DNA from: Sugiyamaella lignohabitans
Taxonomy: Eukaryota > Ascomycota > Dipodascomycetes > Dipodascales > Trichomonascaceae
Assembly (NCBI RefSeq): GCF_001640025.1
Contig: NC_031674.1
Span: 1,612,001-1,676,000 of the forward strand
Reading direction: 5' to 3'
DNA: 64,000 bases
Each line of letters opens with the position of its first letter. Position 1 is the stretch's first letter. Below the pieces are notes generated by a model that was not told the origin of the DNA, ran no database searches, and was given only the letters and a program-made list of their open reading frames with translations. Shown here piece by piece: positions 1 to 64,000 of the stretch. Both the position numbers and the translations under genes were made by a program.

Positions 1-403
1 ACTTGTCTCCCCCATCATTGGCCGTTTCGAGCAACGTGGATTCAAGCTTGTCGCTATCAAGTTGACCACTCCCTCCGAGGAGCTCCTCCGTGAGCACTAC
101 GCCGACCTCCAAGAGAAGCCTTTCTTCCCTGGTCTCTTGAAGTACATGCGCTCTGGCCCCGTTCTTGCTACCGTCTGGGAGGGCAAGGACGTTGTCAAGC
201 AAGGCCGTGCCATCTTGGGTGCTACCAACCCTCTCCAATCTGCCCCCGGTACCATCCGTGGCGACTTTGCCATCGATGTCGGCAGAAACGTTGCCCACGG
301 ATCCGACTCTGTCGAGAGCGCCAAGAAGGAGATCGCTTTGTGGTTCAAGAAGGAGGAGGTTGTCGAGTACAAGCCCGCCAACTTCGCCTGGATCTACGAA
401 TAA
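1..403 (+). CDS. YNK1: Nucleoside diphosphate kinase, 5' partial
   Basis: This is the C-terminal ~133 residues of a nucleoside diphosphate kinase, which moves the gamma-phosphate from ATP to other NDPs through a phosphohistidine. The first complete codon is at position 2, and the reading frame runs off the left edge of the window. Visible family signatures are [29 protein letters not shown] and [12 protein letters not shown]; the last holds the catalytic histidine. The ending WIYE is the usual NDK C-terminus and the stop is at 401-403, so only about 20 N-terminal residues are missing, possibly on an upstream exon. Codon use is strongly biased (GTC, ACC, GCC, AAG), as in highly expressed genes. 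It is convergent with urate oxidase, and two GC elements lie in the gap. Confidence 0.96.
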
Positions 404-467
404 GCGTGTCGCCTCCCCGATCCTTGTAATTAGCCAACAAAACAAGTCACTTTTACAATTTCCGGCC

Positions 468-521
468 TGCCTCCGGCAGGTGGGGTACTGCCCCAGTCCC
501 CGTGGCACTGCTTCGCAGGAA
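468..521 (+). repeat. GC-hairpin element, A half, degenerate
   Basis: Decayed plus-oriented copy 65 bp after the NDK stop. The first hairpin reads TGGGG-TACTG-CCCCA and the second has lost pairing (CACTGCTTCGCAGGA). It lies immediately before an intact full-length copy. Confidence 0.8.
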
Positions 522-540
522 ACTTTTACTCGTCCCCGTC

Positions 541-676
541 TGCCTCCGGCGGCTGGGGCTCTGCCCCAGACCCCGTAGCTCCTGCTTCGCAGGAGTTGCT
601 GGGACCGAGACGGAACGACTCGAGCGGAGCGAGAGGAGCAGCGGGGTCTGGGGCGGAGCCCCAGCCGCCGGAGGCA
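541..676 (+). repeat. GC-hairpin element, full length (A then B)
   Basis: Reference full-length copy, 136 bp. It starts TGCCTCCGGCGGC and ends with the reverse complement, GCCGCCGGAGGCA. Within the left end is hairpin 1 (CTGGGGC-TCT-GCCCCAG), then the A arm hairpin CTCCTGC-TTC-GCAGGAG. A ~20-bp spacer (GGGACCGAGACGGAA) follows, then the B arm (GACTCGAG, GGAGCGAGAGGAG) and a second, inverted hairpin 1. The element ends 42 bp from the urate oxidase stop on the opposite strand. Confidence 0.93.
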
Positions 677-717
677 GCAGCGACACAGGAAAAAATTAGT
701 AAATAAAAAGAGAGAGA

Positions 718-1635
718 TTACAACTTGGACTTGGTGCGGTCGACGGTGCACTTGATGAAGCCGTTGGGGTCGGATTGCGGGGCGTAGACCTCAGCGTCTT
801 TGCCGAGGTTTTTGAGCCCGTGGTGCCAGGACAGGTCGATGTTGAAGTAATGCTTGTTGGGCAGCTCGTAGTGTACTGATTCGACGTGGGTAGTGGCAGC
901 AAGGATCTGGTTGGCCATGTTGTACATGGTGGCTTGCACGGAGGCCGAGTTCTCGAGTGCAAAGGTGCGGAGTGTTATGGCTCGTGCTTTGGTGTACGCA
1001 TCGTCAAATACGCCAGAAGAAGCCAGTTTTTCGACAGCAGCAAGTGTAGGAACAGTCTTAGCAGCCCACAGCCACGAAGCATCGACATCAGTAGACAGAA
1101 TACGGTCGGTGGTCTCCTTGAGGGTGGTGAAATCGTCTTTGTTGTATCCGTAGAACATGGATCCTGTCGACTTGAGAACAGTAAGTCCCTTGATTCCTGA
1201 ATTAATGGAGAACGCCGAGCCCGCAGTGTCCCTCTTAACAACATGGACCACCCGGGTCTCAGCACCGTCTTGGATGAACGAATGGGGATGCAGTTTGCCG
1301 TCGACCTCGTAACGAGTCCATCTATATTGGGTGATAGAAGCATGAGCAGCATGGATATGAGAGTACTTGGTGACAAAGTGGTTGGTCAAAGTAGCGCCAA
1401 ACAGCTCAATTGGCCATACTTCAGTTTGTTTGGCCAAAATGTGAATGGTGTTCTTGACGGTGTCAGTGGGCACAATCGACGCATTGTCGGCCTTGGTATA
1501 CGATTCGTCAATGTCTCCTTCCAACAAGACACACACTCGCAGTTCAATGACGTCCTGGTAGTTGGGGTTCTGAGGGTTCTTCTTGACCTTCAACACTCTG
1601 ACATTGTCCTTTCCGTAGATGGCTTGAGTCAACAT
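718..1635 (-). CDS. UOX: Urate oxidase (uricase), peroxisomal
   Basis: A 305-aa, full-length cofactor-free urate oxidase, which converts urate to 5-hydroxyisourate in purine catabolism. Hallmarks include the N-terminal YGKDNVRV with the catalytic lysine, PTDTVKNT with the active-site threonine, the paired RWTR and DGKLHPHSFI strands, TDVDASW, NSASVQATMY, and LPNKHYFNIDLSWH with the catalytic-relay histidine. The protein ends in SKL, a canonical type 1 peroxisomal targeting signal. The start at 1635 leaves only a few residues before YGKDN, as in Aspergillus uricase, and no intron is needed. Baker's yeast has no uricase, so this argues for another yeast lineage. A pair of GATA sites about 455-480 bp upstream fits nitrogen regulation. 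It is divergent from LEU5. Confidence 0.97.
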   Translation of the reverse strand: MLTQAIYGKDNVRVLKVKKNPQNPNYQDVIELRVCVLLEGDIDESYTKADNASIVPTDTVKNTIHILAKQTEVWPIELFGATLTNHFVTKYSHIHAAHASITQYRWTRYEVDGKLHPHSFIQDGAETRVVHVVKRDTAGSAFSINSGIKGLTVLKSTGSMFYGYNKDDFTTLKETTDRILSTDVDASWLWAAKTVPTLAAVEKLASSGVFDDAYTKARAITLRTFALENSASVQATMYNMANQILAATTHVESVHYELPNKHYFNIDLSWHHGLKNLGKDAEVYAPQSDPNGFIKCTVDRTKSKL

Positions 1636-2087
1636 TGTGAAATATTTGTGTAGTTATAGTTGGGTGTACTTAGATCGTTCTTGGATCGATTATTGGATCA
1701 ATTATTGGATCAATTCAAAAATAGCCAGGTAATTAAAGTGCTTAGTTAATACAGGGAATGCTCAACTGTACTAATGTAGTTGTAGAAGTTGCAGTTGTTG
1801 AAATTTAAACTGTAGTATTTCTAGTAGAAGAGATAAAAAAGTAGAGTAGAGTTGCAATACAGAGTTGTTCAAAGAAATCCACTCTTGATCTTGATCTTAA
1901 TCTGGTCTATGCTTATATTGTAAAATATCAAGTCACACGATAACCAGGAACCTGATCCGTTTATATATATTTTCACAGATCGTAATCGTATGATACTTTT
2001 CACTCCAAGCAGGAATATTATTTGTGCCCGCTTTATATACTCTCTTTGGTCGGCATCACCCGTGCAGAATGGCCGCGCAAACCCACT

Positions 2088-2114
2088 GATAAGCATCCCA
2101 TGCAAGATCTTATC
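2088..2114. promoter_or_regulatory. Inverted pair of GATA-factor sites upstream of urate oxidase
   Basis: GATAAG at 2088-2093 and CTTATC at 2109-2114 face each other with 15 nt between them. HGATAAG is the binding site of nitrogen-catabolite GATA factors (AreA/Gln3 family). The pair is about 455-480 bp upstream of the uricase start, a typical target of that regulation. The function is inferred. Confidence 0.55.
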
Positions 2115-2328
2115 AGTCCCGCTGTCCTAGCCCTTTCCACCAACCACAAACCAAGTTTTGCAATCGCCGACGCGCCAATGTCTCAGTCCACCCGGACTAA
2201 TCTTGGTCTGGCCGGCTGCTTTACCTACCCCCCCTCCGCTATCTCGACGCTGCCACCTCCCCTCCTCCCCCTCCCGTCCCTCTCCACCCCACCTTGAACC
2301 CGCAGGCATGCCTCGGGCGGGCCCGGAC

Positions 2329-2391
2329 TGCCTCCGGCGGCTGGGGCTCCGCCCCAGACCCCGTGGCTCCTCTCGCTTCGCTCGAGTCGGG
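2329..2391 (+). repeat. GC-hairpin element, B half
   Basis: Intact B half: hairpin 1 CTGGGGC-TCC-GCCCCAG followed by CTCGCTTCGCTCGAGTCG. The matching sequence continues to about 2405 (GGGGCTGGGATCGTGG), where it is identical to the inverted copy at 2784-2857. Confidence 0.92.
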
Positions 2392-2795
2392 GCTGGGATC
2401 GTGGGGTGGAGGGGTGAACAGAGGAGTAGGGGGGAAGGAGGGGGAGGAGCGAGGGAAAAGGAGGAAGAGAGGGAGTGGGGGAAGGGTACGTGGATCACAG
2501 CTTGGCTCAAGGTGGCTCGCTGGGTCCTTTCGTGGGATTGGGTTTCTTGGCTGCTTGGATGACGACAGAGCGCTCGCAAGTGGAGCTCTGCTCGTCAGCA
2601 GCGAGCCAAAACTCACGTCACCGGCGGAGCCCAAGGGTCGTGTCCCTTCAAACCCCAGTAGCAGCTTATCTCCGCCCCGAGCCCCTCATACCGCAGCATC
2701 TTCCCTCGATGCTAACTCCCCTTCGCTCCCCCCTCCCCCTCTCCTCATCCTCCCGCCGCCACACAACCCCCTGCCCCACCGCCACGATCCCAGCC

Positions 2796-2857
2796 CCGAC
2801 TCGAGCGAAGCGAGAGGAGCCACGGGGTCTGGGGCGGAGCCCCAGCCGCCGGAGGCA
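2796..2857 (-). repeat. GC-hairpin element, B half, inverted partner
   Basis: Minus-oriented B half. Together with its flank from 2784 it is the reverse complement of 2329-2405 over about 75 bp, leaving roughly 380 bp between the arms. Confidence 0.92.
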
Positions 2858-3733
2858 CACCCCCCGGAACCCGGCCGTTCGGTGCAGACGTCACGTGCGG
2901 GAGGGCATCGCCGAGGAGATACCGACCGGTAGACAGGGAGATCTACCCCATATGGGCGGAACGCATTACCGAGAAAAGATTGTCTGTTTAGAGCCCGCAT
3001 TTTGCGTTTTGCCTTTTCACTTCTCCACATTTTGCTGTTTTTGAGCGGGGTATCGCAGAGCGACAGGTTTTCAGTTCAGTTCTGTTTAGTGAAAAGGTGG
3101 TTCAGGTTCGAAATTTGGCCCCTTTTATAAGAATTTCTTGGTAGCACCAGATCTGACGTCTTCAGATACCGACCTACCCGCTTTGATAACGGTCCTTCAT
3201 CAGTGGTCCACTGGTAGACGTTCTTTTGTCAGCACGGAACCAAGTCTGCGGCATCCTCAGGATATATCAAGGTTCTGTAGGTTTGGCAAGTGCTGGTGTT
3301 TGTTGTTTGATCCGGGTGATTTTGGTTTCCGCTGTTAGTGTGAAAAGATTGCTCAAGTTCAGAGACCATTAACAGGTTAGAAGGTTGGCTCAGATTTCAG
3401 TTTGGGTCTTGGTTCACATATTTCAGATTAAAATTGCAGGATCTGATTTTGGTTCAGATTTTGGTTCAGGTTTCAGTTCAGATTTCAGTTTAGATTTTAG
3501 GCACAGATTTTGGGTTCGAAATTTCTGGATCAGATTCCATAGCTTCAAGTTTCCACTTATCAAGTTCCTCTCTCTTTTCTTGTTTGTTCGTTTGTTTGCT
3601 CAGCGCTGTTAATTCATCTTGCATTGTTCGGTCTAGTCTCACTGGCCATTGCTAATTTATTGGACTGCTGATATAGTCGTCACAGTCGTCCCTAAGCGCT
3701 CTACCGACTGGCTGATTACGACTTGTTTCCGCC

Positions 3734-5047
3734 ATGTCAACGTCGTCTCGGACCATTCCACTGGGTGGCCGTCATGCCCATCACGAAACAGCAAGGATAG
3801 AAGAATACAACGATGACGACGTTGCAGTAGCGACGTCTAATACTCATAGACCAAAACTCAACCATAAAAAGACAAAACGAGAAGACAAGCAGAGTCTGGA
3901 TTACGTGGTGAAATCTGGTATAGCCGGCGGTCTAGCAGGCTCTGCTGCGAAAACGTTGATAGCACCTCTAGACCGAGTCAAGATCTTGTTCCAGACCTCG
4001 AACCCAGAGTTTAGAAAGTATACTGGGTCCTGGACTGGCTTTTATAAAGCAGGAAAACACATTGTAGTTTCTGAGGGACCGCTGGGCCTGTTCCGTGGTC
4101 ATTCTGCTACTCTGTTGAGAATCTTCCCCTATGCAGGAATCAAGTTTATTGCATACGAACAAGTTCGAGGGATCCTGATCCCCAGTTCGGAATATGAAAC
4201 ATCATTAAGAAGACTTCTGTCAGGCTCATTATCTGGCGTAGCATCTGTGTTTTGCACATATCCATTAGATCTGATTAGAGTGAGGTTGGCTTATGACCAT
4301 ACAGGAGCTGTCAAAGCAGCTCGACAGGCATCCAAGACAGCAGTCAATACCGCTGCTGTTTCTACTAAATCAAGTTCAAAACTAGCTTCGAACATGGCTT
4401 CTGCTGCTGCTTCTGCTGCTGCTTCTTCTAGTGGATCTACTGGTACCACCTCATCACCCTCTCCATCTCCAACTACCACTGCATCAAGTCTCTCCTCGGC
4501 CAACAATCCAACTAAACGTAGTCCCGGCCGACTTGCGAGCATTATTACAACCATTTATAATGAACCCAGTCATGCATCATTAAAAATCGCCAATTTCTAC
4601 CGAGGATTCACACCGACAGTACTTGGTATGATCCCATACGCCGGAGTATCGTTCTGGGCCCACGACTCATTCCACGACATCTTCCGATCCAAACTCTTAC
4701 GATCAATTGCCGTCGATTATTCCATGCCAGAATCAGAACATCTCAATGCCACCACGTCACGACGACCACTGAAAGCATGGGCTCAACTGACTGCTGGCGG
4801 ACTGTCAGGTCTGTTCGCACAAACCGCATCCTACCCGCTCGAAGTAGTCCGACGACGAATGCAAGTCAGCGGTGCTGTTGGCAACCATGAACGACAACAC
4901 ATCATCTCGACCGCCAAACTCATCATCCGTGAACGCGGCATCCGCGGCCTCTTCGTGGGACTCACCATCGGGTACATGAAAGTGGTCCCCATGTTCGCAT
5001 GCTCCTTTTTCGTCTACGAACGGGCCAAAATGCTCCTCGGTATTTAA
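3734..5047 (+). CDS. LEU5: Mitochondrial carrier, Leu5/CoA transporter type
   Basis: A 437-aa mitochondrial carrier of the Leu5 (Graves disease carrier, SLC25A16/42) group, needed in yeast for coenzyme A accumulation in mitochondria. Three Solcar repeats carry the Px[DE]xx[RK] signatures PLDRVK (78-83), PLDLIR (177-182) and PLEVVR in the last repeat. Stretches such as TLIAPLDRVKILFQTSNP, GHSATLLRIFPYAGIKF and YRGFTPTVLGMIPYAGVSF are close to yeast Leu5. A long Ser/Ala/Thr-rich insertion (about 190-262, with polyalanine-like and poly-Ser runs) interrupts repeat 2; baker's yeast also has extra sequence there, but shorter. The hydrophilic N-terminus (1-55) precedes repeat 1. CTG encodes a conserved leucine in ATLLRIFPY, supporting the standard code. 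Confidence 0.95.
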   Translation: MSTSSRTIPLGGRHAHHETARIEEYNDDDVAVATSNTHRPKLNHKKTKREDKQSLDYVVKSGIAGGLAGSAAKTLIAPLDRVKILFQTSNPEFRKYTGSWTGFYKAGKHIVVSEGPLGLFRGHSATLLRIFPYAGIKFIAYEQVRGILIPSSEYETSLRRLLSGSLSGVASVFCTYPLDLIRVRLAYDHTGAVKAARQASKTAVNTAAVSTKSSSKLASNMASAAASAAASSSGSTGTTSSPSPSPTTTASSLSSANNPTKRSPGRLASIITTIYNEPSHASLKIANFYRGFTPTVLGMIPYAGVSFWAHDSFHDIFRSKLLRSIAVDYSMPESEHLNATTSRRPLKAWAQLTAGGLSGLFAQTASYPLEVVRRRMQVSGAVGNHERQHIISTAKLIIRERGIRGLFVGLTIGYMKVVPMFACSFFVYERAKMLLGI

Positions 5048-5082
5048 TGTATTTATTTCCTACCCACTGGAGGGTGACCTGC

Positions 5083-5219
5083 TGCCTCCGGCGGCTGGGG
5101 CTCCGCCCCAGACCCGGGTTGCTCCTCTCGCTTCGCTCGAGTCGTTGCGTATCGGTCATGGACATCTCCTGCGAAGCAGGAGCTACCAGGGTCTGGGGCG
5201 GAGCCCCAGCCGCCGGAGA
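5083..5219 (-). repeat. GC-hairpin element, full length (B then A)
   Basis: A 137-bp full copy in reverse polarity: B arm at left (5083-5145), spacer with GTATCGGTCATGGA, A arm CTCCTGC-GAA-GCAGGAG at right. It begins 36 bp after the LEU5 stop. The right terminus reads GCCGCCGGAGAC, slightly decayed. Confidence 0.92.
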
Positions 5220-5241
5220 CCAGTCGGGGGTTTCGAACCAA

Positions 5242-5297
5242 CTCCTGCGAAGCAGGAGCAACCAGGGTCTGGGGCGGAGCCCCAGCCGCCGGAGGCA
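5242..5297 (-). repeat. GC-hairpin element, A half
   Basis: Minus-oriented A half, with intact hairpins and a GCAACCAGGGTC junction. It ends 41 bp from the stop codon of the TCD-like gene on the other strand. Confidence 0.92.
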
Positions 5298-5337
5298 GCA
5301 GGGCAAAAACCGGATGAAATAATAAAATACAGAGGGT

Positions 5338-6738
5338 CTAGCGGAAACGGTCGTACCAGAGCCCGAGGTCAAGACGGCGTCGCACGTGGTCGAGGGTGTC
5401 TGGGGAGTACACTTCTTCGAGGGATTTGTTGCCTTTGATGATCTCTTTTTCGTGGAGGTTCTGTTGCTCTTTGCTGACGGGCACGATGTTGCCGATTTTC
5501 ATGGGTTTCGACGGGTCCCAGGTCGTGAGACAGATCCGGTTGCACTGGCCAGTGATAGTTTTGCCGCAGAACACTTCGTCTATTAGGTACCCGATATCGT
5601 TGAGGTCTACGGGCACGTCGCGGGTCTCTTTCCATCCCATCCGTGCGGCCTGGCCAATGAGACTTTGCATGGCACTGTCGTAGAACTTGGTTCGTTGCTT
5701 GCCTGCTAACGAGTATCCTCCAAGCACTGGATCGTATACCGATGTGTAATCTCCGATAAATGTCAGCAAATGAGTGGCAATAGTAAGCCCAAAAATAGCC
5801 GGTAAAGGTCCCAATACTGGCAGAATACGCACTCGGAAATCCTGTAATACCGACAGTTCGTCGACTTTGCCTTTCTGGAACTCTTCTTCATCCAGCTCTA
5901 ACAGCTTGGCTTTATCTTTACCAGGCTTTTCAGCAGAGAAAACAACGGGAATTCCCGTAGTAATACCTCTTAATCGTAATCTTCGTCGGGTCGATCGTGA
6001 TAATGGATCTTCAATTGACATGGATAAATCTGCCACTCGGATTCTCGTGGGGTCCGCTTTACATCCAGCACCCATCGAACTGATAACAGGAATCTCGTTC
6101 TTATAACAGTATTCCAGTAAATCCACCTTCGTATCAATATTGTCAATACAATCGACTACGAAACTGGCTCCATCAAGAAGATGTGTCGAGTCCTTAGTCC
6201 ACAATGCAACTATCGGAGTAATTTCCACCCAAGGAGCTACTGAGTTCAAAAATTTCGCTACACTGTGTACTTTGGGAGTACCCACGTCGGCTAAAGTAGC
6301 AGTAGCATGCCTATTCAACGAGGATAATGTGACTTGGTCGAAATCTATCAGTGTCACTTTACCCACACCACTTCTTACCAGCATTGTAGCCACCCATGAA
6401 CCTACACCACCGACTCCTACAATCACAATATGCGAGTTGCGGACTTTAGAAGCTCCTTTCTCGCCCAAAAATGCTATATTTCTTGCCAACTGCTCCTGAA
6501 TCAGGTCTTCATCATGAGCAGGAACCGCTGTCTTGGATGATAAACCGTCACTCCCCGGCTTACCAGCCACCGGAGCACCACCTGCTCTCGACTGACTCCA
6601 AAACTGTACACCCAGAGTCGCTGCAACGCCGGCCAAAGCCCCTAAAGCCACCGCACCAACCACCAGCTCGGTCTTTACTCTATCCATTATGTCTACTTCT
6701 TGGTCGTCTCCGAGATCACTCGGATCAACTTTTTGCAT
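5338..6738 (-). CDS. TCD1: tRNA threonylcarbamoyladenosine dehydratase (Tcd1/Tcd2 type)
   Basis: A 466-aa E1-like protein of the TcdA/CsdL family, which uses ATP to cyclise t6A37 to ct6A in ANN-decoding tRNAs; the yeast proteins sit on the mitochondrial outer membrane. A hydrophobic segment at about 24-44 fits an N-terminal membrane anchor. The nucleotide-binding glycine motif is GVGGVG (108-113), followed by IDFDQVTLSSLNRH and DCIDNIDTKVDLLEYC, typical of this family. There is no ubiquitin-E1 catalytic cysteine domain. The first ATG is used here; a second ATG at 6687 (MDRVKTEL) would put the anchor nearer the N-terminus and is plausible. Fungi often have two paralogues (TCD1 and TCD2), and I cannot tell which this is. 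Confidence 0.92.
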   Translation of the reverse strand: MQKVDPSDLGDDQEVDIMDRVKTELVVGAVALGALAGVAATLGVQFWSQSRAGGAPVAGKPGSDGLSSKTAVPAHDEDLIQEQLARNIAFLGEKGASKVRNSHIVIVGVGGVGSWVATMLVRSGVGKVTLIDFDQVTLSSLNRHATATLADVGTPKVHSVAKFLNSVAPWVEITPIVALWTKDSTHLLDGASFVVDCIDNIDTKVDLLEYCYKNEIPVISSMGAGCKADPTRIRVADLSMSIEDPLSRSTRRRLRLRGITTGIPVVFSAEKPGKDKAKLLELDEEEFQKGKVDELSVLQDFRVRILPVLGPLPAIFGLTIATHLLTFIGDYTSVYDPVLGGYSLAGKQRTKFYDSAMQSLIGQAARMGWKETRDVPVDLNDIGYLIDEVFCGKTITGQCNRICLTTWDPSKPMKIGNIVPVSKEQQNLHEKEIIKGNKSLEEVYSPDTLDHVRRRLDLGLWYDRFR

Positions 6739-6783
6739 ATTTCACGGTGCGGCGCGCGCCGCACTCAGGGGGTGGTGGTGGTG

Positions 6784-6840
6784 TGCCTCCGGCGGCTGGG
6801 GCTCCGCCCCAGACCCTGGTTGCTCGCTTCGCTCGGGCGT
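6784..6840 (+). repeat. GC-hairpin element, B half, shortened
   Basis: Intact terminus and hairpin 1. The B arm is shortened to GCTCGCTTCGCTCGGGCG. It lies 46 bp upstream of the longest TCD start (97 bp from the internal start). Confidence 0.85.
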
Positions 6841-7179
6841 CGGGGAGGGCCTGTGGAGGTGCTGGGTGGGTGAGACAACTGGTTTGAGGGTTTGTGACGG
6901 GGTTTTCGGATGCTGTGGTGGCATGCCAGCTGCCAAAGTGCTCGGAAGCAGACTGCTCGATCCCCAAAAACGGACGTTAAAGCATTCAGTAAAATCATAA
7001 TTAGTTGAAAATAAGAATAAAAAACAAAGAGCCAGCTCGTTCGAGCAACAAGTGATGACAAACACGGCAAAAACAGGTACAAAACCGACCAGACAGGCAT
7101 GCACCAGCCAAAAGAGCTCCTCTTTAGGTGCAAATAATAGCGCCAACCAAGCCTGAACCGGCCGTAGAAAGATCCTGCC

Positions 7180-7235
7180 GCTCCGCGAAGCGGAGCACAA
7201 CGGGGTCTGGGGCAGCGCCCCAGCCGCCGGAGGCA
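7180..7235 (-). repeat. GC-hairpin element, A half, GCTCCGC stem variant
   Basis: The A hairpin is GCTCCGC-GAA-GCGGAGC, fully paired but different in sequence from the CTCCTGC type. Hairpin 1 has the AGC/GCT loop (CTGGGGC-AGC-GCCCCAG). Confidence 0.92.
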
Positions 7236-7617
7236 GTTCGACCAACTCCCAGAACCAGATCACCCCATCCGCGGTCACGAGAGGCGAGTGAAGTGGATGG
7301 GGAATGCAGAAAATGGAAGGAAAGCATGTGGAGCTTCAGTCAGCAATTGCTAAGGGACAAAGTTTATCTCTGTTCGGTTAGCTTTTGTAGTGCATTCTGC
7401 ACGGTTAATTAATTAAGGTTTGACGTGCGCCACGCGATCAGCCACGCCTTGACGCAGCCGCCGCCACCCCCGCAAAATACAGGGGTCAACCTGGGGTAGT
7501 CAATTGAGACCCGTGTCAACCCACCCTGTGGTGTCTCGTTTCTCGACAGCCAAAAGCACAGACAAACCAAACCAGCTCGAGGCGAACTTTAAAAACAGCA
7601 GGGGACCACCAACGCCC

Positions 7618-7677
7618 GACTCGAGCAAAGCGAGAGGAGCAGCGGGGTCTGGGGCGGAGCCCCAGCCGCCGGAGGCA
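7618..7677 (-). repeat. GC-hairpin element, B half
   Basis: Minus-oriented B half with one change in the arm (GACTCGAGCAAAGCGAG). It lies 228 bp beyond the stop codon of the Con7-like gene. Confidence 0.92.
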
Positions 7678-7904
7678 AAGAGGGGAGAAGGGAAAATTAA
7701 CACACAAAAATTCATTAGACAACCGGGACCATAAATAAATAAAATACTGTACACAAAACACAGCACTGGAAGACAATTAGAAACAGAAATAGGGACAACC
7801 AGGTGGACGGGAGGGCGGGGTTTATCGCTGTATTGTGGACGGGGTGTGCTGGCGGGGAGAGGACGGGGGTTTAACGAGGGGATGCACAAGAGAAGCGGGC
7901 TTGA

Positions 7905-9110
7905 TTACGACATTTCTTCGCGGTAGTATTGTGAGGACTCGTAGTTCGAGGGGGGTTGATGGGTATATGGCATGTGAGGAGCGCCGCTGTTCATCTGGTT
8001 CATGTACTTGATATGGTTGAGATCAGAACCGTAGATAGACGATGACATGGACATATTTAGTGGAGTAGGTGGCAGAGGACCGACACCAGCGCCAGCATTA
8101 GGAGGACGGGAGAAATAGCTCGAAGTAGGAGACGTCGAGTGCATGGAAATAGGACTTGGTGGGCCTAATGGAGGCAATAAAGTACCGGAAGGAGGGGGTC
8201 GTGAGAGGGTGGCGGCACCAGAAACTGGAGGTCCAGTCGAATAAGAACCGTGAGTTTGATGAGGCAGCTGTTGTGGCTGTTGCTGCTGTTGTTGTGGTTG
8301 CTGGTGCTGGTGTTGTTGTGGAAGTTGAGGACCTGAAGATGTCTTACCAGGGTTCATAATTTGACGTTCCTTCTTACGCAATTTCCACAGACGACGGGTT
8401 TCTCTGAACTCATCAGGCGTCCGCTTGTTGCCATGACGCTGCATAGTAACATGAGCATTCAGATGGTTCAAAGTACCATAAGCTTTTGTGCACGAGGGAT
8501 AGCTGCAATTGTAGATGCGCTCAATTTCCTCGTACTTTCGTCGAGGTCGTTTATTGTTCTGCGAGGCAGGAAGTGAGACAAATTCGTACACAGTACCATT
8601 GGACGTGGTTCGATGGTGGTGGTGATGTTGCTGTTGCAACTGCGACTGATCGGCCGAGCTGCGTCTACGGCGAGATCTTGCAGCAGCAGCGGCAGCAGAA
8701 TTTATATTGCTGTTGGAGTTCATCTGATTTGACCCTGTGCCTCCACTGGATGTCATATAACTGGGACCGGAGAAGCTTCCATGGTTCGACGACGAAGATG
8801 ACGAAGACGACTGCATCTGATAACCACCGGTATTTGTGGTAGAATAATGACCCAAACCAGATGGGAGTGGAGGAGGAGGTATTCCCGAACCGCCGGAAAT
8901 CGACAATCGAGTGCCAAACAGGTCGTCTTGAACAGGGTATTGCATTGAGCTTGGATTATTAGATGTGTGATAGAAGTTCTCGACAGGCGACCGGGGAGGT
9001 TGACGCGGATTATAAGCGTTTGCACTGGGAAGAGTAGGTGAAACCATTGAAGTAGGATGATGGCTTGGAAATTGATGTTCGGGAGGATTACTCATGGTAA
9101 AGTCAGACAT
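7905..9110 (-). CDS. C2H2 zinc-finger transcription factor, Con7-like
   Basis: A 401-aa protein with one C2H2 finger. CSYPSC (Cys 202 and 207) is followed by TKAYGTLNHLNAH and VTMQRH (His 220 and 226), giving Cx4C-x12-Hx5H, then a basic tail KRTPDEFRETRRLWKLRKKE. The AYGTLNHLNAHVTMQ core with the RTPxEFxExRxxWKxRKKE tail is characteristic of the fungal Con7 family, required for morphogenesis and appressorium development in Magnaporthe; assignment is from memory of that motif. The rest is low complexity: poly-Ser (101-108), poly-Ala (139-145), RSRRRRS (a likely nuclear signal), poly-His, and a Gln/Pro-rich C-terminal half. The 13.6-kb gene-free region upstream is unusual and may be its regulatory domain. 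Confidence 0.85.
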   Translation of the reverse strand: MSDFTMSNPPEHQFPSHHPTSMVSPTLPSANAYNPRQPPRSPVENFYHTSNNPSSMQYPVQDDLFGTRLSISGGSGIPPPPLPSGLGHYSTTNTGGYQMQSSSSSSSSNHGSFSGPSYMTSSGGTGSNQMNSNSNINSAAAAAARSRRRRSSADQSQLQQQHHHHHRTTSNGTVYEFVSLPASQNNKRPRRKYEEIERIYNCSYPSCTKAYGTLNHLNAHVTMQRHGNKRTPDEFRETRRLWKLRKKERQIMNPGKTSSGPQLPQQHQHQQPQQQQQQPQQLPHQTHGSYSTGPPVSGAATLSRPPPSGTLLPPLGPPSPISMHSTSPTSSYFSRPPNAGAGVGPLPPTPLNMSMSSSIYGSDLNHIKYMNQMNSGAPHMPYTHQPPSNYESSQYYREEMS

Positions 9111-10800
9111 TTGTGTTTGACAGAGTTATTATGTAGCAAGAGGACTCAGTAACGGAGTTTAACAGGGTTACCAAGATGATTAAGATGACAAATAGACAGT
9201 AGTCTTATACCCAAAAGTAGTCAGATAGCGATAAATGTCGACGAATACAGATTGATATGAAGTAGTATGATAATACTTGAGGAACCTAGAAGACCAGTAT
9301 ATGACTGAATATGACTAGATTATTGCTGGAGGTCGATACCGAGTCGAACTAAACCAATACCGGGGCCGATGCTTGAATCCACGATATACTAGACACTCTA
9401 GAACGGCAGAACCGCTATAAAAAGGCCAGTACCAGATAAGGAACAAGACTAGGCTAAATAGCGAGATAGCCACTAAATCCACGAATAATTATCAGCTAGC
9501 AAATTGGAGTTGTAAAAATAGTGACCGTCAAAAAAATATAAAGACCAGTCAGCAAAAATACACACCCACAGCAGGCTAGCTAGTAATTAGCGATAAGTAA
9601 AAGAATAAGCTTTAACTTTAGCGTTAAACGTGCTCTCAGGATTGCAACAAAATAAGCTTTTTTTAACACCCACGCAAACGAGCCGATGATGCGGAGTGCG
9701 TATAGCTTGTTTAGATAATAGTGCAGGCAGAGACGAAGTAGGGGTTGAAGAGACGGAAGCAGGTAGACTAAGCTAGATTAGTAGCGAAAAAAATCCGGAG
9801 ATGTATCACACGAAAAGTGGTCAAGACAATGACTACACTTGAAATCAAGGTAGAACCAAAAGTACCAATATAGGAGTTGGAAGAGGACGAAATTGGAACC
9901 AAGGCACCAAAAAAAGACCAACCGTGAACCAATTGGATATCAAACAGATACCAAAAAGGTAGACTGAAACAGATAATAGATAGTGATACCGGATACCAAC
10001 GGAGGATCCAGAACAAAGTACCCAAACAGGCAGAAACAGGAGTGGCAAGCGTCTGCAGATGGACAGGTCAAGTAGTGATGTGATAACTGTCAGTGGGGAT
10101 CCAATGGTAGAAATAAATCGACTATCAAAAGCTCAAGCCAGACAAGTGCAGCACAAGGTTTGGACACGAAAAGTGGGAGCGGTACGTTGGAGTAAACCTG
10201 GTAGCTGGAGTGATACTGGTAGCGGTACTGATAGTAGTGACTCTGATACTGATATCGATACAGATTATATCGAGCTGGTGATGCTGATAGTAAATACTAA
10301 TATCGAAGTGGTGGTGATACTGGTACTGATACTAGCGAAAAGTACTAATAAAACGAAGCGAGAAACAAAAGTTTACCAGCTGAGAGTTTAAATATTAAGC
10401 GAAATAACCAAACCAATTCCAGAAACCTAAAAATTGAAAAGGATACTTAGAACAATTATAACCGGTGACGAAAAATAAAATAATCGAAATAATAAAAAAA
10501 ACGAAAATAAAAAAGAATTATTAATAGCGATTAATAAGGGTATGTACAATAGAGAGCCAAAGTATCGAAACGAAAAAAATGGAAAATCAAAAAGAGGACC
10601 AAACACAATCAATATATATTAATATAATGCACACCGGGATAAAAATCCGCTAGACTATTACTACTAGTACAGAGAGATTATAGCTAGGATTAGTTTTAGT
10701 GGGTAAAATGTGCCCTGACTAAAACAAAGACAACCCATTCTGAGAAAGTAGGAGGGGTGCGTACAGCATAAAGACGGGGAGGGGAGGGATGCGCGCAAGA
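9111..10800. other. Upstream region of the Con7-like gene, no gene seen
   Basis: AT-rich, purine-rich on the plus strand, with no credible ORF. Degenerate runs of GATACTGATAGT type occur at 10,200-10,340. It presumably contains the promoter and 5' UTR of the zinc-finger gene, transcribed leftward. Confidence 0.6.
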
Positions 10801-11010
10801 TAGCAGCAGAAAAAGCAATTAAGCAGGGAGATGTGATAATCCTGGCAGTAGGTCGGTATGCTGGTGGGAGGTTGTGGGATGGACAGATTTGGAAGGTATG
10901 TACGAGAGCTGCATGATGCGAACATGATGCGAACGAGTGGGACACATTCGTTTCAGTCTCGTTTGAGTAGCAAGACAAAAACACAAACGAGAGATGGAGG
11001 TGGGGGGAGA

Positions 11011-11031
11011 GGAGCAGCAGCAGCAGCAGCG
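11011..11031. repeat. Short (AGC)n tract
   Basis: About seven AGC units followed by an imperfect CAG/CAC stretch to about 11,055. Confidence 0.85.
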
Positions 11032-11195
11032 CAGAACAGCACCAGCACCACCCACAGCCTGCTGGTTCAGAAAGGCAGGAGGGGCGATGTTATCAGCCAG
11101 CAGCAGCGTCACCAGCAGCCTGTGACCGACCGATAGAGGCACGGGCGGGCCACAAACCCACGATGGGATCTGGCCGGGAAGGGTGACCCCACACC

Positions 11196-11251
11196 CTCCT
11201 GCGAAGCAGGAGCAACCAGGGTCTGGGGCGGAGCCCCAGCCGCCGGAGGCA
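11196..11251 (-). repeat. GC-hairpin element, A half
   Basis: Intact minus-oriented A half with the CTCCTGC-GAA-GCAGGAG hairpin and CTGGGGC-GGA-GCCCCAG. Confidence 0.92.
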
Positions 11252-11436
11252 GGCGGGGAACCCGGTTTAAGTGGGCGAAGCGGGGGGCCACACGAGAACC
11301 GACACGAGACGACACTGGCTACGAAAACTGCCCAGAAAAAGCAAACCCACCCACTACCTCCCGTCCACGAGGGGCAGCTACGCGGAGATAAGAAAACGAC
11401 ACTCCATCTCAAGGGGGCCAGCGAGGGGGGGGGGTC

Positions 11437-11492
11437 TGCCTCCGGCGGCTGGGGCTCCGCCCCAGACCCTGGTTGCTCCTGCTTCGCAGGAG
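11437..11492 (+). repeat. GC-hairpin element, A half
   Basis: Intact plus-oriented A half preceded directly by a run of G (GGGGGGGGGTC), an example of the G-run flank preference. Confidence 0.92.
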
Positions 11493-11915
11493 ATTGCGAG
11501 GACCGTGGAGCCCGCGAAGTCAGAGAAACGAGGGGAGAACGGGAACGGGAGCGGGAAGAAGGGGAGAACCCGAGGGGAAACGGGAACGGGAAAGAGGGGA
11601 GAGGAGGGAGGGGCGATCACGACATGGCAGACGTCACCGTGAATTACTGGGCACACCCGGCTGCTGGACCACCCGGTCGGTCACCCAGTGAGCGAGCCAC
11701 ATCAACGTACTAGCGTCACCGTGCCCCGCCGGTACGGCCTGCCAAACTGTTCGCATTTCTAAACCGGATGATGACGACTAATGATGGGCTGATGCTATTG
11801 TTGGCAACACGCTCAGTGGCAGCAGCCAGCTAGAAAGCCTGCCTAGTTAGACGCTCGTCATCACCAGCATGGAATCTGCCTAACAGTAGCTGGTTCGCTG
11901 GTTCGGTGATAGCGC

Positions 11916-11952
11916 ATGGATGGATGGATGGATGGATGGATGGATGGATGGA
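11916..11952. repeat. (ATGG)n microsatellite
   Basis: About nine perfect tandem ATGG units. Confidence 0.95.
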
Positions 11953-12114
11953 AGCCGGTCCGTCGCGAATTTGTTTTTTCGTCGTCGTTTCCATGGGCGG
12001 ACAGCAGCTGTAGCCTTCCGCCATGACCACTTCCTGCTCCACCTCCACCACCGCCTCACATCAACCCAGTTGGTCTGTAAGCCCGTCAACCACACCCGCC
12101 AATGCGTCACCTCC

Positions 12115-12166
12115 AGCAGAAGCAGAAGCAGAAGCAGCAGCAGCAGCAGCAGCAGCAGCGGCAGCA
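12115..12166. repeat. (CAG/GAAGCA)n microsatellite
   Basis: AGAAGC units running into about eight AGC units, then GGCAGCAC. It is gene-free, so not a coding polyglutamine tract. Confidence 0.9.
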
Positions 12167-12469
12167 CATTTGCTTTTGTCAGCGAGTGGTCTTTTTCTGT
12201 CTTATCTGCAGCGGTCGTACCAACGTTGAGCACAGTCATCTGTCTCTTGTTTAATGGACGTCGAAATAACCGTACATAGAAACCACCGCCCTTGGATTAC
12301 AACAAAAAGCAAGGTGCCGCTGCCTAAATCGTGAAAAAAATCGTCCGTTGCTTTTTCCAATCATAATCCCCACCCATGCATATCCTGCACCCCCCCTCCA
12401 TCCTGTCGCCAAAAGGAAATGTCCCACATCCTTCGCTCCAGAAAAATCCGAGGGTGGGGCCTGGGGGGC

Positions 12470-12605
12470 TGTCTCCGGCGTCTAGGGCGTTGGTCCAGGC
12501 CCTGGCTGCTGCCATCGCTTCGCTCGAGTCGGGTGAGGGGTGTGGAGGAGCTCTCGCGAAGCGAACTCTGCGGGGTCTGGGGCAGCACCCCAGCCGTCGG
12601 AGGCA
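12470..12605 (-). repeat. GC-hairpin element, full length, diverged (B then A)
   Basis: A 136-bp copy recognisable by its length and B-spacer-A layout, but with many substitutions in the left half (GTCTCCGGCGTCTAGGGCG) and a broken A hairpin (CTCTCGCGAAGCGAACTC). It looks like an old insertion. Confidence 0.82.
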
Positions 12606-12882
12606 CGCACGTCACCGTACCGGACCCCTGGCTGGTGCTCATTGCTACCGTCCAGCGAGCATATTCTTGCTATTGAGGACGGGCTGCCGGTTGTCAAATT
12701 ATTGTTGCTGCTGCACTCAGTAGTCCCAGGTGTCCATCACCTGCAGCGCATGTTTAATCACTGCGATGTGCGAAAAAACGAACAAACGAACAAACGAGCC
12801 AGCCAGTCACGAACCACCCCAGCCAACCAACCAGCCGATTCTCCTCGGCCCCCCACCCCCTCGATGCCCACTACCCACGCCC

Positions 12883-12943
12883 GACTCGAGCGCAGCGAGA
12901 GGAGCCACCAGGGTCTGGGGCGGAGCCCCAGCCGCCGGAGGCA
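12883..12943 (-). repeat. GC-hairpin element, B half
   Basis: Minus-oriented B half with the arm GACTCGAGCGCAGCGAG, followed directly by a C-run (GTCCCCCCC). Confidence 0.92.
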
Positions 12944-13339
12944 GTCCCCCCCTCCTTCTCAGCCCGTGACCCGCCCAGAGGGGCCGGCCGCAGCGATTGT
13001 GCAACCCGTATGCTGGAGCGTTATAATATTGTAAAGATAGGAAGGAGCAGCATGCACCAGGCAGTCCGAGCGGCAGCGCCCTGAAAACAGAAGGATCGGA
13101 AGGGCGCTCAGTGCTGGATTTATTTTCGCGCCGGTCATCAGCTCTAGTGAGAGGTTTTATTTTGTTTTTCTGGGTCTGCTGTACATGGCTACACTGGGCA
13201 TGTTCGCTCCTGTAATCCATTACGTTACCACCACGTTTCTTTTTCCGCGAGCTACTGCGTCAAGAGGGGTAAGGCCATTACCGGGGAGAACTGCCACCGT
13301 CCACGGGGACCAAGGTGGGGTAGCTGGGGGCCAGTGGGT

Positions 13340-13392
13340 GCGCCTCCGGCGGCTGGGCTCCGCCCAGACCTGGTTGTGCTCGCTTCGCGAGC
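13340..13392 (+). repeat. GC-hairpin element, A half with shortened hairpin 1
   Basis: Hairpin 1 has lost one pair from both sides (CTGGGC-TCC-GCCCAG) and the A hairpin is GCTCGC-TTC-GCGAGC. Both remain perfectly paired. Confidence 0.9.
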
Positions 13393-13478
13393 TTGGGGGG
13401 TCCGTGCCAAGAAATGCTGATGTGGCCACGAGCGGGGTTGGTTGGTTGCCTGATGTAGCCAACTGGGGGTAGGGGGTG

Positions 13479-13632
13479 TGCTTCCGGCGGCTGGTTGTCG
13501 GCCCCAGACCCCGCTGCTCCTGTCGCTCCGCTCAAGTCGTTCCGCTCAAGTCGTTCCGCCCCACGATCCCAGCCAACTCCTGCTTCGCAGGAGCAACCAG
13601 GGTCTGGGGCGGAGCCCCAGCCGCCGGAGGCA
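13479..13632 (-). repeat. GC-hairpin element, full-length-like, with flipped A hairpin
   Basis: Diverged B half (13479-13540, hairpin 1 broken), a 13-bp tandem duplication of TTCCGCTCAAGTC, then an intact A half. The A hairpin loop reads TTC, whereas every other minus-oriented copy reads GAA, so the hairpin appears inverted in place. It is followed by a C-run. Confidence 0.85.
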
Positions 13633-14028
13633 GACCCCCCTCCCCCACGCGCGATCTAGCGATCCATTGTGAAAAAAAATGTGAGTTCGTTCCGTGGTAA
13701 GACATGTCGAAAGAGGAACGGAGGCGGCCAGCCACGGCCATCGGACGTGCCAGAAGACAATGGCTTGGCCGACCATCATCGACAGCCCATCGGACGACTG
13801 ACAGTTGACAGTTGACTTGCATCAGGCTCTCTGGGCCCGCAGACCAGCAGACTAGCGCGTGGATTGACAGACATTGGGCCGGTCCCAGCTACCAACCATC
13901 AGCCAGCCGGAGGGGCTCTTGATGCCACTACCACCACCCGCCCGCCATGACACTAACACACGAGACCGTTAATCAGTCAGGCCATTAGCTTGTCACCGCT
14001 AGTGGGTCGACTCGGGCGTGGCGGGGTA

Positions 14029-14164
14029 TGCCTCCGGCGGCTGGGGCTCCGCCCCAGACCCTGGTTGCTCCTGCTTCGCAGGAGTGTCTGGACCCCTCAA
14101 CACCCGACTCGAGCGCAGCGAGAGGAGCAGTGGGGTCTGGGGCGAAGCCCCAGCCGCCGGAGGC
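14029..14164 (+). repeat. GC-hairpin element, full length (A then B)
   Basis: 136 bp. A arm CTCCTGC-TTC-GCAGGAG, spacer TGTCTGGACCCCTCAACACCC, B arm GACTCGAGCGCAGCGAG. Right-hand hairpin 1 is CTGGGGC-GAA-GCCCCAG. Confidence 0.93.
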
Positions 14165-14378
14165 TGGCCCCTCCCACCGAGTGGAACAGGCCCAGCTCAG
14201 TCACTAGACCACGGGGCTAGTGTTGGCGCTACTGCGGTGATGTGCAATTTTAGTGCACAGGCAGGCGGGCCAGCTCATTAGCGGACGTTGGCGAGAGCAG
14301 CAGCTCCACCGCCAAAACTAGCTCGCTCGCTGCCATAATAGTGGGGCAGTTATAGCGGCAGCCCACCAGCAGCAGCAG

Positions 14379-14415
14379 AGGCAGAGGCAGAGGCAGAGGC
14401 AGAAGCAGAAGCAGC
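14379..14415. repeat. (GGCAGA)n microsatellite
   Basis: About five to six GGCAGA/AGAAGC units downstream of a short CAG run. Confidence 0.88.
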
Positions 14416-14659
14416 ATCCCGCAGCGGCACCTCCAGCATCTGCTCTTTAGAAGCAGCAGCAGCAGCGGATGGAATCTCATTCAAAAATGCAGCGGCCAGC
14501 CCCGCGTATGTAGTGAAAATAGTCGAGGGTGTGCATTCCGATGTTGTTCCGGACCTTTGTTGTGAGTGCAGACGACCGACCTTTGTTTGGTTCCGATGGA
14601 TGCAGATTATTCCGGCCCCCACACGCTAACCTCGAGCGAAGAGGGGGAGGGGGGGGGTC

Positions 14660-14796
14660 TGCCTCCGGCGGCTGGGGCTCCGCCCCAGACCCTGGTTGTG
14701 CTCCGCTTCGCGGAGCCACTGGGACTGTCGACGCCCGACTCGAGCGCAGCGAGAGGAGCAGTGGGGTCTGGGGCGCAGCCCCAGCCGCCGGAGGCA
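14660..14796 (+). repeat. GC-hairpin element, full length (A then B)
   Basis: 137 bp. A arm GCTCCGC-TTC-GCGGAGC, spacer with GTCGACGCCC, B arm GACTCGAGCGCAGCGAG. It is preceded by a long G-run ending GGGTC and followed by GCCACCCC. Confidence 0.93.
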
Positions 14797-15207
14797 GCCA
14801 CCCCTCTCTTCAATTGTGTGGCCGGGATCTGCCTTCCCAGCCCGGTTAGTGCTGAGGGTGTGATCGATGGGGAGGAGGGACGTACAATCGCGCAAAGGAG
14901 ATAGAAATGCGACAATCAAAAAGCAAATTGGAGCTGCGAAGTTCATGGCACTTGGGGTCTAACTGCTTTCAACAGCGCGCCACCCTGCCTCGAAACATCC
15001 ACCCATCAAAAAAAGACCATTAGTCCCCACTGGTGCTGGTGCTGGTGCTCCCCGCTAATTTAGCATGCAGCTGCACTAGTCTAAATTGTGTTAATTCCTC
15101 GCTAGCACCAGGTGGTGCTAGTGGGATCTGTATCACAGCCAATCACTGAGTATCGCGACATGCTTTTGTTTGTTTGTTTGCTGGGCCTTTACGAGGGGTA
15201 GGGGGTC

Positions 15208-15332
15208 TGCCTCCGGCGGCTGGGGCTCCGCCCCAGACCCTGGTTGCTCCTGCTTCGCAGGAGTTTCTGGGCCCGTCGACGCCCGACTCAAGCGAAGCGG
15301 GAGGAGTAGCGGGGTCTGCCCCCCAGCAGCCC
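15208..15332 (+). repeat. GC-hairpin element, full length with truncated right end
   Basis: Intact A half and spacer (GGGCCCGTCGACGCCC). The B half carries GACTCAAGCGAAGCGGG, but its terminal hairpin has an internal deletion (GGGGTCTGCCCCCCAGCAGCC) and the GGAGGCA end is gone. Confidence 0.88.
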
Positions 15333-15528
15333 GACACGGGCCCACCCATGGCTGTGTGTGATTTTGATCAAAATCATGGAGAAGATGGCCCGATGCAGCG
15401 CTAACAATGGCGGCCCCATACCGCGACTGCCCACTACTGGTTTAGCGAATGATTTACAAGGTTAACCTTAAAGATCCAGGACTGGGGGCCGTTAGGCATG
15501 GATGGGCATGACCGGCCCACCAACACAA

Positions 15529-15590
15529 CGACTCGAGCGAAGCGAGAGGAGCAACCAGGGTCTGGGGCGGAGCCCCAGCCGCCGGAGGCA
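15529..15590 (-). repeat. GC-hairpin element, B half
   Basis: Intact minus-oriented B half, followed immediately by GACCCCC, so the terminal palindrome extends into a C-run. Confidence 0.92.
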
Positions 15591-16257
15591 GACCCCCAGT
15601 CCCCTCGTACCCCCCTCTAGTGCCCATGCTTTTGGTAGGACAGGAGAGACCTACGGCCGCCTCGCTAGGTTAATTTTACTTAAGCTTTAGTTTAAGTTTT
15701 GGGCTTGACTGCTTAAACCACTTAAGCTCAGCCCGGGCGGGTTTAGAGCAGCGGCCGGACGTGACAGGCTGGGCGTGGTAGGTCAGCAGGCAGCAGCGAG
15801 AAAGACATGCCACTGAGCTTAATATTACTTCTTTACTTTTTGCTTTTACTTTTGGTTTTGGTTCATTTGGTTTTTATTTTTATTTTTATTATTATTCGCT
15901 ATCCACTGTCGGGCGCCGCTCTGAGCGCATTGCTCGACTGAGACACCGGCCGTGCTCTTCCTACCCCGCCGCCTCAGTTGTCCAGCAGCGGGCCCTGCCA
16001 GACTCACAGCTCGTTCGGATCAGAATCCCGTGCCGGTGTCGTGCTCGCAGAACAACCTCTCACCCCCCGTCCACACGCCAGCATCTCAAGAAATGGCCTG
16101 ATCTTTTCGCTCTCAAGCACCCCTCCGAAGTGGGGAGTCCGCCTTACCTAAACAAGCCGTCGATCGCCAGCCTGCCACTGCTGCTGCTGCACCCCGCAAG
16201 CCTGTCAGTCAGGTTGCGGCCGATCTGCTCTCTTAGCCGCCAGGTCACCACCGTGGC

Positions 16258-16319
16258 TGCCTCCGGCGGCTGGGGCTCCGCCCCAGACCCTGGTTGCTCC
16301 TCTCGCTGCGCTCGAGTCG
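16258..16319 (+). repeat. GC-hairpin element, B half
   Basis: Intact plus-oriented B half with the arm CTCGCTGCGCTCGAGTCG. Confidence 0.92.
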
Positions 16320-17388
16320 GGCGTGGGGATCGGGTCGGAGCTGGGTTAGGAGAGGTCTGGTGCGGTGGGGTGAAGTGGAGGGAGGAGGAGGAGGAGTGAG
16401 GCGTTTGACGGATGGGTGTACTGGTCTGGCGGATAACGTCGCAGCTTCTGCGGTCTCACTCTTAATTCTAGGGGTCACAGAATAGAGCCTTTGCGGGCTG
16501 CTCCGCCCAAGCTGGCAGGGCTATGACTATCACTTCATGTATAGTCCCGAAACCGGATTTATTCACGACGCTTAGGATCCACCGCTATAGCCCGGTATAT
16601 TCCATACGTAATATGCAGACCTATTCAATTTCCATATGTAACGTTTGCTGTGGGCAATGGAAAATATGTACAGTAGTGGAAGAAGCATCTAATTTAATAT
16701 TATTTGTTCCATATTTATTTTTTGGATATGTGGGCAAACTTCATGTACTGTTTATTTTATACCTATCAAATATGTATAATAATATTTTGCTTTATTTTAT
16801 TCCGTTTTTATTATTCTTGATTTATATATGGTTGATTTTTTATCTATACCACTCACTAGCTTCCCTTCTTGCCTTTGCTTTTAGCATTGCTTTTGTCTTT
16901 TGCTGCTGGTTTGTCTTGCTTTTCCGGTTGCATTTACTAACCGCCTTTGCTTTTATCTCAACTCTTGATTCTGATTTACCTTCTTTTTCTTTTTTATCTT
17001 TTTTGTCTATTTATTTATTTTTATTTATGCTGTGTATGTATAGTGCAAACGTAATGTATATCTCCGGCCAACCCCTTGTCTCTTTTTATAGAAGCCAGTG
17101 CAGCGGTACATCAAACGAACATGTCTCACACGGACATATCGCGGACGCAAACACGTTGAGCAGCTACTCACTCCTCTCCAGAATACATACCACAGATGCG
17201 CTCTGCCACAGCTGCCCTCTCTTTTGGGATCCTATCTGTAAGGACATCTCCTTTTGGGAAATACTTTCCCAGCTTCCTGTCGGCCGGCACTTACCGACCT
17301 CCGACCCGACCCACTCCCTCCACTTCTACCTCACAGCCAACCAAACAGTCCATCCAAAAAACGTTTTTTACCAGGCAGCCCGACGCCC

Positions 17389-17448
17389 GACTCGAGCGCA
17401 GCGAGAGGAGCCACGGGGTCTGGGGCAGAGCCCCAGCCGCCGGAGGCA
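17389..17448 (-). repeat. GC-hairpin element, B half
   Basis: Minus-oriented B half with hairpin 1 loop AGA, followed by a C-run. It is the last element before a 5-kb element-free AT-rich zone. Confidence 0.92.
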
Positions 17449-17500
17449 TACCCCCCCCTCCCCCTACATGAGAACGAGAAACAACCCCTGAAGGGGGAAA

Positions 17501-20500
17501 CTCCGTGTTTAGGAGATCGGCGCATATCAGGCAGAAACCATGTGATAGCGCGCCACCACGCGAGATTAGGTTGCGATCTAACTTTTTCTAGAGTACAGAT
17601 CTGGCTTTTGAGGAGGTTAGTTCGGCAGTGGTAGTCGTGACAGGTAGACCTGGGATCCAGGTTGTGAAAGTAGGTAGAAAACTGGAAGACGAGAGCGGTG
17701 CTTTTGATACAAGTGAGACAACACATTAGCGAGAGACGATTTTCAGGTATGGATAACCGTTAAATGCCTGCAGTGTAGTCATCTGCATGGATTGACAGCC
17801 GACTCGATGATCTGCAGTGCACCAAGCTTGACGCCTGATAGCGCACCGGTTGTCATTTTTATTTGGCAGCTTCTATAGGTAAGCGACACTTAATATGATG
17901 TAGTATTTTAGTCCGGCACTGGGATCTTCGCAAATTATCTGATTGTCAGTCTGCCAGAGGTCTTGATTATCGGACTTCTTTTTTTGTTAGCGTCTACACT
18001 AGTAGCGGCAGCAGCAGGAGCGACGGCAGCATTTTGATTAGCGGGGAAACTAGCAATAGCACGATTAAAAGTATGACTAGCATTTTGGAGTCACCGATTA
18101 GTTGCATGAATAAGAGAGATCAGTCAGGACTAGTCCTTAGCTAACGATGTCGGCTAAGGGATTTTCATAGTCATGATATCAAAAACGGGGGGTGGTGGAC
18201 AAGTAAAGTAGATAGGCAGGTTAACTTTGTATGGTTCGGGAAATCTTTTGTTCTATTTATTGTCCTCGTTGTCATCATTTTAGTCCTAGTTCCGACCAGC
18301 TTTTCATTTTTAGAATATATTAATCCAAAATGTACTTATGTATACTAGATTCTAATTATCCGGAACTACTTTGGAAATAAAAATATAATAAATCCGGTCG
18401 GATATTGAACATCTGTCAGGTTCGAGATTACTAGAGCCACAACGGCCCAGGACATATCTGGAGAGCTCTAGGATAAAACATTAAATGACGTAGCTGCAGA
18501 CCCACAGGAGGAACCGACCAAACTCGGCAGCATAATCCACTTTGGGATTATTATCGAGACTGATTAGCATCAAACACAACCAATGATCAATAAGAAGATC
18601 GCAGCATTTTTACATGACAAGGGCTTCCAAGATGTCATTGTTCCGGATATTTGTGTAAAACAGAAGCATAGCAGAAATCTCCCGTTCATGGGAACGAGCG
18701 GAACGAGACCACTTTATGCGGAGATCTACTTAAACCATGGTTCGGCAGACGATTGTCACTACCGGCCTCCTCGATCTGCGAGAGTCTACATTTTGTTTTG
18801 TTTTTTTACTTTAAATTTTATTTTTTTGGTGGCTTCGGTGAGGAGTACTTGTTGTCTCAAACACACGGGTTGGAAATGTCTTAGAATATTTACATTGCAC
18901 ATGAGATCTGTTGTCAGTAACCCTCCTCAAAAAGGAAAAATAAGATTGTAGGCGGTTTTATACCGGTCGGACTTCAAAATGTTAGGAGGGGGGTGAGGGG
19001 AGGGGGTAGAGGTCATTTGATTTTTCATAATTCTATTGGTGGTGTTCAACTTCAACTGATATGCTTGTGTAAAATCTGTGTCTATTCTATATAACTTGAA
19101 TTAAAAAGCAATAACAGAGAACATGAAGAAAGGTCCAGACTGTGATAGTGAGTCGCGCTCCGTTACCGACTGTCTCGGTCGGCTAGAATCTTCAAAACCA
19201 GGAGCTCTCGCTGACAATAATAATCAAAATTCTAAAATAAAAAATATATCTTTTGATATTCAGCAATGGTCATTACTGTGCAATAGAGTAAATAATTTAT
19301 GCGATTAGTTGAAGGGCGGGCTTAACCCGTAGCTTTGCTTTAAAGTTAATATTAGGGGTGAACGTATTTATCTGCACACCCATTAAACTTAATTCCCCGT
19401 TGACGAAATTGATACTACTTCTCTAGTATACGAAATCGCTGTTCATCTAATTTCCTGTTTCATTTGGTTATCAGGGAAATAATGGTTTAAAATCTGAAGC
19501 TCGTGAAACCAGAAAACTGTATTTGGTACTTCTTTAATACCCTGGCTTTCAAGAATATTTTGTTTTTATCTCGTCTACGACTGGCTATACCCTCTGTCTT
19601 TGAAACCATCAATTTCTTCCAGCTTGATATTGAAATAGATACCAATTAATTAATCTCTTACTACCACTGGAAAACATTTTGTTCTGTCTGGTTTTGAGTT
19701 ATTTTATTATCTCAGAAATAAATTAGAACACCATCCAGTTCATATGTTATTTTCTGAAAAGGTAATAGAGAATAATAACTTCAGTTCTGAATTTGAAAAA
19801 GAGCCATACCAATTCTTCTTCTCGTCAAGGACAAGAGTCGACTATTTTTTGGGTTGTCTTGAAATAAACGAATACAAAGTATTCCAAAACTTCAGAGATT
19901 CTCATTCACAGTCAGCTCACTCTTCTCTATTAACTTTAGCACTGGTAAAGTAGAACTAATTGAAATATCCATGAAAGAAAATATTTAAATCATCCTAAAT
20001 GTTACCAGTATAGATTCTTTAATCTTGGCCATGAAAATACCATCTCTTGGAAATAAATTGAAGAGTTCATGGCCAAGAGACAGCAAATAATTTTCGGCTA
20101 ATCTCTATTACACTTTTTAAAGAGGATTTTTTCTTTATATTTTTAATTTACCCACTCCCTAGTTCCTTGTCATTAACTTAGAATCCAGTTAGACAACTAT
20201 CTCAGGAACTCTAGATTCAACAACAATGACCCGTTTTCTTTCCACTATTAAAGGGCTGAGACTTTCAAAACTTTTGTTAAATGAATGAGGTCCAAATTAT
20301 GTTGGCATAGATTATTTCCAAAAAGCAGGCTTACGATAGTTGATGTGAACGAAAAAGAGAGCTAGAAGGCAAAGAAAGATTAATTTATAATAAGCAATCC
20401 ACACTACCGTATTACTGATATTACCAACAGCCATCAACGTGTGCCCACAACTTCTACAAATGGCCAATATTCATCACCAACTAATGACAACCACATAGAA
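17501..20500. other. AT-rich gene desert, no gene seen
   Basis: About 3 kb with no credible ORF and no GC elements. The only structure noted is a perfect 13-bp inverted repeat, TCTTGGCCATGAA at 20023-20035 and its complement at 20066-20078, with a 30-nt loop. Confidence 0.6.
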
Positions 20501-20509
20501 TAATCAACC

Positions 20510-21535
20510 GAAAGGCAACGGACAGATCCAGGTGAGATTATTGGAAACCTTTTGATCATAACAGTGACCTTGATGATATACCGGAGAATTAAAAAAGAGA
20601 TTTCACAGTAGCAACAAGTTAGAAGTATATTTCGAATGATAAAAGGCTAGTGAGATTATAGGGAAACAATACAATTCACCATAACTGTGATTATTAACCA
20701 TATACCAAGAGAAAAATAAAACAAGGTGCACTAGTAATTGAGACACAACTGGTTCAATTTACAATAGAGTCGCTCACTTTGTCATTAAATGATATGAAGC
20801 GGGGTGTAGGTTTGACGGATGTCAAATAGTCGACCATAAGCCTGATATAAACTAGATACCAAGAAGATCATACTCAGAGTTCACAAGTGAACGGTTATGC
20901 TAGAGGTCAATTTGCAACAAATCGTATAGAATAATAATTCACAAGCATACAGAGATAGCCAGGTGAGATTACTGTCAAACTATGACCAAAAGCATTATAT
21001 TAACCATATACCAGGGGTATTACAAGATATCTTTCACAACTAAATATGGACTCTGGATGAATTTGCAACAAGTCACATAGAACTTTATTTCTATTAGTAT
21101 ACCGACAAAGCCAGATGTGATAAATGGCAAAACATTGTCATAACCATGATAATTTAACCGTATACGAAGATGGCAACAAGATAAAGTTCGCAAATAAATG
21201 GTTCGGGATCTAATTGTACGAAAGTCAAGTAGAGCAGTCATTCAATTATCACAAGGACAAAACCAGGTGAGCGAGATTTTCTAGGCAAAATATTGACCAC
21301 ATAAATGATATTAAACATATACCAAGAAAACAACAACCGAGTCCTCAAATAGATAAGATCCATCAGTTCATTGCAAGAAATCAGCATTGTCTTTCGAATG
21401 GTATATAGACAGTCCAGGCGAGATCATTAGCAAGCTGTTGACCATAGATGTCAATATTAACCAAGACCATAATAAAACAATGTTCTCAAATAAATGATAC
21501 CCATCTGGTTCAATTGCAGTAAGTGTATACCAAAT
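20510..21535. repeat. Degenerate tandem array, period about 152 bp
   Basis: Two anchors recur in fixed order. The first is a CCAGGTGAGATTA-like block, at about 20529, 20645, 20960, 21110, 21264 and 21414. The second is an ATTAACCATATACCA-like block, at about 20573, 20693, 20852, 21000, 21154, 21309 and 21457. Spacing is 150-158 bp in most intervals; the first is about 120. Each unit also has a CAACAAG/CAAATAAATGG-type stretch. Divergence between units is substantial, so this is an old satellite-like array. Confidence 0.72.
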
Positions 21536-22140
21536 CGCCATTAATCATGGCATAAGGACCTGCGGACCTGTTGATTTTATCCTGTACTTTGTTTCAGGGT
21601 CTTTGTTAGATCTAGTTGTGGTCGACGTTATTACAGAACTAATAAATTGATTAGTGTAAAAACCCAGTTCCAAGCAGTAAGATTAAAAAAGAGCTAGGAT
21701 TTTTATTTTACCACTGTTTTAAATTGTAAGTTGGTGGTGCCATCATCCTGTCGGTTTCTCGTTTAAAATTTCATTTGATATTTTACGTTGAAGGTAACCA
21801 GTTATTTGCATTCTAACGCTGGAGTGACTGGCGACGAGCCACAGGAGTCGACACTTGACACATGCATGGTGAGCTGATTCACGTTGATGTACCTATTTCC
21901 TTTAAACACTCAATTTTTGTTCACTCTCGTAGATGGCTACGGATGAAAAAAGTTTGTATACACGCGACCAGAAACTTTTATACTGGCTTGGTCTAAGTAT
22001 GTGACGCAATCTGGTCAGCATTGCAGAGCTCGTATTGAAACTGGCACTAAGGAGAATCACTGTGAGAGATTTGAAATTTATACATGGTTTTGGCGAAGTT
22101 CTTTGCTTAGATAATCCTAGGATGCCAATAATCAAGTCCA
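21536..22140. other. Gene-free AT-rich stretch
   Basis: No gene, element or repeat recognised between the two tandem arrays. Confidence 0.5.
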
Positions 22141-22569
22141 GCTGAAGATTTCAAAGAGATTCCAGTAATATCTGTAGCTTTACACAAATCCCTCTCTTTT
22201 GCGGTAAAGGAAGTTATATGGCCCGCCAAGGCAACGGCTCGATCGAAGCTGAAGATTCCAAAGAGATTCCAGTAGTATCTGTAGCTTTACACAAATCCCT
22301 CTCTTTTGCGGTAAAGGAAGTTATATGGCCCGCCAAGGCAACGGCTCGATCGAAGCTGAAAATTCCAAAGAGATTCCAGTAATGTCTGTAGCTCTTTACA
22401 CAAATCCCTCTCTTTTGCGGTAAAGGAAGTTACAAGGCCCGCCAAGGCCACGGCTCGATCGAAGTTGAAGATTCCGAAGAGATTGCAGTAATCTGTAGCT
22501 CTTTACACAAATCCCTCTCTTCTGCGGTAAAGGAAGTTACAGGTCCCGCCAAGGTATTGGCTTGATCGA
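22141..22569. repeat. Tandem array of four 107-109-bp units
   Basis: Units begin at 22141, 22248, 22355 and 22464 (GCTGAAGATTCCAAAGAG and close variants) and are about 90% alike or better. Each contains CAAATCCCTCTCTTTTGCGG and ends GGCTCGATCGAA. The last unit runs directly into a GC-element remnant through GATCGAAGCGGGGTCTGG. Confidence 0.93.
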
Positions 22570-22606
22570 AGCGGGGTCTGGGACGGAGGCCCAGCTGCCG
22601 AAGGCA
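22561..22606 (-). repeat. GC-hairpin element remnant
   Basis: Minus-oriented terminal half: GGGGTCTGGGACGGAGGCCC then AGCTGCCGAAGGCA. The inner arm is replaced by the end of the tandem unit. It is 98 bp beyond the LSB1-like stop. Confidence 0.8.
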
Positions 22607-22703
22607 TGGACCCAAGAAATCAAAATAATCCGTTAAATATTAAATACGTATACTATAGCGCCTATGTAAGTTTATAAGCCAAAGGGCAGCGATTGGACAG
22701 GGG

Positions 22704-23938
22704 TTAAAAAATGGAGTTGACGATATCGGAACCAATGGTAGCACCAGCACCGAAGATAGCAGCGTTTCCGAGCTTGCTGCCGAACTTCTTGAATGCATCT
22801 GAGCCGTGGTGGCTGCCTTGGGCTGGTGGTGGTTGTTGGACAACCACGGGCTGAGGCTGCTGCTGCTGTTGAGGATAATAGTTGGTGCTAGGAGGAGGAA
22901 AGTATGGAGGAGCGCTTTGAGAAGGAGGAGGGGCGTTATAAGGAGCCTGGCCTGAAGGACCAGAGTTGTAGTACTGAGGATTAGGAGGAGGGGTGTATGC
23001 GTTCTTCTCATTGTAAGATGCAGAAGGAGGAGAAGGACCACCGTGAGTGAGATGAACGTAGTTACTGGGGAAAATACCCTCTTCACTAGTACTGGTATTA
23101 CGACCTCTCCACCAGTCGGCATTCAATTTCTCCAAAACGACAATATGATCACCTTTGCGAAGACCCAAGTCAGTAGGCTGTTGTTTAGCATAATCATAGG
23201 CAGCCTCGGCGAATTCACCGCCAGGAGGACCAGCAGGAGGTCCACCAGGAGGAGGCCCTGCAGGTGGACCACCAGCCATAGCACCGGCACCTCCAGCAAT
23301 GGCAGCTACAGGAGCAGCTCCGTTGGAGTAGTGCTTGGGAAGGGCATTGATGACCTCGTTGTAGAACCCTTCACTAATGACGTTCGAGTCTTTGAGAAAC
23401 TGGAACTCCTACAAGCTCGTTAGTAATAATTCTAGCCACTTCATGGAATCAAACGGACACCGAACGGATATCAAACGCTGCGATGTGGATCTAATTCGCA
23501 AATCAATTCCGATCTCAGAACTAATTACAGTCCGTATTTCCACAGTAATATCTCTTTACTGGAAAACAGCAAATACCGGAAAACCGAGAGTGTACCACTG
23601 GAGCCTCATTGATAGCCGGCGAGTGATAGGCAGTGATAACTAATCACTACTGATATCACAGCCTAATCACAGCTGATAGAGTGTGCAAAATGATAAAAAA
23701 AGAAATCGAAAAGTCAGAATCGACTTCACAGCATTCAATAGATCCTCACCGACACTGAAATAGCTGAATAATCAGCATGAAAAACCTATGAAATTGGCAA
23801 CAACGACCACATCCACCAGTCGACAGCCGAACTCCGTCGGATGAGCGGTTTCGGTCTGTTTTACCGTCTCCTCGCTGGCACACTTACATTCTGAATAGTG
23901 GTCAAAGACCTGTTAATATAAACCTCGTTGTTGGCCAT
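22704..23938 (-). CDS. LSB1: SH3-domain actin regulator, Lsb1/Pin3 type (two exons)
   Basis: Spliced from 23888-23938 and 22704-23408, giving 251 aa. Lsb1/Pin3 (Lsb2) proteins bind Las17/WASP through an SH3 domain and affect actin patches and prion formation. Exon 1 encodes MANNEVYINRSLTTIQN and exon 2 resumes EFQFLKDSNVISEG, matching the yeast N-terminal block. The SH3 domain (about residues 82-138) has AAYDYAKQQPTDLGLRKGD, WWRGR and GIFPSNYV. A Pro/Gln-rich region follows, and the C-terminus FGSKLGNAAIFGAGATIG then IGSDIVNSIF is nearly identical to yeast. The 479-nt intron has donor GTAAGT, branch site TACTAAC and acceptor TTGTAG, 10 nt after the branch motif. Without the short first exon the gene looks N-terminally truncated. 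Confidence 0.93.
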
Positions 23939-24186
23939 GACAAAAGGCGATATTTGAGCTGAAATAACAACCAGAAACGAAACACACTCTGCTCGCCCCA
24001 GAATCGGATGCGTGCTCTTAATATACACACAGGCCGTAACTGAAACACCCACAGGAGGCGGAGATTATGTGCGGCATTTTTACCTGCTTATACGAGCCGT
24101 GAGTTACGACTCTACGACTCTGAACGAGGCAGTGATTTTAACTTCAGCACGTGACGCCTCCCTCACTCACTGTCGGGGGAGGGTTC

Positions 24187-24344
24187 TGCCTCCGGCGGCT
24201 GGGGCTCCGCCCCAGACCCCGCTGCTCCTCTCGCTACGCTCGAGTCGGTCCGTCGACGGTCCCAGCAGTCTCCTGCGAAGCAGGAGCCACGGGGTCTGGG
24301 GCGGAGCCACGGGGTCTGGGGCGGAGCCCCAGCCGCCGGAGGCA
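24187..24344 (-). repeat. GC-hairpin element, full length (B then A) with internal duplication
   Basis: 158 bp. B half, spacer with CCGTCGACGG, A arm CTCCTGC-GAA-GCAGGAG, then the 20-bp stretch from GCCACGGGGTCTGG to GCGGA is present twice in tandem. It ends 63 bp from the SWD2 stop. Confidence 0.92.
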
Positions 24345-24406
24345 CTCTCCCCACAGCCAAGTGCGAGCCAATAAAAATGTATGTAATATATAATCTAGGG
24401 ACCTCT

Positions 24407-25432
24407 TTATTTGTTGAGGTTGATGAGATCTCGGTCAGGGAGCCAGAAGGTTAGTGCTTTGTCTGCTGTGGCCATGAGCATAGTTTTGGGGCTGAACGCT
24501 AGGAGCGCAGCTACTTCCTGGTTGCTGTCTAGCGAGATAACCGGTGAGAGGGTGGGTGCTGATTTCGACAGCTGGCTTGTATCCCAGATATGGATTTTTT
24601 TGTCGTTAGATCCTCCGAAAATGTATTTACCGTTCACGGAAAACGCACATTGTGACGATAAGGAAGCTTGTCGGCCATTGAGGGGCACTAATCCCGCCAG
24701 TCGTCCTTGTGGTGTGCCATTATAAGCATCGTATATATAAGTAGACGCATCGGTGACCAACATGATGTAGTTTCCGTTATTAGAAACCTCGATCTTACAC
24801 CATCGGACGCCGGCTGGGGTGTTGGGTTCAAACGACATGAACGGTCGCTCCTGGTTTTTCACGTCGTATAATGCAATAGAATTCAACTGTTCACATCCAA
24901 CAATAAATACAACTCCTGTAGCATCGAACGTCACGAGAATAGGGCCTGGTACGTTCAGTAAACTCTGGCATGAGGGCGACCTCAGGTCCCATAACCGTAC
25001 CGAATGATCTAAACTTGCCGAAATAAACGTATCTGACATAGGAGACACCTCTAGCGACGTGACTCGATCTTTGTGGCCCTTGAAATACCGGATGAAATGG
25101 TTATCATGTAGCGATAGATATCTGATAGTATCGTCCTCTTTCGTGGATGCATATACACAGTTCATCGAGTTGTGAGTGAACCTGGCCAAGTTGGCTCCAT
25201 ACTTTTTACTGAAAATAGTTTTACTGTGCTTTCCTGTCTTACAATCGTATAATTGAATCGACTCATCCTGAGTCTCGTTGGCTGTTGTGATGCAATATAA
25301 CCCCGAGTCGTCAAAGTCTAACGAAGTGATCTGGGCTTCTTTGTGATTTCGCAGAGTTTTCGACGGCCGGAACGAGGCCATCACCTCCAAGTTAAAAGGC
25401 AGCGCCGACGACACCGACGGCGAGCTAGCCAT
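24407..25432 (-). CDS. SWD2: WD40 protein Swd2 (COMPASS and CPF subunit)
   Basis: A 341-aa WD40 propeller matching Swd2/WDR82, shared by the COMPASS H3K4 methyltransferase and the cleavage and polyadenylation factor in the nucleus. Diagnostic stretches are ITSLDFDDSG, KTIFSKKYGANLARFTHN, DTIRYLSLHDNHFIRYFKGH, VTSLEVSPMSDTFISASLD, HSVRLWDLRSP and a late GKYIFGGSNDKKIHIWD. The length is close to that of yeast Swd2 (329 aa). The start at 25432 is preferred over an internal Met (MASFRPSKTL, at about 25381) because residues before it (LPFNLEV) resemble the yeast N-terminus. No intron is needed. The gene's 3' end carries a duplicated GC element. Confidence 0.94.
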   Translation of the reverse strand: MASSPSVSSALPFNLEVMASFRPSKTLRNHKEAQITSLDFDDSGLYCITTANETQDESIQLYDCKTGKHSKTIFSKKYGANLARFTHNSMNCVYASTKEDDTIRYLSLHDNHFIRYFKGHKDRVTSLEVSPMSDTFISASLDHSVRLWDLRSPSCQSLLNVPGPILVTFDATGVVFIVGCEQLNSIALYDVKNQERPFMSFEPNTPAGVRWCKIEVSNNGNYIMLVTDASTYIYDAYNGTPQGRLAGLVPLNGRQASLSSQCAFSVNGKYIFGGSNDKKIHIWDTSQLSKSAPTLSPVISLDSNQEVAALLAFSPKTMLMATADKALTFWLPDRDLINLNK

Positions 25433-25598
25433 TCTATGATATTAGATTCTATTCTACACTTTTGGTCAAAATCTTCCTCTCGTTCGTCTCGCGATACCTG
25501 AAGTTCACTGTCGATCTTCGTCATGGACTTCAGTGAAAAGTTCTCAAAAACCACCGGTTATGTGCACATGCTGCATCTGGGATTATCAGGGGTCGGCA

Positions 25599-25739
25599 TG
25601 CCTCCGGCGGCTGGGGCTCCGCCCCAGACCTTGGCTGCTCCTCTCGCTGCGCTCGAGTCGTTGCGTCGACGGTCGGTGCCAATCTCTTGCGAAGCAGGAG
25701 TAACCAGGGTCTGGGGTGGTGCTCCAGCCACCGGAGGCA
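25599..25739 (-). repeat. GC-hairpin element, full length (B then A)
   Basis: 141 bp. B arm CTCGCTGCGCTCGAGTCG, spacer TTGCGTCGACGGTCGGTGCC, A hairpin CTCTTGC-GAA-GCAGGAG with one T-G wobble. Right hairpin 1 is CTGGGGTGGTGCTCCAG, with one G-T wobble but otherwise paired. Confidence 0.92.
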
Positions 25740-27353
25740 AACCCCACCGCTCGAATTGCCCCATAGATACAAGTATCCCCAGTTTCGATTGCTCCGTTGA
25801 GTCCATGCAATCAGACGAATAATATCTGAACACTCAAGAAATTACTCTAAACATGGAAGTACTGGTTGAATAAGACCGTCTGGAGATCTTAATCGACAGA
25901 ACTTAACGTCCAGGTTACCAGCTAAATTTTGTAGTTGCTACCGGAAACACTAGTTAGATTAGGACATAAGCTATTCAGGATGAACATTCAAGCTAATATC
26001 TCCAGATGATTGCACTCGAGTAAAATTTACGTTGGGTGGCATCAGTTTGGTTCGTCATGCCAACAAAAATATTACCCGGCGTTAAGTTATTGTTACCTGA
26101 CCAGGATTTCAAATGATAAGTTATATTTCAATGCAAATTATGACGTGATACTGCTTCTTTTTGTCTTTTGTTTTATGAATAGCATTATCCAGTTTACTTT
26201 AAGTGATACACGGCCAAGCGACTTAATTTCATCAGTCAGACAAGTCTCTTGATCCTCATATAATCTTCCTATTACCCGGACTTCAATACAAAGTGCAACC
26301 AGCCGAGGAAGGCCGAGCTCACTAGTCGAGATTACGGAAATTGGCAGAGAAAATTAGCTGGTAGGCTGGAATTGAAACTTACAGACAGGAAATGATAGAC
26401 TTTATCTGGAAATATGTTCAACTAAGTAAATACATTGGAGTCCCAGTCCCAACACACCTGTTAATACATACTACATTGCATTTTATCTAATATTGGCAAG
26501 TTACCCGGCCCTTATTGTTAAATTAAAAGGCCGTGTGTTTTCGAGGGACGCCATGACATGTATTGGAAGTATCTTAAATTAGATCAGAACCCACTGAACT
26601 CTTGAAATATTTAAGACTATCTACCCTGTGGTCTTGCAAATTATTGTATATTATTGTTTTTTTATTGTTTATGCAGGGTTCGCATGATCAATGTAGTCAC
26701 GAGAAGATAGCGGCAGCCACGTGGCTATATAGCTACTCCAGGACTCTAATTCGCACCACTCTTTCGGCGAGAAGACCCATTTAATATATATGAGATTTAT
26801 TCTGTGTTGTTTCATATATTCGTTGAAGGGCATTGTGGTTTGCCGGCCATTTGATTGGCTGTACTATTTTGTTGGCGTTTCTGCAGGATGCATCGCGATA
26901 AGGTAAGGTCCCGAGCTTGAATCCATACTTATGTAACAAAATAAGGTCCACGAAAATGCACCCCCTTCCCCTTATGAAATAATAAGCTAAAGTACAATAT
27001 ATTTGAATTATGTCCTTATCGGTCCAAATTCTGGATCAGGGTCTATATATCAAACCAGAGAATTGAGCATCGGCACATTTTGTATTGCATCCCGCCTCAG
27101 CTTGAATATGCTCTGATCCAAGTAAACTTCGAACAACCTTGCCTCCAGAAATTGGATGATAGAGTCTGTCATTGGTTAGTCTAATCTATAAGTTCCTAGG
27201 TTCAAAGGTGGTATTTCAATGTCACACTTTCTTCATTACGCTCTGAGTGACACACGATCAGGAGAAACCCTGAATATATGCAGAATTCTAATACTTTTCG
27301 AAGGCATTGCTAAATTTGTCTGTATCACACCCTATCTTCACGGTCCCAGCCAT

Positions 27354-27420
27354 CTCCTGCGAAGCAGGAGCCACGGGGTCTGGGGCGGAGCCCGGGGCGG
27401 AGCCCCAGCCGCCGGAGGCA
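27354..27420 (-). repeat. GC-hairpin element, A half with partial duplication
   Basis: A arm CTCCTGC-GAA-GCAGGAG, then GGGGTCTGGGGCGGAG followed by a second CGGGGCGGAG: a slippage product like those at 24,300 and 54,660 but shorter. Back to back with the next copy. Confidence 0.9.
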
Positions 27421-27441
27421 AAAGGGCGATGGAGGTGGTCG

Positions 27442-27495
27442 TGCCTCCGGCGGCTGGGCTCCGCCCCAGACCCCGTGGCTCCTGCTTCGCAGGAG
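27442..27495 (+). repeat. GC-hairpin element, A half
   Basis: Plus-oriented A half. Hairpin 1 is missing one G on the left side only (CTGGGC-TCC-GCCCCAG). It is 57 bp from the BUD16 stop. Confidence 0.92.
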
Positions 27496-27551
27496 AAATG
27501 ACAGCTGGCCAAGAACGCGTGAATCTAAATATGCAATAGTATACAGTGTGT

Positions 27552-28559
27552 CTATGGAATAAGGTTGATCTGGAGGCCCTTGTAAAGAGGAGCGGTTTCT
27601 GGTAGAATAATGTCTTTGCACTGGACAACCTGCAGCTCAAGAGACTTCATGCTCTCGGCGTCGCCAATAACACCTACAAGCGTACCACCGAGCGATTTCG
27701 AAAAGTGCAGGGTACGTTCGAGAACCGAGTGCATCATGCCTAGGACGTCCTTGACAGCAAGGAAAAGTGGCAGCTGGTCGGCAGGCACAGAGTCAGGGGC
27801 AGGTCTTCTCTGTTTTCCGTCATCACCATGGCCAGCATATTTGTGAAATCTGTCTAGAGTCAAAGCAGCAAATAAATCGCCAGTACCAGTGAAGTAGCCT
27901 TTGAGAACAGGGAAACCAAAATAAAATGCTCTGGCAGTGCCGTCGGACTTTTTGGTGGATCCAAATGCATATAAAGTCGAGTCGGAATCAGGAAGAGTCA
28001 CAGACGATAGAACCACATTGGGTACATTATACTCGGTATGAAGAACCTGCATGGCCTGTTTGGCGGTCTCAACCGAGGTGATTTTGATGCCAGTGAGAAT
28101 CTCTGCTTCAAAAGCATTAGGGGTGACAATAGTCACATTACCTTCTTTAATAATTCGTTTGTAGATTGGAATGACAGCTTCTGACACATACAGCTTACCT
28201 TCATCTCCCATAACAGGATCTAGCACCCATATCGAGTGGGGGAATCTCTCAGATATATCTTGACAAATCTCGCCAACAGTGGCTAAAGCCTCAGCTGTAG
28301 GAACGTAGCCGGTTAAAATGGCATCGTATTCAAATCCAATCTCTTTCAGTCCCTCATATACATCTTTAATTTCAGCAGCAGATGCTTTAGTTCCACGAAA
28401 AGATCCATAACCAGTATGATTCGACAAATGAACAGAATTTAGGGCATCGACATCCCATCCTCGTAATTGTAAAGGAAAAGTTGCAGCTCTATTGCCAACA
28501 TAGCCATGCACCACATGGGATTGGATTGACAGAAGTCGTTTTGTATCGAAGCTTGCCAT
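27552..28559 (-). CDS. BUD16: Pyridoxal kinase, Bud16/Bud17 type
   Basis: A 335-aa ribokinase-superfamily pyridoxal kinase, which phosphorylates pyridoxal, pyridoxine and pyridoxamine to the 5'-phosphates in the vitamin B6 salvage pathway (cytosol). The N-terminal LLSIQSHVVHGYVGNRAATFPLQ is the substrate-binding signature. DPVMGDEGKLYV (114-125) forms the ATP and metal site, TPNAFEAEILTG follows, and GTGDLF (225-230) carries the catalytic Asp228. The C-terminus is slightly extended relative to bacterial PdxY, as in fungal proteins. It is a single exon with start at 28559 and the motif beginning at residue 9. Confidence 0.95.
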   Translation of the reverse strand: MASFDTKRLLSIQSHVVHGYVGNRAATFPLQLRGWDVDALNSVHLSNHTGYGSFRGTKASAAEIKDVYEGLKEIGFEYDAILTGYVPTAEALATVGEICQDISERFPHSIWVLDPVMGDEGKLYVSEAVIPIYKRIIKEGNVTIVTPNAFEAEILTGIKITSVETAKQAMQVLHTEYNVPNVVLSSVTLPDSDSTLYAFGSTKKSDGTARAFYFGFPVLKGYFTGTGDLFAALTLDRFHKYAGHGDDGKQRRPAPDSVPADQLPLFLAVKDVLGMMHSVLERTLHFSKSLGGTLVGVIGDAESMKSLELQVVQCKDIILPETAPLYKGLQINLIP

Positions 28560-29297
28560 AACTAGATGTGATCTTGTCTAATGTCTCCTGACACAGTCCT
28601 CCTTGATTCTACAAGAGACTTTTATATTTACAGTATTTCAGTATTGATCCAATCTAAGTTTGCAAAAGAATCGCTATTTTCACTGAACTTTTAGAGGCTT
28701 TATCTACAGGAAACAAGGAAACTCCAGTACCTTTTAGTGGCAAATATCAACGATTAATGAATAAGTATTACCCCTATGGAGATGCAATGTATAACGACAC
28801 AAATGCAACTCAGACTACAGGATTATTTATTACCATTGATATCAGTCATACTTCAGATCCGGCACGGCGCTACCCACTGATAACGTCAGAGATTGAGGAT
28901 GGAAATTTCACTTTTTCAAAAATAATAATTGACCGAATAATCTCAACTATCATCGAATCAAACTTCCAAATTCCAGTGATACCCACAGATAAATAATTAC
29001 AGAATCACAGGTGAATCACGAACCAAATCTCCCACAGCAGCTGAACAGTTCATACCGGCATATCCAACCAGAAATCACGCACTTTCACTAATAAAAGCCC
29101 CTGAATATAATTTCACAATTTTATAAATTGAAAATAGCACATCCGGCCACGATCCAAGCCATCTCCTGCGAAGCAGGAGCCACGGGGTCTGGGGCGGAGC
29201 CCCAGCGGCCGGAGGCAAAAACAGACCCCAGGGTCGATCGGCGGTGCATGAAAATGAAAATATATAAACAAGTAGCTGCAGGACTTCAGAATCAGAC
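28560..29297. other. Divergent intergenic region between BUD16 and the J-protein gene
   Basis: About 740 bp of AT-rich sequence with one GC-element A half near the right end. No gene seen. Confidence 0.6.
29163..29217 (-). repeat. GC-hairpin element, A half
   Basis: Minus-oriented A half with one change in the terminus (GCGGCCGGAGGCA). It is one of only two copies within about 100 bp upstream of a start codon, here 81 bp before the J-protein ORF. Confidence 0.92.
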
Positions 29298-30293
29298 GTG
29301 AAATTTACCAACAGAGGCTCCAGGATGACCTCAGAAACGCTGGACCCGTCTATTACGGCACAGACTGACCTGTATGGGCTTCTGGAGATCGATGTCAGCA
29401 GCCAGGAGTCGGATATTAGGAGAGCTTATCGACGAGTAGCTTTGAAATATCACCCAGACAAGAACCCGTCCGAGGAAGCGAAAGTGAAGTTCCACAGTTT
29501 AAATCTAGCACTTGAAACACTCGTGTCTGAAAATTTAAGAAGAGCATATGATCAGTTGAGAAAAGCATGGATTGAAAAAGAAGCTCGTAGAAAAGAGCTG
29601 GATGCGAATCGTCGTAAACTCCAGCAGGATCTCGAACAGAGCGAAAAAGTGGCGGTCGAGTCAGCCAAAGCAGCATCAGACGCGAAACGAAAGCTCGAGC
29701 TGCTGAAAATGGAGGGACTCAAGAAACGGAGACTGCACGAAGAGAAAATGGAGAAACGAAAAGCGCAAGTCCAGGTTGCCAACGACAAAAACAATGACAA
29801 AAAGTCAGACTCAGCGACCAAATCTGCTGCTCGATCTCGAGACATGAGCAGCAGTCCTGATCTTGGAGAGACTGATGCGACTGAAGAAGAGCGGACAGTG
29901 AAACTGCGATTTCGATATACTCCTACACAAGAATGGACTGAGCAGCAGATCAGCGATCTGTTCAGTCGATTTGGAGCCGTGGACCACGTTGTAATAATGC
30001 CCGTGGCCCCTGGCAAGAAGTTTTTCACTGTCGTGATAGTTTTCCAAGGACTGGATGGAGCACAGCTATGTGTATCTAAAGACTTCACGACTCTCGGGCC
30101 CGACTTCAAAGCGGTGAAATCTGCCAGTCTTCTACACCAACAGCTATCCACAGCCGACCAACCTACACCTTCACCACCACCCTCAGCATACCCAGCAAAC
30201 TCTTCTCGTCCCATTGACCGCAACAGCTCCGACTACGCCCAAGCAACTCTGCGACGACTGCAAATGCTCTCAAAAGCCCACGAGTCTCACTAA
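29298..30293 (+). CDS. CWC23: J-domain protein with RRM, DNAJC17/Cwc23 type (spliceosome)
   Basis: A 331-aa protein with an N-terminal J domain (about 23-88). It includes DLYGLLEIDVSSQESDIRRAY, the HPD motif in YHPDKNPSEEA (52-54) and LRRAYD. A long charged coiled coil follows (about 88-165), then a C-terminal RRM-like domain (about 188-265, VKLRFRYTPTQEWTEQQ, FSRFGAVDHVVIM). J domain, helix and RRM in that order define DNAJC17 and fission-yeast Cwf23. Baker's-yeast Cwc23 is the counterpart, acting with Ntr1/Prp43 in spliceosome disassembly. A second ATG at 29325 (MTSETLDP) is an equally likely start. GC elements flank the gene on both sides. Confidence 0.9.
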   Translation: MKFTNRGSRMTSETLDPSITAQTDLYGLLEIDVSSQESDIRRAYRRVALKYHPDKNPSEEAKVKFHSLNLALETLVSENLRRAYDQLRKAWIEKEARRKELDANRRKLQQDLEQSEKVAVESAKAASDAKRKLELLKMEGLKKRRLHEEKMEKRKAQVQVANDKNNDKKSDSATKSAARSRDMSSSPDLGETDATEEERTVKLRFRYTPTQEWTEQQISDLFSRFGAVDHVVIMPVAPGKKFFTVVIVFQGLDGAQLCVSKDFTTLGPDFKAVKSASLLHQQLSTADQPTPSPPPSAYPANSSRPIDRNSSDYAQATLRRLQMLSKAHESH

Positions 30294-30342
30294 CCCTCTT
30301 ATTTATTTAGTCCCGTTATTTATTCTTCATCTGTCCTCTGCC

Positions 30343-30404
30343 TGCCTCCGGCGGCTGGGGCTCCGCCCCAGACCCCGCTGCTCTTCTCGCTTCGCTCGAA
30401 TCGG
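30343..30404 (+). repeat. GC-hairpin element, B half
   Basis: Plus-oriented B half, 50 bp after the J-protein stop. The arm reads CTCGCTTCGCTCGAATCG. Confidence 0.92.
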
Positions 30405-30442
30405 GCGTGGGGGTTTCCAGAGCTCCTCCTGACAGAAAAAGA

Positions 30443-30496
30443 GCTCGCGAAGCGAGCACAACGGGGTCTGGGGCAGCGCCCCAGCTGCCGGAGGCA
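30443..30496 (-). repeat. GC-hairpin element, A half, GCTCGC stem variant
   Basis: A hairpin GCTCGC-GAA-GCGAGC, linked to hairpin 1 with the AGC loop and to the ACAACGGGG junction, as in the other GCTCGC copies. Confidence 0.92.
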
Positions 30497-30525
30497 GACC
30501 CACAACGCGGATAAAGCACCCAGAA

Positions 30526-30580
30526 GCTCGCGAAGCGAGCACTACGGGGTCTGGGGCAGCGCCCCAGCCCACCGGAGGTA
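30526..30580 (-). repeat. GC-hairpin element, A half, GCTCGC stem variant
   Basis: Second tandem copy in the same orientation, with a decayed terminus (CCCACCGGAGGTA). It lies 29 bp from the YIF1 stop, the shortest such distance in the window. Confidence 0.9.
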
Positions 30581-30608
30581 TGAGAAGTGATATAATCTAG
30601 CGATTTTT

Positions 30609-31802
30609 TTATGCGACTAAGACCCACATGAGAACAAACTGACACACAAAGCTGTAGAAGAACAGAAACTGGATACGTCGCTGACGCTGGCCAGACGAGA
30701 TGGTCGCGGCAACAGGACTGGTGTTTCCATCGGGAAGAAGGATATATCGCAACGAACGAAGAAGGAAGAACGAGTTCGACGCCCATGTGTACAAAAATAC
30801 CGCCCACATAACAGCCGAGTTGGCGATGATGGAGGTCACTAACATCGTTATAGTCACGCCAATAAACTTGTATCCACTGTAGGCCGCGAAGTCGAGCAGT
30901 TTAGATCCCGCGCTCAGAAGGTACGTTCCTAGTTTAATGATCATGAGCTCGACAATCACAAACGCAATGGCCTTGGATGCGACGTAGCCAAGAATCTCCG
31001 GGTGGAAATTTCCGTGCAACCCGGCAAATACCGAGCTTAATAATACATATGTCGTGAACCCCATCACCGGAATATACATGTCAGGAGCATTGATATCGTC
31101 ACGAGCTGTCGCGAACCCGTCTACAGCTCCTGATGCCTCGGACCGCTGGATATGTCTCGACCACGGCTTGTGTCTCCATGGCAGCAACACAAGCAGAATT
31201 TTCCTGAAGACATACGAGTTGGAAACTTGGAAATAGTACTTCAATGCCGATATCGACACGTACTGGTTAATCTGCTGGTGTTAGATATATTTTTCGGGTT
31301 TGGAGAGGGGGTCTGGCCTCCGTCGGCTGGGGCGCTGCCCCAGACCCCGTTGTGCTCACTTCGCGAGCTTTTTACGGGTGGAATGAAGGTTTTGAGATGT
31401 CTGCGGGATAAGAGGGATAGAAGAGGGGTTACTTACGTTTCTTCCGATGTATTCTTGACCGTAGTTGAGTGCGTTTCGTCCAACTTCAATGCCGATTTGT
31501 GCACTGGGATCGTTGAAGATGTTGGCATATGGAGCTCCTGTGCCGAACGATCCTTGGTTCTGTGGTTGTTGAGGCTGGTACATGTTGCCAGATGGCTGAT
31601 ATTGACCACCTGGGTGATGCTGTGGTGCTTGATGTTGGCCACTCCATCCGCCATGGGATTGTGCTTGTCCTGGAACCGGACCTGGGCCTTGATTGCCTTG
31701 GGGAATGTATGGATTGCCACTCATTTCTGCTGGTGGTGGCGACCTGAACGGGGGAATTGGATGCTGTGGTACAGGATGATGTAAAGGCGGTGATAAAGGC
31801 AT
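30609..31802 (-). CDS. YIF1: Yif1-family Golgi membrane protein (two exons)
   Basis: Spliced from 31437-31802 and 30609-31271, giving 342 aa. Yif1 works with Yip1 and Yos1 in ER-Golgi COPII vesicle traffic. Exon 1 is a Pro/Gln/Gly-rich cytosolic segment ending FNDPSAQIGIEVGRNALNYG then QEYIGRN. Exon 2 continues INQYVSISALKYYFQVSNSY with VLLPWRHKPWSR and about five membrane segments, the family core. Intron donor is GTAAGT, branch CTAAC, and the acceptor is a tandem CAGCAG: using the first AG would add one Gln. The 165-nt intron contains a complete GC-element A half. An internal Met at residue 27 (MSGNPYIPQG) is an alternative start. The exon boundary is set by the family alignment and reading phase. 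Confidence 0.9.
31315..31368 (+). repeat. GC-hairpin element, A half inside the YIF1 intron
   Basis: Plus-oriented, so antisense to YIF1. Terminus TGGCCTCCGTCGGC, hairpin 1 CTGGGGC-GCT-GCCCCAG. A hairpin GCTCAC-TTC-GCGAGC has one A-C mismatch on this strand, which becomes a G-U wobble in the YIF1 pre-mRNA. Confidence 0.9.
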
Positions 31803-32695
31803 AATCAGGCTCGAGATGGTGGTCGACTCAGTGGCACTTTTTGCTCTTCTCTGGTCAGTATTTTAGTTCTTGCCGTGTATTAAATATTAATTTCCCTTGC
31901 AATTGAACTAATAAACCGTGCTCTGCTTCTCTATTGTGAACACTCGTTGGTTTATTTGCTATTTGAATGGGATCAGGGTTCAAAATGAATGATCGAAGCG
32001 CTTTACAGTTCGTGCGGATACTGATGCGTGTAATGTTGTCAGTGGTGAAGTCTGATTAGATTTCATCGTAGAGGGTAACCATTCCTCTATAAGAGAATCC
32101 ACTTATAGTTGTAAAGGAGATCTGCAATTGATCAGCCATGAATATAAAGGTATAAAAATCGTCCCTGACTTCAGAACCATATATCTATAAATATATCCAA
32201 ACAAATAAATATAAATATGACTTAAAATGACAGTGTAAGAAAAATCCTCGCTATATTGGGATATATCTGGTTAATGTGATATCTCCAGGGTATACAAAGG
32301 CCGATATAAATGCCCACCTGATGCAAGTTTAAATTAAACCCTGCATTACATGCAAGGATCTTGCTTGTCTGGAAAGTACATTCAGAACTCGTTAAATCTC
32401 TAAAAACTACAGATTATTGGTTGTATTATTTATCTTCAGGCATCTTCTCTCTATACAGAAGACAATTAACTTTATTGGGGAGATTTAGAATAAGATCAGC
32501 CGAGATCAAGCCGTGAGTTCGCCTAACATAGCTATTCTGAACTCAGTAGTAGAATATTTCACCAGTACCTTCACTCGATTCAAGCTGGCTCTGGAACCCG
32601 AGAGTAAATACTAACTGATCAGACGCGTTTCACTGACCTTCAGCCAAGACTCGTTCAAACAATCGTGTTTTTTTTTTTCATATACGCCATTGACA
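31803..32695. other. Divergent intergenic region between YIF1 and DPB4
   Basis: About 890 bp, AT-rich, no gene and no GC element. Ends in a T-run (32,668-32,678) just before the DPB4 start. Confidence 0.6.
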
Positions 32696-33771
32696 ATGCC
32701 ACCAAAAGGCTGGAAAAAGTACCCAGACGGGTTTAAACCTGTGAATTCTGCTGGCACCCCCGTAAAAGGTCGCGAAGCATTCTCCATTGAAGTGAGTAAG
32801 ATCTCTGAGCTACGAACATGTCAGAAGTGACATTCAGCTACCGGAGAGAGCAATTGAGAGATGGAAACTAACGAATTGGAACAGGATTTGCTGCTACCGA
32901 AATCAGTCATAGCACGTCTCGCGAAAAACACGCTACCACCAGAGATGCAACTGCCAAAAGACGGACTCACAGCCACGTCGCGAAGCACGACGGTATTTAT
33001 TAACTACCTCGCCAGTGAAGCCAACTCAGTAGCCCACAACGCCGGCCGAAAAACCATCACAGCGGCGGATGTGTTCCGAGCCCTAGAAAACATTGAACTC
33101 GGAGGATTTGTTCCCTCAGTCAAGGACGAGCTCGTCAGTAAGTATACCCTTCCCCCGACGCTCGACTCGAGGGCAGCGAGAGGGAGCCACGAGGCCTGTG
33201 ATGCTGTCCCAGACCCCGTTGTGCTCACTTCGTGAGCAGAGCTAACCGTGTAGAATATGAGGCTGCTGTTGCCAGGAAGAAGGAGAAGAAGGCCGGTTCT
33301 GAAGGCCAAGGGGTCGAAAAGACTGGTGCTGAGGGTGAAGAGGATGAAGATGAGCTCGATAATATAATTTCTGACGAGGAGGAGATTTATGAGTCGGAAA
33401 TGAGCATGACTGGTCAGCCACGGGGAAGGCCCAAGGGTGTGAAGAAAGCCCGGTTGGACCAGGTGGACGATGATGAGACTGAGGCAGAGCGTGATTCTAC
33501 TCGGCTGGACGACACTGTTGATGAAGATGAGGGTGAAGATGATGACGAGGACGATGACGAGTCTCAAGCTGGTAAGAACGAGGATGTGTTACCAGCGGAT
33601 ATTGGAGAGGAAGAAGAAAAGGAAGAGCCAGAGGAAAGGCATGTGGTGAGCTCTGTTCCTGAGGAAAGAGAATTGGCTGGTGAAGATGCTCCAGATGTCG
33701 TGGTTTTAGATGATGAAGAGGACGAAGAAAAAGATGAGGATGCTCAAGCGAGTAATTTTGATGTAAAATAA
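32696..33771 (+). CDS. DPB4: DNA polymerase epsilon subunit Dpb4 (three exons)
   Basis: Spliced from 32696-32791, 32885-33137 and 33254-33771, giving 288 aa. Dpb4 is a histone-fold subunit of DNA polymerase epsilon and of the ISW2/CHRAC remodeller. Exon 1 encodes MPPKGWKKYPDG, the family N-terminus, ending in FSIE. Exon 2 carries the histone fold (DLLLPKSVIARLAK, STTVFINYLASEANSVAH, ITAADVFRALENIELG). Exon 3 resumes KYEAAVARKKEKK and is followed by a very acidic Asp/Glu tail of about 150 residues. Introns are 93 nt (GTGAGT, ACTAAC, CAG) and 116 nt (GTAAGT, GCTAAC, TAG). The second contains a chimeric GC element. CTG in DLLLPKS is at a conserved leucine. Missing either intron would split the gene into false ORFs. 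Confidence 0.93.
33164..33237. repeat. Chimeric GC-hairpin element in DPB4 intron 2
   Basis: It begins as a minus-oriented B half (GACTCGAGGGCAGCGAGAG) and ends as a plus-oriented A half (CCCAGACCCCGTTGTGCTC). The A hairpin is GCTCAC-TTC-GTGAGC, a compensated variant of GCTCGC/GCGAGC. It fills 74 of the intron's 116 nt. Confidence 0.82.
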
Positions 33772-34100
33772 CAGATTATAGTTTTTTAATATGACGACTT
33801 ATGCCCCTGTTTGTCTGTTTGTACTCTTTCCGTCAGGCGGAATCGATGTGAGATTACGGGCCAGAAGCTGAAGGAAAAAATATTGACATTTCAACATATA
33901 TATACATTAGATTTACAGTCTGGTGTGTTCATGAAGGTGATACTGTCAGTCGTCAGGAAGAAAAGAGCTGACACTGGAATTATATATATACTTTATCTAT
34001 GAGGTCAGCCTGGTACATATGCTAGGTATAATACCATGTGCTCAAGAAAGCGCTGGTTTCTGTTGACAGAAACTGGAACTTGTGCTATCCCCCCAGTCCT

Positions 34101-34155
34101 CTCCTGCGAAGCAGGAGCTACGGGGTCTGGGGCAGCGCCCCAGCCGCCGGAGGCA
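34101..34155 (-). repeat. GC-hairpin element, A half
   Basis: Minus-oriented A half with hairpin 1 loop AGC, 75 bp beyond the stop of the nonaspanin gene and 330 bp after that of DPB4. Confidence 0.92.
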
Positions 34156-34229
34156 CATCCTCCTGGCCGCCAGTGCACAGGAGGCCCATACCGGAGAACA
34201 AAAATAACGGGTTGAGTTATATACAGACA

Positions 34230-36248
34230 TTAATCTATGCGGACAGCCGAATATATAGTGTGGATGAACACCCAGGTGCACACGAAGCCGATGCTGGCGG
34301 TTGTCAGGAACAGCGCTCCACAGAGGATCAGGGTGTAGGTCAGGTAGAGCAGGGTGGCTACTACACCACCGTAGGAGTAGCGGTAAAACAGCAGGACTGC
34401 CGAGCTCAGAAACACATAAATACTGATGGAGCCTGCCATGAGAAAGCTCGACCATTGCCAGCGATGGTCGCCTGCTTGTAACATCAGATATACGAAGCCA
34501 ATGGTTAGCATGACACAGGATACGATCATGAGAACGTAGCTGACAAATAGGAATCCCAGCATGTAGTAGATTCTGTGCAGCCACAGCGAGTTCATTATAT
34601 ATCTCAGCTCGATTGATACTGTTATGAACGGTAATACACCAGCCAGAAGGGTTCGTACTATGGGTCTCAAGTATATCGGCAGGTTTGGAATTGGTTTGAG
34701 GGGCTTTTCCGAACTCCTGGCATAGTCGTATGGTTGATATCCACCGAACAGGTTGCCGCCTTTCCTCTTTACAAGAAAACTGCCAACCACAGAACATGGG
34801 ATCGACACGAAAAACCACAGTCCCACTAGGTTCACAATCACGGGAAATGGCACTGCTCCAGACGAACCCTGGAATATCACAAAAAAGTTCATAATAATAA
34901 ACCCTCCAAAGATCATGCCGGGGATCAATGTCGGAGTCAGAATAAACAGCAGGGTCCACAAGGTCAGGTTGCTCTTAATGAGAGTGTTGTTTTTCTCGCT
35001 CGATGACCTAACATACGAGTCGTCATAGTCTTCACCAGTAAAGAACTTGAAACAGTAGGCCGAGACTGATCCGGCAATAATCGAAGTAAATGCGTAGATG
35101 TAGATGGCATTAGTAGCCAATGAGCCTCGCTTCTCGGGCGACATGAGCCCAAAACCGGCAAATACAAGGGTCAAAACAAACAGAAAACAGAGATGGAACC
35201 CGTTTCCTACCAGAATACTCAGCACAAGTACATTTTTAGGCGCTCTCAAAGCGCTGTCTTTCAGGAACTTCCAACTGGAATCGTCACCACTACCGCCGCT
35301 GATTTCGCTGCTTTGACGAATGTTATAAATATCCTTGCGAATCCGTTTAGAAGCAAAGTGGCCCAAAGCAAAACATATGGCGGCAGTCCAGAACAACGCA
35401 TTACAAAGACCCAACCATTTGACACTGGAGTTCTGGATATCCACATACTTGTCCCATCTCGACGCCCATTTCACGTTGGATGGCTCCCATCGAACTGTGT
35501 AGGTAAATTGGATATCGACCGCACCAGGTGAATGAGGCGGTAACGCAATTTTTGGAGTTCCCACTTTACAAGTTCTCAACTCCTCTTCTGTTGTATAGTT
35601 CTTAGAGTAAGGAGCCACATTAGCACCTACTATCCTGTACTGACCCGGTGAATGTTCGTGGTATTGAAATGTGAATCGAAAATGATTATACACATTGACC
35701 AAAGGTTGAGCATGAACCGAGTAGAATAAACCCAATGGTACACCACCAGCCAGATTGTTATTGAGAAAGTGTGCTTGAGCATCGTCGTCCTGTTCAAATA
35801 CAAGTGGCAGGTTGTCAATATTCCAATGGTATCCTAAACCAGTATAAATACTTCTCGTAAGAAAAGCCGCTTCCATATCGTCCCAATGTGAACTACACAG
35901 GTGAGCACATTCTACTTTTTCTAGCATTCGAATATCAAATGGAGTATCATAGATTCGATCACCAAACAACAATGATCCCAGGTTGCCTGGCACCTGAGTA
36001 TATCCACCCTCAGGCTGACAAAATTTAAACGGTTTGGAATAGTAATCATGAGGAAACGCCAGACTGGGTTTACCACGACTATGACTCCATCGAGTTACCG
36101 ACACTGCGTTTGTATTTAAAGGAACTCTCTCTCCCTTGACATAGTCTCGTGGAGCAGTTCCCGGCAGATTAAAGCAACTGACTGGAACCAACTGCCAGCT
36201 CCACCACAGACACAGACATAGCAATCTCACCCAACCTGTCGCGACCAT
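34230..36248 (-). CDS. EMP70: Nonaspanin (TM9) family protein, Emp70/Tmn type
   Basis: A 672-aa transmembrane-9 protein of endosome and Golgi, implicated in endosomal sorting, metal homeostasis and cell adhesion in yeast (Emp70/Tmn2/Tmn3). A signal peptide covers about 1-25 (hydrophobic with WVRLLCLCLWWSW), followed by FNLPGTAPRDYVKGERVPL, the family N-terminus. The lumenal domain includes KFCQPEGG, LGSLLFGDRI and the conserved GYHWNIDNLPLV. Nine predicted membrane spans occupy the C-terminal 400 residues, with PFITVSIELRYIMNSLWLHR near the end. The C-terminus AVRID resembles the KxD/E Golgi-retention signal of TM9 proteins. It is a single exon starting at 36248. Which of the yeast paralogues it matches best is uncertain. 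Confidence 0.93.
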   Translation of the reverse strand: MVATGWVRLLCLCLWWSWQLVPVSCFNLPGTAPRDYVKGERVPLNTNAVSVTRWSHSRGKPSLAFPHDYYSKPFKFCQPEGGYTQVPGNLGSLLFGDRIYDTPFDIRMLEKVECAHLCSSHWDDMEAAFLTRSIYTGLGYHWNIDNLPLVFEQDDDAQAHFLNNNLAGGVPLGLFYSVHAQPLVNVYNHFRFTFQYHEHSPGQYRIVGANVAPYSKNYTTEEELRTCKVGTPKIALPPHSPGAVDIQFTYTVRWEPSNVKWASRWDKYVDIQNSSVKWLGLCNALFWTAAICFALGHFASKRIRKDIYNIRQSSEISGGSGDDSSWKFLKDSALRAPKNVLVLSILVGNGFHLCFLFVLTLVFAGFGLMSPEKRGSLATNAIYIYAFTSIIAGSVSAYCFKFFTGEDYDDSYVRSSSEKNNTLIKSNLTLWTLLFILTPTLIPGMIFGGFIIMNFFVIFQGSSGAVPFPVIVNLVGLWFFVSIPCSVVGSFLVKRKGGNLFGGYQPYDYARSSEKPLKPIPNLPIYLRPIVRTLLAGVLPFITVSIELRYIMNSLWLHRIYYMLGFLFVSYVLMIVSCVMLTIGFVYLMLQAGDHRWQWSSFLMAGSISIYVFLSSAVLLFYRYSYGGVVATLLYLTYTLILCGALFLTTASIGFVCTWVFIHTIYSAVRID

Positions 36249-36944
36249 TTCTGTCTGATCACAAAAAATCTCCCAAAAAATCTAGAAAAAATCCCTGTCA
36301 GATCTCGAGATCCCGCTGGTCAATCGCCATATAAAAGGGATTTAACTCCACATGTCCAAGATCGGCGTATATAAGCGCGTTCCCAGCTCACAGATCTGAC
36401 AGTCCTAATCGGCACGATCGCCTGTCCGTCTATGCAGGGCGCTCGGAGAATCTATTTTACATACATACTACGGCCGCGACGGGCATGAAAAGAAAAATCT
36501 TATTTAAACTTTAAGGTTTTGGCTGGTCGTGCGACTCTACACATTATTACTGCCGATACTATTGTATTTGTACTCACTTTATGCATTCTCAGTAGTTTAT
36601 TTGCATATCCAACCTGACACATATCGGTCCTCCTATCAATGAGAGCATGTCTCCGAACGTTATTTCAGCCTCCAAAAAAAGCTTGTTCCCACGCTCTCGC
36701 CACTCTCTCGTCTGATCCGGTTGCAGCTCACTCTCTTCTGGAAGTTCGATTGAAAATTTTTTTTCCGTGCTCTATGGCGGGACAGACTGCCTCCGGCGGC
36801 CGGGTTCCGCCCGGACCCGTGGCTCCTCTCGCTTCGCTCGAGTCGTTACGTCGGGCGTGATTGGTTTTTTCGGTGAAGGTGCAACTGTTAATTGCTCGTG
36901 CTCTGATTATAAATTTAGATTTTATATTTTATATTTTAAAATAT
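36249..36944. other. Intergenic region between the nonaspanin promoter and the AKR 3' end
   Basis: About 700 bp; AT-rich upstream sequence of the nonaspanin gene plus one GC-element B half close to the reductase 3' end. No gene seen. Confidence 0.6.
36788..36846 (+). repeat. GC-hairpin element, B half, compensated hairpin 1
   Basis: Hairpin 1 reads CCGGG-TTCCG-CCCGG instead of CTGGGGC/GCCCCAG. The T-A pair has become C-G on both sides and the stem is one pair shorter. The B arm CTCGCTTCGCTCGAGTCG is intact. It lies 100 bp from the reductase stop. Confidence 0.9.
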
Positions 36945-38115
36945 TTATACGTAACCGATAATGTTCTTGGGCTGGTAGGGCTCCTCTATGTAGGCGATCT
37001 CGTCGTCGGTCAGCTTGAAACTGACAGATGCGACCGCCTCGTCGATACGCTCGAGCTTATTAAATCCGACAATGGGTGCTGCGCCTTTGGAAAGCACCCA
37101 AGCAAGTGCCACAATGGCCATCGACACCTGTCGCTTTTTGGCGATCTCCTCCACTCGGTTGATGATGGCCTGATCCGCTTCGGTCTCTCCATGGTTCATT
37201 TTAGTGAACATGGGGTCTGTACCCGATCGAAGTGTCGACTTAATAGTATCCAGAGGCCGAGCAAGAACTCCTCGGGCAAGAGGACTCCAAGGAATCAATC
37301 CCACTCCTGTATCGTTACAGAATGGGATCATTTCCCTTTCTTCTTCTCTGTACAGTGCCGAATAATAATTCTGCATGGAAATGAACTTTGTCCAGCCATT
37401 CTTTTCTGCAATGAACTGCAATTGTGCGAAATCAACTGCCCTCATGCTTGAAGAACCGATGTAGCGAACATCCCCACTCTTGACTATGTCATGTAAGGTT
37501 TCCATTATCTCCCTTTTCGGAGTCGACTTATCAAGACGATGAATCTGCAGCACATCAATATAAGTGCCAAGACGTTCGACTGACGCAGCAACTGAGTCAA
37601 AAACATGCTTCCGGCTCAGCCCATGGCGGTTAATCCAATTGATCTCGGTATCGGGAATGTTGGGGTCGTCCACCCGTCCGTGCACCTTGGTCAGAATCAC
37701 CACTGTGGAACGAGGAATGTTGTATTTTTTCAAGAACTTGCCAACAATCAATTCCGAATGACCATGAGAGTAAACATTGGCTGTATCAATAGTTCGAATG
37801 CCTGAATCGTACGCCTTCTTCAGCAATTGCAATCCCAATTCCTCGTCGTCCACAATCCAGTCTTTGCCCTTGGCACCCTCGGTCGCAATTGACATTGCGC
37901 CAAAAATGATCTTGCTGACCTTGAGGCCCGAATCTCCAAGTCTAAAATGCCATTGTTAGCTCAATCAAAGTCAATCGGACCGACTCAGCCCACCAGCCAA
38001 GAAAGCCAAGACCACGCCAGCCAAGCCCCTCTTCCGCCTTCCTCTCTATACGGCTCACCCACCAGGTTGATTGACCGACTGGCTGACAACTGACTACCTA
38101 CCTCTGAAACTCCAT
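36945..38115 (-). CDS. Aldo/keto reductase (two exons, first exon 14 nt)
   Basis: Spliced from 38102-38115 and 36945-37941, giving 336 aa. An NADPH-dependent aldo/keto reductase of the aryl-alcohol dehydrogenase-like group; the substrate is unknown. The 14-nt first exon encodes MEFQ plus part of Arg, and exon 2 continues LGDSGLKVSKIIFGAMS, the canonical AKR start. The catalytic tetrad is visible as Asp and Tyr in DTANVYSHG, Lys in VILTKVHGR and His in VLQIHRLD. Coenzyme-binding stretches SMQNYYSAL, IPWSPLARGVL and PIVGFNKLERIDEA follow. The 160-nt intron has donor GTAGGT, branch GCTAAC and acceptor TTTTAG. Starting at the internal Met instead would delete the first beta strand, so the spliced model is preferred. 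Confidence 0.9.
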
Positions 38116-38397
38116 TCTGTTCTGATTCTTCTGTAATGTAATCGCAAAATCGATTTGTTCTCCGAAATTGAGTTTGACTCTGCTGTTAAATACAAACCAG
38201 CCTTTCCCCAGACTGCACCGACACCCAGTGGCTTATCTCACACTGCCACTCCCACCCGGACTCCGATCCCCACTCGCAATTCCCCCGATGTCTCACGCAA
38301 TCCCATGCATCCCACGTGGGGGTCACTACCCCTGAAACCACCCCCACCGGAGATAGCTCTTACCCAAACCAGCAACCTCCTCACCCCCTGAATTATC

Positions 38398-38457
38398 GAC
38401 TCGAGCGAAGCGAGAGGAGCCACGGGGTCTGGGGCGGAGCCCCAGCCGCCGGAGGCA
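38398..38457 (-). repeat. GC-hairpin element, B half
   Basis: Intact minus-oriented B half, back to back with the next copy, so the two termini face each other across 18 bp. Confidence 0.92.
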
Positions 38458-38475
38458 CATCTCCCAGCCCCGTGC

Positions 38476-38536
38476 TGCCTCCGGCGGCTGGGGCTCCGCC
38501 CCAGACCCCGTTGCTCCTCTCGCTTCGCTCGAGTCG
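38476..38536 (+). repeat. GC-hairpin element, B half
   Basis: Intact plus-oriented B half, 103 bp from the sirtuin stop. Confidence 0.92.
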
Positions 38537-38638
38537 GGGCGTCGGGTATGGGTCAGATGCAAAAAATTCTATTGGAAATAAATACAGATATAAATATACA
38601 CAGCTGTGAAGGGGCTGGGGGGTGGTGGTGAGGACGGT

Positions 38639-39654
38639 TTAGCGTGAGGGGACTCGGATTTTGCCGACGAGTGGTTCGAGTGCTTTGGGCAGCCAGTGGG
38701 TGGCATCGCCCGTGAAGATCCAGCCGTCGAAGTCTTTGTCGGTCATATCGGGCGGGTCGATGTTGAAAATGGCTACTTTGCCGCCGTTCATGACCACTTG
38801 CTCGACATAACCTGCTGCAGGCCAAACGGTGCCTGAAGTGCCGACCACCAGGATTAGGTCCACTTCGTCGCTGGTAATGAAATCGTCGGCTCTTGTCATC
38901 ACTCGTAGAGGTAGTGGCTCGCCAAACCATACTACTCCAGGCCGTAATAGTCCTACTCGACATAGCGGACATATTGGCAAGTCTGATATGGGGATATGTT
39001 TGATGGTATCATGACCATTACCCTCATCACTTGCACCTTCGTCGTTGGCGTTGATGTCATTGTTGCTGTCATTACTGGTTTCACCAGATAACTTCTTGTC
39101 GAACTGGTTTATGCTTTCTCGTAGAGCTGGGGTCAGAGGGTCCTGGAAATTTCCCTCTTCTTTATATGTACAAGTGAACGAGGTGCATTGTAGCGTAAAC
39201 AGGTCGCCATGCAAATGTAAAAGTCCTTCAGGAGGATGTTTGGCTCGCACACTTAGCCCATCCACATTCTGTGTCAATGTCAAAAATTTGTTTGGACCCT
39301 GTCTCCTTGCGAGCTCCGCCAGGGCATAGTGTCCTGCGTTGGGTTTGGCTTTCAATGCTGCTCTTCGCCTGTAACTGTAAAACTGCCAAACCAGCGATGG
39401 ATCCGCTTCAAACGCCTCTGGAGTCGCTAACTCTGTAGCATCATACCCATTCCACAGACCTCCCGACCCGCGAAACGTCGGCAGCCCTGAACTGGCTGAT
39501 AGCCCTGCTCCCACTACAAACCGCCGTTAGAAACCGTCCATCACCAATCCACTCTCCCAATCAAAACCACTGCCACATCCGCATACATACCCAGAGCCAG
39601 GATCCGCCGCGACGAACACAGATACTGCTGAAACGACGCCAGATCTGTCGACAT
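38639..39654 (-). CDS. Sirtuin, class III (SIRT5-like) deacylase (two exons)
   Basis: Spliced from 39591-39654 and 38639-39513, giving 312 aa. NAD-dependent protein deacylase. Exon 1 encodes MSTDLASFQQYLCSSRRILAL. Exon 2 continues VGAGLSASSGLPTFRG (NAD site), then TQNVDGL and HLHGDLF with the catalytic His (about residue 123). The first Zn cysteine pair is at about 131 and 136 and the second is CPLC. FYSYRRR matches the SIRT5 Tyr102/Arg105 acyl-binding motif (here Tyr67 and Arg70), which predicts desuccinylase or demalonylase activity. GLLRPGVVWFGE and VVGTSGTVWPAAG are typical of this class. An acidic, Asn-rich insertion of about 30 residues (around 170-200) sits in the zinc domain. No clear mitochondrial presequence. 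The 77-nt intron has GTATGT, TCTAAC and TGTAG. Confidence 0.9.
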
Positions 39655-39739
39655 GCTCTCTGACGGTTATCAAGATATCCGTCGCAATCTCGTGAAGCAG
39701 CAACTTTTCCGACTGCACAGCCGCACCAGGGTCCGGGGT

Positions 39740-39915
39740 CGGCCTCCGGCGGCTGGGGCTTCGCCCCAGACCCCGTAGCTCCCGCTTCGCGGGAGTTGCT
39801 CGGGTAGTCCCTTGAGATTTTGGGTTCACGGTCTGCTAACTTCTGGACCCGGAGGCGCAACTCCCGCGAAGCGGGAGCTACGGGGTCTGGGGCGAAGCCC
39901 CAGCCGCCGGAGGCA
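39740..39915. repeat. GC-hairpin element pair, two A halves inverted
   Basis: Plus-oriented A half (39740-39795) and minus-oriented A half (39861-39915) facing each other with a 65-bp spacer. Both carry the rare stem CTCCCGC/GCGGGAG and the rare hairpin 1 loop TTC or its complement GAA, so the two arms match each other better than they match other copies. It ends 52 bp from the UGO1 stop. Confidence 0.92.
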
Positions 39916-39966
39916 CGACCCCTCTCAATACGTTAATGGCATGAGATTAGACTATTTACAGAGGTG

Positions 39967-41394
39967 CTAGAAGTGCTCTCGCTCCTTCTCGACGTTTTGG
40001 ATGGCTCGGACGCCCCATTCGCCGAGGACGCCAACGACTGATACCCGCCAGCCGCGGAAGAGTGTGTCGACGGGTTCTCGGCCGATGATGATATTCCAGA
40101 ATGAGCCTGTGACGCCAGGGTATTGGGCAGGCTGGACTATCAGCTGTTTGGGTTTCAGACCCAGTGAGTCTACTTGTGACCGACGGGTCAATGTTTCGAG
40201 TGGTAAACGTACGGATAGTTCCATGATGGATGATACGAGTGACATGGCACTGTATAATGATGGCGAACTGAACATGTCGATGCCGAACTTGGTATAGAGA
40301 AGATATGGGGTTGACAGGTGGATTACAGATGTCAGACCGGATTGAAGGATGGTCGGAATCAGAACCAGCCATGGACTGGTGTATGATTTCAAGCTGATGA
40401 TTGATGCTCGGAATGATCGTGGTCCTGTTGAAAAAGTGCTCACGGCAAAGCGAGTGCGAATAGTATCAATTGGAGATAGGATCACTGAAGTCAGGACGGC
40501 CGCAGTGACGGCTGTTCCTAGTGACAGAAGCGGGTTGGGTGAATGTAGAACCTCGACAAATTGAGGGTCGGGAATGCCCGATATCGACGATAAGAATCCG
40601 GACAGCCATGCCTCAACCATAGATGTCAGTGCATCAAAAATAAATGTCGTTTGCAGTCCTCGCCATAAGCCTTTGACTCCGTCTTTCTCATTTAATGCCG
40701 ACATGATGTCGAAGATCCGGATTGTAGACGGTCGAATCACTTCAGTATATGCTTTTGAATTGGGTTTTATGCGAGGTGGTGACGACGAGGTTCCAGGTCG
40801 AGCTCCTGATGGAATGCCGTCGCCATCCGGTGATTCTTGTGTTGCTGCTCGTTTCTCTTGTTTGATCTTCTTCCGCATCTCCTGAAGTCGGTAGTCGCCC
40901 GACACCGCCGTGAAATAGTTTATCTCATCATCCTCATCTTCATCTTCGTCGTCATCTTCTTCTTCGTCATCTGAACAGTTTCTATTGCCTGATGACGTCT
41001 GGTCGTCTCCATTACTATTATTCAAGCCATCTCTGGATTTTGCCCCTGAGCTTCTACTCTGCTGGACATCGGTCCAGTCGCCAACCTGAAGTAACAGTCT
41101 ACTGATCTCAAAAGGCTGCGACACCAAAGTTTTAGCATATAATCTTGTCAACGACATAGCTATAGCATTCAAACCATCGCCAGCATCCAAATACACAAAA
41201 CCGCCGCTTCCACTGGCGCTGCTGCTACTGCTGCCAGGACTAGGCGCCGAAACCGCGGTATGTGCTCCCTGATTTGAAAGTGAGTCTCTCACGGTTGTCC
41301 CGTGAACTATCGTCAGCCCATTATGGCCCTTGACTGGAGATCTGAACGTCTCGGGATCGTAATATGGCCGCAAACTGCTGCTTCCATTCGACAT
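39967..41394 (-). CDS. UGO1: Ugo1-like mitochondrial outer-membrane fusion protein
   Basis: A 475-aa divergent mitochondrial carrier-fold protein matching fungal Ugo1, which links Fzo1 and Mgm1 in mitochondrial fusion on the outer membrane. The N-terminal half is hydrophilic with YYDPETFRSPV, a Ser-rich run (55-65) and a long acidic stretch (about 143-157). Carrier-like modules follow, with KGLWRGLQTTFIFD and SVILSPIDTIRTRFAV, the latter a recognisable Px[DE]xx[RK] motif. The degenerate spacing and the TLFRGWRVSVVGVLGEWGV C-terminus fit Ugo1 rather than a transporter. It is a single exon from 41394. The family call rests on overall layout as well as motifs. Confidence 0.85.
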   Translation of the reverse strand: MSNGSSSLRPYYDPETFRSPVKGHNGLTIVHGTTVRDSLSNQGAHTAVSAPSPGSSSSSASGSGGFVYLDAGDGLNAIAMSLTRLYAKTLVSQPFEISRLLLQVGDWTDVQQSRSSGAKSRDGLNNSNGDDQTSSGNRNCSDDEEEDDDEDEDEDDEINYFTAVSGDYRLQEMRKKIKQEKRAATQESPDGDGIPSGARPGTSSSPPRIKPNSKAYTEVIRPSTIRIFDIMSALNEKDGVKGLWRGLQTTFIFDALTSMVEAWLSGFLSSISGIPDPQFVEVLHSPNPLLSLGTAVTAAVLTSVILSPIDTIRTRFAVSTFSTGPRSFRASIISLKSYTSPWLVLIPTILQSGLTSVIHLSTPYLLYTKFGIDMFSSPSLYSAMSLVSSIMELSVRLPLETLTRRSQVDSLGLKPKQLIVQPAQYPGVTGSFWNIIIGREPVDTLFRGWRVSVVGVLGEWGVRAIQNVEKEREHF

Positions 41395-42013
41395 TTTGCC
41401 CGCTGCTCTGATGCTCTAATCGCTGCTGCAGCTAAATATATTTATTACTTCTCATACTAATCTCAACCGGTAACGTGATATCCCCTAACATCAATTATCA
41501 TAGCGGACTGCCTCCGGCAGCTGGGGCTCTGCCCCAGACCCCGTGGCTCCTGCTTCGCAGGAGATTTCGAGGTGATAATGATCGAGTTAGACAGTAGTGA
41601 GAAGACTGGTAATTTCTGGTGGTATGTTTCTTGTATGGAGGAAGCATCTCTCAGTATATATCATAATGCACCTATAGTGTTGCCATGGCGATGCTGATGC
41701 AAATGTTTATTAGTATCCGAAAAAGGAAAATCAACGCATCTTGAGCAGATCTGTCACGCTTCACCAACAGACTCCACTCAACCCAACTTAAACCATACAT
41801 CACATATCCATCTGCTTTCTGATCTGAAGCTGAGTGTGGACCTGTCTCGTATCCGACCCCTCTTTTGCTGGTTTCCATACCCACAAATTATAAATCGCAA
41901 CTGCTACTACCGCAACATTGTCTTTGATATCTTTAATTTGCCCTCCTCTGGCTCCTGCGACTAGTATTGGTATTGGCTTGGGAATTAATCGTACTCAATC
42001 AATTGTGTTTCCC
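41395..42013. other. Divergent region between UGO1 and the coiled-coil gene
   Basis: About 620 bp with one GC-element A half near the UGO1 start; otherwise no gene or repeat recognised. Confidence 0.6.
41509..41563 (+). repeat. GC-hairpin element, A half
   Basis: Plus-oriented A half with CTGGGGC-TCT-GCCCCAG and CTCCTGC-TTC-GCAGGAG, 115 bp upstream of the UGO1 start. Confidence 0.92.
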
Positions 42014-44810
42014 ATGGGTGGACTCAAACATACTGAATCTACTTTGAATCTTCAAGAGCGAAAGATTCCTTTGTAAGTTTTACCATTGATGCGAATGCCA
42101 TTGATGCGAATGCCAATGCCAATGACAATTGAAACTAACACAGTTTAGCTGGGACTCATCTGATCCCAATAGAAACCCTTCGCCAATGCCCATGTATCCT
42201 GATTCTCCTAATCTCAACCATACACCTAATGGAAGTCCAACCAAGTTTTCAACTGCCGCCAGTGCTTTTGGTGCCAGTCCGATAAGGCAGCAGCCGTTTG
42301 GATCAAGACTAGGTTCCGCCTCTCACCATGATGAGAAGCTTAATGAACTTTTAGATTTGACTAAACAAATTCACAAGGAGAATGAAGCGGTCAAGGATTC
42401 GGTGCAGGAAGCTCTAGTTGAGTTTGGTGGGCTGGCCTACCGATCTAGGGACAATGGTTCCGCCCTGTCCCAATTGCAGGAACGTGCTAAACGTACCGAA
42501 GAGTCTACAATGAGCGTAAAGTCAACACTTGAAGATGGAATGTTCAGATTGACCTCTTCGATGGAAAATCAACAGGAAATGCAGAATGCTTTATCTGTCA
42601 TAGTCGATTCACTTTTACAATCTTCTAGAGATGTGAATAGCTCTCTTGAAAGGAACGAAACTTACTTGAAGGAATTGTCAAAAGTGCGTGCTTCTACCAA
42701 CGAATCATCATCTCGTGTTCTTGTGGATAATGCTAATTCTCAGCATAATGAACTGGTTGGAATGATTGGGATATTACAAAAAGAAATGAGCAAGACATCC
42801 AAGGACACCACCAAACTGCTATACCAGGCAGAAGAGCATTCTAAACAACTAGTTACTGCCGCTAGCCAAGCTGTGGCCACTGCAGCAGAGTCTGCCAAAA
42901 ATTCGAAAACTGATATGAAGCAGCTTGAAAAAACTCTTCAAAAGTCTATGGAAATCCAAGATGTCCTCAAAACTCTTGACACAAATGTGCAAAGAATTGT
43001 GGGCACCCTGCCAAACCTGATGCATCAGGAGAGTATTGAAAACAAAATAGACAATGTTGAAACAACAGTCAAGACACAGCATATCGATCTAATAAATAGT
43101 GTGAAGCAGCTTCTTGGTGAACATTACCAAAAGGCTACTGAGTCTGTTCCAAAGAAGAGTGTACAGGATGACAAGTTACTTCAGGAGATAGAGCAGCATC
43201 ATACCTCTTTATCAAAAGATATCGGTTCTCAACTTGTCAAACAGCATGATTCAACGAGAGAAATTGTTGATAACAGTCTACAATCATTTTCAAATACCAC
43301 CGCCAAATTGCTATCCCAGTACCAATCTCTACTTTCCAAGTTACAAGAGTCGCATGTTGAAACTGCAAACAAATCAGTTCAATCCATCGACAAAGGTTTG
43401 TCCGAAAAATTTACTGCCCATCGAGAGTTACAGGAACAGATTCTAGAAAACAGCATGTCAATAATTGGTAAATTGGATTCTGCAAAAGACATGGTGGGAG
43501 AGTTGAAGGATGAGCACAAATCTCTACGTCAAGAACTCGCCAGCCAACAAGAGTCTCTGGGCAGCAAATCTTATGAAAAAGATCTTGCAAAGCAGACCTC
43601 AGTATTAAATCAAATCCTTGACAACGAAAAACTTCTGTTAGCTCAAATGGAAGACCTCAAGCTCTCAGATACCAACAAAGAAAACAGTCAAGAGGAGACC
43701 GCCAGAAATCTGCAGCAAACTTTGGAGAAAATGGCGAGTGCAAGAAGTGATTCTTTGAAGGAACTTCAAACTAAATTAGATTTAGTGCAATCTCAAAACT
43801 CTGGAGCTCATAACACTACAAGGTCGGCTATTGTGTCAAGTCTTACAGAGAAGCATTCTGCTATTGAACAAACTATCAAGGCTCACATTGATCAAGCCAA
43901 CTCTACCCACGATACCAATTACACCAAGCTAACCTCGCTACTGTCAGAGACTGCCAAGAGTAATGAGCTAGCAGACCAACTGGCTGGAAACAAGGAAACC
44001 ATCCAGGCATCTCTGGCAAAGATTGCAAAGGAGCTTAAGCTATCTATGGAAAAATCAGACGTCAAGCTTCAGGAAAAAATGGTGGAGTTGGACAGCAACG
44101 TGCGCAATCTCCAAGATCAGTCCCAAGGCGAAATAAAATTTCATTCTGATATCACGGCAAAGCTGAGTAGCATTGGTGCGGATGTACAATCCCTGGTTGA
44201 TTTTCAATATGGTGAGGATATGAAAATATTACGAAACAATATAGCCGCTTTGGTGACTTCTGGTCAAAAATCGGAACAGGATTCTCAGAATCAACTCAAA
44301 GAAGCTTATAACGAAATCGCACAATTGAGATCTGAGCTGTCATTGTTTAAATATCACGACAAGTCTATCACTGAACAAGAATCTATTCGTGATGGTTTAA
44401 CAAAGGAGATAGAAAGCTTGCGTTTAGAGAAGTTGAATTTGTCTAAACAGATTGAACGACTTAATGCAGATGTTGATGGCAAAGTTAATCAACTCTCTAT
44501 CTTGGATGATAGAGTTCGCTCGTTTGAGCAAAGACTTCAGAGCACCATTCTTGAACGATCTAAAGGCATACTTGGTTCTACAGCACTTGCAATTATTAAT
44601 AATGACTCGACCAGTATCTCGAATTCGGTTAAGAATTCTCCAAGTAAGCGCAAGCTATCTCTGGCTCCCGATCATGACCAGTTTGATGAGAATGTGGTAC
44701 ACCTACCTGCTTCTATCTCGCCAAATAAAGAGAACGAGCAGCTAAACGTTCCAAAGCGTTCGAGCCCTTTTGTGAAAGGTCGCAGTGTTAGTCTATTTGT
44801 AGATCATTAA
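42014..44810 (+). CDS. Long coiled-coil protein with KEN motifs (two exons)
   Basis: Spliced from 42014-42072 and 42149-44810, giving 906 aa; I do not recognise a named family. The junction gives MGGLKHTESTLNLQERKIPF joined to WDSSDPNRNPSP. The KIPFWDSSDP block looks like a conserved fungal N-terminal motif. After a Pro/Ser-rich segment (about 20-80) nearly all of residues 85-850 is heptad-rich coiled coil. The C-terminus is basic with SPSKRK and SPNKENE, possible CDK sites beside a KEN box (about 880); another KEN lies at about 530. This suggests a cell-cycle-regulated structural protein, for example at the spindle or cell cortex, but that is inference. The 76-nt intron (GTAAGT, ACTAAC, TTTAG) skips an AG only 4 nt after the branch motif, which would break the frame. 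Confidence 0.85.
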
Positions 44811-46702
44811 CCATTTGTTGTATTTATTAGGAATTTATGTTTAAATATTAGCTCGTTCTGCCTTTGAGGTAGATTTTCCTTGGTGCTTTAACAAATTGTC
44901 TGGAGGGTATTTGTTGCAGTTAAACCTATTAGATGTATTATTCTAGCACTTTGTATACATCCAAGAAGTCTAGGTTCTTGGAATCCCTCATTTCATATAA
45001 TGAATTGTCAGCTTTGGTGAAAATTACTAGCCGAACACAATCAGCTGGAGGCGCTACTTCGAGATATTAGTCGAGATGTTCATCCTGGACACTTCATTGA
45101 GTGATCCAGCTCATACTGTTGCCAGGAATTACTGATATCAAGTGTGAGTTTTAACGGTGTTACCCGGTTTTGAATTTATTCTGGCTTCCCAATTAGGAAG
45201 AATTCTACCTTCGATCACTGACATTTGCCCTCTACGAACCAAAAGAGCACAGGTTTCCGGACAGCTACAAGTTGAACATGATCAGCTGGAGAGACCCTAC
45301 TTCGAGATATTAGTCGAGATGTTCATCTTGGACACTTTATTGATTGATCCAACTCATTCTGTAGCCGGGAATCACTGATATCAAAAGTGTGAGTTTTACC
45401 AGTGTTACCCGGTAGTTGTCCTGATTCTGGCTTCCCCAATTAGGACGAATTCTATCCTCAATCAACTAATTTGCCCTCTAAGTATTGGTATTTCCAGCTG
45501 CCAGGGAGCCCGTGACGCTCCCCAGTTCACGCATTAATATTAGCATTTCCAGCTGGCAGTATGGATCCAGGACGAATATCCAGACTACTATCTCCAGCCG
45601 ATCATGCAGAGGATCTGGCATGTATGTAGATGACTCGACAGCGCTTGCCCGACTAATATCTGATCGTGCAGAGGATCTAGCATGGATGTAAATGACTCGA
45701 AATGGGCTTGCCCGACTAATATCTCCAGATGTCGAATTCAATCAGTATTTCCTTTGGTATCAGACTCTCGATATTTCTTAACAATCGCCGAATTCCTTTG
45801 AGCAAGGAAAATTAAAATAAAATTTGAATAAAAAATATAAAAAAAACCTAAATTGTAAAATTGAGGGGTTACCCGGAGTATAAATCAGTAGTCGCTATCT
45901 TAAGCCTGCAAATCAAGTATTAATAGAGTGGTCATCCCGGCTATATATAAATAATGCGATATAGAATTGTCTGAATTATATAGTATAGATAATTAAAAAT
46001 GATTTAGTGATTTATTCTGCTCAGCTCTCGATCTCTGTCATTTGCCCTCTATGGACCAAAGAGCCCAAGCAATATCTAAAGAATTGAGACAACAGCCGCT
46101 CTTCCCTAAGTTATTGAGACGATATCTCGAACGAGAATCATCACATGGATGCGAGAAATACAATTAAATTAACCTGAAAGGCTGCTTATATTAATCTTAG
46201 AATATATTGCACGAACCAACACCTCATCGCATATGTCAATATTGTGATGCATATATCAATAGGGTAATGCATAAGCATGTAAACATGGCAACGTTGGATA
46301 TTGGCATTCTCATATGCTAAAACAGTGGCGTACCTGGAAATAATAGCTGGATTCTTTCAAGGCATGGATTTATAGAGCGTCCAATGATGCTAATCTCGAG
46401 TTTAGGATGCCACTGGAATTATCCGTTGAGAGAACTTGACTTAGTGGAGATAAGGGGATAGTTAGTGGATTGCGTAGTGACTATGGCGATGGAAATTTGA
46501 CAACGTCGACGAATTAGTTTGCGAGTGAAATGATTTGGCAAGTCCGTTGTTTTTTTCGAGATTGTGTACCTAATCCTTTAACTTGAAGAAAACAGCCACT
46601 ATCAGTCTTGTTTACTTTGACCGACTGCTAACATCTATCATGCCTGTGACAACAATATGATAACCCACATTTATGTCATAGGGTTGTATTATTTTATACA
46701 AG
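44811..46702. other. Intergenic region holding a complex AT-rich repeat
   Basis: Between the convergent coiled-coil and NCA2 genes; no ORF is credible. It is one of two intergenic 3' regions lacking GC elements, and instead carries the complex repeat at about 45,030-46,110. The rest (46,110-46,700) shows nothing recognisable. Confidence 0.7.
45030..46110. repeat. Complex AT-rich repeat, copy 1 (rearranged)
   Basis: Contains about two tandem ~235-bp units (CAGCTGGAG, CTACTTCGAGATATTAGTCG, GTTACCCGG, CCAATTAGGA, TTTGCCCTCTA) to about 45,480. Two short units with GCAGAGGATCTGGCATG follow at about 45,600-45,690, then an AT-rich core ending TTGAGGGGTTACCCGG (45,700-45,880), then a segment like the left end of copy 2 (45,880-46,075). 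All blocks recur at 61.9-63.4 kb in different order and orientation. Confidence 0.85.
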
Positions 46703-48709
46703 TTAAAAATAGTTACGCCAGTAGATTCTGTCAAGAGCTAATTGTTTAGCAGAAACAGATGGTGATAGTTCTAGCTGGTCAAGGTCATCAACAAACTCGC
46801 GGTATCGAGAGCGGTTGAGAATTTGTCTTGACAGATCCCGAAGCAGATGTGTTTCACAAAGTAACAAACCAACACCCAAGGGAGAAAGATCACACTTGCT
46901 GTCAGCTTTCTTTGCCGCCTTACGAAGAATCCGTTTGACATTGTACAAGGAAGAATAGATCTCACCTTTAATGTTGTGAGCACCTTTAACTCTACGCTGT
47001 GTATTCCCTTCAAGTGTGCTATTGACAACAGCACGGACGGCCCACCAAGAAACAGCTATGGCTGGTAGTGCTGCTACTAGTCCAAAGACCAGTTGCTGGG
47101 ACTGTAGAAGTTTGTCAATGCCACTAACTGCAACTTCGACATCAACTTTGGCTTTCTGGACTTGAATTAATAACGACCGAATCAACTCGCCATTGACAAT
47201 TGATCGAATAGGTGTCTGGATTTGCTTTTCGTAATTTACAAGAACATCAGTGAGATCTCCTTGTACTACCTTTGTTTGTAAGATGTCTGGGGAAATGGAC
47301 TTGTCAGTCTTAGTAACAAGGTCAATAACCATCCGTTCTAAAGATTGGATGTCCGATTCAAGAGACTTTTTGCTGATAAGTGACAGTTGCTCGTTTTCAT
47401 CATACCGAATAGTCTCATAGATTTGGTACAATGGTTTAACCAGTCTATTCTGCCAGAATGCCACAAGAGTCTCCCATAGCTGGGTCTTGGCCCAGTCTGT
47501 AATGGCCTGCCAATTTCCCAACACTTTATAAGCACCAGCCAGTGCCAATGTAGCCATGGGCCAATACCTAATATAAAAACTTGGAGTTCCATGCTTGCGG
47601 ATGGTAGTTGAATACCGGTCCTTATCAGCAGGCAGCATATTGATGACGGTGATGATTCGTTGGGCATAACTGGCAGGAGTAACCGTAGCATTGTGGTTAG
47701 TGCTGTTGATATCACCTTCTTCGTTTACAATCTCTCTATAGATAGTGTCGATGCATCCACAAGTATGTCGTTCAATCAGCTTTGCTTCAAACTCAGCGAC
47801 ATTTGTAGCATCCATTTTAGCGTCCTCTTCATCGTTCCAACACTGAGACACCACTACACCCAGTCTTCTAGCAGCACTGTCACGAGCAGCAATTAACTCT
47901 CTCCTGTTTTGTTTGATCTTTCTTCGTAGAGACACATAGGCTGGATTGGCCATATATACCAGCTCGGTAATTGAAGTAGGCTGGATTTTTTTAAATGGAA
48001 TCGAGCTCAGGCTGAAATGAATTGCGCTTAAAACATTGGTTCCAAGGTGTGTTTTACGGTCAGAATGACCAGAATGGCCTGAACCTGTGTCACTGCCTTG
48101 ACCAGTCTGGCTGGTTGTGCGAGCACCAGCACGAGCATGAGCATAGGCACTCGTGTGTTTATTTAGTGCTTCTTTCCAATTGTGTTCTCCACGAATAAAC
48201 TTAGAGCCCTGGGAATACAACCACCATGGCAGAACCTGGACTCCATGGACAGCCAGACCCATTGGTCCCGAGTCAAGCAAATCGTCCCAATAGAGGATTC
48301 CACTTGTAATTGGCAGGGTCTGGGCCAGCAAATGGTTCACCACATGGCCATACACCGACAGAGCAGCCCATCCAAGAGTATGCCATGCCTCGCTATCCTC
48401 GACCCCATCACCCGCACCAGCATCAACTAAACCAGCAGCACCTGAACCGGCAGCACCAACCGCACCTGAATCAGCCGAACCTTTTGGCAAACTCTCAGTA
48501 AATTGACTTAAAGTCTGCTTGACAACTGACAATGGCACGTAATTGCCGTCTTCAAACGTCAGCAACAGCGACGAAGACGAAGCTGCCGGAGCTCTCTTCC
48601 CCTGGTCAGAACTGCCAGTTGCTGCAGTCGAAAGAACACTATCATCGTCCACTGACCCTCCCTTCCTCTCTAAAACCTTCCTAAACCTGTCAACTCTGTG
48701 ATTAGCCAT
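46703..48709 (-). CDS. NCA2: Nca2-like mitochondrial protein
   Basis: A 668-aa member of the NCA2 family. In yeast, Nca2 with Nca3 affects expression of mitochondrial ATP6/ATP8 mRNA; later work places it at the mitochondrial outer membrane. The N-terminal third is variable (Gly/Ala/Ser-rich, with a poly-Ser stretch). The conserved domain has TPSFYIRYWPMATLALAGAY, IYETIRYDENEQLSLIS, SLESDIQSLERMVIDL, VVQGDLTDVLVNYEKQIQTP, GELIRSLLIQVQKAKVD and VAVSGIDKLLQSQQLVFGLV. Two or three membrane segments are visible. It is a single exon; the first Met at 48709 is followed by a basic segment. It is convergent with the coiled-coil gene across the repeat region. Confidence 0.93.
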   Translation of the reverse strand: MANHRVDRFRKVLERKGGSVDDDSVLSTAATGSSDQGKRAPAASSSSLLLTFEDGNYVPLSVVKQTLSQFTESLPKGSADSGAVGAAGSGAAGLVDAGAGDGVEDSEAWHTLGWAALSVYGHVVNHLLAQTLPITSGILYWDDLLDSGPMGLAVHGVQVLPWWLYSQGSKFIRGEHNWKEALNKHTSAYAHARAGARTTSQTGQGSDTGSGHSGHSDRKTHLGTNVLSAIHFSLSSIPFKKIQPTSITELVYMANPAYVSLRRKIKQNRRELIAARDSAARRLGVVVSQCWNDEEDAKMDATNVAEFEAKLIERHTCGCIDTIYREIVNEEGDINSTNHNATVTPASYAQRIITVINMLPADKDRYSTTIRKHGTPSFYIRYWPMATLALAGAYKVLGNWQAITDWAKTQLWETLVAFWQNRLVKPLYQIYETIRYDENEQLSLISKKSLESDIQSLERMVIDLVTKTDKSISPDILQTKVVQGDLTDVLVNYEKQIQTPIRSIVNGELIRSLLIQVQKAKVDVEVAVSGIDKLLQSQQLVFGLVAALPAIAVSWWAVRAVVNSTLEGNTQRRVKGAHNIKGEIYSSLYNVKRILRKAAKKADSKCDLSPLGVGLLLCETHLLRDLSRQILNRSRYREFVDDLDQLELSPSVSAKQLALDRIYWRNYF

Positions 48710-48899
48710 TTTGAGACGGCCAATTGATCACTCAAACCCGGACTTTCTTACACCTCTCACACTTTCTTTCGCTCTCACTCTCAATCACTGATCTCAAATT
48801 AAACTTTCTGGTCGAACACTGCCTGCAGCAGCAATTGATTTCAGATCATCGGGGCTAGGGCTCGAGGCGACCAGGGAGTTCTCAGGGGGAGTGGTCTGA

Positions 48900-48953
48900 T
48901 GCCTCCGGCGGCTGGGGCGCTGCCCCAGACCCCGTTGTGCTCGCTTCGCGAGC
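48900..48953 (+). repeat. GC-hairpin element, A half, GCTCGC stem variant
   Basis: Hairpin 1 with the GCT loop and A hairpin GCTCGC-TTC-GCGAGC joined by CCCCGTTGT, the standard combination for this subtype. Confidence 0.92.
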
Positions 48954-49242
48954 CAGCGTGGGGACTGGTGGTGAATTAGGAGCCTGTCGGGACAGTGATT
49001 TTGTTAATAGACCAGGTTGAAATTTGGGTTTAACCAGAGACCAGATGGACTCGCCAGAGTAGCGGCAGGACAGACTTGAGCCACACTTGCTACCGCAATT
49101 AACTCGCAATTTCCAGTCGTATCCACACGAGCTCCTCTAGCGAACCGTACAACCTCACACACGGCATTCACAACAAAACTCACTAACCCGGTCAATTGAG
49201 CTGTACGAATAAACTAAACTAACCACCAAACCCCAGGCCCGC

Positions 49243-49298
49243 CGACGCCACGACCGAAGCGAACTACGGGTCTGGGCGGAGCCCAGTCGCCGGAGGCA
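49243..49298 (-). repeat. GC-hairpin element, degenerate A half
   Basis: The inner arm is broken (GACCGAAGCGAAC), but hairpin 1 is a balanced short form, CTGGGC-GGA-GCCCAG, and the terminus CGCCGGAGGCA survives. Confidence 0.82.
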
Positions 49299-49707
49299 AA
49301 CCCGAACCGATACGACCCGGGATCCGGGACCGAAGCAGGGTCTCAGGATCCCTGCATGGAGGAAAGGGCCGAGGACACTGGTATCGGCAGCGACGACGCA
49401 GGAAGCAATTAATAGTTGCGGGTACATGATGCACAATTTAATTAGTTTTTTGCGGTTTTGGGGTATTTTTCGTACCAGGTACTCACGAGGTCGTGGGAGT
49501 CATGAGGTGAGACTAGCGTTGCGTAATAATGGTGCAATTACATCATCCATGCAGCAGCAATGCAGGGTACAGTCGCCAATCCGATGGTGACCCCGAGCAC
49601 CTGCCAGCGGCGGCGGCATTTACGCCAACCGGCTCGACCGATGCTCTCAGCAGACGAGCCCAAGTACGACTGGGCCCTCACACCGCCATCCCCTATCAAT
49701 CGCCTTC

Positions 49708-49736
49708 CAAACCCCCCAAACCCCCCAAACCCCCCA
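49708..49736 (-). repeat. Short C-run array with G-quadruplex potential
   Basis: Three consecutive AAACCCCCC-type units on the plus strand, so the minus strand has three GGGGGG runs separated by TTT. A fourth G-run is needed for an intramolecular quadruplex, but the 6-nt runs could each contribute two tracts. Confidence 0.6.
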
Positions 49737-49846
49737 ATCAAAACCTCCAAACACCCCAGTCAAACCCACTGACCCACCCACTGCCAACCGACCCAGAAAA
49801 AACACCCCACCCCAAGGAATCGCACCAGCAGGGCCCCCGACGCCCC

Positions 49847-49906
49847 GACTCGAGCGCAGCGAGAGGAGCAGCGGGGTCTGGGGCGGAGCCCCAGCCGCCG
49901 GAGGCA
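49847..49906 (-). repeat. GC-hairpin element, B half
   Basis: Intact minus-oriented B half with the arm GACTCGAGCGCAGCGAG, followed by GACTCCCCTCCCC. Confidence 0.92.
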
Positions 49907-50308
49907 GACTCCCCTCCCCACCCAGGCCCATCCCCGTAGCAGGCCGGCTGCGGGTGGACCAAACCAGGCAGAACGGGCTTGGCCAGCAGTGGCCAGAGGG
50001 TGCTCCCCAGAGAGGCAGGGAGAAAACAAAGAAGAAAGGCCCGAAGCCATCGTACAATGAGACACACAGTATGCAATGCGGTGTGATGTAGCGCGCTGCA
50101 CACAGCAGCCAGCATCTGAGGTCGGTACCTGAGAATTGCTTTTGATTTTCCTGTTTGTCCTTGTCAGCATGCTGCACACTATTTGGGGCTAGAGAAAAAC
50201 AAACACAAGCAAGCACCTGCCCAACCCGGCAACCCATCGGACACTCCTCCAGATACCGCAAAGCACGGAACTGTCGGGTTGCTGGCCTGGGGAATGGGGA
50301 TGGGGGCC

Positions 50309-50362
50309 TGCCTCCGGCGGCTGGGGCGCTGCCCCAGACCCCGTTGTGCTCGCTTCGCGAGC
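50309..50362 (+). repeat. GC-hairpin element, A half, GCTCGC stem variant
   Basis: Identical over its whole length to the copy at 48,900. Confidence 0.92.
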
Positions 50363-50485
50363 GGTTTGGGCCGGGGGTTAGTTTGGGGGTCTGCCTGTCA
50401 GCGACTTCACCGGGCCTGGGAGGGGGGGAGGGGGGCAAACAGAACCGAGTCAGGTCTCTATCGCAAGGCCTGGCCCCTACCACTA

Positions 50486-50524
50486 GCTCGCGAAGCGGGC
50501 AAAACGGGGTCTGGGGCGCCCAGA
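50486..50524 (-). repeat. GC-hairpin element, truncated A half
   Basis: A hairpin GCTCGC-GAA-GCGGGC (one T-G wobble) and GGGGTCTGGGGCG, then the element stops at CCCAGA with no terminus. Confidence 0.8.
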
Positions 50525-50610
50525 GGAAGGACCACCAGCCAGCAGCCGGGTTGACCGGGGTCTGGATTGCGGTTGCGCTTGCGCTTGCGGTTTGCGATTT
50601 CATACGGGCC

Positions 50611-50752
50611 TGCCTCCGGCGGCTGGGGCTCCGCCCCAGACCCCGCAGCTCCTCTCGCTGCGCTCGAGTCGTTGCTTCAGGCTGACCAAGAATAATCTCC
50701 TGCGAAGCAGGAGCAACCAGGGTCTGGGGCGGAGCCCCAGCTGCCGGAGGCA
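50611..50752 (-). repeat. GC-hairpin element, full length (B then A)
   Basis: 142 bp. B arm CTCGCTGCGCTCGAGTCG, spacer TTGCTTCAGGCTGACC, A arm CTCCTGC-GAA-GCAGGAG, terminus CTGCCGGAGGCA. Confidence 0.93.
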
Positions 50753-50996
50753 CACCCCAGCCCAAGCGGACGCAGCTGGCCCGGGGCCCGACCCGCTTAC
50801 TTCAGCTCGAGCTGCCTGTACTAGCCATTACTAATAAGCTTTGCATTTGTTACCCTGTAGAACGGACCGAGTGAGCGTCAGCAAGGCTGTCATGGATGTG
50901 CTTGACCACTGCCTGTTTGGGTTAAACTATATTTCTCTTTTGTTTTGCCTTTTTTGCGTCTTTATTGCTTTTTATGTTGTTAGTATTATCATTTTT

Positions 50997-51006
50997 TATA
51001 TAAAAG
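50997..51006 (+). promoter_or_regulatory. TATA box candidate of NCE102
   Basis: TATATAAAAG, about 340 bp upstream of the NCE102 start and embedded in T-rich sequence. It implies a long leader if used; position only, no functional evidence. Confidence 0.4.
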
Positions 51007-51347
51007 AGCAAGTGCCTCGTCAATTGTATTAGAAAAAAAAAAAGTTCCCCAACTTAATATCTGTTATTTGGTTTTAGTGTTAGGAAATCAAGCTACAAAA
51101 ACATTTTTATTTGTTCTTGTAATTGTATCTGCAACTGTGTGATTTTATTTCCGTGATTGCCTGACTTTGTGCTTTTGTGTTTGTCATTGTCTGTTGTCTT
51201 GCGATAATATAATTATTTATTTATCTGTTTAGACACTTAACAATCAATCAATCAATTCACCAATCGAAGAATCGTAACTTATTCTACTTTTTCAAGTGTT
51301 AATAATTAGAAATCTACTGGTAACTTCAGGTTTGAACCGTATATAAA

Positions 51348-51866
51348 ATGGCTGCTTTCATCGACCCCATTCTCCGTGGTTCTCTTTTCGTGTACTTGGC
51401 CATCTTGCTTGGTTTGATTGGTTCGCTTATTGCTGATCAAAGCCACGTCAACCCTCAAGTCAATTTCGGTATTTTCGCTACTGTATTTGGTCTTGTATTT
51501 GGTGTGTTCTACGGCCTGGGAGCTGCCTTTGTCGAGTTCTTGGCTTTCCCCATTGTCATTGCCATCTTTGACTTCCTCAACTTTGTGTTCCTTTTCGCAG
51601 CTGCCACTGCTATTGCCACTGCTCTCAGAGTCCACTCTTGTAACAACAAGTCGTATGTCGACCACAACACTGTGGCCCAGGGTTCTTCTGGCAGATGTCG
51701 TCGTGCTCAAGCCTCTGTTGCTTTCTTGTACTTCTCTGCTTTCACCATCTTGGGTCTTTTCATCTACTCGACCATCAGTGTGTTCAGCCAGGGTGCTTTC
51801 AGCCTCCCTACTAGCCGTCGTTCGGCCGCTCCTCGTACTGGTATCCCTACCATGTCTCAGGTTTAA
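51348..51866 (+). CDS. NCE102: Nce102/Fhn1-type MARVEL protein of the plasma membrane
   Basis: A 172-aa four-span MARVEL-domain protein. Nce102 sits in the MCC/eisosome domain, senses sphingolipids and helps shape furrows. Membrane segments lie at about 9-29 (LRGSLFVYLAILLGLIGSLI), 40-62, 67-92 and 122-145. The sequence NKSYVDHN with the basic GRCRRAQA before the last span matches yeast Nce102, and the C-terminus is short and Arg/Ser-rich. Codon use is highly biased toward C-ending codons, and the upstream T-rich region with a TATA box suggests strong expression. Single exon; the start context ATAAAATGG is good. The C-terminal sequence RSAAPRTGIPTMSQV is fungal-typical. Confidence 0.93.
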   Translation: MAAFIDPILRGSLFVYLAILLGLIGSLIADQSHVNPQVNFGIFATVFGLVFGVFYGLGAAFVEFLAFPIVIAIFDFLNFVFLFAAATAIATALRVHSCNNKSYVDHNTVAQGSSGRCRRAQASVAFLYFSAFTILGLFIYSTISVFSQGAFSLPTSRRSAAPRTGIPTMSQV

Positions 51867-52342
51867 GTTGGCCAAACCCGACTCTGCTAGTCAATTGAGG
51901 ACCCCATTTCAACACCCACAAACCTATTTCCTGGTCTCTCTATAACAACAAATCCCTCCAAATCCAACACCAAATCCCTGATAAATTACAGTAGTATAAA
52001 CCAACACCCCACTCCCACCAATTCGACCACTGAAACCTATATCTTCATATTTTCACATTCTCATACCGACGCCCCAACTCACCACTTTCTTCAACTATAC
52101 GCTTTCTCTAATTTCAACCTAGCCTATATTCAGAGTCCATTGTAAAAGTATCAACGAGGCCGACACCTAATATTTCTTTTCATCATACCCTCGACCCCTT
52201 TCAACACACACACACAAACCCCTCACACCTTACACCTCTTCTACCGTCTGTCTTTGTTATATTTTTTATTTTATTTTATTCCGGGTTAGCGTCTTGCCTC
52301 TGTAGTTTAATGGTATAATGAATTATTATTCTTTGAGGGGTG

Positions 52343-52480
52343 TGCCTCCGGCGGCTGGGGCGCTGCCCCAGACCCCGTAGCTCCTGCTTCGCAGGAGAAT
52401 GCTGGGACCGTCGACGAAACGACTCGAGCGGAGCGAGAGGAGCTACGGGGTCTGGGGCAGCGCCCCAGCCGCCAGAGGCA
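52343..52480 (+). repeat. GC-hairpin element, full length (A then B)
   Basis: 138 bp. A arm CTCCTGC-TTC-GCAGGAG, spacer GGGACCGTCGACGAAAC, B arm GACTCGAGCGGAGCGAG. Both hairpin 1 copies have GCT/AGC loops, so the two ends match each other. The terminus has one change (GCCGCCAGAGGCA). Confidence 0.93.
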
Positions 52481-53231
52481 CATCCACACCACTCATGAAT
52501 GGAGTGCAATCGCAGTTTCTGTTTTTTTTCTATTGCTAGAAATGAACGCTTGCTCCATATCAGGTTCATACCAAACAAAGGCACTTATTCGGAACCGATC
52601 GTCGATGCACACTACATTATCCTGCAGCCCGTCGCTCGTCAAGTGTCGTGACCCCTCTCACCAGACCTCGAGCTCGACCCGCCTGTATCTCGTCCCGCTA
52701 TTGTCTGATATGGCTCGGCTCCCGATTGTCTATCACTGCATCGCTGGCCCCGGGCTCGTTCATTTGTTAGTGGTCCTTGCTAGTCCTGCGTATCGATGAT
52801 CCCTGTGGTTCGGTTGTGGTAATAGATTGGTAGTGAGTGGCGTGTGGTACGGCCTGAGCCGTTGACGCTATTGACCCAGTTTCGCTATTTTGCTACTCGG
52901 AACTTTAATCAGGACTAATCTGGTCCGACTTTCTTCTGATGCCACACCCGTTTCTCGCTATCCGCTTATCACGCCCAACTCCTAAAACAGCTGGCCTGAC
53001 GCTCGCATTTGTTGTCATTGTTCTTGTTTCGGGCTGCAGTGCATTGCTTGGTACCCGCATACATCCATTCTCGGCCGCCTCTGAATTCCGGTCATGGAAT
53101 CTGACCTGCCTAATCTGGCCGCCCGTTCCAGCCTCGCCTTTATCCATGTCTCTGTGCCCATCAGGGTCCTTGCTGTGAGCGACTTTCTCTTCTGGGATGC
53201 TGGCTCGGGTTCGGGATGGGAGGAGGGGGTC

Positions 53232-53292
53232 TGCCTCCGGCGGCTGGGGCGTTGCCCCAGACCCCATTGCTCCTCTCGCTTCGCTCGAGTCG
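53232..53292 (+). repeat. GC-hairpin element, B half
   Basis: Plus-oriented B half with hairpin 1 loop GTT, preceded by GGAGGGGGTC. Confidence 0.92.
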
Positions 53293-54627
53293 GGCGTGGG
53301 GTTTTGTCGATGGTTTTTTTGGTCGGGGGAGTACGGGTTGTGTGAGTTGTGAGTTTGGTATCGCGTTCCCTGGTTATTGCTGCTGGTCTGATGTGAACTG
53401 ATGGCCGGTATGAACTTTCGGTAGGTGTTTGGATTTGGCTTTTTGGTGCTCTCTTGGCAATGTTAATTGCTTTTGCTCGTTCATTTTTGGTGAACTGGTT
53501 TTGTAGGTTTGTAGAACCGTTTGTACACTGGTTTGTGTTCTGTAGAAAGGGTTTCACTACCAAATTAGTTTCGAACTTTCCTAAATAATCCTCGCCGTCA
53601 AAAATGTGGGCTCCTTATCCAGAATGGCTGCTGCCTGTTCCCCCTTCTGCGACCAATGGAGCAAGCATGTATGCACGCAAGCTTATTTTCAAAAATCAGG
53701 GGGGATTTCCAAGTCCCTGCATAGCACTTAGCCTTACAAGCACCCATATCTCCTTCTGTTCGTCCTACTCCTCTATTACCAAGTGCTGAATTCATATAAA
53801 ACTTATAATTCAGACTCTGACTCCTTTATTGTGCCGATTTGTTTTGTGCTTCTAACGTAAAAAAAAGCACCTTGTCCCTCAAGTTAACATTAGAACTCAG
53901 ATGAGAGAGTGTGAGAGCAAAGAAATTATATCTGATTATTTATTATTTTATAATATTTATAATATTTATTGTTTTAAAAATCTAACCTGTTTGCTATATG
54001 ACAAAGCTCTGTAAAATGTCTTGTTTTACATATATAGATAGATAGATATGGCAATGGATTTCAACTCCTGGCATTTACATAGCACCAGGAGAAGTGACCA
54101 TGTGTTGGTTTTATTACGGATTGTCTTTTTTGCTTGTAAAGCTTAGACCTCAATTTTCTAAAGTTACAGAATTCCCAATAAGATGTTAACAGACATTCAT
54201 TATTCTTGATCTTCCAGCAGGTATATCGAAATCTAGCAGCTATTATTACGACTTTCAATGCCCGTTAGGAAAGAGTGATGTACCATTAATTTTCAAGTTC
54301 GATTGTTCACCATCACCTGGCTGACCACAGAACATATCAACCTCGAATTGTTGAAGAGCCTTCCAAAGCCGTCCTAAGACGACGACGATTTTAGTTCCTG
54401 AACCATATTTCCACAGTTTTAGATTTCTGGCTTCCTTGTAGCACCAATGTTGGGTAGCAGCCAGCAAAAATCATTAGCGACTCCAGGTGAGCTCTGGCTG
54501 GTCCTTCTACGGTTGACAGTTGAGATTCAAGGCTGTTGTTAGCGTTTTCCTGTTTGTGTATTATCTGGTCTCATGTTCTATTCAAAGCTCCACCATATGA
54601 CAAAGCAACTACCACGACCCAACGCCC

Positions 54628-54707
54628 GACTCGAGCGCAGCGAGAGGAGCCACGGGGTCTGGGGCGGAGCCACGGGGTCTGGGGCGGAGCCCCAGCCGCC
54701 GGAGGCA
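54628..54707 (-). repeat. GC-hairpin element, B half with internal duplication
   Basis: The same 20-bp block (GCCACGGGGTCTGG to GCGGA) is tandemly repeated as in the copy at 24,187. It lies 193 bp from the MDG1 stop. Confidence 0.92.
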
Positions 54708-54899
54708 GCACAGGATTAACCAGCGATGGGCCTTTATTACAAAATTAGAGCCACTAAGTACTTAAACAAACAAGCAGGTAGGCAAAAAAGCAAGAAGCGA
54801 GACAGAGGACAGAATTAGGAAGGTAAAATACATTGGGTAGGATGTTTCGCGTGTAGAAGCAGGAGGAGGGGCGCTGTGAGAGCATGCGGAGACACACAC

Positions 54900-56768
54900 T
54901 TACTTGTTTCGGGAGAAGATCTTGCTGAGGAAGCTTCTACGTTTGGACGATGAGGAAGAACCGGTTGATTCGGAGAGCTGTTGTGAGTTCTTGTTACGGA
55001 GCGAAGTGAGTGGCTCACGGGCAGAAGACGAAGCAGCCGAGCTCGTGCTGGGTTTGCTAGAAGCAGTTGTGCCAGCAGATGCGGGAGCACCCGAGGTCGA
55101 CGGAGTACCTGCGGCAGCAGGAGTGGTACCAGTAGAGATAGCAGGACTAGCGGCAGGAGTAGTAGAACCAGTCTCCACAGCACCGGTGATGTGAGCCTTA
55201 GCAGCGGCAGCAGCGGCGGTGGCATCGACAGTAGCAGAGTTGGCAGCACCAGTAGTTGTGGCAATGGCCTTACCAGCAGCACTCACTGCTGGAGAAGTGG
55301 CAGATTGAACCTTGGCTTGAGGGTCGAGAGTTTGGTAGAGGTTGTTACCAGAAGTAGCAGTGCCTGAAGCAGGTGGAGCAGTGATGTTATGAGCCACATC
55401 TGGGGATGGAGATGGCGCAAGACCGGGGAACGAGCCAGGAATGGTCTTAGACGCCGTTTCGTGTGGAATTGTGTTTGTAGTAGTGGTGATAGCAGGACGG
55501 GATCCAGGTTGAGGAGCTGGAGGTGATGTCTTAGTAGCACCAGCAACTGCACCACTGGTTTGACCAGAACCGCCATTGGTGTTGGCGGCAGAAACTGGAG
55601 CACTAGTAATAGCAGGAGCACCTCCTGGTACAGCAGCAGAGGTACCAGGACTGCCAGCACTGACACCTTGAGCATTGGTAGGAGGAGAATTGGGAACTCC
55701 AAGAGATCCAGTAGGAGCCACAGTACGAGCTACTGGTACAGATCCGGGAACAGCCTTGGGAACAGTCTTGGGAATGGCCTTGCTGGGGTTGATAGACACA
55801 GCAGGAAGTTCCGAACTATTGGCTGAAGGACCAGAAGAAGTAGCACTAGCAGTAGAAGCGGGAGGAGGAGTGGCAGTGGCAGCTGAAGTAGGAGGAGCTG
55901 GGGTAGTAGAAGAGCTCTCGTCTTCATTGAACTTGCCCTTGACACTATCAACAACAGTGTCTTTAGCTTCACCGGCCTTCTTAGCTCCAACAGCAGCCAA
56001 ACCAGCAGCACCAGCAGCGGCCAAAGCAGCTCCTCCAACGACAGCACCTGAAATTCCGCCACTAGTTTGACCAGTAGAACCAGAAGCAGAACCAGAAGCT
56101 GATGTAGGAGCAGCAGCTGAAGATGATGTGGGACCAGAAGTTACTGAAGCAGTGCTACTGATGGGTTGACCGTCCAAACCAACAAGCTTGGAAGTAGCCT
56201 CTTCACTCTTAAGAGTCAAAACACTAGCTTTATCATCAGCTTGAGCCGCTGGGGTACCAAGAGTGCTGGATCCCACAGTGGCAGAAGAAGAAGTAGGAAC
56301 AGACTCCGAGCCAATGTTACTAGTCTCAGGAACCTCCTTCTTGAAATCTAATGGAGTATAAGCATCTTTGGGGGCAGAAATGCTGGGCTCCTCACGGACG
56401 ATATTTTTCGAGTCGACTGGGATACCAGCAACATCAGAAGCACCAGAAGCAGCTGCAATAGTCTCAGGAGGAACAGAACTGCCTCCAACAGCAGCAGTCG
56501 AGGGAGCGAGCTCAGCTGTAGTGAAGCTATGGTTCTCGTTGTTGCTCGAATCACGAACAATCTCCTTTGACGAGTCGGTAGTCCAGTTGCCATCAATGAC
56601 ATACTTGTACATATAAGTCTTGCCGGCCTCTAAATCGTGTAATGTGATCGAGTATAAATTGCCGTCAGCACTAGTGAGATCTAAGGGCGACCAACTAGAA
56701 AACTCACCGGCCACCTGAACTGACCCATGCTGGGTGCCGTCGTCATATGTCAGAGTATGAGAAGGCAT
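54900..56768 (-). CDS. MDG1: Mdg1/Crp1-like protein with AMPK-type glycogen-binding domain
   Basis: A 622-aa protein with an N-terminal AMPK1_CBM/E-set domain (about 3-88: VQVAGEFSSWSPLDL, ITLHDLEAGKTYMYKYVIDG then NWTTDSSKEIVRDSSNNENH). That domain followed by a long low-complexity tail is the layout of yeast Mdg1 and Crp1. Mdg1 acts in pheromone signalling; Crp1 was isolated as a cruciform-DNA binding protein. Residues 90-590 are Ala/Ser/Thr/Pro/Gly-rich with a hydrophobic Ala/Gly stretch (about 235-262) and repeats of TTPAA/SGTTP type. The C-terminus KRRSFLSKIFSRNK is basic and amphipathic, as in Mdg1. Single exon from 56768. Confidence 0.88.
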   Translation of the reverse strand: MPSHTLTYDDGTQHGSVQVAGEFSSWSPLDLTSADGNLYSITLHDLEAGKTYMYKYVIDGNWTTDSSKEIVRDSSNNENHSFTTAELAPSTAAVGGSSVPPETIAAASGASDVAGIPVDSKNIVREEPSISAPKDAYTPLDFKKEVPETSNIGSESVPTSSSATVGSSTLGTPAAQADDKASVLTLKSEEATSKLVGLDGQPISSTASVTSGPTSSSAAAPTSASGSASGSTGQTSGGISGAVVGGAALAAAGAAGLAAVGAKKAGEAKDTVVDSVKGKFNEDESSSTTPAPPTSAATATPPPASTASATSSGPSANSSELPAVSINPSKAIPKTVPKAVPGSVPVARTVAPTGSLGVPNSPPTNAQGVSAGSPGTSAAVPGGAPAITSAPVSAANTNGGSGQTSGAVAGATKTSPPAPQPGSRPAITTTTNTIPHETASKTIPGSFPGLAPSPSPDVAHNITAPPASGTATSGNNLYQTLDPQAKVQSATSPAVSAAGKAIATTTGAANSATVDATAAAAAAKAHITGAVETGSTTPAASPAISTGTTPAAAGTPSTSGAPASAGTTASSKPSTSSAASSSAREPLTSLRNKNSQQLSESTGSSSSSKRRSFLSKIFSRNK

Positions 56769-56879
56769 AATTGCGTCTTGTGTGTGTTGAATTTACAGTA
56801 TGCTGCTTTTTTGTTAGTACAAGTCTGTGTTCATATGGTGTCATCTAGCTAGTGCTGGGACATCGACGGGTCGGTTTCT

Positions 56880-56936
56880 TGCCTCCGGCGGCTGGGGCTC
56901 CGCCCCAGACCCTGGTTGTGCTCCGCTTCGCGGAGC
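56880..56936 (+). repeat. GC-hairpin element, A half, GCTCCGC stem variant
   Basis: A hairpin GCTCCGC-TTC-GCGGAGC, as in the copies at 7,180 and 14,700. It lies 112 bp upstream of the MDG1 start. Confidence 0.92.
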
Positions 56937-57139
56937 TTCTGGGTGGGTAGTGGATCTCGCATTCAGCAGTGAATGGATTCACTGTGTCTGTTTCGGCAGG
57001 GGGCTTTCTGTGATGGCGTTCAGCAGTAGAAATCGGTGCAGCAAGCAATAGAAGCACTGGTACTTGTATCCACTCAGTGGCAACAGGCAACAGAAGAAGC
57101 AAGAGCAATCAGTAATAGCATTTCAGCACCACAGATAAC

Positions 57140-57159
57140 AGCAGCAGCAGCAGCAGCAA
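57140..57159. repeat. Short (CAG)n tract
   Basis: About six perfect CAG units in noncoding sequence. Confidence 0.85.
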
Positions 57160-58544
57160 CAACATTCGGTAGTAGCATTCAGAAGCAGCATTGAGTGGCA
57201 GCACCCAGCAGGACAGCATAACACGGTAACATTCAGTTATTGTAGCAGTGATAGCAATCGTATTCAGCAAGAGTTATCATCGGAAGCTGTTAATTGCAAC
57301 AGCGATTAGAAGCCATTGCCAACCAACAATTGTTACAATTGTCACAGGTTGTCATAGACTGTCTTAGACAGTCGTACTCGATACTTCTTAACAGGTTATG
57401 GGCCATTCATTATCATACAGCAGTCGATATAAGACTGCATGCTGTTGCTGTTGCTGTTGCTATCGTTTCTACTTGCTGCTAGGAGACCATATGCTGCAAT
57501 AGCATATCCTATAGTCTCTAGACAACTCCAATCAATAACAAAGCTCGAAGTATAGTCGATTTGAAACCCCTGATACAAATGACAACAATTGACTCATTGC
57601 CAAAAATTAAACACTCAATTAAGGTTTTCATGAACCACATGATCAATTGAAACTAGCGCCACCACTGATCCGGCGTTGTCTTCAGAATGTTTCATCGTGA
57701 CCGTTGCTAGTTGCCATCTTCTAAAACCCGCTGAACCCGATTACTTTGCCATTTCTCCTCACTAGCTGACTTGTGTTGTCACGAGTTCAATATCATATCA
57801 TATACTGATGTAGAGACACTGGGCAACTTGCCTCATGTGCAACTGTGTAACCCACGTCTGAATATAATCACCGAATCTTCAACACACATATCTACTGGAA
57901 ACTGATACTTTTCTGTTGCCAGTCTGTTATATCCTAATCTGAGACTGAAATTGATATCAAAAAAATCCAAAATTCCAAAAATTCAATGTTGAATCGCAAT
58001 ATTTCAAGCGGATGATGACCCAGCAGCATTAGCAATCGCCAGGGACCCGATTAATCCACGCACCATTCGAGACTTAAGACTCGTTAAAAAGACTTTTACT
58101 TACTCAATTTTCAAAACGAAACCAATTAAACCAAACCAGGAAAAAGAGAGAATCACTCTAAAACGCGTACGATTAATAAAAAATGAAAAAAGCTTAGGAA
58201 GCAAAAAAAAAAAGAAGTTCAAAGAAGACAATCTCTGAGACGCAAGAACTGCTTGCAGACGCAACGCAACCGCAGACCCAAATGCAAAACGCAACCGCAC
58301 CGCACCCTCAAACTTAGATAAAGCCCAAGCCACACACCCCCTGCCAGCCGCAACCCGCGCGCCGTCATCGGGCCCATTTGTCTAATAATAAACTACTGCA
58401 GTAGGGGCCCGGTGGTTTTAGACGTGCTGCACCGGCCATCTGCCGCCCATTGGGTTTGCCCCGACCCGCCACGGGGTTAATTAATTCCTTTGTGCTCCGG
58501 GGGGCAGAGTCCGCCGGGTCTGGCGGGTTCGGGTCGGGTGGTGC

Positions 58545-58595
58545 TGCCTCCGGCGGCTGGGCTCTGCCCAGACCCGTTGTGCTCGCTTCGCGAGC
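58545..58595 (+). repeat. GC-hairpin element, A half with shortened hairpin 1
   Basis: CTGGGC-TCT-GCCCAG (one pair lost symmetrically) and GCTCGC-TTC-GCGAGC. Same combination as the copy at 13,340. Confidence 0.9.
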
Positions 58596-58871
58596 GGGTG
58601 GGTCCCGGCGGTTTTGGAGAATTGGGCCTGAGGATTGGGAGAGCGTGTTGACGCAGGGTCTGTCGATCAGGGCCCAGCCAGCTCAGGGGTGAAAGTGGGT
58701 TGGAAATCTTGTGTATTTCGTTTAGGTTCCACTCTTACAGGCTGTGCTCGTTTTCGAGCGAGGAGGAGGTGTTAAATGCCGATTCAGGTAATATCCAGCG
58801 TTGGATGGCGCAGGGTCCGCAGATCAGGGTCCACTTCAGGGACCAAGTTCCAGCAGGGACACCCGACGAAC

Positions 58872-58931
58872 GACTCGAGCGAAGCGAGAGGAGCCACGGG
58901 GTCTGGGGCGGAGCCCCAGCGGCCGGAGGCA
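58872..58931 (-). repeat. GC-hairpin element, B half
   Basis: Minus-oriented B half with terminus GCGGCCGGAGGCA, sharing that change with the copy at 29,163. It lies 76 bp from the TMEM115 stop. Confidence 0.92.
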
Positions 58932-59006
58932 GCGCCAGACCCCTCAGAGTGACCCCCCCAAGAGTACAGTGGAAGGGGTATAGGAAAGATAGCAGTTCAT
59001 TATTCA

Positions 59007-60092
59007 TTAGACGAGAGTAGGTTGTGAGGGAGCGACGGGAGATGCAAGGGGCGGGTTGGATTGTTCGAGGCGGGACCCGAGTTCGCGGAGTGCGAGAGCA
59101 CGACGACGGTCGCTATCGAGCTCGGAGCGGGCTGCAGGGCCGGCAGTGCCTCGAGTGCGAATCCGGGTCTGGAAATTGCTGGCCTCGACCTCGTCGTCGT
59201 TGAATGGGGTACATATTTTGGCTGATACCAATGCTGTGAACACCAGATTAGACACGGATGCTACCAGACCAGTCAATGGGCGCGGGTAGAAGAACTTGGC
59301 TAGTGCAAATGTATCACTGGCGTCTCCACGGATCTTGGTTCGTGGTTGTAGCTGCTGGTGGTGCAATTGTGAGTCCAGTTGGTCTGTTTGTGATGATAAC
59401 GGCAAAACTGACTCGGTATATGATACTTTATAGAATCGCAAGTATACCCATGCCACTAGAAACCCGTTCCAGCAAAGCACTATTGGAGCCACTCGGCCAG
59501 TCACCGCGCCAAAAATAGTATATGTTACCAGTACAGGCATAACAAGATACTTGACTTGCACTTTGACCAGTCCCTTAAATAAGACTATGGTATGTTCAGG
59601 TACCAGTTGTTTAAACGCCACTAAGAACCCCAGTTGTAATGCGATTCCTCCATTGACAGTCTGAAACAACTGTCCTTCGTTGGACCGTCCTGATAATACA
59701 AAACTTGTATAAATAGAAATCCAGCAGACGAGATTCGGAATCACACTCTGGATCGCAAGAAATATCGCCAGATGTTTAGATCCCCATACTCGTTCGCAGT
59801 ATCTGCCGCCAAATGCCAGAGTCAAACCAGTGATGATGAATCCCGCTATTGACTGCTCAACAAAACTCGATAATAATAAAACCCAGGGGTATACTATCGA
59901 CTGGCCTGGTACCAATGTGATATATGGGATGCTGATATCGGCCATCTTAGGATGCGGAGCAGCCTTCTCGCCATCTGCTGGCCTCGTCGCAACCGCGTCG
60001 AACAGCGAATATCGCAGTCCAAGCACTCCCACTGATAACGATACAAAACATATCACACACGCCCGTGTGAATGGAGGAAATGACAGTTTCAT
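59007..60092 (-). CDS. TMEM115-family rhomboid-like Golgi membrane protein
   Basis: A 361-aa protein of the TMEM115/DUF1751 family (yeast YOL107W), inactive rhomboid-like Golgi proteins linked to retrograde transport and glycosylation. A hydrophobic N-terminal segment (10-28) is followed by YITLVPGQSIVYPWVLL, SFVEQSIAGFIITGLTLAFG then GRYCERVWGS, then VNGGIALQLGFLVAFKQLVPEH and APIVLCWNGFLVAWVYLRFY. That series is the family core with about six spans. The C-terminal third is cytosolic and low complexity, with FALAKFFYPRPL. No rhomboid Ser-His catalytic pair is seen. Single exon starting at 60092. Confidence 0.9.
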   Translation of the reverse strand: MKLSFPPFTRACVICFVSLSVGVLGLRYSLFDAVATRPADGEKAAPHPKMADISIPYITLVPGQSIVYPWVLLLSSFVEQSIAGFIITGLTLAFGGRYCERVWGSKHLAIFLAIQSVIPNLVCWISIYTSFVLSGRSNEGQLFQTVNGGIALQLGFLVAFKQLVPEHTIVLFKGLVKVQVKYLVMPVLVTYTIFGAVTGRVAPIVLCWNGFLVAWVYLRFYKVSYTESVLPLSSQTDQLDSQLHHQQLQPRTKIRGDASDTFALAKFFYPRPLTGLVASVSNLVFTALVSAKICTPFNDDEVEASNFQTRIRTRGTAGPAARSELDSDRRRALALRELGSRLEQSNPPLASPVAPSQPTLV

Positions 60093-60233
60093 TGTCTGTG
60101 TATTTCTGATGTTTCAGATTCCTGACCACACTCGTTTAATCAAACGTGTTTACATCCTCCTCTCTATCGCACCCGTGATTTTCTAGTAACGCCAGCCGCA
60201 CTGATTTATTGTCCCTGCATCTGCGAACTGGGG

Positions 60234-60296
60234 GCCACCTCCGGTGGCTGGGGCTCTGCCCCAGACCCCGTTGCTCCTCTCGCTGCGCTCGAGTCG
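60234..60296 (+). repeat. GC-hairpin element, B half with compensated terminus
   Basis: The terminus reads CCACC-TCC-GGTGG instead of GCCTCCGGCGGC, keeping its own small stem paired. Hairpin 1 has the TCT loop; the arm is CTCGCTGCGCTCGAGTCG. It is the last copy before the tRNA and satellite region. Confidence 0.9.
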
Positions 60297-60569
60297 TCGC
60301 GTCTACGTTCCGGTAGAGCTGTGGGGAGTTCTGTTTCGGGAAAGTTGGGTATTAAACCCGCCAATGCCGTTTCTTGTAGGGTTTGAAACTGCTTCTTAGC
60401 ATTCGCTTGTGTTTCTCGGTTTGCTTCCAATCATTCGTTGCTTGCGGTGTATGGGTGTGACTGAGAGAAAACCAAATGATTTGATGGGACCTGTGGTAAG
60501 CTTGAGTCTGGGTCTGTCAGATAAAAGGCAAAAAAAAGCTGGTTACCTAGTTACAGGTCGCAAAAATGA

Positions 60570-60669
60570 AGCCCTACGTGGGGGTCGAACCCACAACCTT
60601 GTGATGACTTTTATCTTGATGAATCAAGTTATTAAGAGTCACACGCTCTACCGATTGAGCTAGCAAGGC
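60570..60669 (-). tRNA. tRNA-Lys (CUU) with a 27-nt intron
   Basis: The minus strand folds as a full cloverleaf: acceptor GCCTTGC with GTAGGGC, D arm TAGCTCAATCGGTAGAGC, anticodon stem TGTGA with TCACA, and T arm GTGGGTTCGACCCCCAC. The anticodon CTT sits in loop CTCTTAA. A 27-nt intron follows position 37, and both GGTTCGA and the D-arm box A are intact. Confidence 0.93.
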
Positions 60670-61216
60670 CACTTGTTGTTGAACTTTGTTTTTATAATCA
60701 CTCAAGTCTTTTTCGCTATTTTGTACCTTCTGTGTTATATCTCTTTTCCCCCATATTTTTATCCTCGATATTCTTGGGGACTCTTTAGTCTATTGTCTGT
60801 TCATTATTATGTATTACTTTGCTGTTTTAGGCGGGCTCTAGCAGGTGCGTGTATCACCGCTTATCGGTATGCAATATAGAAATCATATACTGAAAAAGCG
60901 AACACGTGTTTTCAGTCCAATATTATACGCTGTTTCCGAATCCAATCTAAACTCAAATATAATCATCCATCCCTATCAAGAAGACTACAGTGTTATTCAT
61001 ACGAGCGCACGCTTTTCACTCTGTGCGCTGGCAGCTTTTTTGAACATGTTTGCTAGGAGTTGCAAAGATAGTCCCATCGATGTTTTCAAAAAAACAAAAT
61101 CCAAACTATGAGAAATAATGAAAATAAGAAAGTTTTATTGAAAACCTCTTTAATAGAAGAAATAAAGAACAAACACAAAAAGAAATCAGCTCTGTCTAGA
61201 GCTGCCAAAAAAGGTA
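60670..61216. other. Spacer between the two tRNA genes
   Basis: Gene-free AT-rich spacer. A short open frame here has no family resemblance. Confidence 0.5.
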
Positions 61217-61287
61217 TGACCACTGCGGGAATCGAACCCGCGGCGACAGATTGGAAGTCTATCATGTTACCACTACACCAAGAGGCC
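61217..61287 (-). tRNA. tRNA-Gly (UCC)
   Basis: 71 nt on the minus strand, no intron. D arm TGGTGTAGTGGTAACA, anticodon loop CTTCCAA with anticodon TCC, T arm GCGGGTTCGATTCCCGC, discriminator A. The acceptor stem GGCCTCT with AGTGGTC has one T-T mismatch and one G-T pair. Confidence 0.9.
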
Positions 61288-61934
61288 CGCTCTTGTTATC
61301 CTTTTGAATACGAAAATGATAACCTCAACACTCATCCGTATTATTGCGTGATCTTAAGGCCCCAACATAGCCCAGTATCACCAGAAAAACCCACTAACAC
61401 ACCCTCGAGCCAAATTTATCAACTAAATCACAGTAGTACCATTCAGAAGTGCGCTTTTAATCAAAAATCACACGATGGTCTAGCTTTTTGACGAAATAGG
61501 CACTCTTGTGCAACTGGTTCGCTTCAAAATTATTGCACCACCACCTGTGATCGAAATATGTTATATTTGCGGAAATATGTCTTTATTTTTCGATAAATGT
61601 TTTTTTTTTTTCATTTCCATTCTCTTATTTTATTTTAATGTTAGACGAATGCAGACATTTTCAAGAATATTCCACTCCCAAAAAACTTAAACCGAAACTT
61701 AGGAATACTAAAGAGGAACAAGATAAATGGAAATGAGAAAGAACTTAAACTTATACCGCTTACCCGCCAGAACAAAATTGAGTGAGAATTCATCCCTATC
61801 TACATATGAGATGAGTAGAGCCGGTTTCGTTTTCTGTTACAAAACGGTTTATAACCCTGTAGCTGAACCGTTTTCCCGGTACTCGTCGAAATATCACAAA
61901 TTTTTCTTGATATACTAAATGGGAATTCAGAGGA

Positions 61935-63445
61935 ATCATATATTTTGAAATCTAAAATAGCCATAGCAAGCCTGCAATCAGCTAATAAGAAAGTAGTCAT
62001 CTTGGTTATACATAAACTATGCGACTCAAAATTGCCTGAATCATATAGTAGATAACTTAAAACATGATTTAGCGATTGATATGTTCAGCTTTCGTTCTTT
62101 GCCGTTTGCCCTCTATGAACCAAAAGAGCACATGTTTCCGGACAGCTAGCAGTTGGAAACGATCAGCTGGGGACCCTACTTAGAGATATTAGTCGAGGTT
62201 TTCATTCTGGGCAGTTTATTGAGTGATCCTCATACTGTTGCCTGGGATTACTGATATCAAAGGTGTGAGTATACTAGCGTTACCCGGCTTTCGAGTCCAT
62301 TCTGCTTCCCAATAAGGAAGAATTCAACTTTCGATCACTGACATTTGTGATTTGCCCTCTATGACCCATAAGACCACATGTTTACGGATATCTGCCATTT
62401 GAACATAATCAGCTAGAGAGACCCTACTTCGATACATGAGTCGATATGTCCATTCTGGACACTTTATTGAGTGATCCTATTCATACTGTGGCCAGGAATT
62501 ACTGATATCAAAAGTGTGAGGTTTACCGGTGTTACCCGGTTTCTGTCCCGATTCTTTCTTCCTAACTAGGAAGAATTCAACCTTCAATCAACGACATTGC
62601 CCTCTATAAACCAGCACATGTTTCCAGACAGCTACAAGCTGAACACAGTCAGCTGGAGACCCTACTTCGATATATTAGTCGAGATGTCCATCCTGGAAAC
62701 CAATGCGACTTCTGCTTTCATTATTACCGAGCTTTCAGCTACTGAATTTGTAATCCGGGTAACCCCTCAATTTTACATTTGGGAAATTTTATATTTATTT
62801 TTTTATTCAAAATTTTATTTATTTTAATTTTCCTTGCTCAGCGAAATTCAGCGATCTGTTAAGAACTATCGAAATTCTGATACCAAAGGAAATACTGATT
62901 GAATTCGACCATCTGGAGATATGAGTCGGGCAAGCCGATGTCGAGTCAACTGCATCCATGCCAAATCCTCTGCACGATCAGGTATATAGTCAATGTCGAA
63001 TCATCTACATCCATGCCAGATCCTCTGCACGATCAGATATTAGTCGGGGAAGAACATGTCGAGTCATCTACATCCATGTCAGATCCTCTGCATGGAAGCC
63101 AGAATCAGGACAGATACCGGGTAACAGCGGTATAAAACTCACACTTTTGATATCAGTAATTCCCGGCGACAGCATGAGTTGGATCAATCAATAAAGTGTC
63201 CAGGATGGACATCTCGACTAATATCTCAAAGTAGGGTCACCAGCTGACCGTGTTCATCTTGTAGCTGTCCGGAAGCATGTGCTGGTTCATAGAGTGCCAA
63301 TGGCAGAGGGTCAAGAGCTGAGCATAATCAATCGCTAAATCATGTTTTAAGTTATCTATAATATATAAATCAGACAATGTTATGTCGCATCATTTATGTA
63401 TAACCGGGATGACCACTCTCTTAATACTTAATTGCAGTCAGATTG
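61935..63445. repeat. Complex AT-rich repeat, copy 2 (large inverted repeat)
   Basis: The left arm (61,960-62,700) has an end block (GATTTAGCGATTGATATGTTC). About 2.5 tandem ~240-bp units follow, each with TTTGCCCTCTATGA, GGAC near TTTCCGGACAGCTA, CCTACTTCGA-ATATTAGTCG and GTTACCCGG. The core is AT-rich (62,750-62,890), followed by three ~50-bp units with CATCCATGCCAGATCCTCTG (62,938-63,090). The right arm (63,095-63,435) is the reverse complement of one unit plus the end block. No ORF resembling a transposase or polymerase is present. Confidence 0.87.
62787..62797 (+). other. ARS consensus match in the repeat core
   Basis: TTTTATATTTA fits the budding-yeast WTTTAYRTTTW consensus exactly, in T-rich surroundings. 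Such matches are common in AT-rich DNA, and copy 1 does not keep it, so this is weak. Confidence 0.25.
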
Positions 63446-63889
63446 TCATGGGTCACTCACTTCGCTAACGGCTTCATGATTTTATGGGTGAAGCTTTGTT
63501 GAACTCATCAGTCTATGCTTTATGTTTCCGGCTCATGATATCCAGCACTGTGTTCTGTATATGAATGAGCATATCTGAGTAGCCGTCATACATTTTGTCC
63601 TGCTGTTAAACCCATGCAGTCGACTCGGAATATTAGACGGTGAGAGATATAGAATTAGATAATCACTATTTCATTATTCTCCAGTCGTACTTTATTACAC
63701 CAGAGACTTTTAGGCTGATGTGTTTTAGCTCTTCTCCTTGCAAAACTTCCACATTCCTATGGCTTTTCTCCGGTCACGTGCTGCTTATGGCGTATTGCAT
63801 CAAACTAATCAGAAGCCGATCTGTTTATCTTATCTTCGATGTCGATAAAGCGTATAAAGAGTCAGCACTTGAAAGCGTTCTTTTCAACC
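63446..63889. other. Upstream region of the HAD-family gene
   Basis: Gene-free; contains the CACGTG box listed separately. Confidence 0.5.
63775..63780. promoter_or_regulatory. CACGTG E-box upstream of the HAD-family gene
   Basis: Palindromic CACGTG about 110 bp before the start codon, a binding site for bHLH factors such as Cbf1 or Pho4. Relevance is inferred from position only. Confidence 0.4.
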
Positions 63890-64000
63890 ATGTCTCCAAT
63901 TCAAGCTCCCAGAAGGGCTATTTTGAATCCTAGTGGCTCGTCAAATGGCACCAAGGAAATCCCAATCAAGGCCGTTATATTCGATATGGACGGTACACTT
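63890..64000 (+). CDS. HAD-superfamily hydrolase, 3' partial
   Basis: The first 37 codons of a gene cut by the window edge. After a 26-residue Ser/Pro-rich leader the sequence reads IKAVIFDMDGTL, the haloacid-dehalogenase motif I (DxDGT) with nucleophile and acid aspartates at about 32 and 34. Members include sugar-phosphate and nucleotide phosphatases; the substrate cannot be told from this part. The ATG at 63890 (context AACCATG) is the first in frame. Confidence 0.85.
   Translation, partial: MSPIQAPRRAILNPSGSSNGTKEIPIKAVIFDMDGTL

Follow-up and report, generated by a model that had tools for sequence, protein, structure and literature searches.

A GC-rich palindromic repeat occupies positions 541–676 of the 64-kb stretch of Sugiyamaella lignohabitans DNA analysed here (the window; C2:1612001–1676000 of the assembly), where a 136-bp full copy on the plus strand consists of an A half, a middle part, and a B half that together form an inverted pair. 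The A half begins with the outer unit TGCCTCCGGCGG (541–552), which is invariant and whose last 11 bases are common to bacterial families, and continues through hairpin 1, CTGGGGCTCTGCCCCAG (553–569; CTGGGGC-TCT-GCCCCAG), a stretch of A-CCCC 3′ of the stem that is likewise common to bacterial families (570–574), and the arm A hairpin CTCCTGC-TTC-GCAGGAG (579–595), all on the plus strand. The arm B hairpin lies at 619–635 and reads CTCGAGC-GGA-GCGAGAG, with a GNA loop, on the plus strand; it is followed on the minus strand by the right hairpin 1 (648–664) and the right outer unit (665–676; CCGCCGGAGGCA on the plus strand). The copies of this repeat lie among nuclear, yeast-like genes, including those for uricase, mitochondrial carriers, and EMP70.

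The region also carries a second dispersed repeat family, partly tandem and partly inverted, with approximately 76–91% identity in the rows seen, at 45033–46064 and 61602–63437 of the window and at 2874–3840 of locus L037; in the window it lies near two tRNA genes, and it possibly represents retroelement remnants. The second tRNA gene (60570–60669), which has an Rfam match and was missed by ARAGORN with bacterial settings, is probably intron-bearing, given its length of 100 bases. A tandem array of four units of approximately 107 bp (22071–22572) is found at the edge of an AT-rich stretch (18001–22000), and the GC-poor region beside the array has a GC content of 0.36–0.37 and no gene called by the hexamer score.

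Leaving out the 5 of 194 copies that exceed 6 mismatches, as in most counts given here, the architecture was read from 189 halves, each of which runs from TGCCTCCGGCGG into a CTGGGGC-NNN-GCCCCAG hairpin, ACCC, a short variable linker, and one arm. The arms are of type A (CTCCTGC-TTC-GCAGGAG), type B (CTCTCGC-TNC-GCTCGAG-type), or type C (GCTCGC-TTC-GCGAGC-type), with 9 left unclassified; an earlier note on this DNA had described A and B, to which type C is to be added. Full copies (130–165 bp, n = 41) are inverted pairs, in 32 cases of the unlike halves A and B, and 83 of the 189 halves lack a partner within 215 bp. The two halves of a pair resemble each other more than chance predicts, as loops agree in 28 of 43 pairs (20.2 ± 2.1 expected from shuffled pairs) and linkers in 31 of 43 (16.9 ± 3.0 expected from shuffled pairs).

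Most of the 11 or so full or full-like copies that the earlier note had listed for the window hold up under this description: besides the copy at 541–676, they comprise, on the plus strand, AB copies at 14029–14165 (137 bp) and 52343–52480 (138 bp) and a CB copy at 14660–14796 (137 bp), and, on the minus strand, BA copies at 5083–5221 (139 bp) and 50611–50752 (142 bp), a 158-bp copy at 24187–24344 in which hairpin 1 is partly duplicated internally, and a B half joined to a degenerate A half at 25599–25739 (141 bp). The full-like copies at 12470–12605 (plus strand, 136 bp) and 13479–13632 (minus strand, BA, 154 bp) are degenerate, and the one at 15208–15328 (plus strand) is broken at its right end, its B half being interrupted at approximately 15,310–15,328 and the next intact outer end lying at 15590. 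Three inverted pairs, with no strand assigned, were absent from that list: a BC pair at 30343–30496 (154 bp), a pair with CTCCCGC-TTC-GCGGGAG arms at 39741–39915 (175 bp), and a B...B pair with matching inner tails at 2329–2857 (529 bp). Solo halves, all on the plus strand, include an A half at 11437–11493, B halves at 16258–16320 and 38476–38538, the latter back to back with a half whose outer end is at 38457, and a C half at 48900–48953.

The stem of hairpin 1 is changed in the plus-strand half at 36788–36850 (CCGGG...CCCGG) and shortened in that at 58545–58600 (CTGGGC...GCCCAG), and in the copies read such changed stems still pair; cores of the two kinds number 160 and 95 genome-wide, by patterns whose last stem base is A or G, so that these are counts of cores and not of stems read copy by copy. 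The loops are also constrained. Read on the complement of the TGCCTCC strand, hairpin-1 loops are of the form GNA or GNNA in 115 of 158 cases, and GAA forms the loop in 68 of the 69 perfect stems of A and C arms. The loop centre of 91 B arms is variable (T48, G30, C8, A5), while its two loop neighbours deviate in 1 and 2 arms and the seven positions nearest to the centre (7–11, 13, and 14 of the position table) deviate in no more than 4; a separate count, in which 87 of 89 B arms had GNA loops, was set aside because its pattern allowed only loops starting with A or G and ending with A on that strand. Arm B can also be read as a candidate tandem sheared-GA arrangement. DNA loops of the GNA and GNNA types closed by at least two G–C pairs form unusually stable mini-hairpins (PMC4686876). 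The energy parameters for DNA give all 64 loop triplets one score, and the fold energies of the two strands are approximately equal (means of −15.8 and −16.0 kcal/mol, the strand with the GNA loop being lower in 97 of 179 cases), so energy speaks neither for nor against the proposal that very stable GNA mini-hairpins have been selected for, and its support comes from the loop spectrum.

The estimate of about 55 half-copies in the window in the earlier note was borne out by 53 at up to 6 mismatches in a 30-nt core, 37 of them holding the exact 19-mer, whereas 20 resamplings of the window by a first-order Markov model gave none each. A limit of 8 mismatches yields 59 window sites, opposite-strand shadows among them, and there are at least five further halves with a changed or shortened stem (13341, 27442, 36788, 58545, and 49298). 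The assembly searched, of 15,932,016 bases (15.93 Mb) in 4 contigs, holds 2,675 + 2,667 = 5,342 exact 19-mer cores, with none for the backwards control, and 5,732 copies of the yeast 18-mer GCCTCCGGCGGCTGGGGC; the genome has been described as 16.0 Mb in 4 chromosomes, 50% of it coding (PMC5499181). Genome-wide density was taken only from 20 evenly spaced 10-kb samples of contig 1, loci L001–L030 having been preselected for holding a copy; the 70 copies in these samples extrapolate to approximately 5,600 halves, and the ratio of all to exact halves in the window (53 to 37) extrapolates to approximately 7,600. The samples hold from 0 to 9 copies each, and 6 of the 20 hold none; the density is uneven, a correction to the recurrence about every 1.1 kb given in the earlier note. 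No description of the repeat was found in the literature searched, among the matches listed, by titles and the starts of abstracts, which puts the label "unrecognised" to only a partial test; the genome paper of S. lignohabitans (Bellasio et al. 2016), outside this scope, may mention it. A paper on Trichomonascus vanleenenianus lists LINE, Ty3, and Tc1-mariner remnants, and "palindrom" is absent from its main text (PMC13130702).

The placement of the copies relative to genes was analysed with genes predicted by a simple hexamer score, which misses some genes. Three halves overlap predicted genes. For the 119 copies with both neighbours known, copies are enriched 2.4–3.3-fold at up to 200 bp from predicted stop codons and reduced to 0.2-fold within 100 bp of predicted starts, with 1.3-fold at 100–200 bp from starts. 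Full copies reach 0.94 per kb in convergent intergenic DNA (9 copies in 26 regions), 0.47 in tandem (11 in 25), and 0.18 in divergent (4 in 18). Halves point with the nearest gene end in 35 cases and against it in 10, a result set aside as a trivial outcome of inverted pairing. The repeat might on these grounds be a functional, selected element, such as a bidirectional 3′-end or an insulator between convergent genes, that is kept for its use and not by selfish spread, and the terminator-like T-runs of a bacterial relative described below would suit this idea. However, 12 of the 26 convergent regions are without a copy, 6 of the 20 sampled 10-kb stretches are free of copies, and avoidance of promoters alone would lead to an equal pattern; a function of this kind is considered an improbable explanation. 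Outward T4 runs within 14 nt were found at 0 of the 189 yeast halves, unlike in intrinsic bacterial terminators.

The outer flanks of the copies are rich in G, with a G4 run no more than 14 nt from the outer end in 101 of the 189 halves (background, 3%), and copy density tracks regional GC content over 20 loci in both coding (rho 0.87) and masked non-coding DNA (rho 0.91). The GC content of predicted coding DNA ranges from 0.41 to 0.51 across loci L031–L050, rising and falling with repeat density as in GC domains. The two flanks of a pair are alike as inverted repeats over approximately 20 nt (469 matches against 399.6 ± 15.3 expected, 61 pairs), a pattern that insertion of copies into palindromic G-rich sites, or extension of such sites by them, would produce.

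The earlier note rightly described a dispersed, non-autonomous, palindromic family, and its statement that the window holds no transposase agrees with a scan of 10 of the 40 listed window ORFs, in which none was noticed; its comparison with a MITE does not survive. The terminal inverted repeats that define the MITE class are present, but a fixed-length target-site duplication, which the class also has, is absent. A direct flank match of at least 2 nt occurs in 4 of 61 inverted pairs, against 5.5 expected from shuffles, and the other 57 have none; a scan of 52 pairs over duplication lengths of 2–8 and offsets of 0–10 (847 combinations) is flat, with none standing out and the best combinations giving 1 observed against 0.0 expected and 3 against 0.3. 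The MITE assignment was rejected on this absence. That the family is nevertheless the MITE of a DNA transposon, mobilised by a DDE transposase encoded at another genomic locus, would accord with its inverted ends, the narrow size range of full copies, and thousands of nearly identical cores, but besides the missing duplication at boundaries and offsets, the numerous partnerless halves, the unlikeness of A and B, and the sharing of the ends with bacterial relatives render it very improbable indeed. A self-comparison of 326.8 kb showed no empty site in its 60 longest matches, so the mobility of the repeat is deduced from its copy number and identity. An origin of 541–676 in a plasmid or vector was rejected, as no plasmid record matches over 80% of its length (40 records match partially, with E up to 10), and so was a phage origin, with 2 records of 22 nt each.

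Relatives of the repeat were found in bacteria, and these expanded families, which share its end and hairpin grammar, were missed by the earlier reading, which is upheld only in part. In a scan of 84,980 species, with one genome each and contigs under 3 kb left out, a 27-base core was found in four contigs, belonging in GTDB to Solidesulfovibrio aerotolerans DSM 16695 (G001), a Desulfovibrionaceae metagenome-assembled genome or MAG (G002), an Acetobacteraceae MAG (G003, JAIYDS01), and Desulfovibrio sp. UBA6079 (G004). All four genomes, three of which are Desulfovibrionaceae, hold families of 104–343 copies: GCCTCCGGCGGCNNNNGG is present 269, 104, and 113 times in G001, G002, and G004 (controls 1, 0, and 0) and 0 times in the Acetobacteraceae MAG (control 3), which instead contains the yeast 18-mer GCCTCCGGCGGCTGGGGC 343 times (control 0), many of these copies being inverted pairs. 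The 18-mer has one copy each in G001, G002, and G004 and none in G044, and the yeast exceeds the MAG in its number by more than ten times, or approximately fivefold per megabase. At least 10 copies are found in 21 of 120 genomes of the order of G001, which we take to be Desulfovibrionales (G001 included), and in 2 of 148 genomes of its phylum (G001 and G044). Around the Acetobacteraceae MAG, 0 of 199 family, 0 of 288 class, and 0 of 248 phylum genomes other than itself reach 10 copies, the highest counts being 3, 0, and 5; the patterns differ slightly between these samples, which overlap. The viral contigs yielded nothing for the 27-base core and, for a looser pattern, 12 stretches with matching units in 11 IMG/VR contigs, and one element of the Acetobacteraceae MAG has no match among plasmids.

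The grammar common to yeast and bacteria consists of GCCTCCGGCGG, a hairpin that starts from the very next base, and A-CCC(C) behind it. It was compared between the yeast, the Acetobacteraceae MAG, and a Desulfobacterota set (L051, L052, and L054–L092, which includes two single-match genomes, L085 and L086, and the Y1 loci). A perfect hairpin of at least 5 bp directly follows GCCTCCGGCGG at 158 of 167 yeast sites, 28 of 34 sites of the Desulfobacterota set, and 35 of 40 sites of the MAG, with stems of at least 7 bp at 147, 28, and 35 sites, respectively, whereas such stems begin at 0.2–0.6% of background positions. The tail A[A/T]0-2-CCC lies 3′ of the stem in 152 of 158, 26 of 28, and 30 of 35 cases, and stem and tail occur jointly at 0.015–0.042% of background positions. 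Stem and tail were part of the search pattern for 2 of the 28 Desulfobacterota-set and 1 of the 35 MAG sites, the remaining bacterial sites having been picked only by the 12-mer plus GG or by the 18-mer; GCCTCCGGCGGC was in every bacterial search pattern, so its constancy there is a product of this selection.

The bacterial repeats, for which no published name was found in the literature searched, resemble the yeast repeat in end unit, hairpin register, A-CCC(C), occurrence in multiple copies, and, in the MAG, inverted pairing, but they differ from it in several respects. Their stem letters vary (CCAAAGG, CCGGGGG, CCAGGGG, and CTTAAGG), stems and loops are other than those of the yeast, arms A, B, and C were not found in the bacterial copies read, and copies number tens to hundreds instead of thousands. 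All 20 MAG stretches fetched, which were chosen for having both ends listed, are inverted pairs, of 81–136 bp except for one minimal hairpin of 42 bp, and T4 runs adjoin 14 of the 20 on the right and 6 of the 20 on the left (background, 1.3%), as at bidirectional terminators. In the Desulfobacterota set, the length of the C-run follows that of the stem G-run (rho 0.71, 28 sites), the two being equal in 46% of sites against 21% when shuffled. The corresponding rho is 0.75 in viral contigs (24 sites, from a pattern that includes hairpin and tail) and only 0.29 in yeast. The matching of the two lengths in the Desulfobacterota set may reflect alternative pairing, or slippage of one run against the other.

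The main alternative account of this likeness is convergence, in which GC-rich extragenic palindromes reach one grammar through the physics or repair of hairpins and the common 11- to 12-mer is a coincidence or a structural attractor. Hairpins with GACCCC and without the end unit do occur as weak matches in Streptomyces and Rhodobacterales plasmids, and because a hairpin with ACCCC occurs by itself in plasmids, a part of the likeness may be that of a recurring GC-rich palindrome; one Streptomyces and two Roseobacteraceae plasmids (L125–L127) carry CTGGGGC-loop-GCCCCAGACCCC hairpins without GCCTCCGGCGG. Loop spectra also differ between lineages, as GNA or GNNA loops are read from the complementary strand in the yeast (115 of 158 hairpins) and the Desulfobacterota set (5 of 28) and from the sense strand in the MAG (19 of 35), and the samples from the family, class, and phylum of the MAG hold no second genome with at least 10 copies. 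Against convergence, the exact 11- to 12-mer, the exact hairpin register, A-CCC, and inverted pairing are all shared, and the 12-mers scattered in other genomes of the G001 phylum and of the family and phylum of the MAG (0–3, 0–3, and 0–5 per genome, the expanded genomes apart) precede varied letters among the matches listed; convergence appears somewhat unlikely.

Among known systems, the REP and BIME elements of bacteria, which have been described together with their RAYT transposases (PMC3733652, whose main text does not mention Desulfovibrio), resemble the yeast repeat as high-copy extragenic palindromes that occur singly or paired (PMC3733652, PMC2817692). They carry a GTAG/CGTC-type tag; none was found at the outer ends of the 189 yeast halves, which end in TGCC and are flanked by no position at which one base exceeds 60%. 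Mobilisation by a RAYT, which is a Y1 (HUH) transposase, is a further difference, as PF01797 has 0 matches in the yeast and matches in 5 of 14 control genomes. Two matches each were found in G001, G002, and G004 and none in G044 or in the Acetobacteraceae MAG, which may be incomplete, so Y1 transposases do not stand out as a factor that all families share, although one may still serve those of Desulfovibrionaceae. The Helitron Rep/helicase profile PF14214 matched no genome, controls included, and is uninformative. The comparison of the repeat with mitochondrial GC clusters in the earlier note is fair as a description: these are also short GC-rich palindromes whose units merge and shuffle and whose copying machinery is unsettled (PMC4478555), and the likeness is one of description. 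The GC42 cluster has AG target nucleotides and leaves some footprints (PMC4478555), and the yeast repeat is nuclear, not mitochondrial.

The end unit, hairpin position, and A-CCC(C) that are the same in the Desulfovibrio-type and Acetobacteraceae families argue for one family across domains, and its patchy occurrence (21 of 120 genomes of one order, one isolated Acetobacteraceae genome, and one yeast), together with the shared grammar and inverted pairing, fits a mobile palindrome that crosses lineages. Judging from these sequence comparisons, we assign a probability of about 0.5 to the reading that one palindromic family of the bacterial, REP/BIME-like type reached the nuclear chromosomes of the yeast and multiplied there; on this reading, a spacer repeat of bacterial kind appears to have colonised the nucleus of a eukaryote. 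A REP/BIME-like family would have entered the yeast nucleus horizontally; a full copy consists of two unlike halves in opposed orientation, each with the end unit and two hairpins. The family would then have multiplied into the thousands, leaving no target-site duplications and settling often at G-rich spots near the 3′ ends of genes and in GC-rich domains.

It is proposed more tentatively that this bacterial family, once moved to the nucleus, owed its amplification to DNA repair templated by hairpins and needed no dedicated transposase. Copying would most likely be carried out by the repair or replication of the host, with the hairpin-prone single strand being copied into breaks or stalled forks through template switching or break repair. 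Such a mechanism would fit the absence of target-site duplications, the inverted-repeat flanks, the concerted halves, the internal partial duplications (24187–24344), and the residence in GC-rich DNA. Much about the spread of extragenic palindromes such as REPs and GC clusters is still unsettled. If the reading is true, ends shared between bacteria and a yeast nucleus would point to a copying route that is independent of any host-specific enzyme and to a self-spreading sequence that works in both domains, and would offer a tractable yeast in which such copying could be watched; non-coding repeats, like genes, may thus cross domains.
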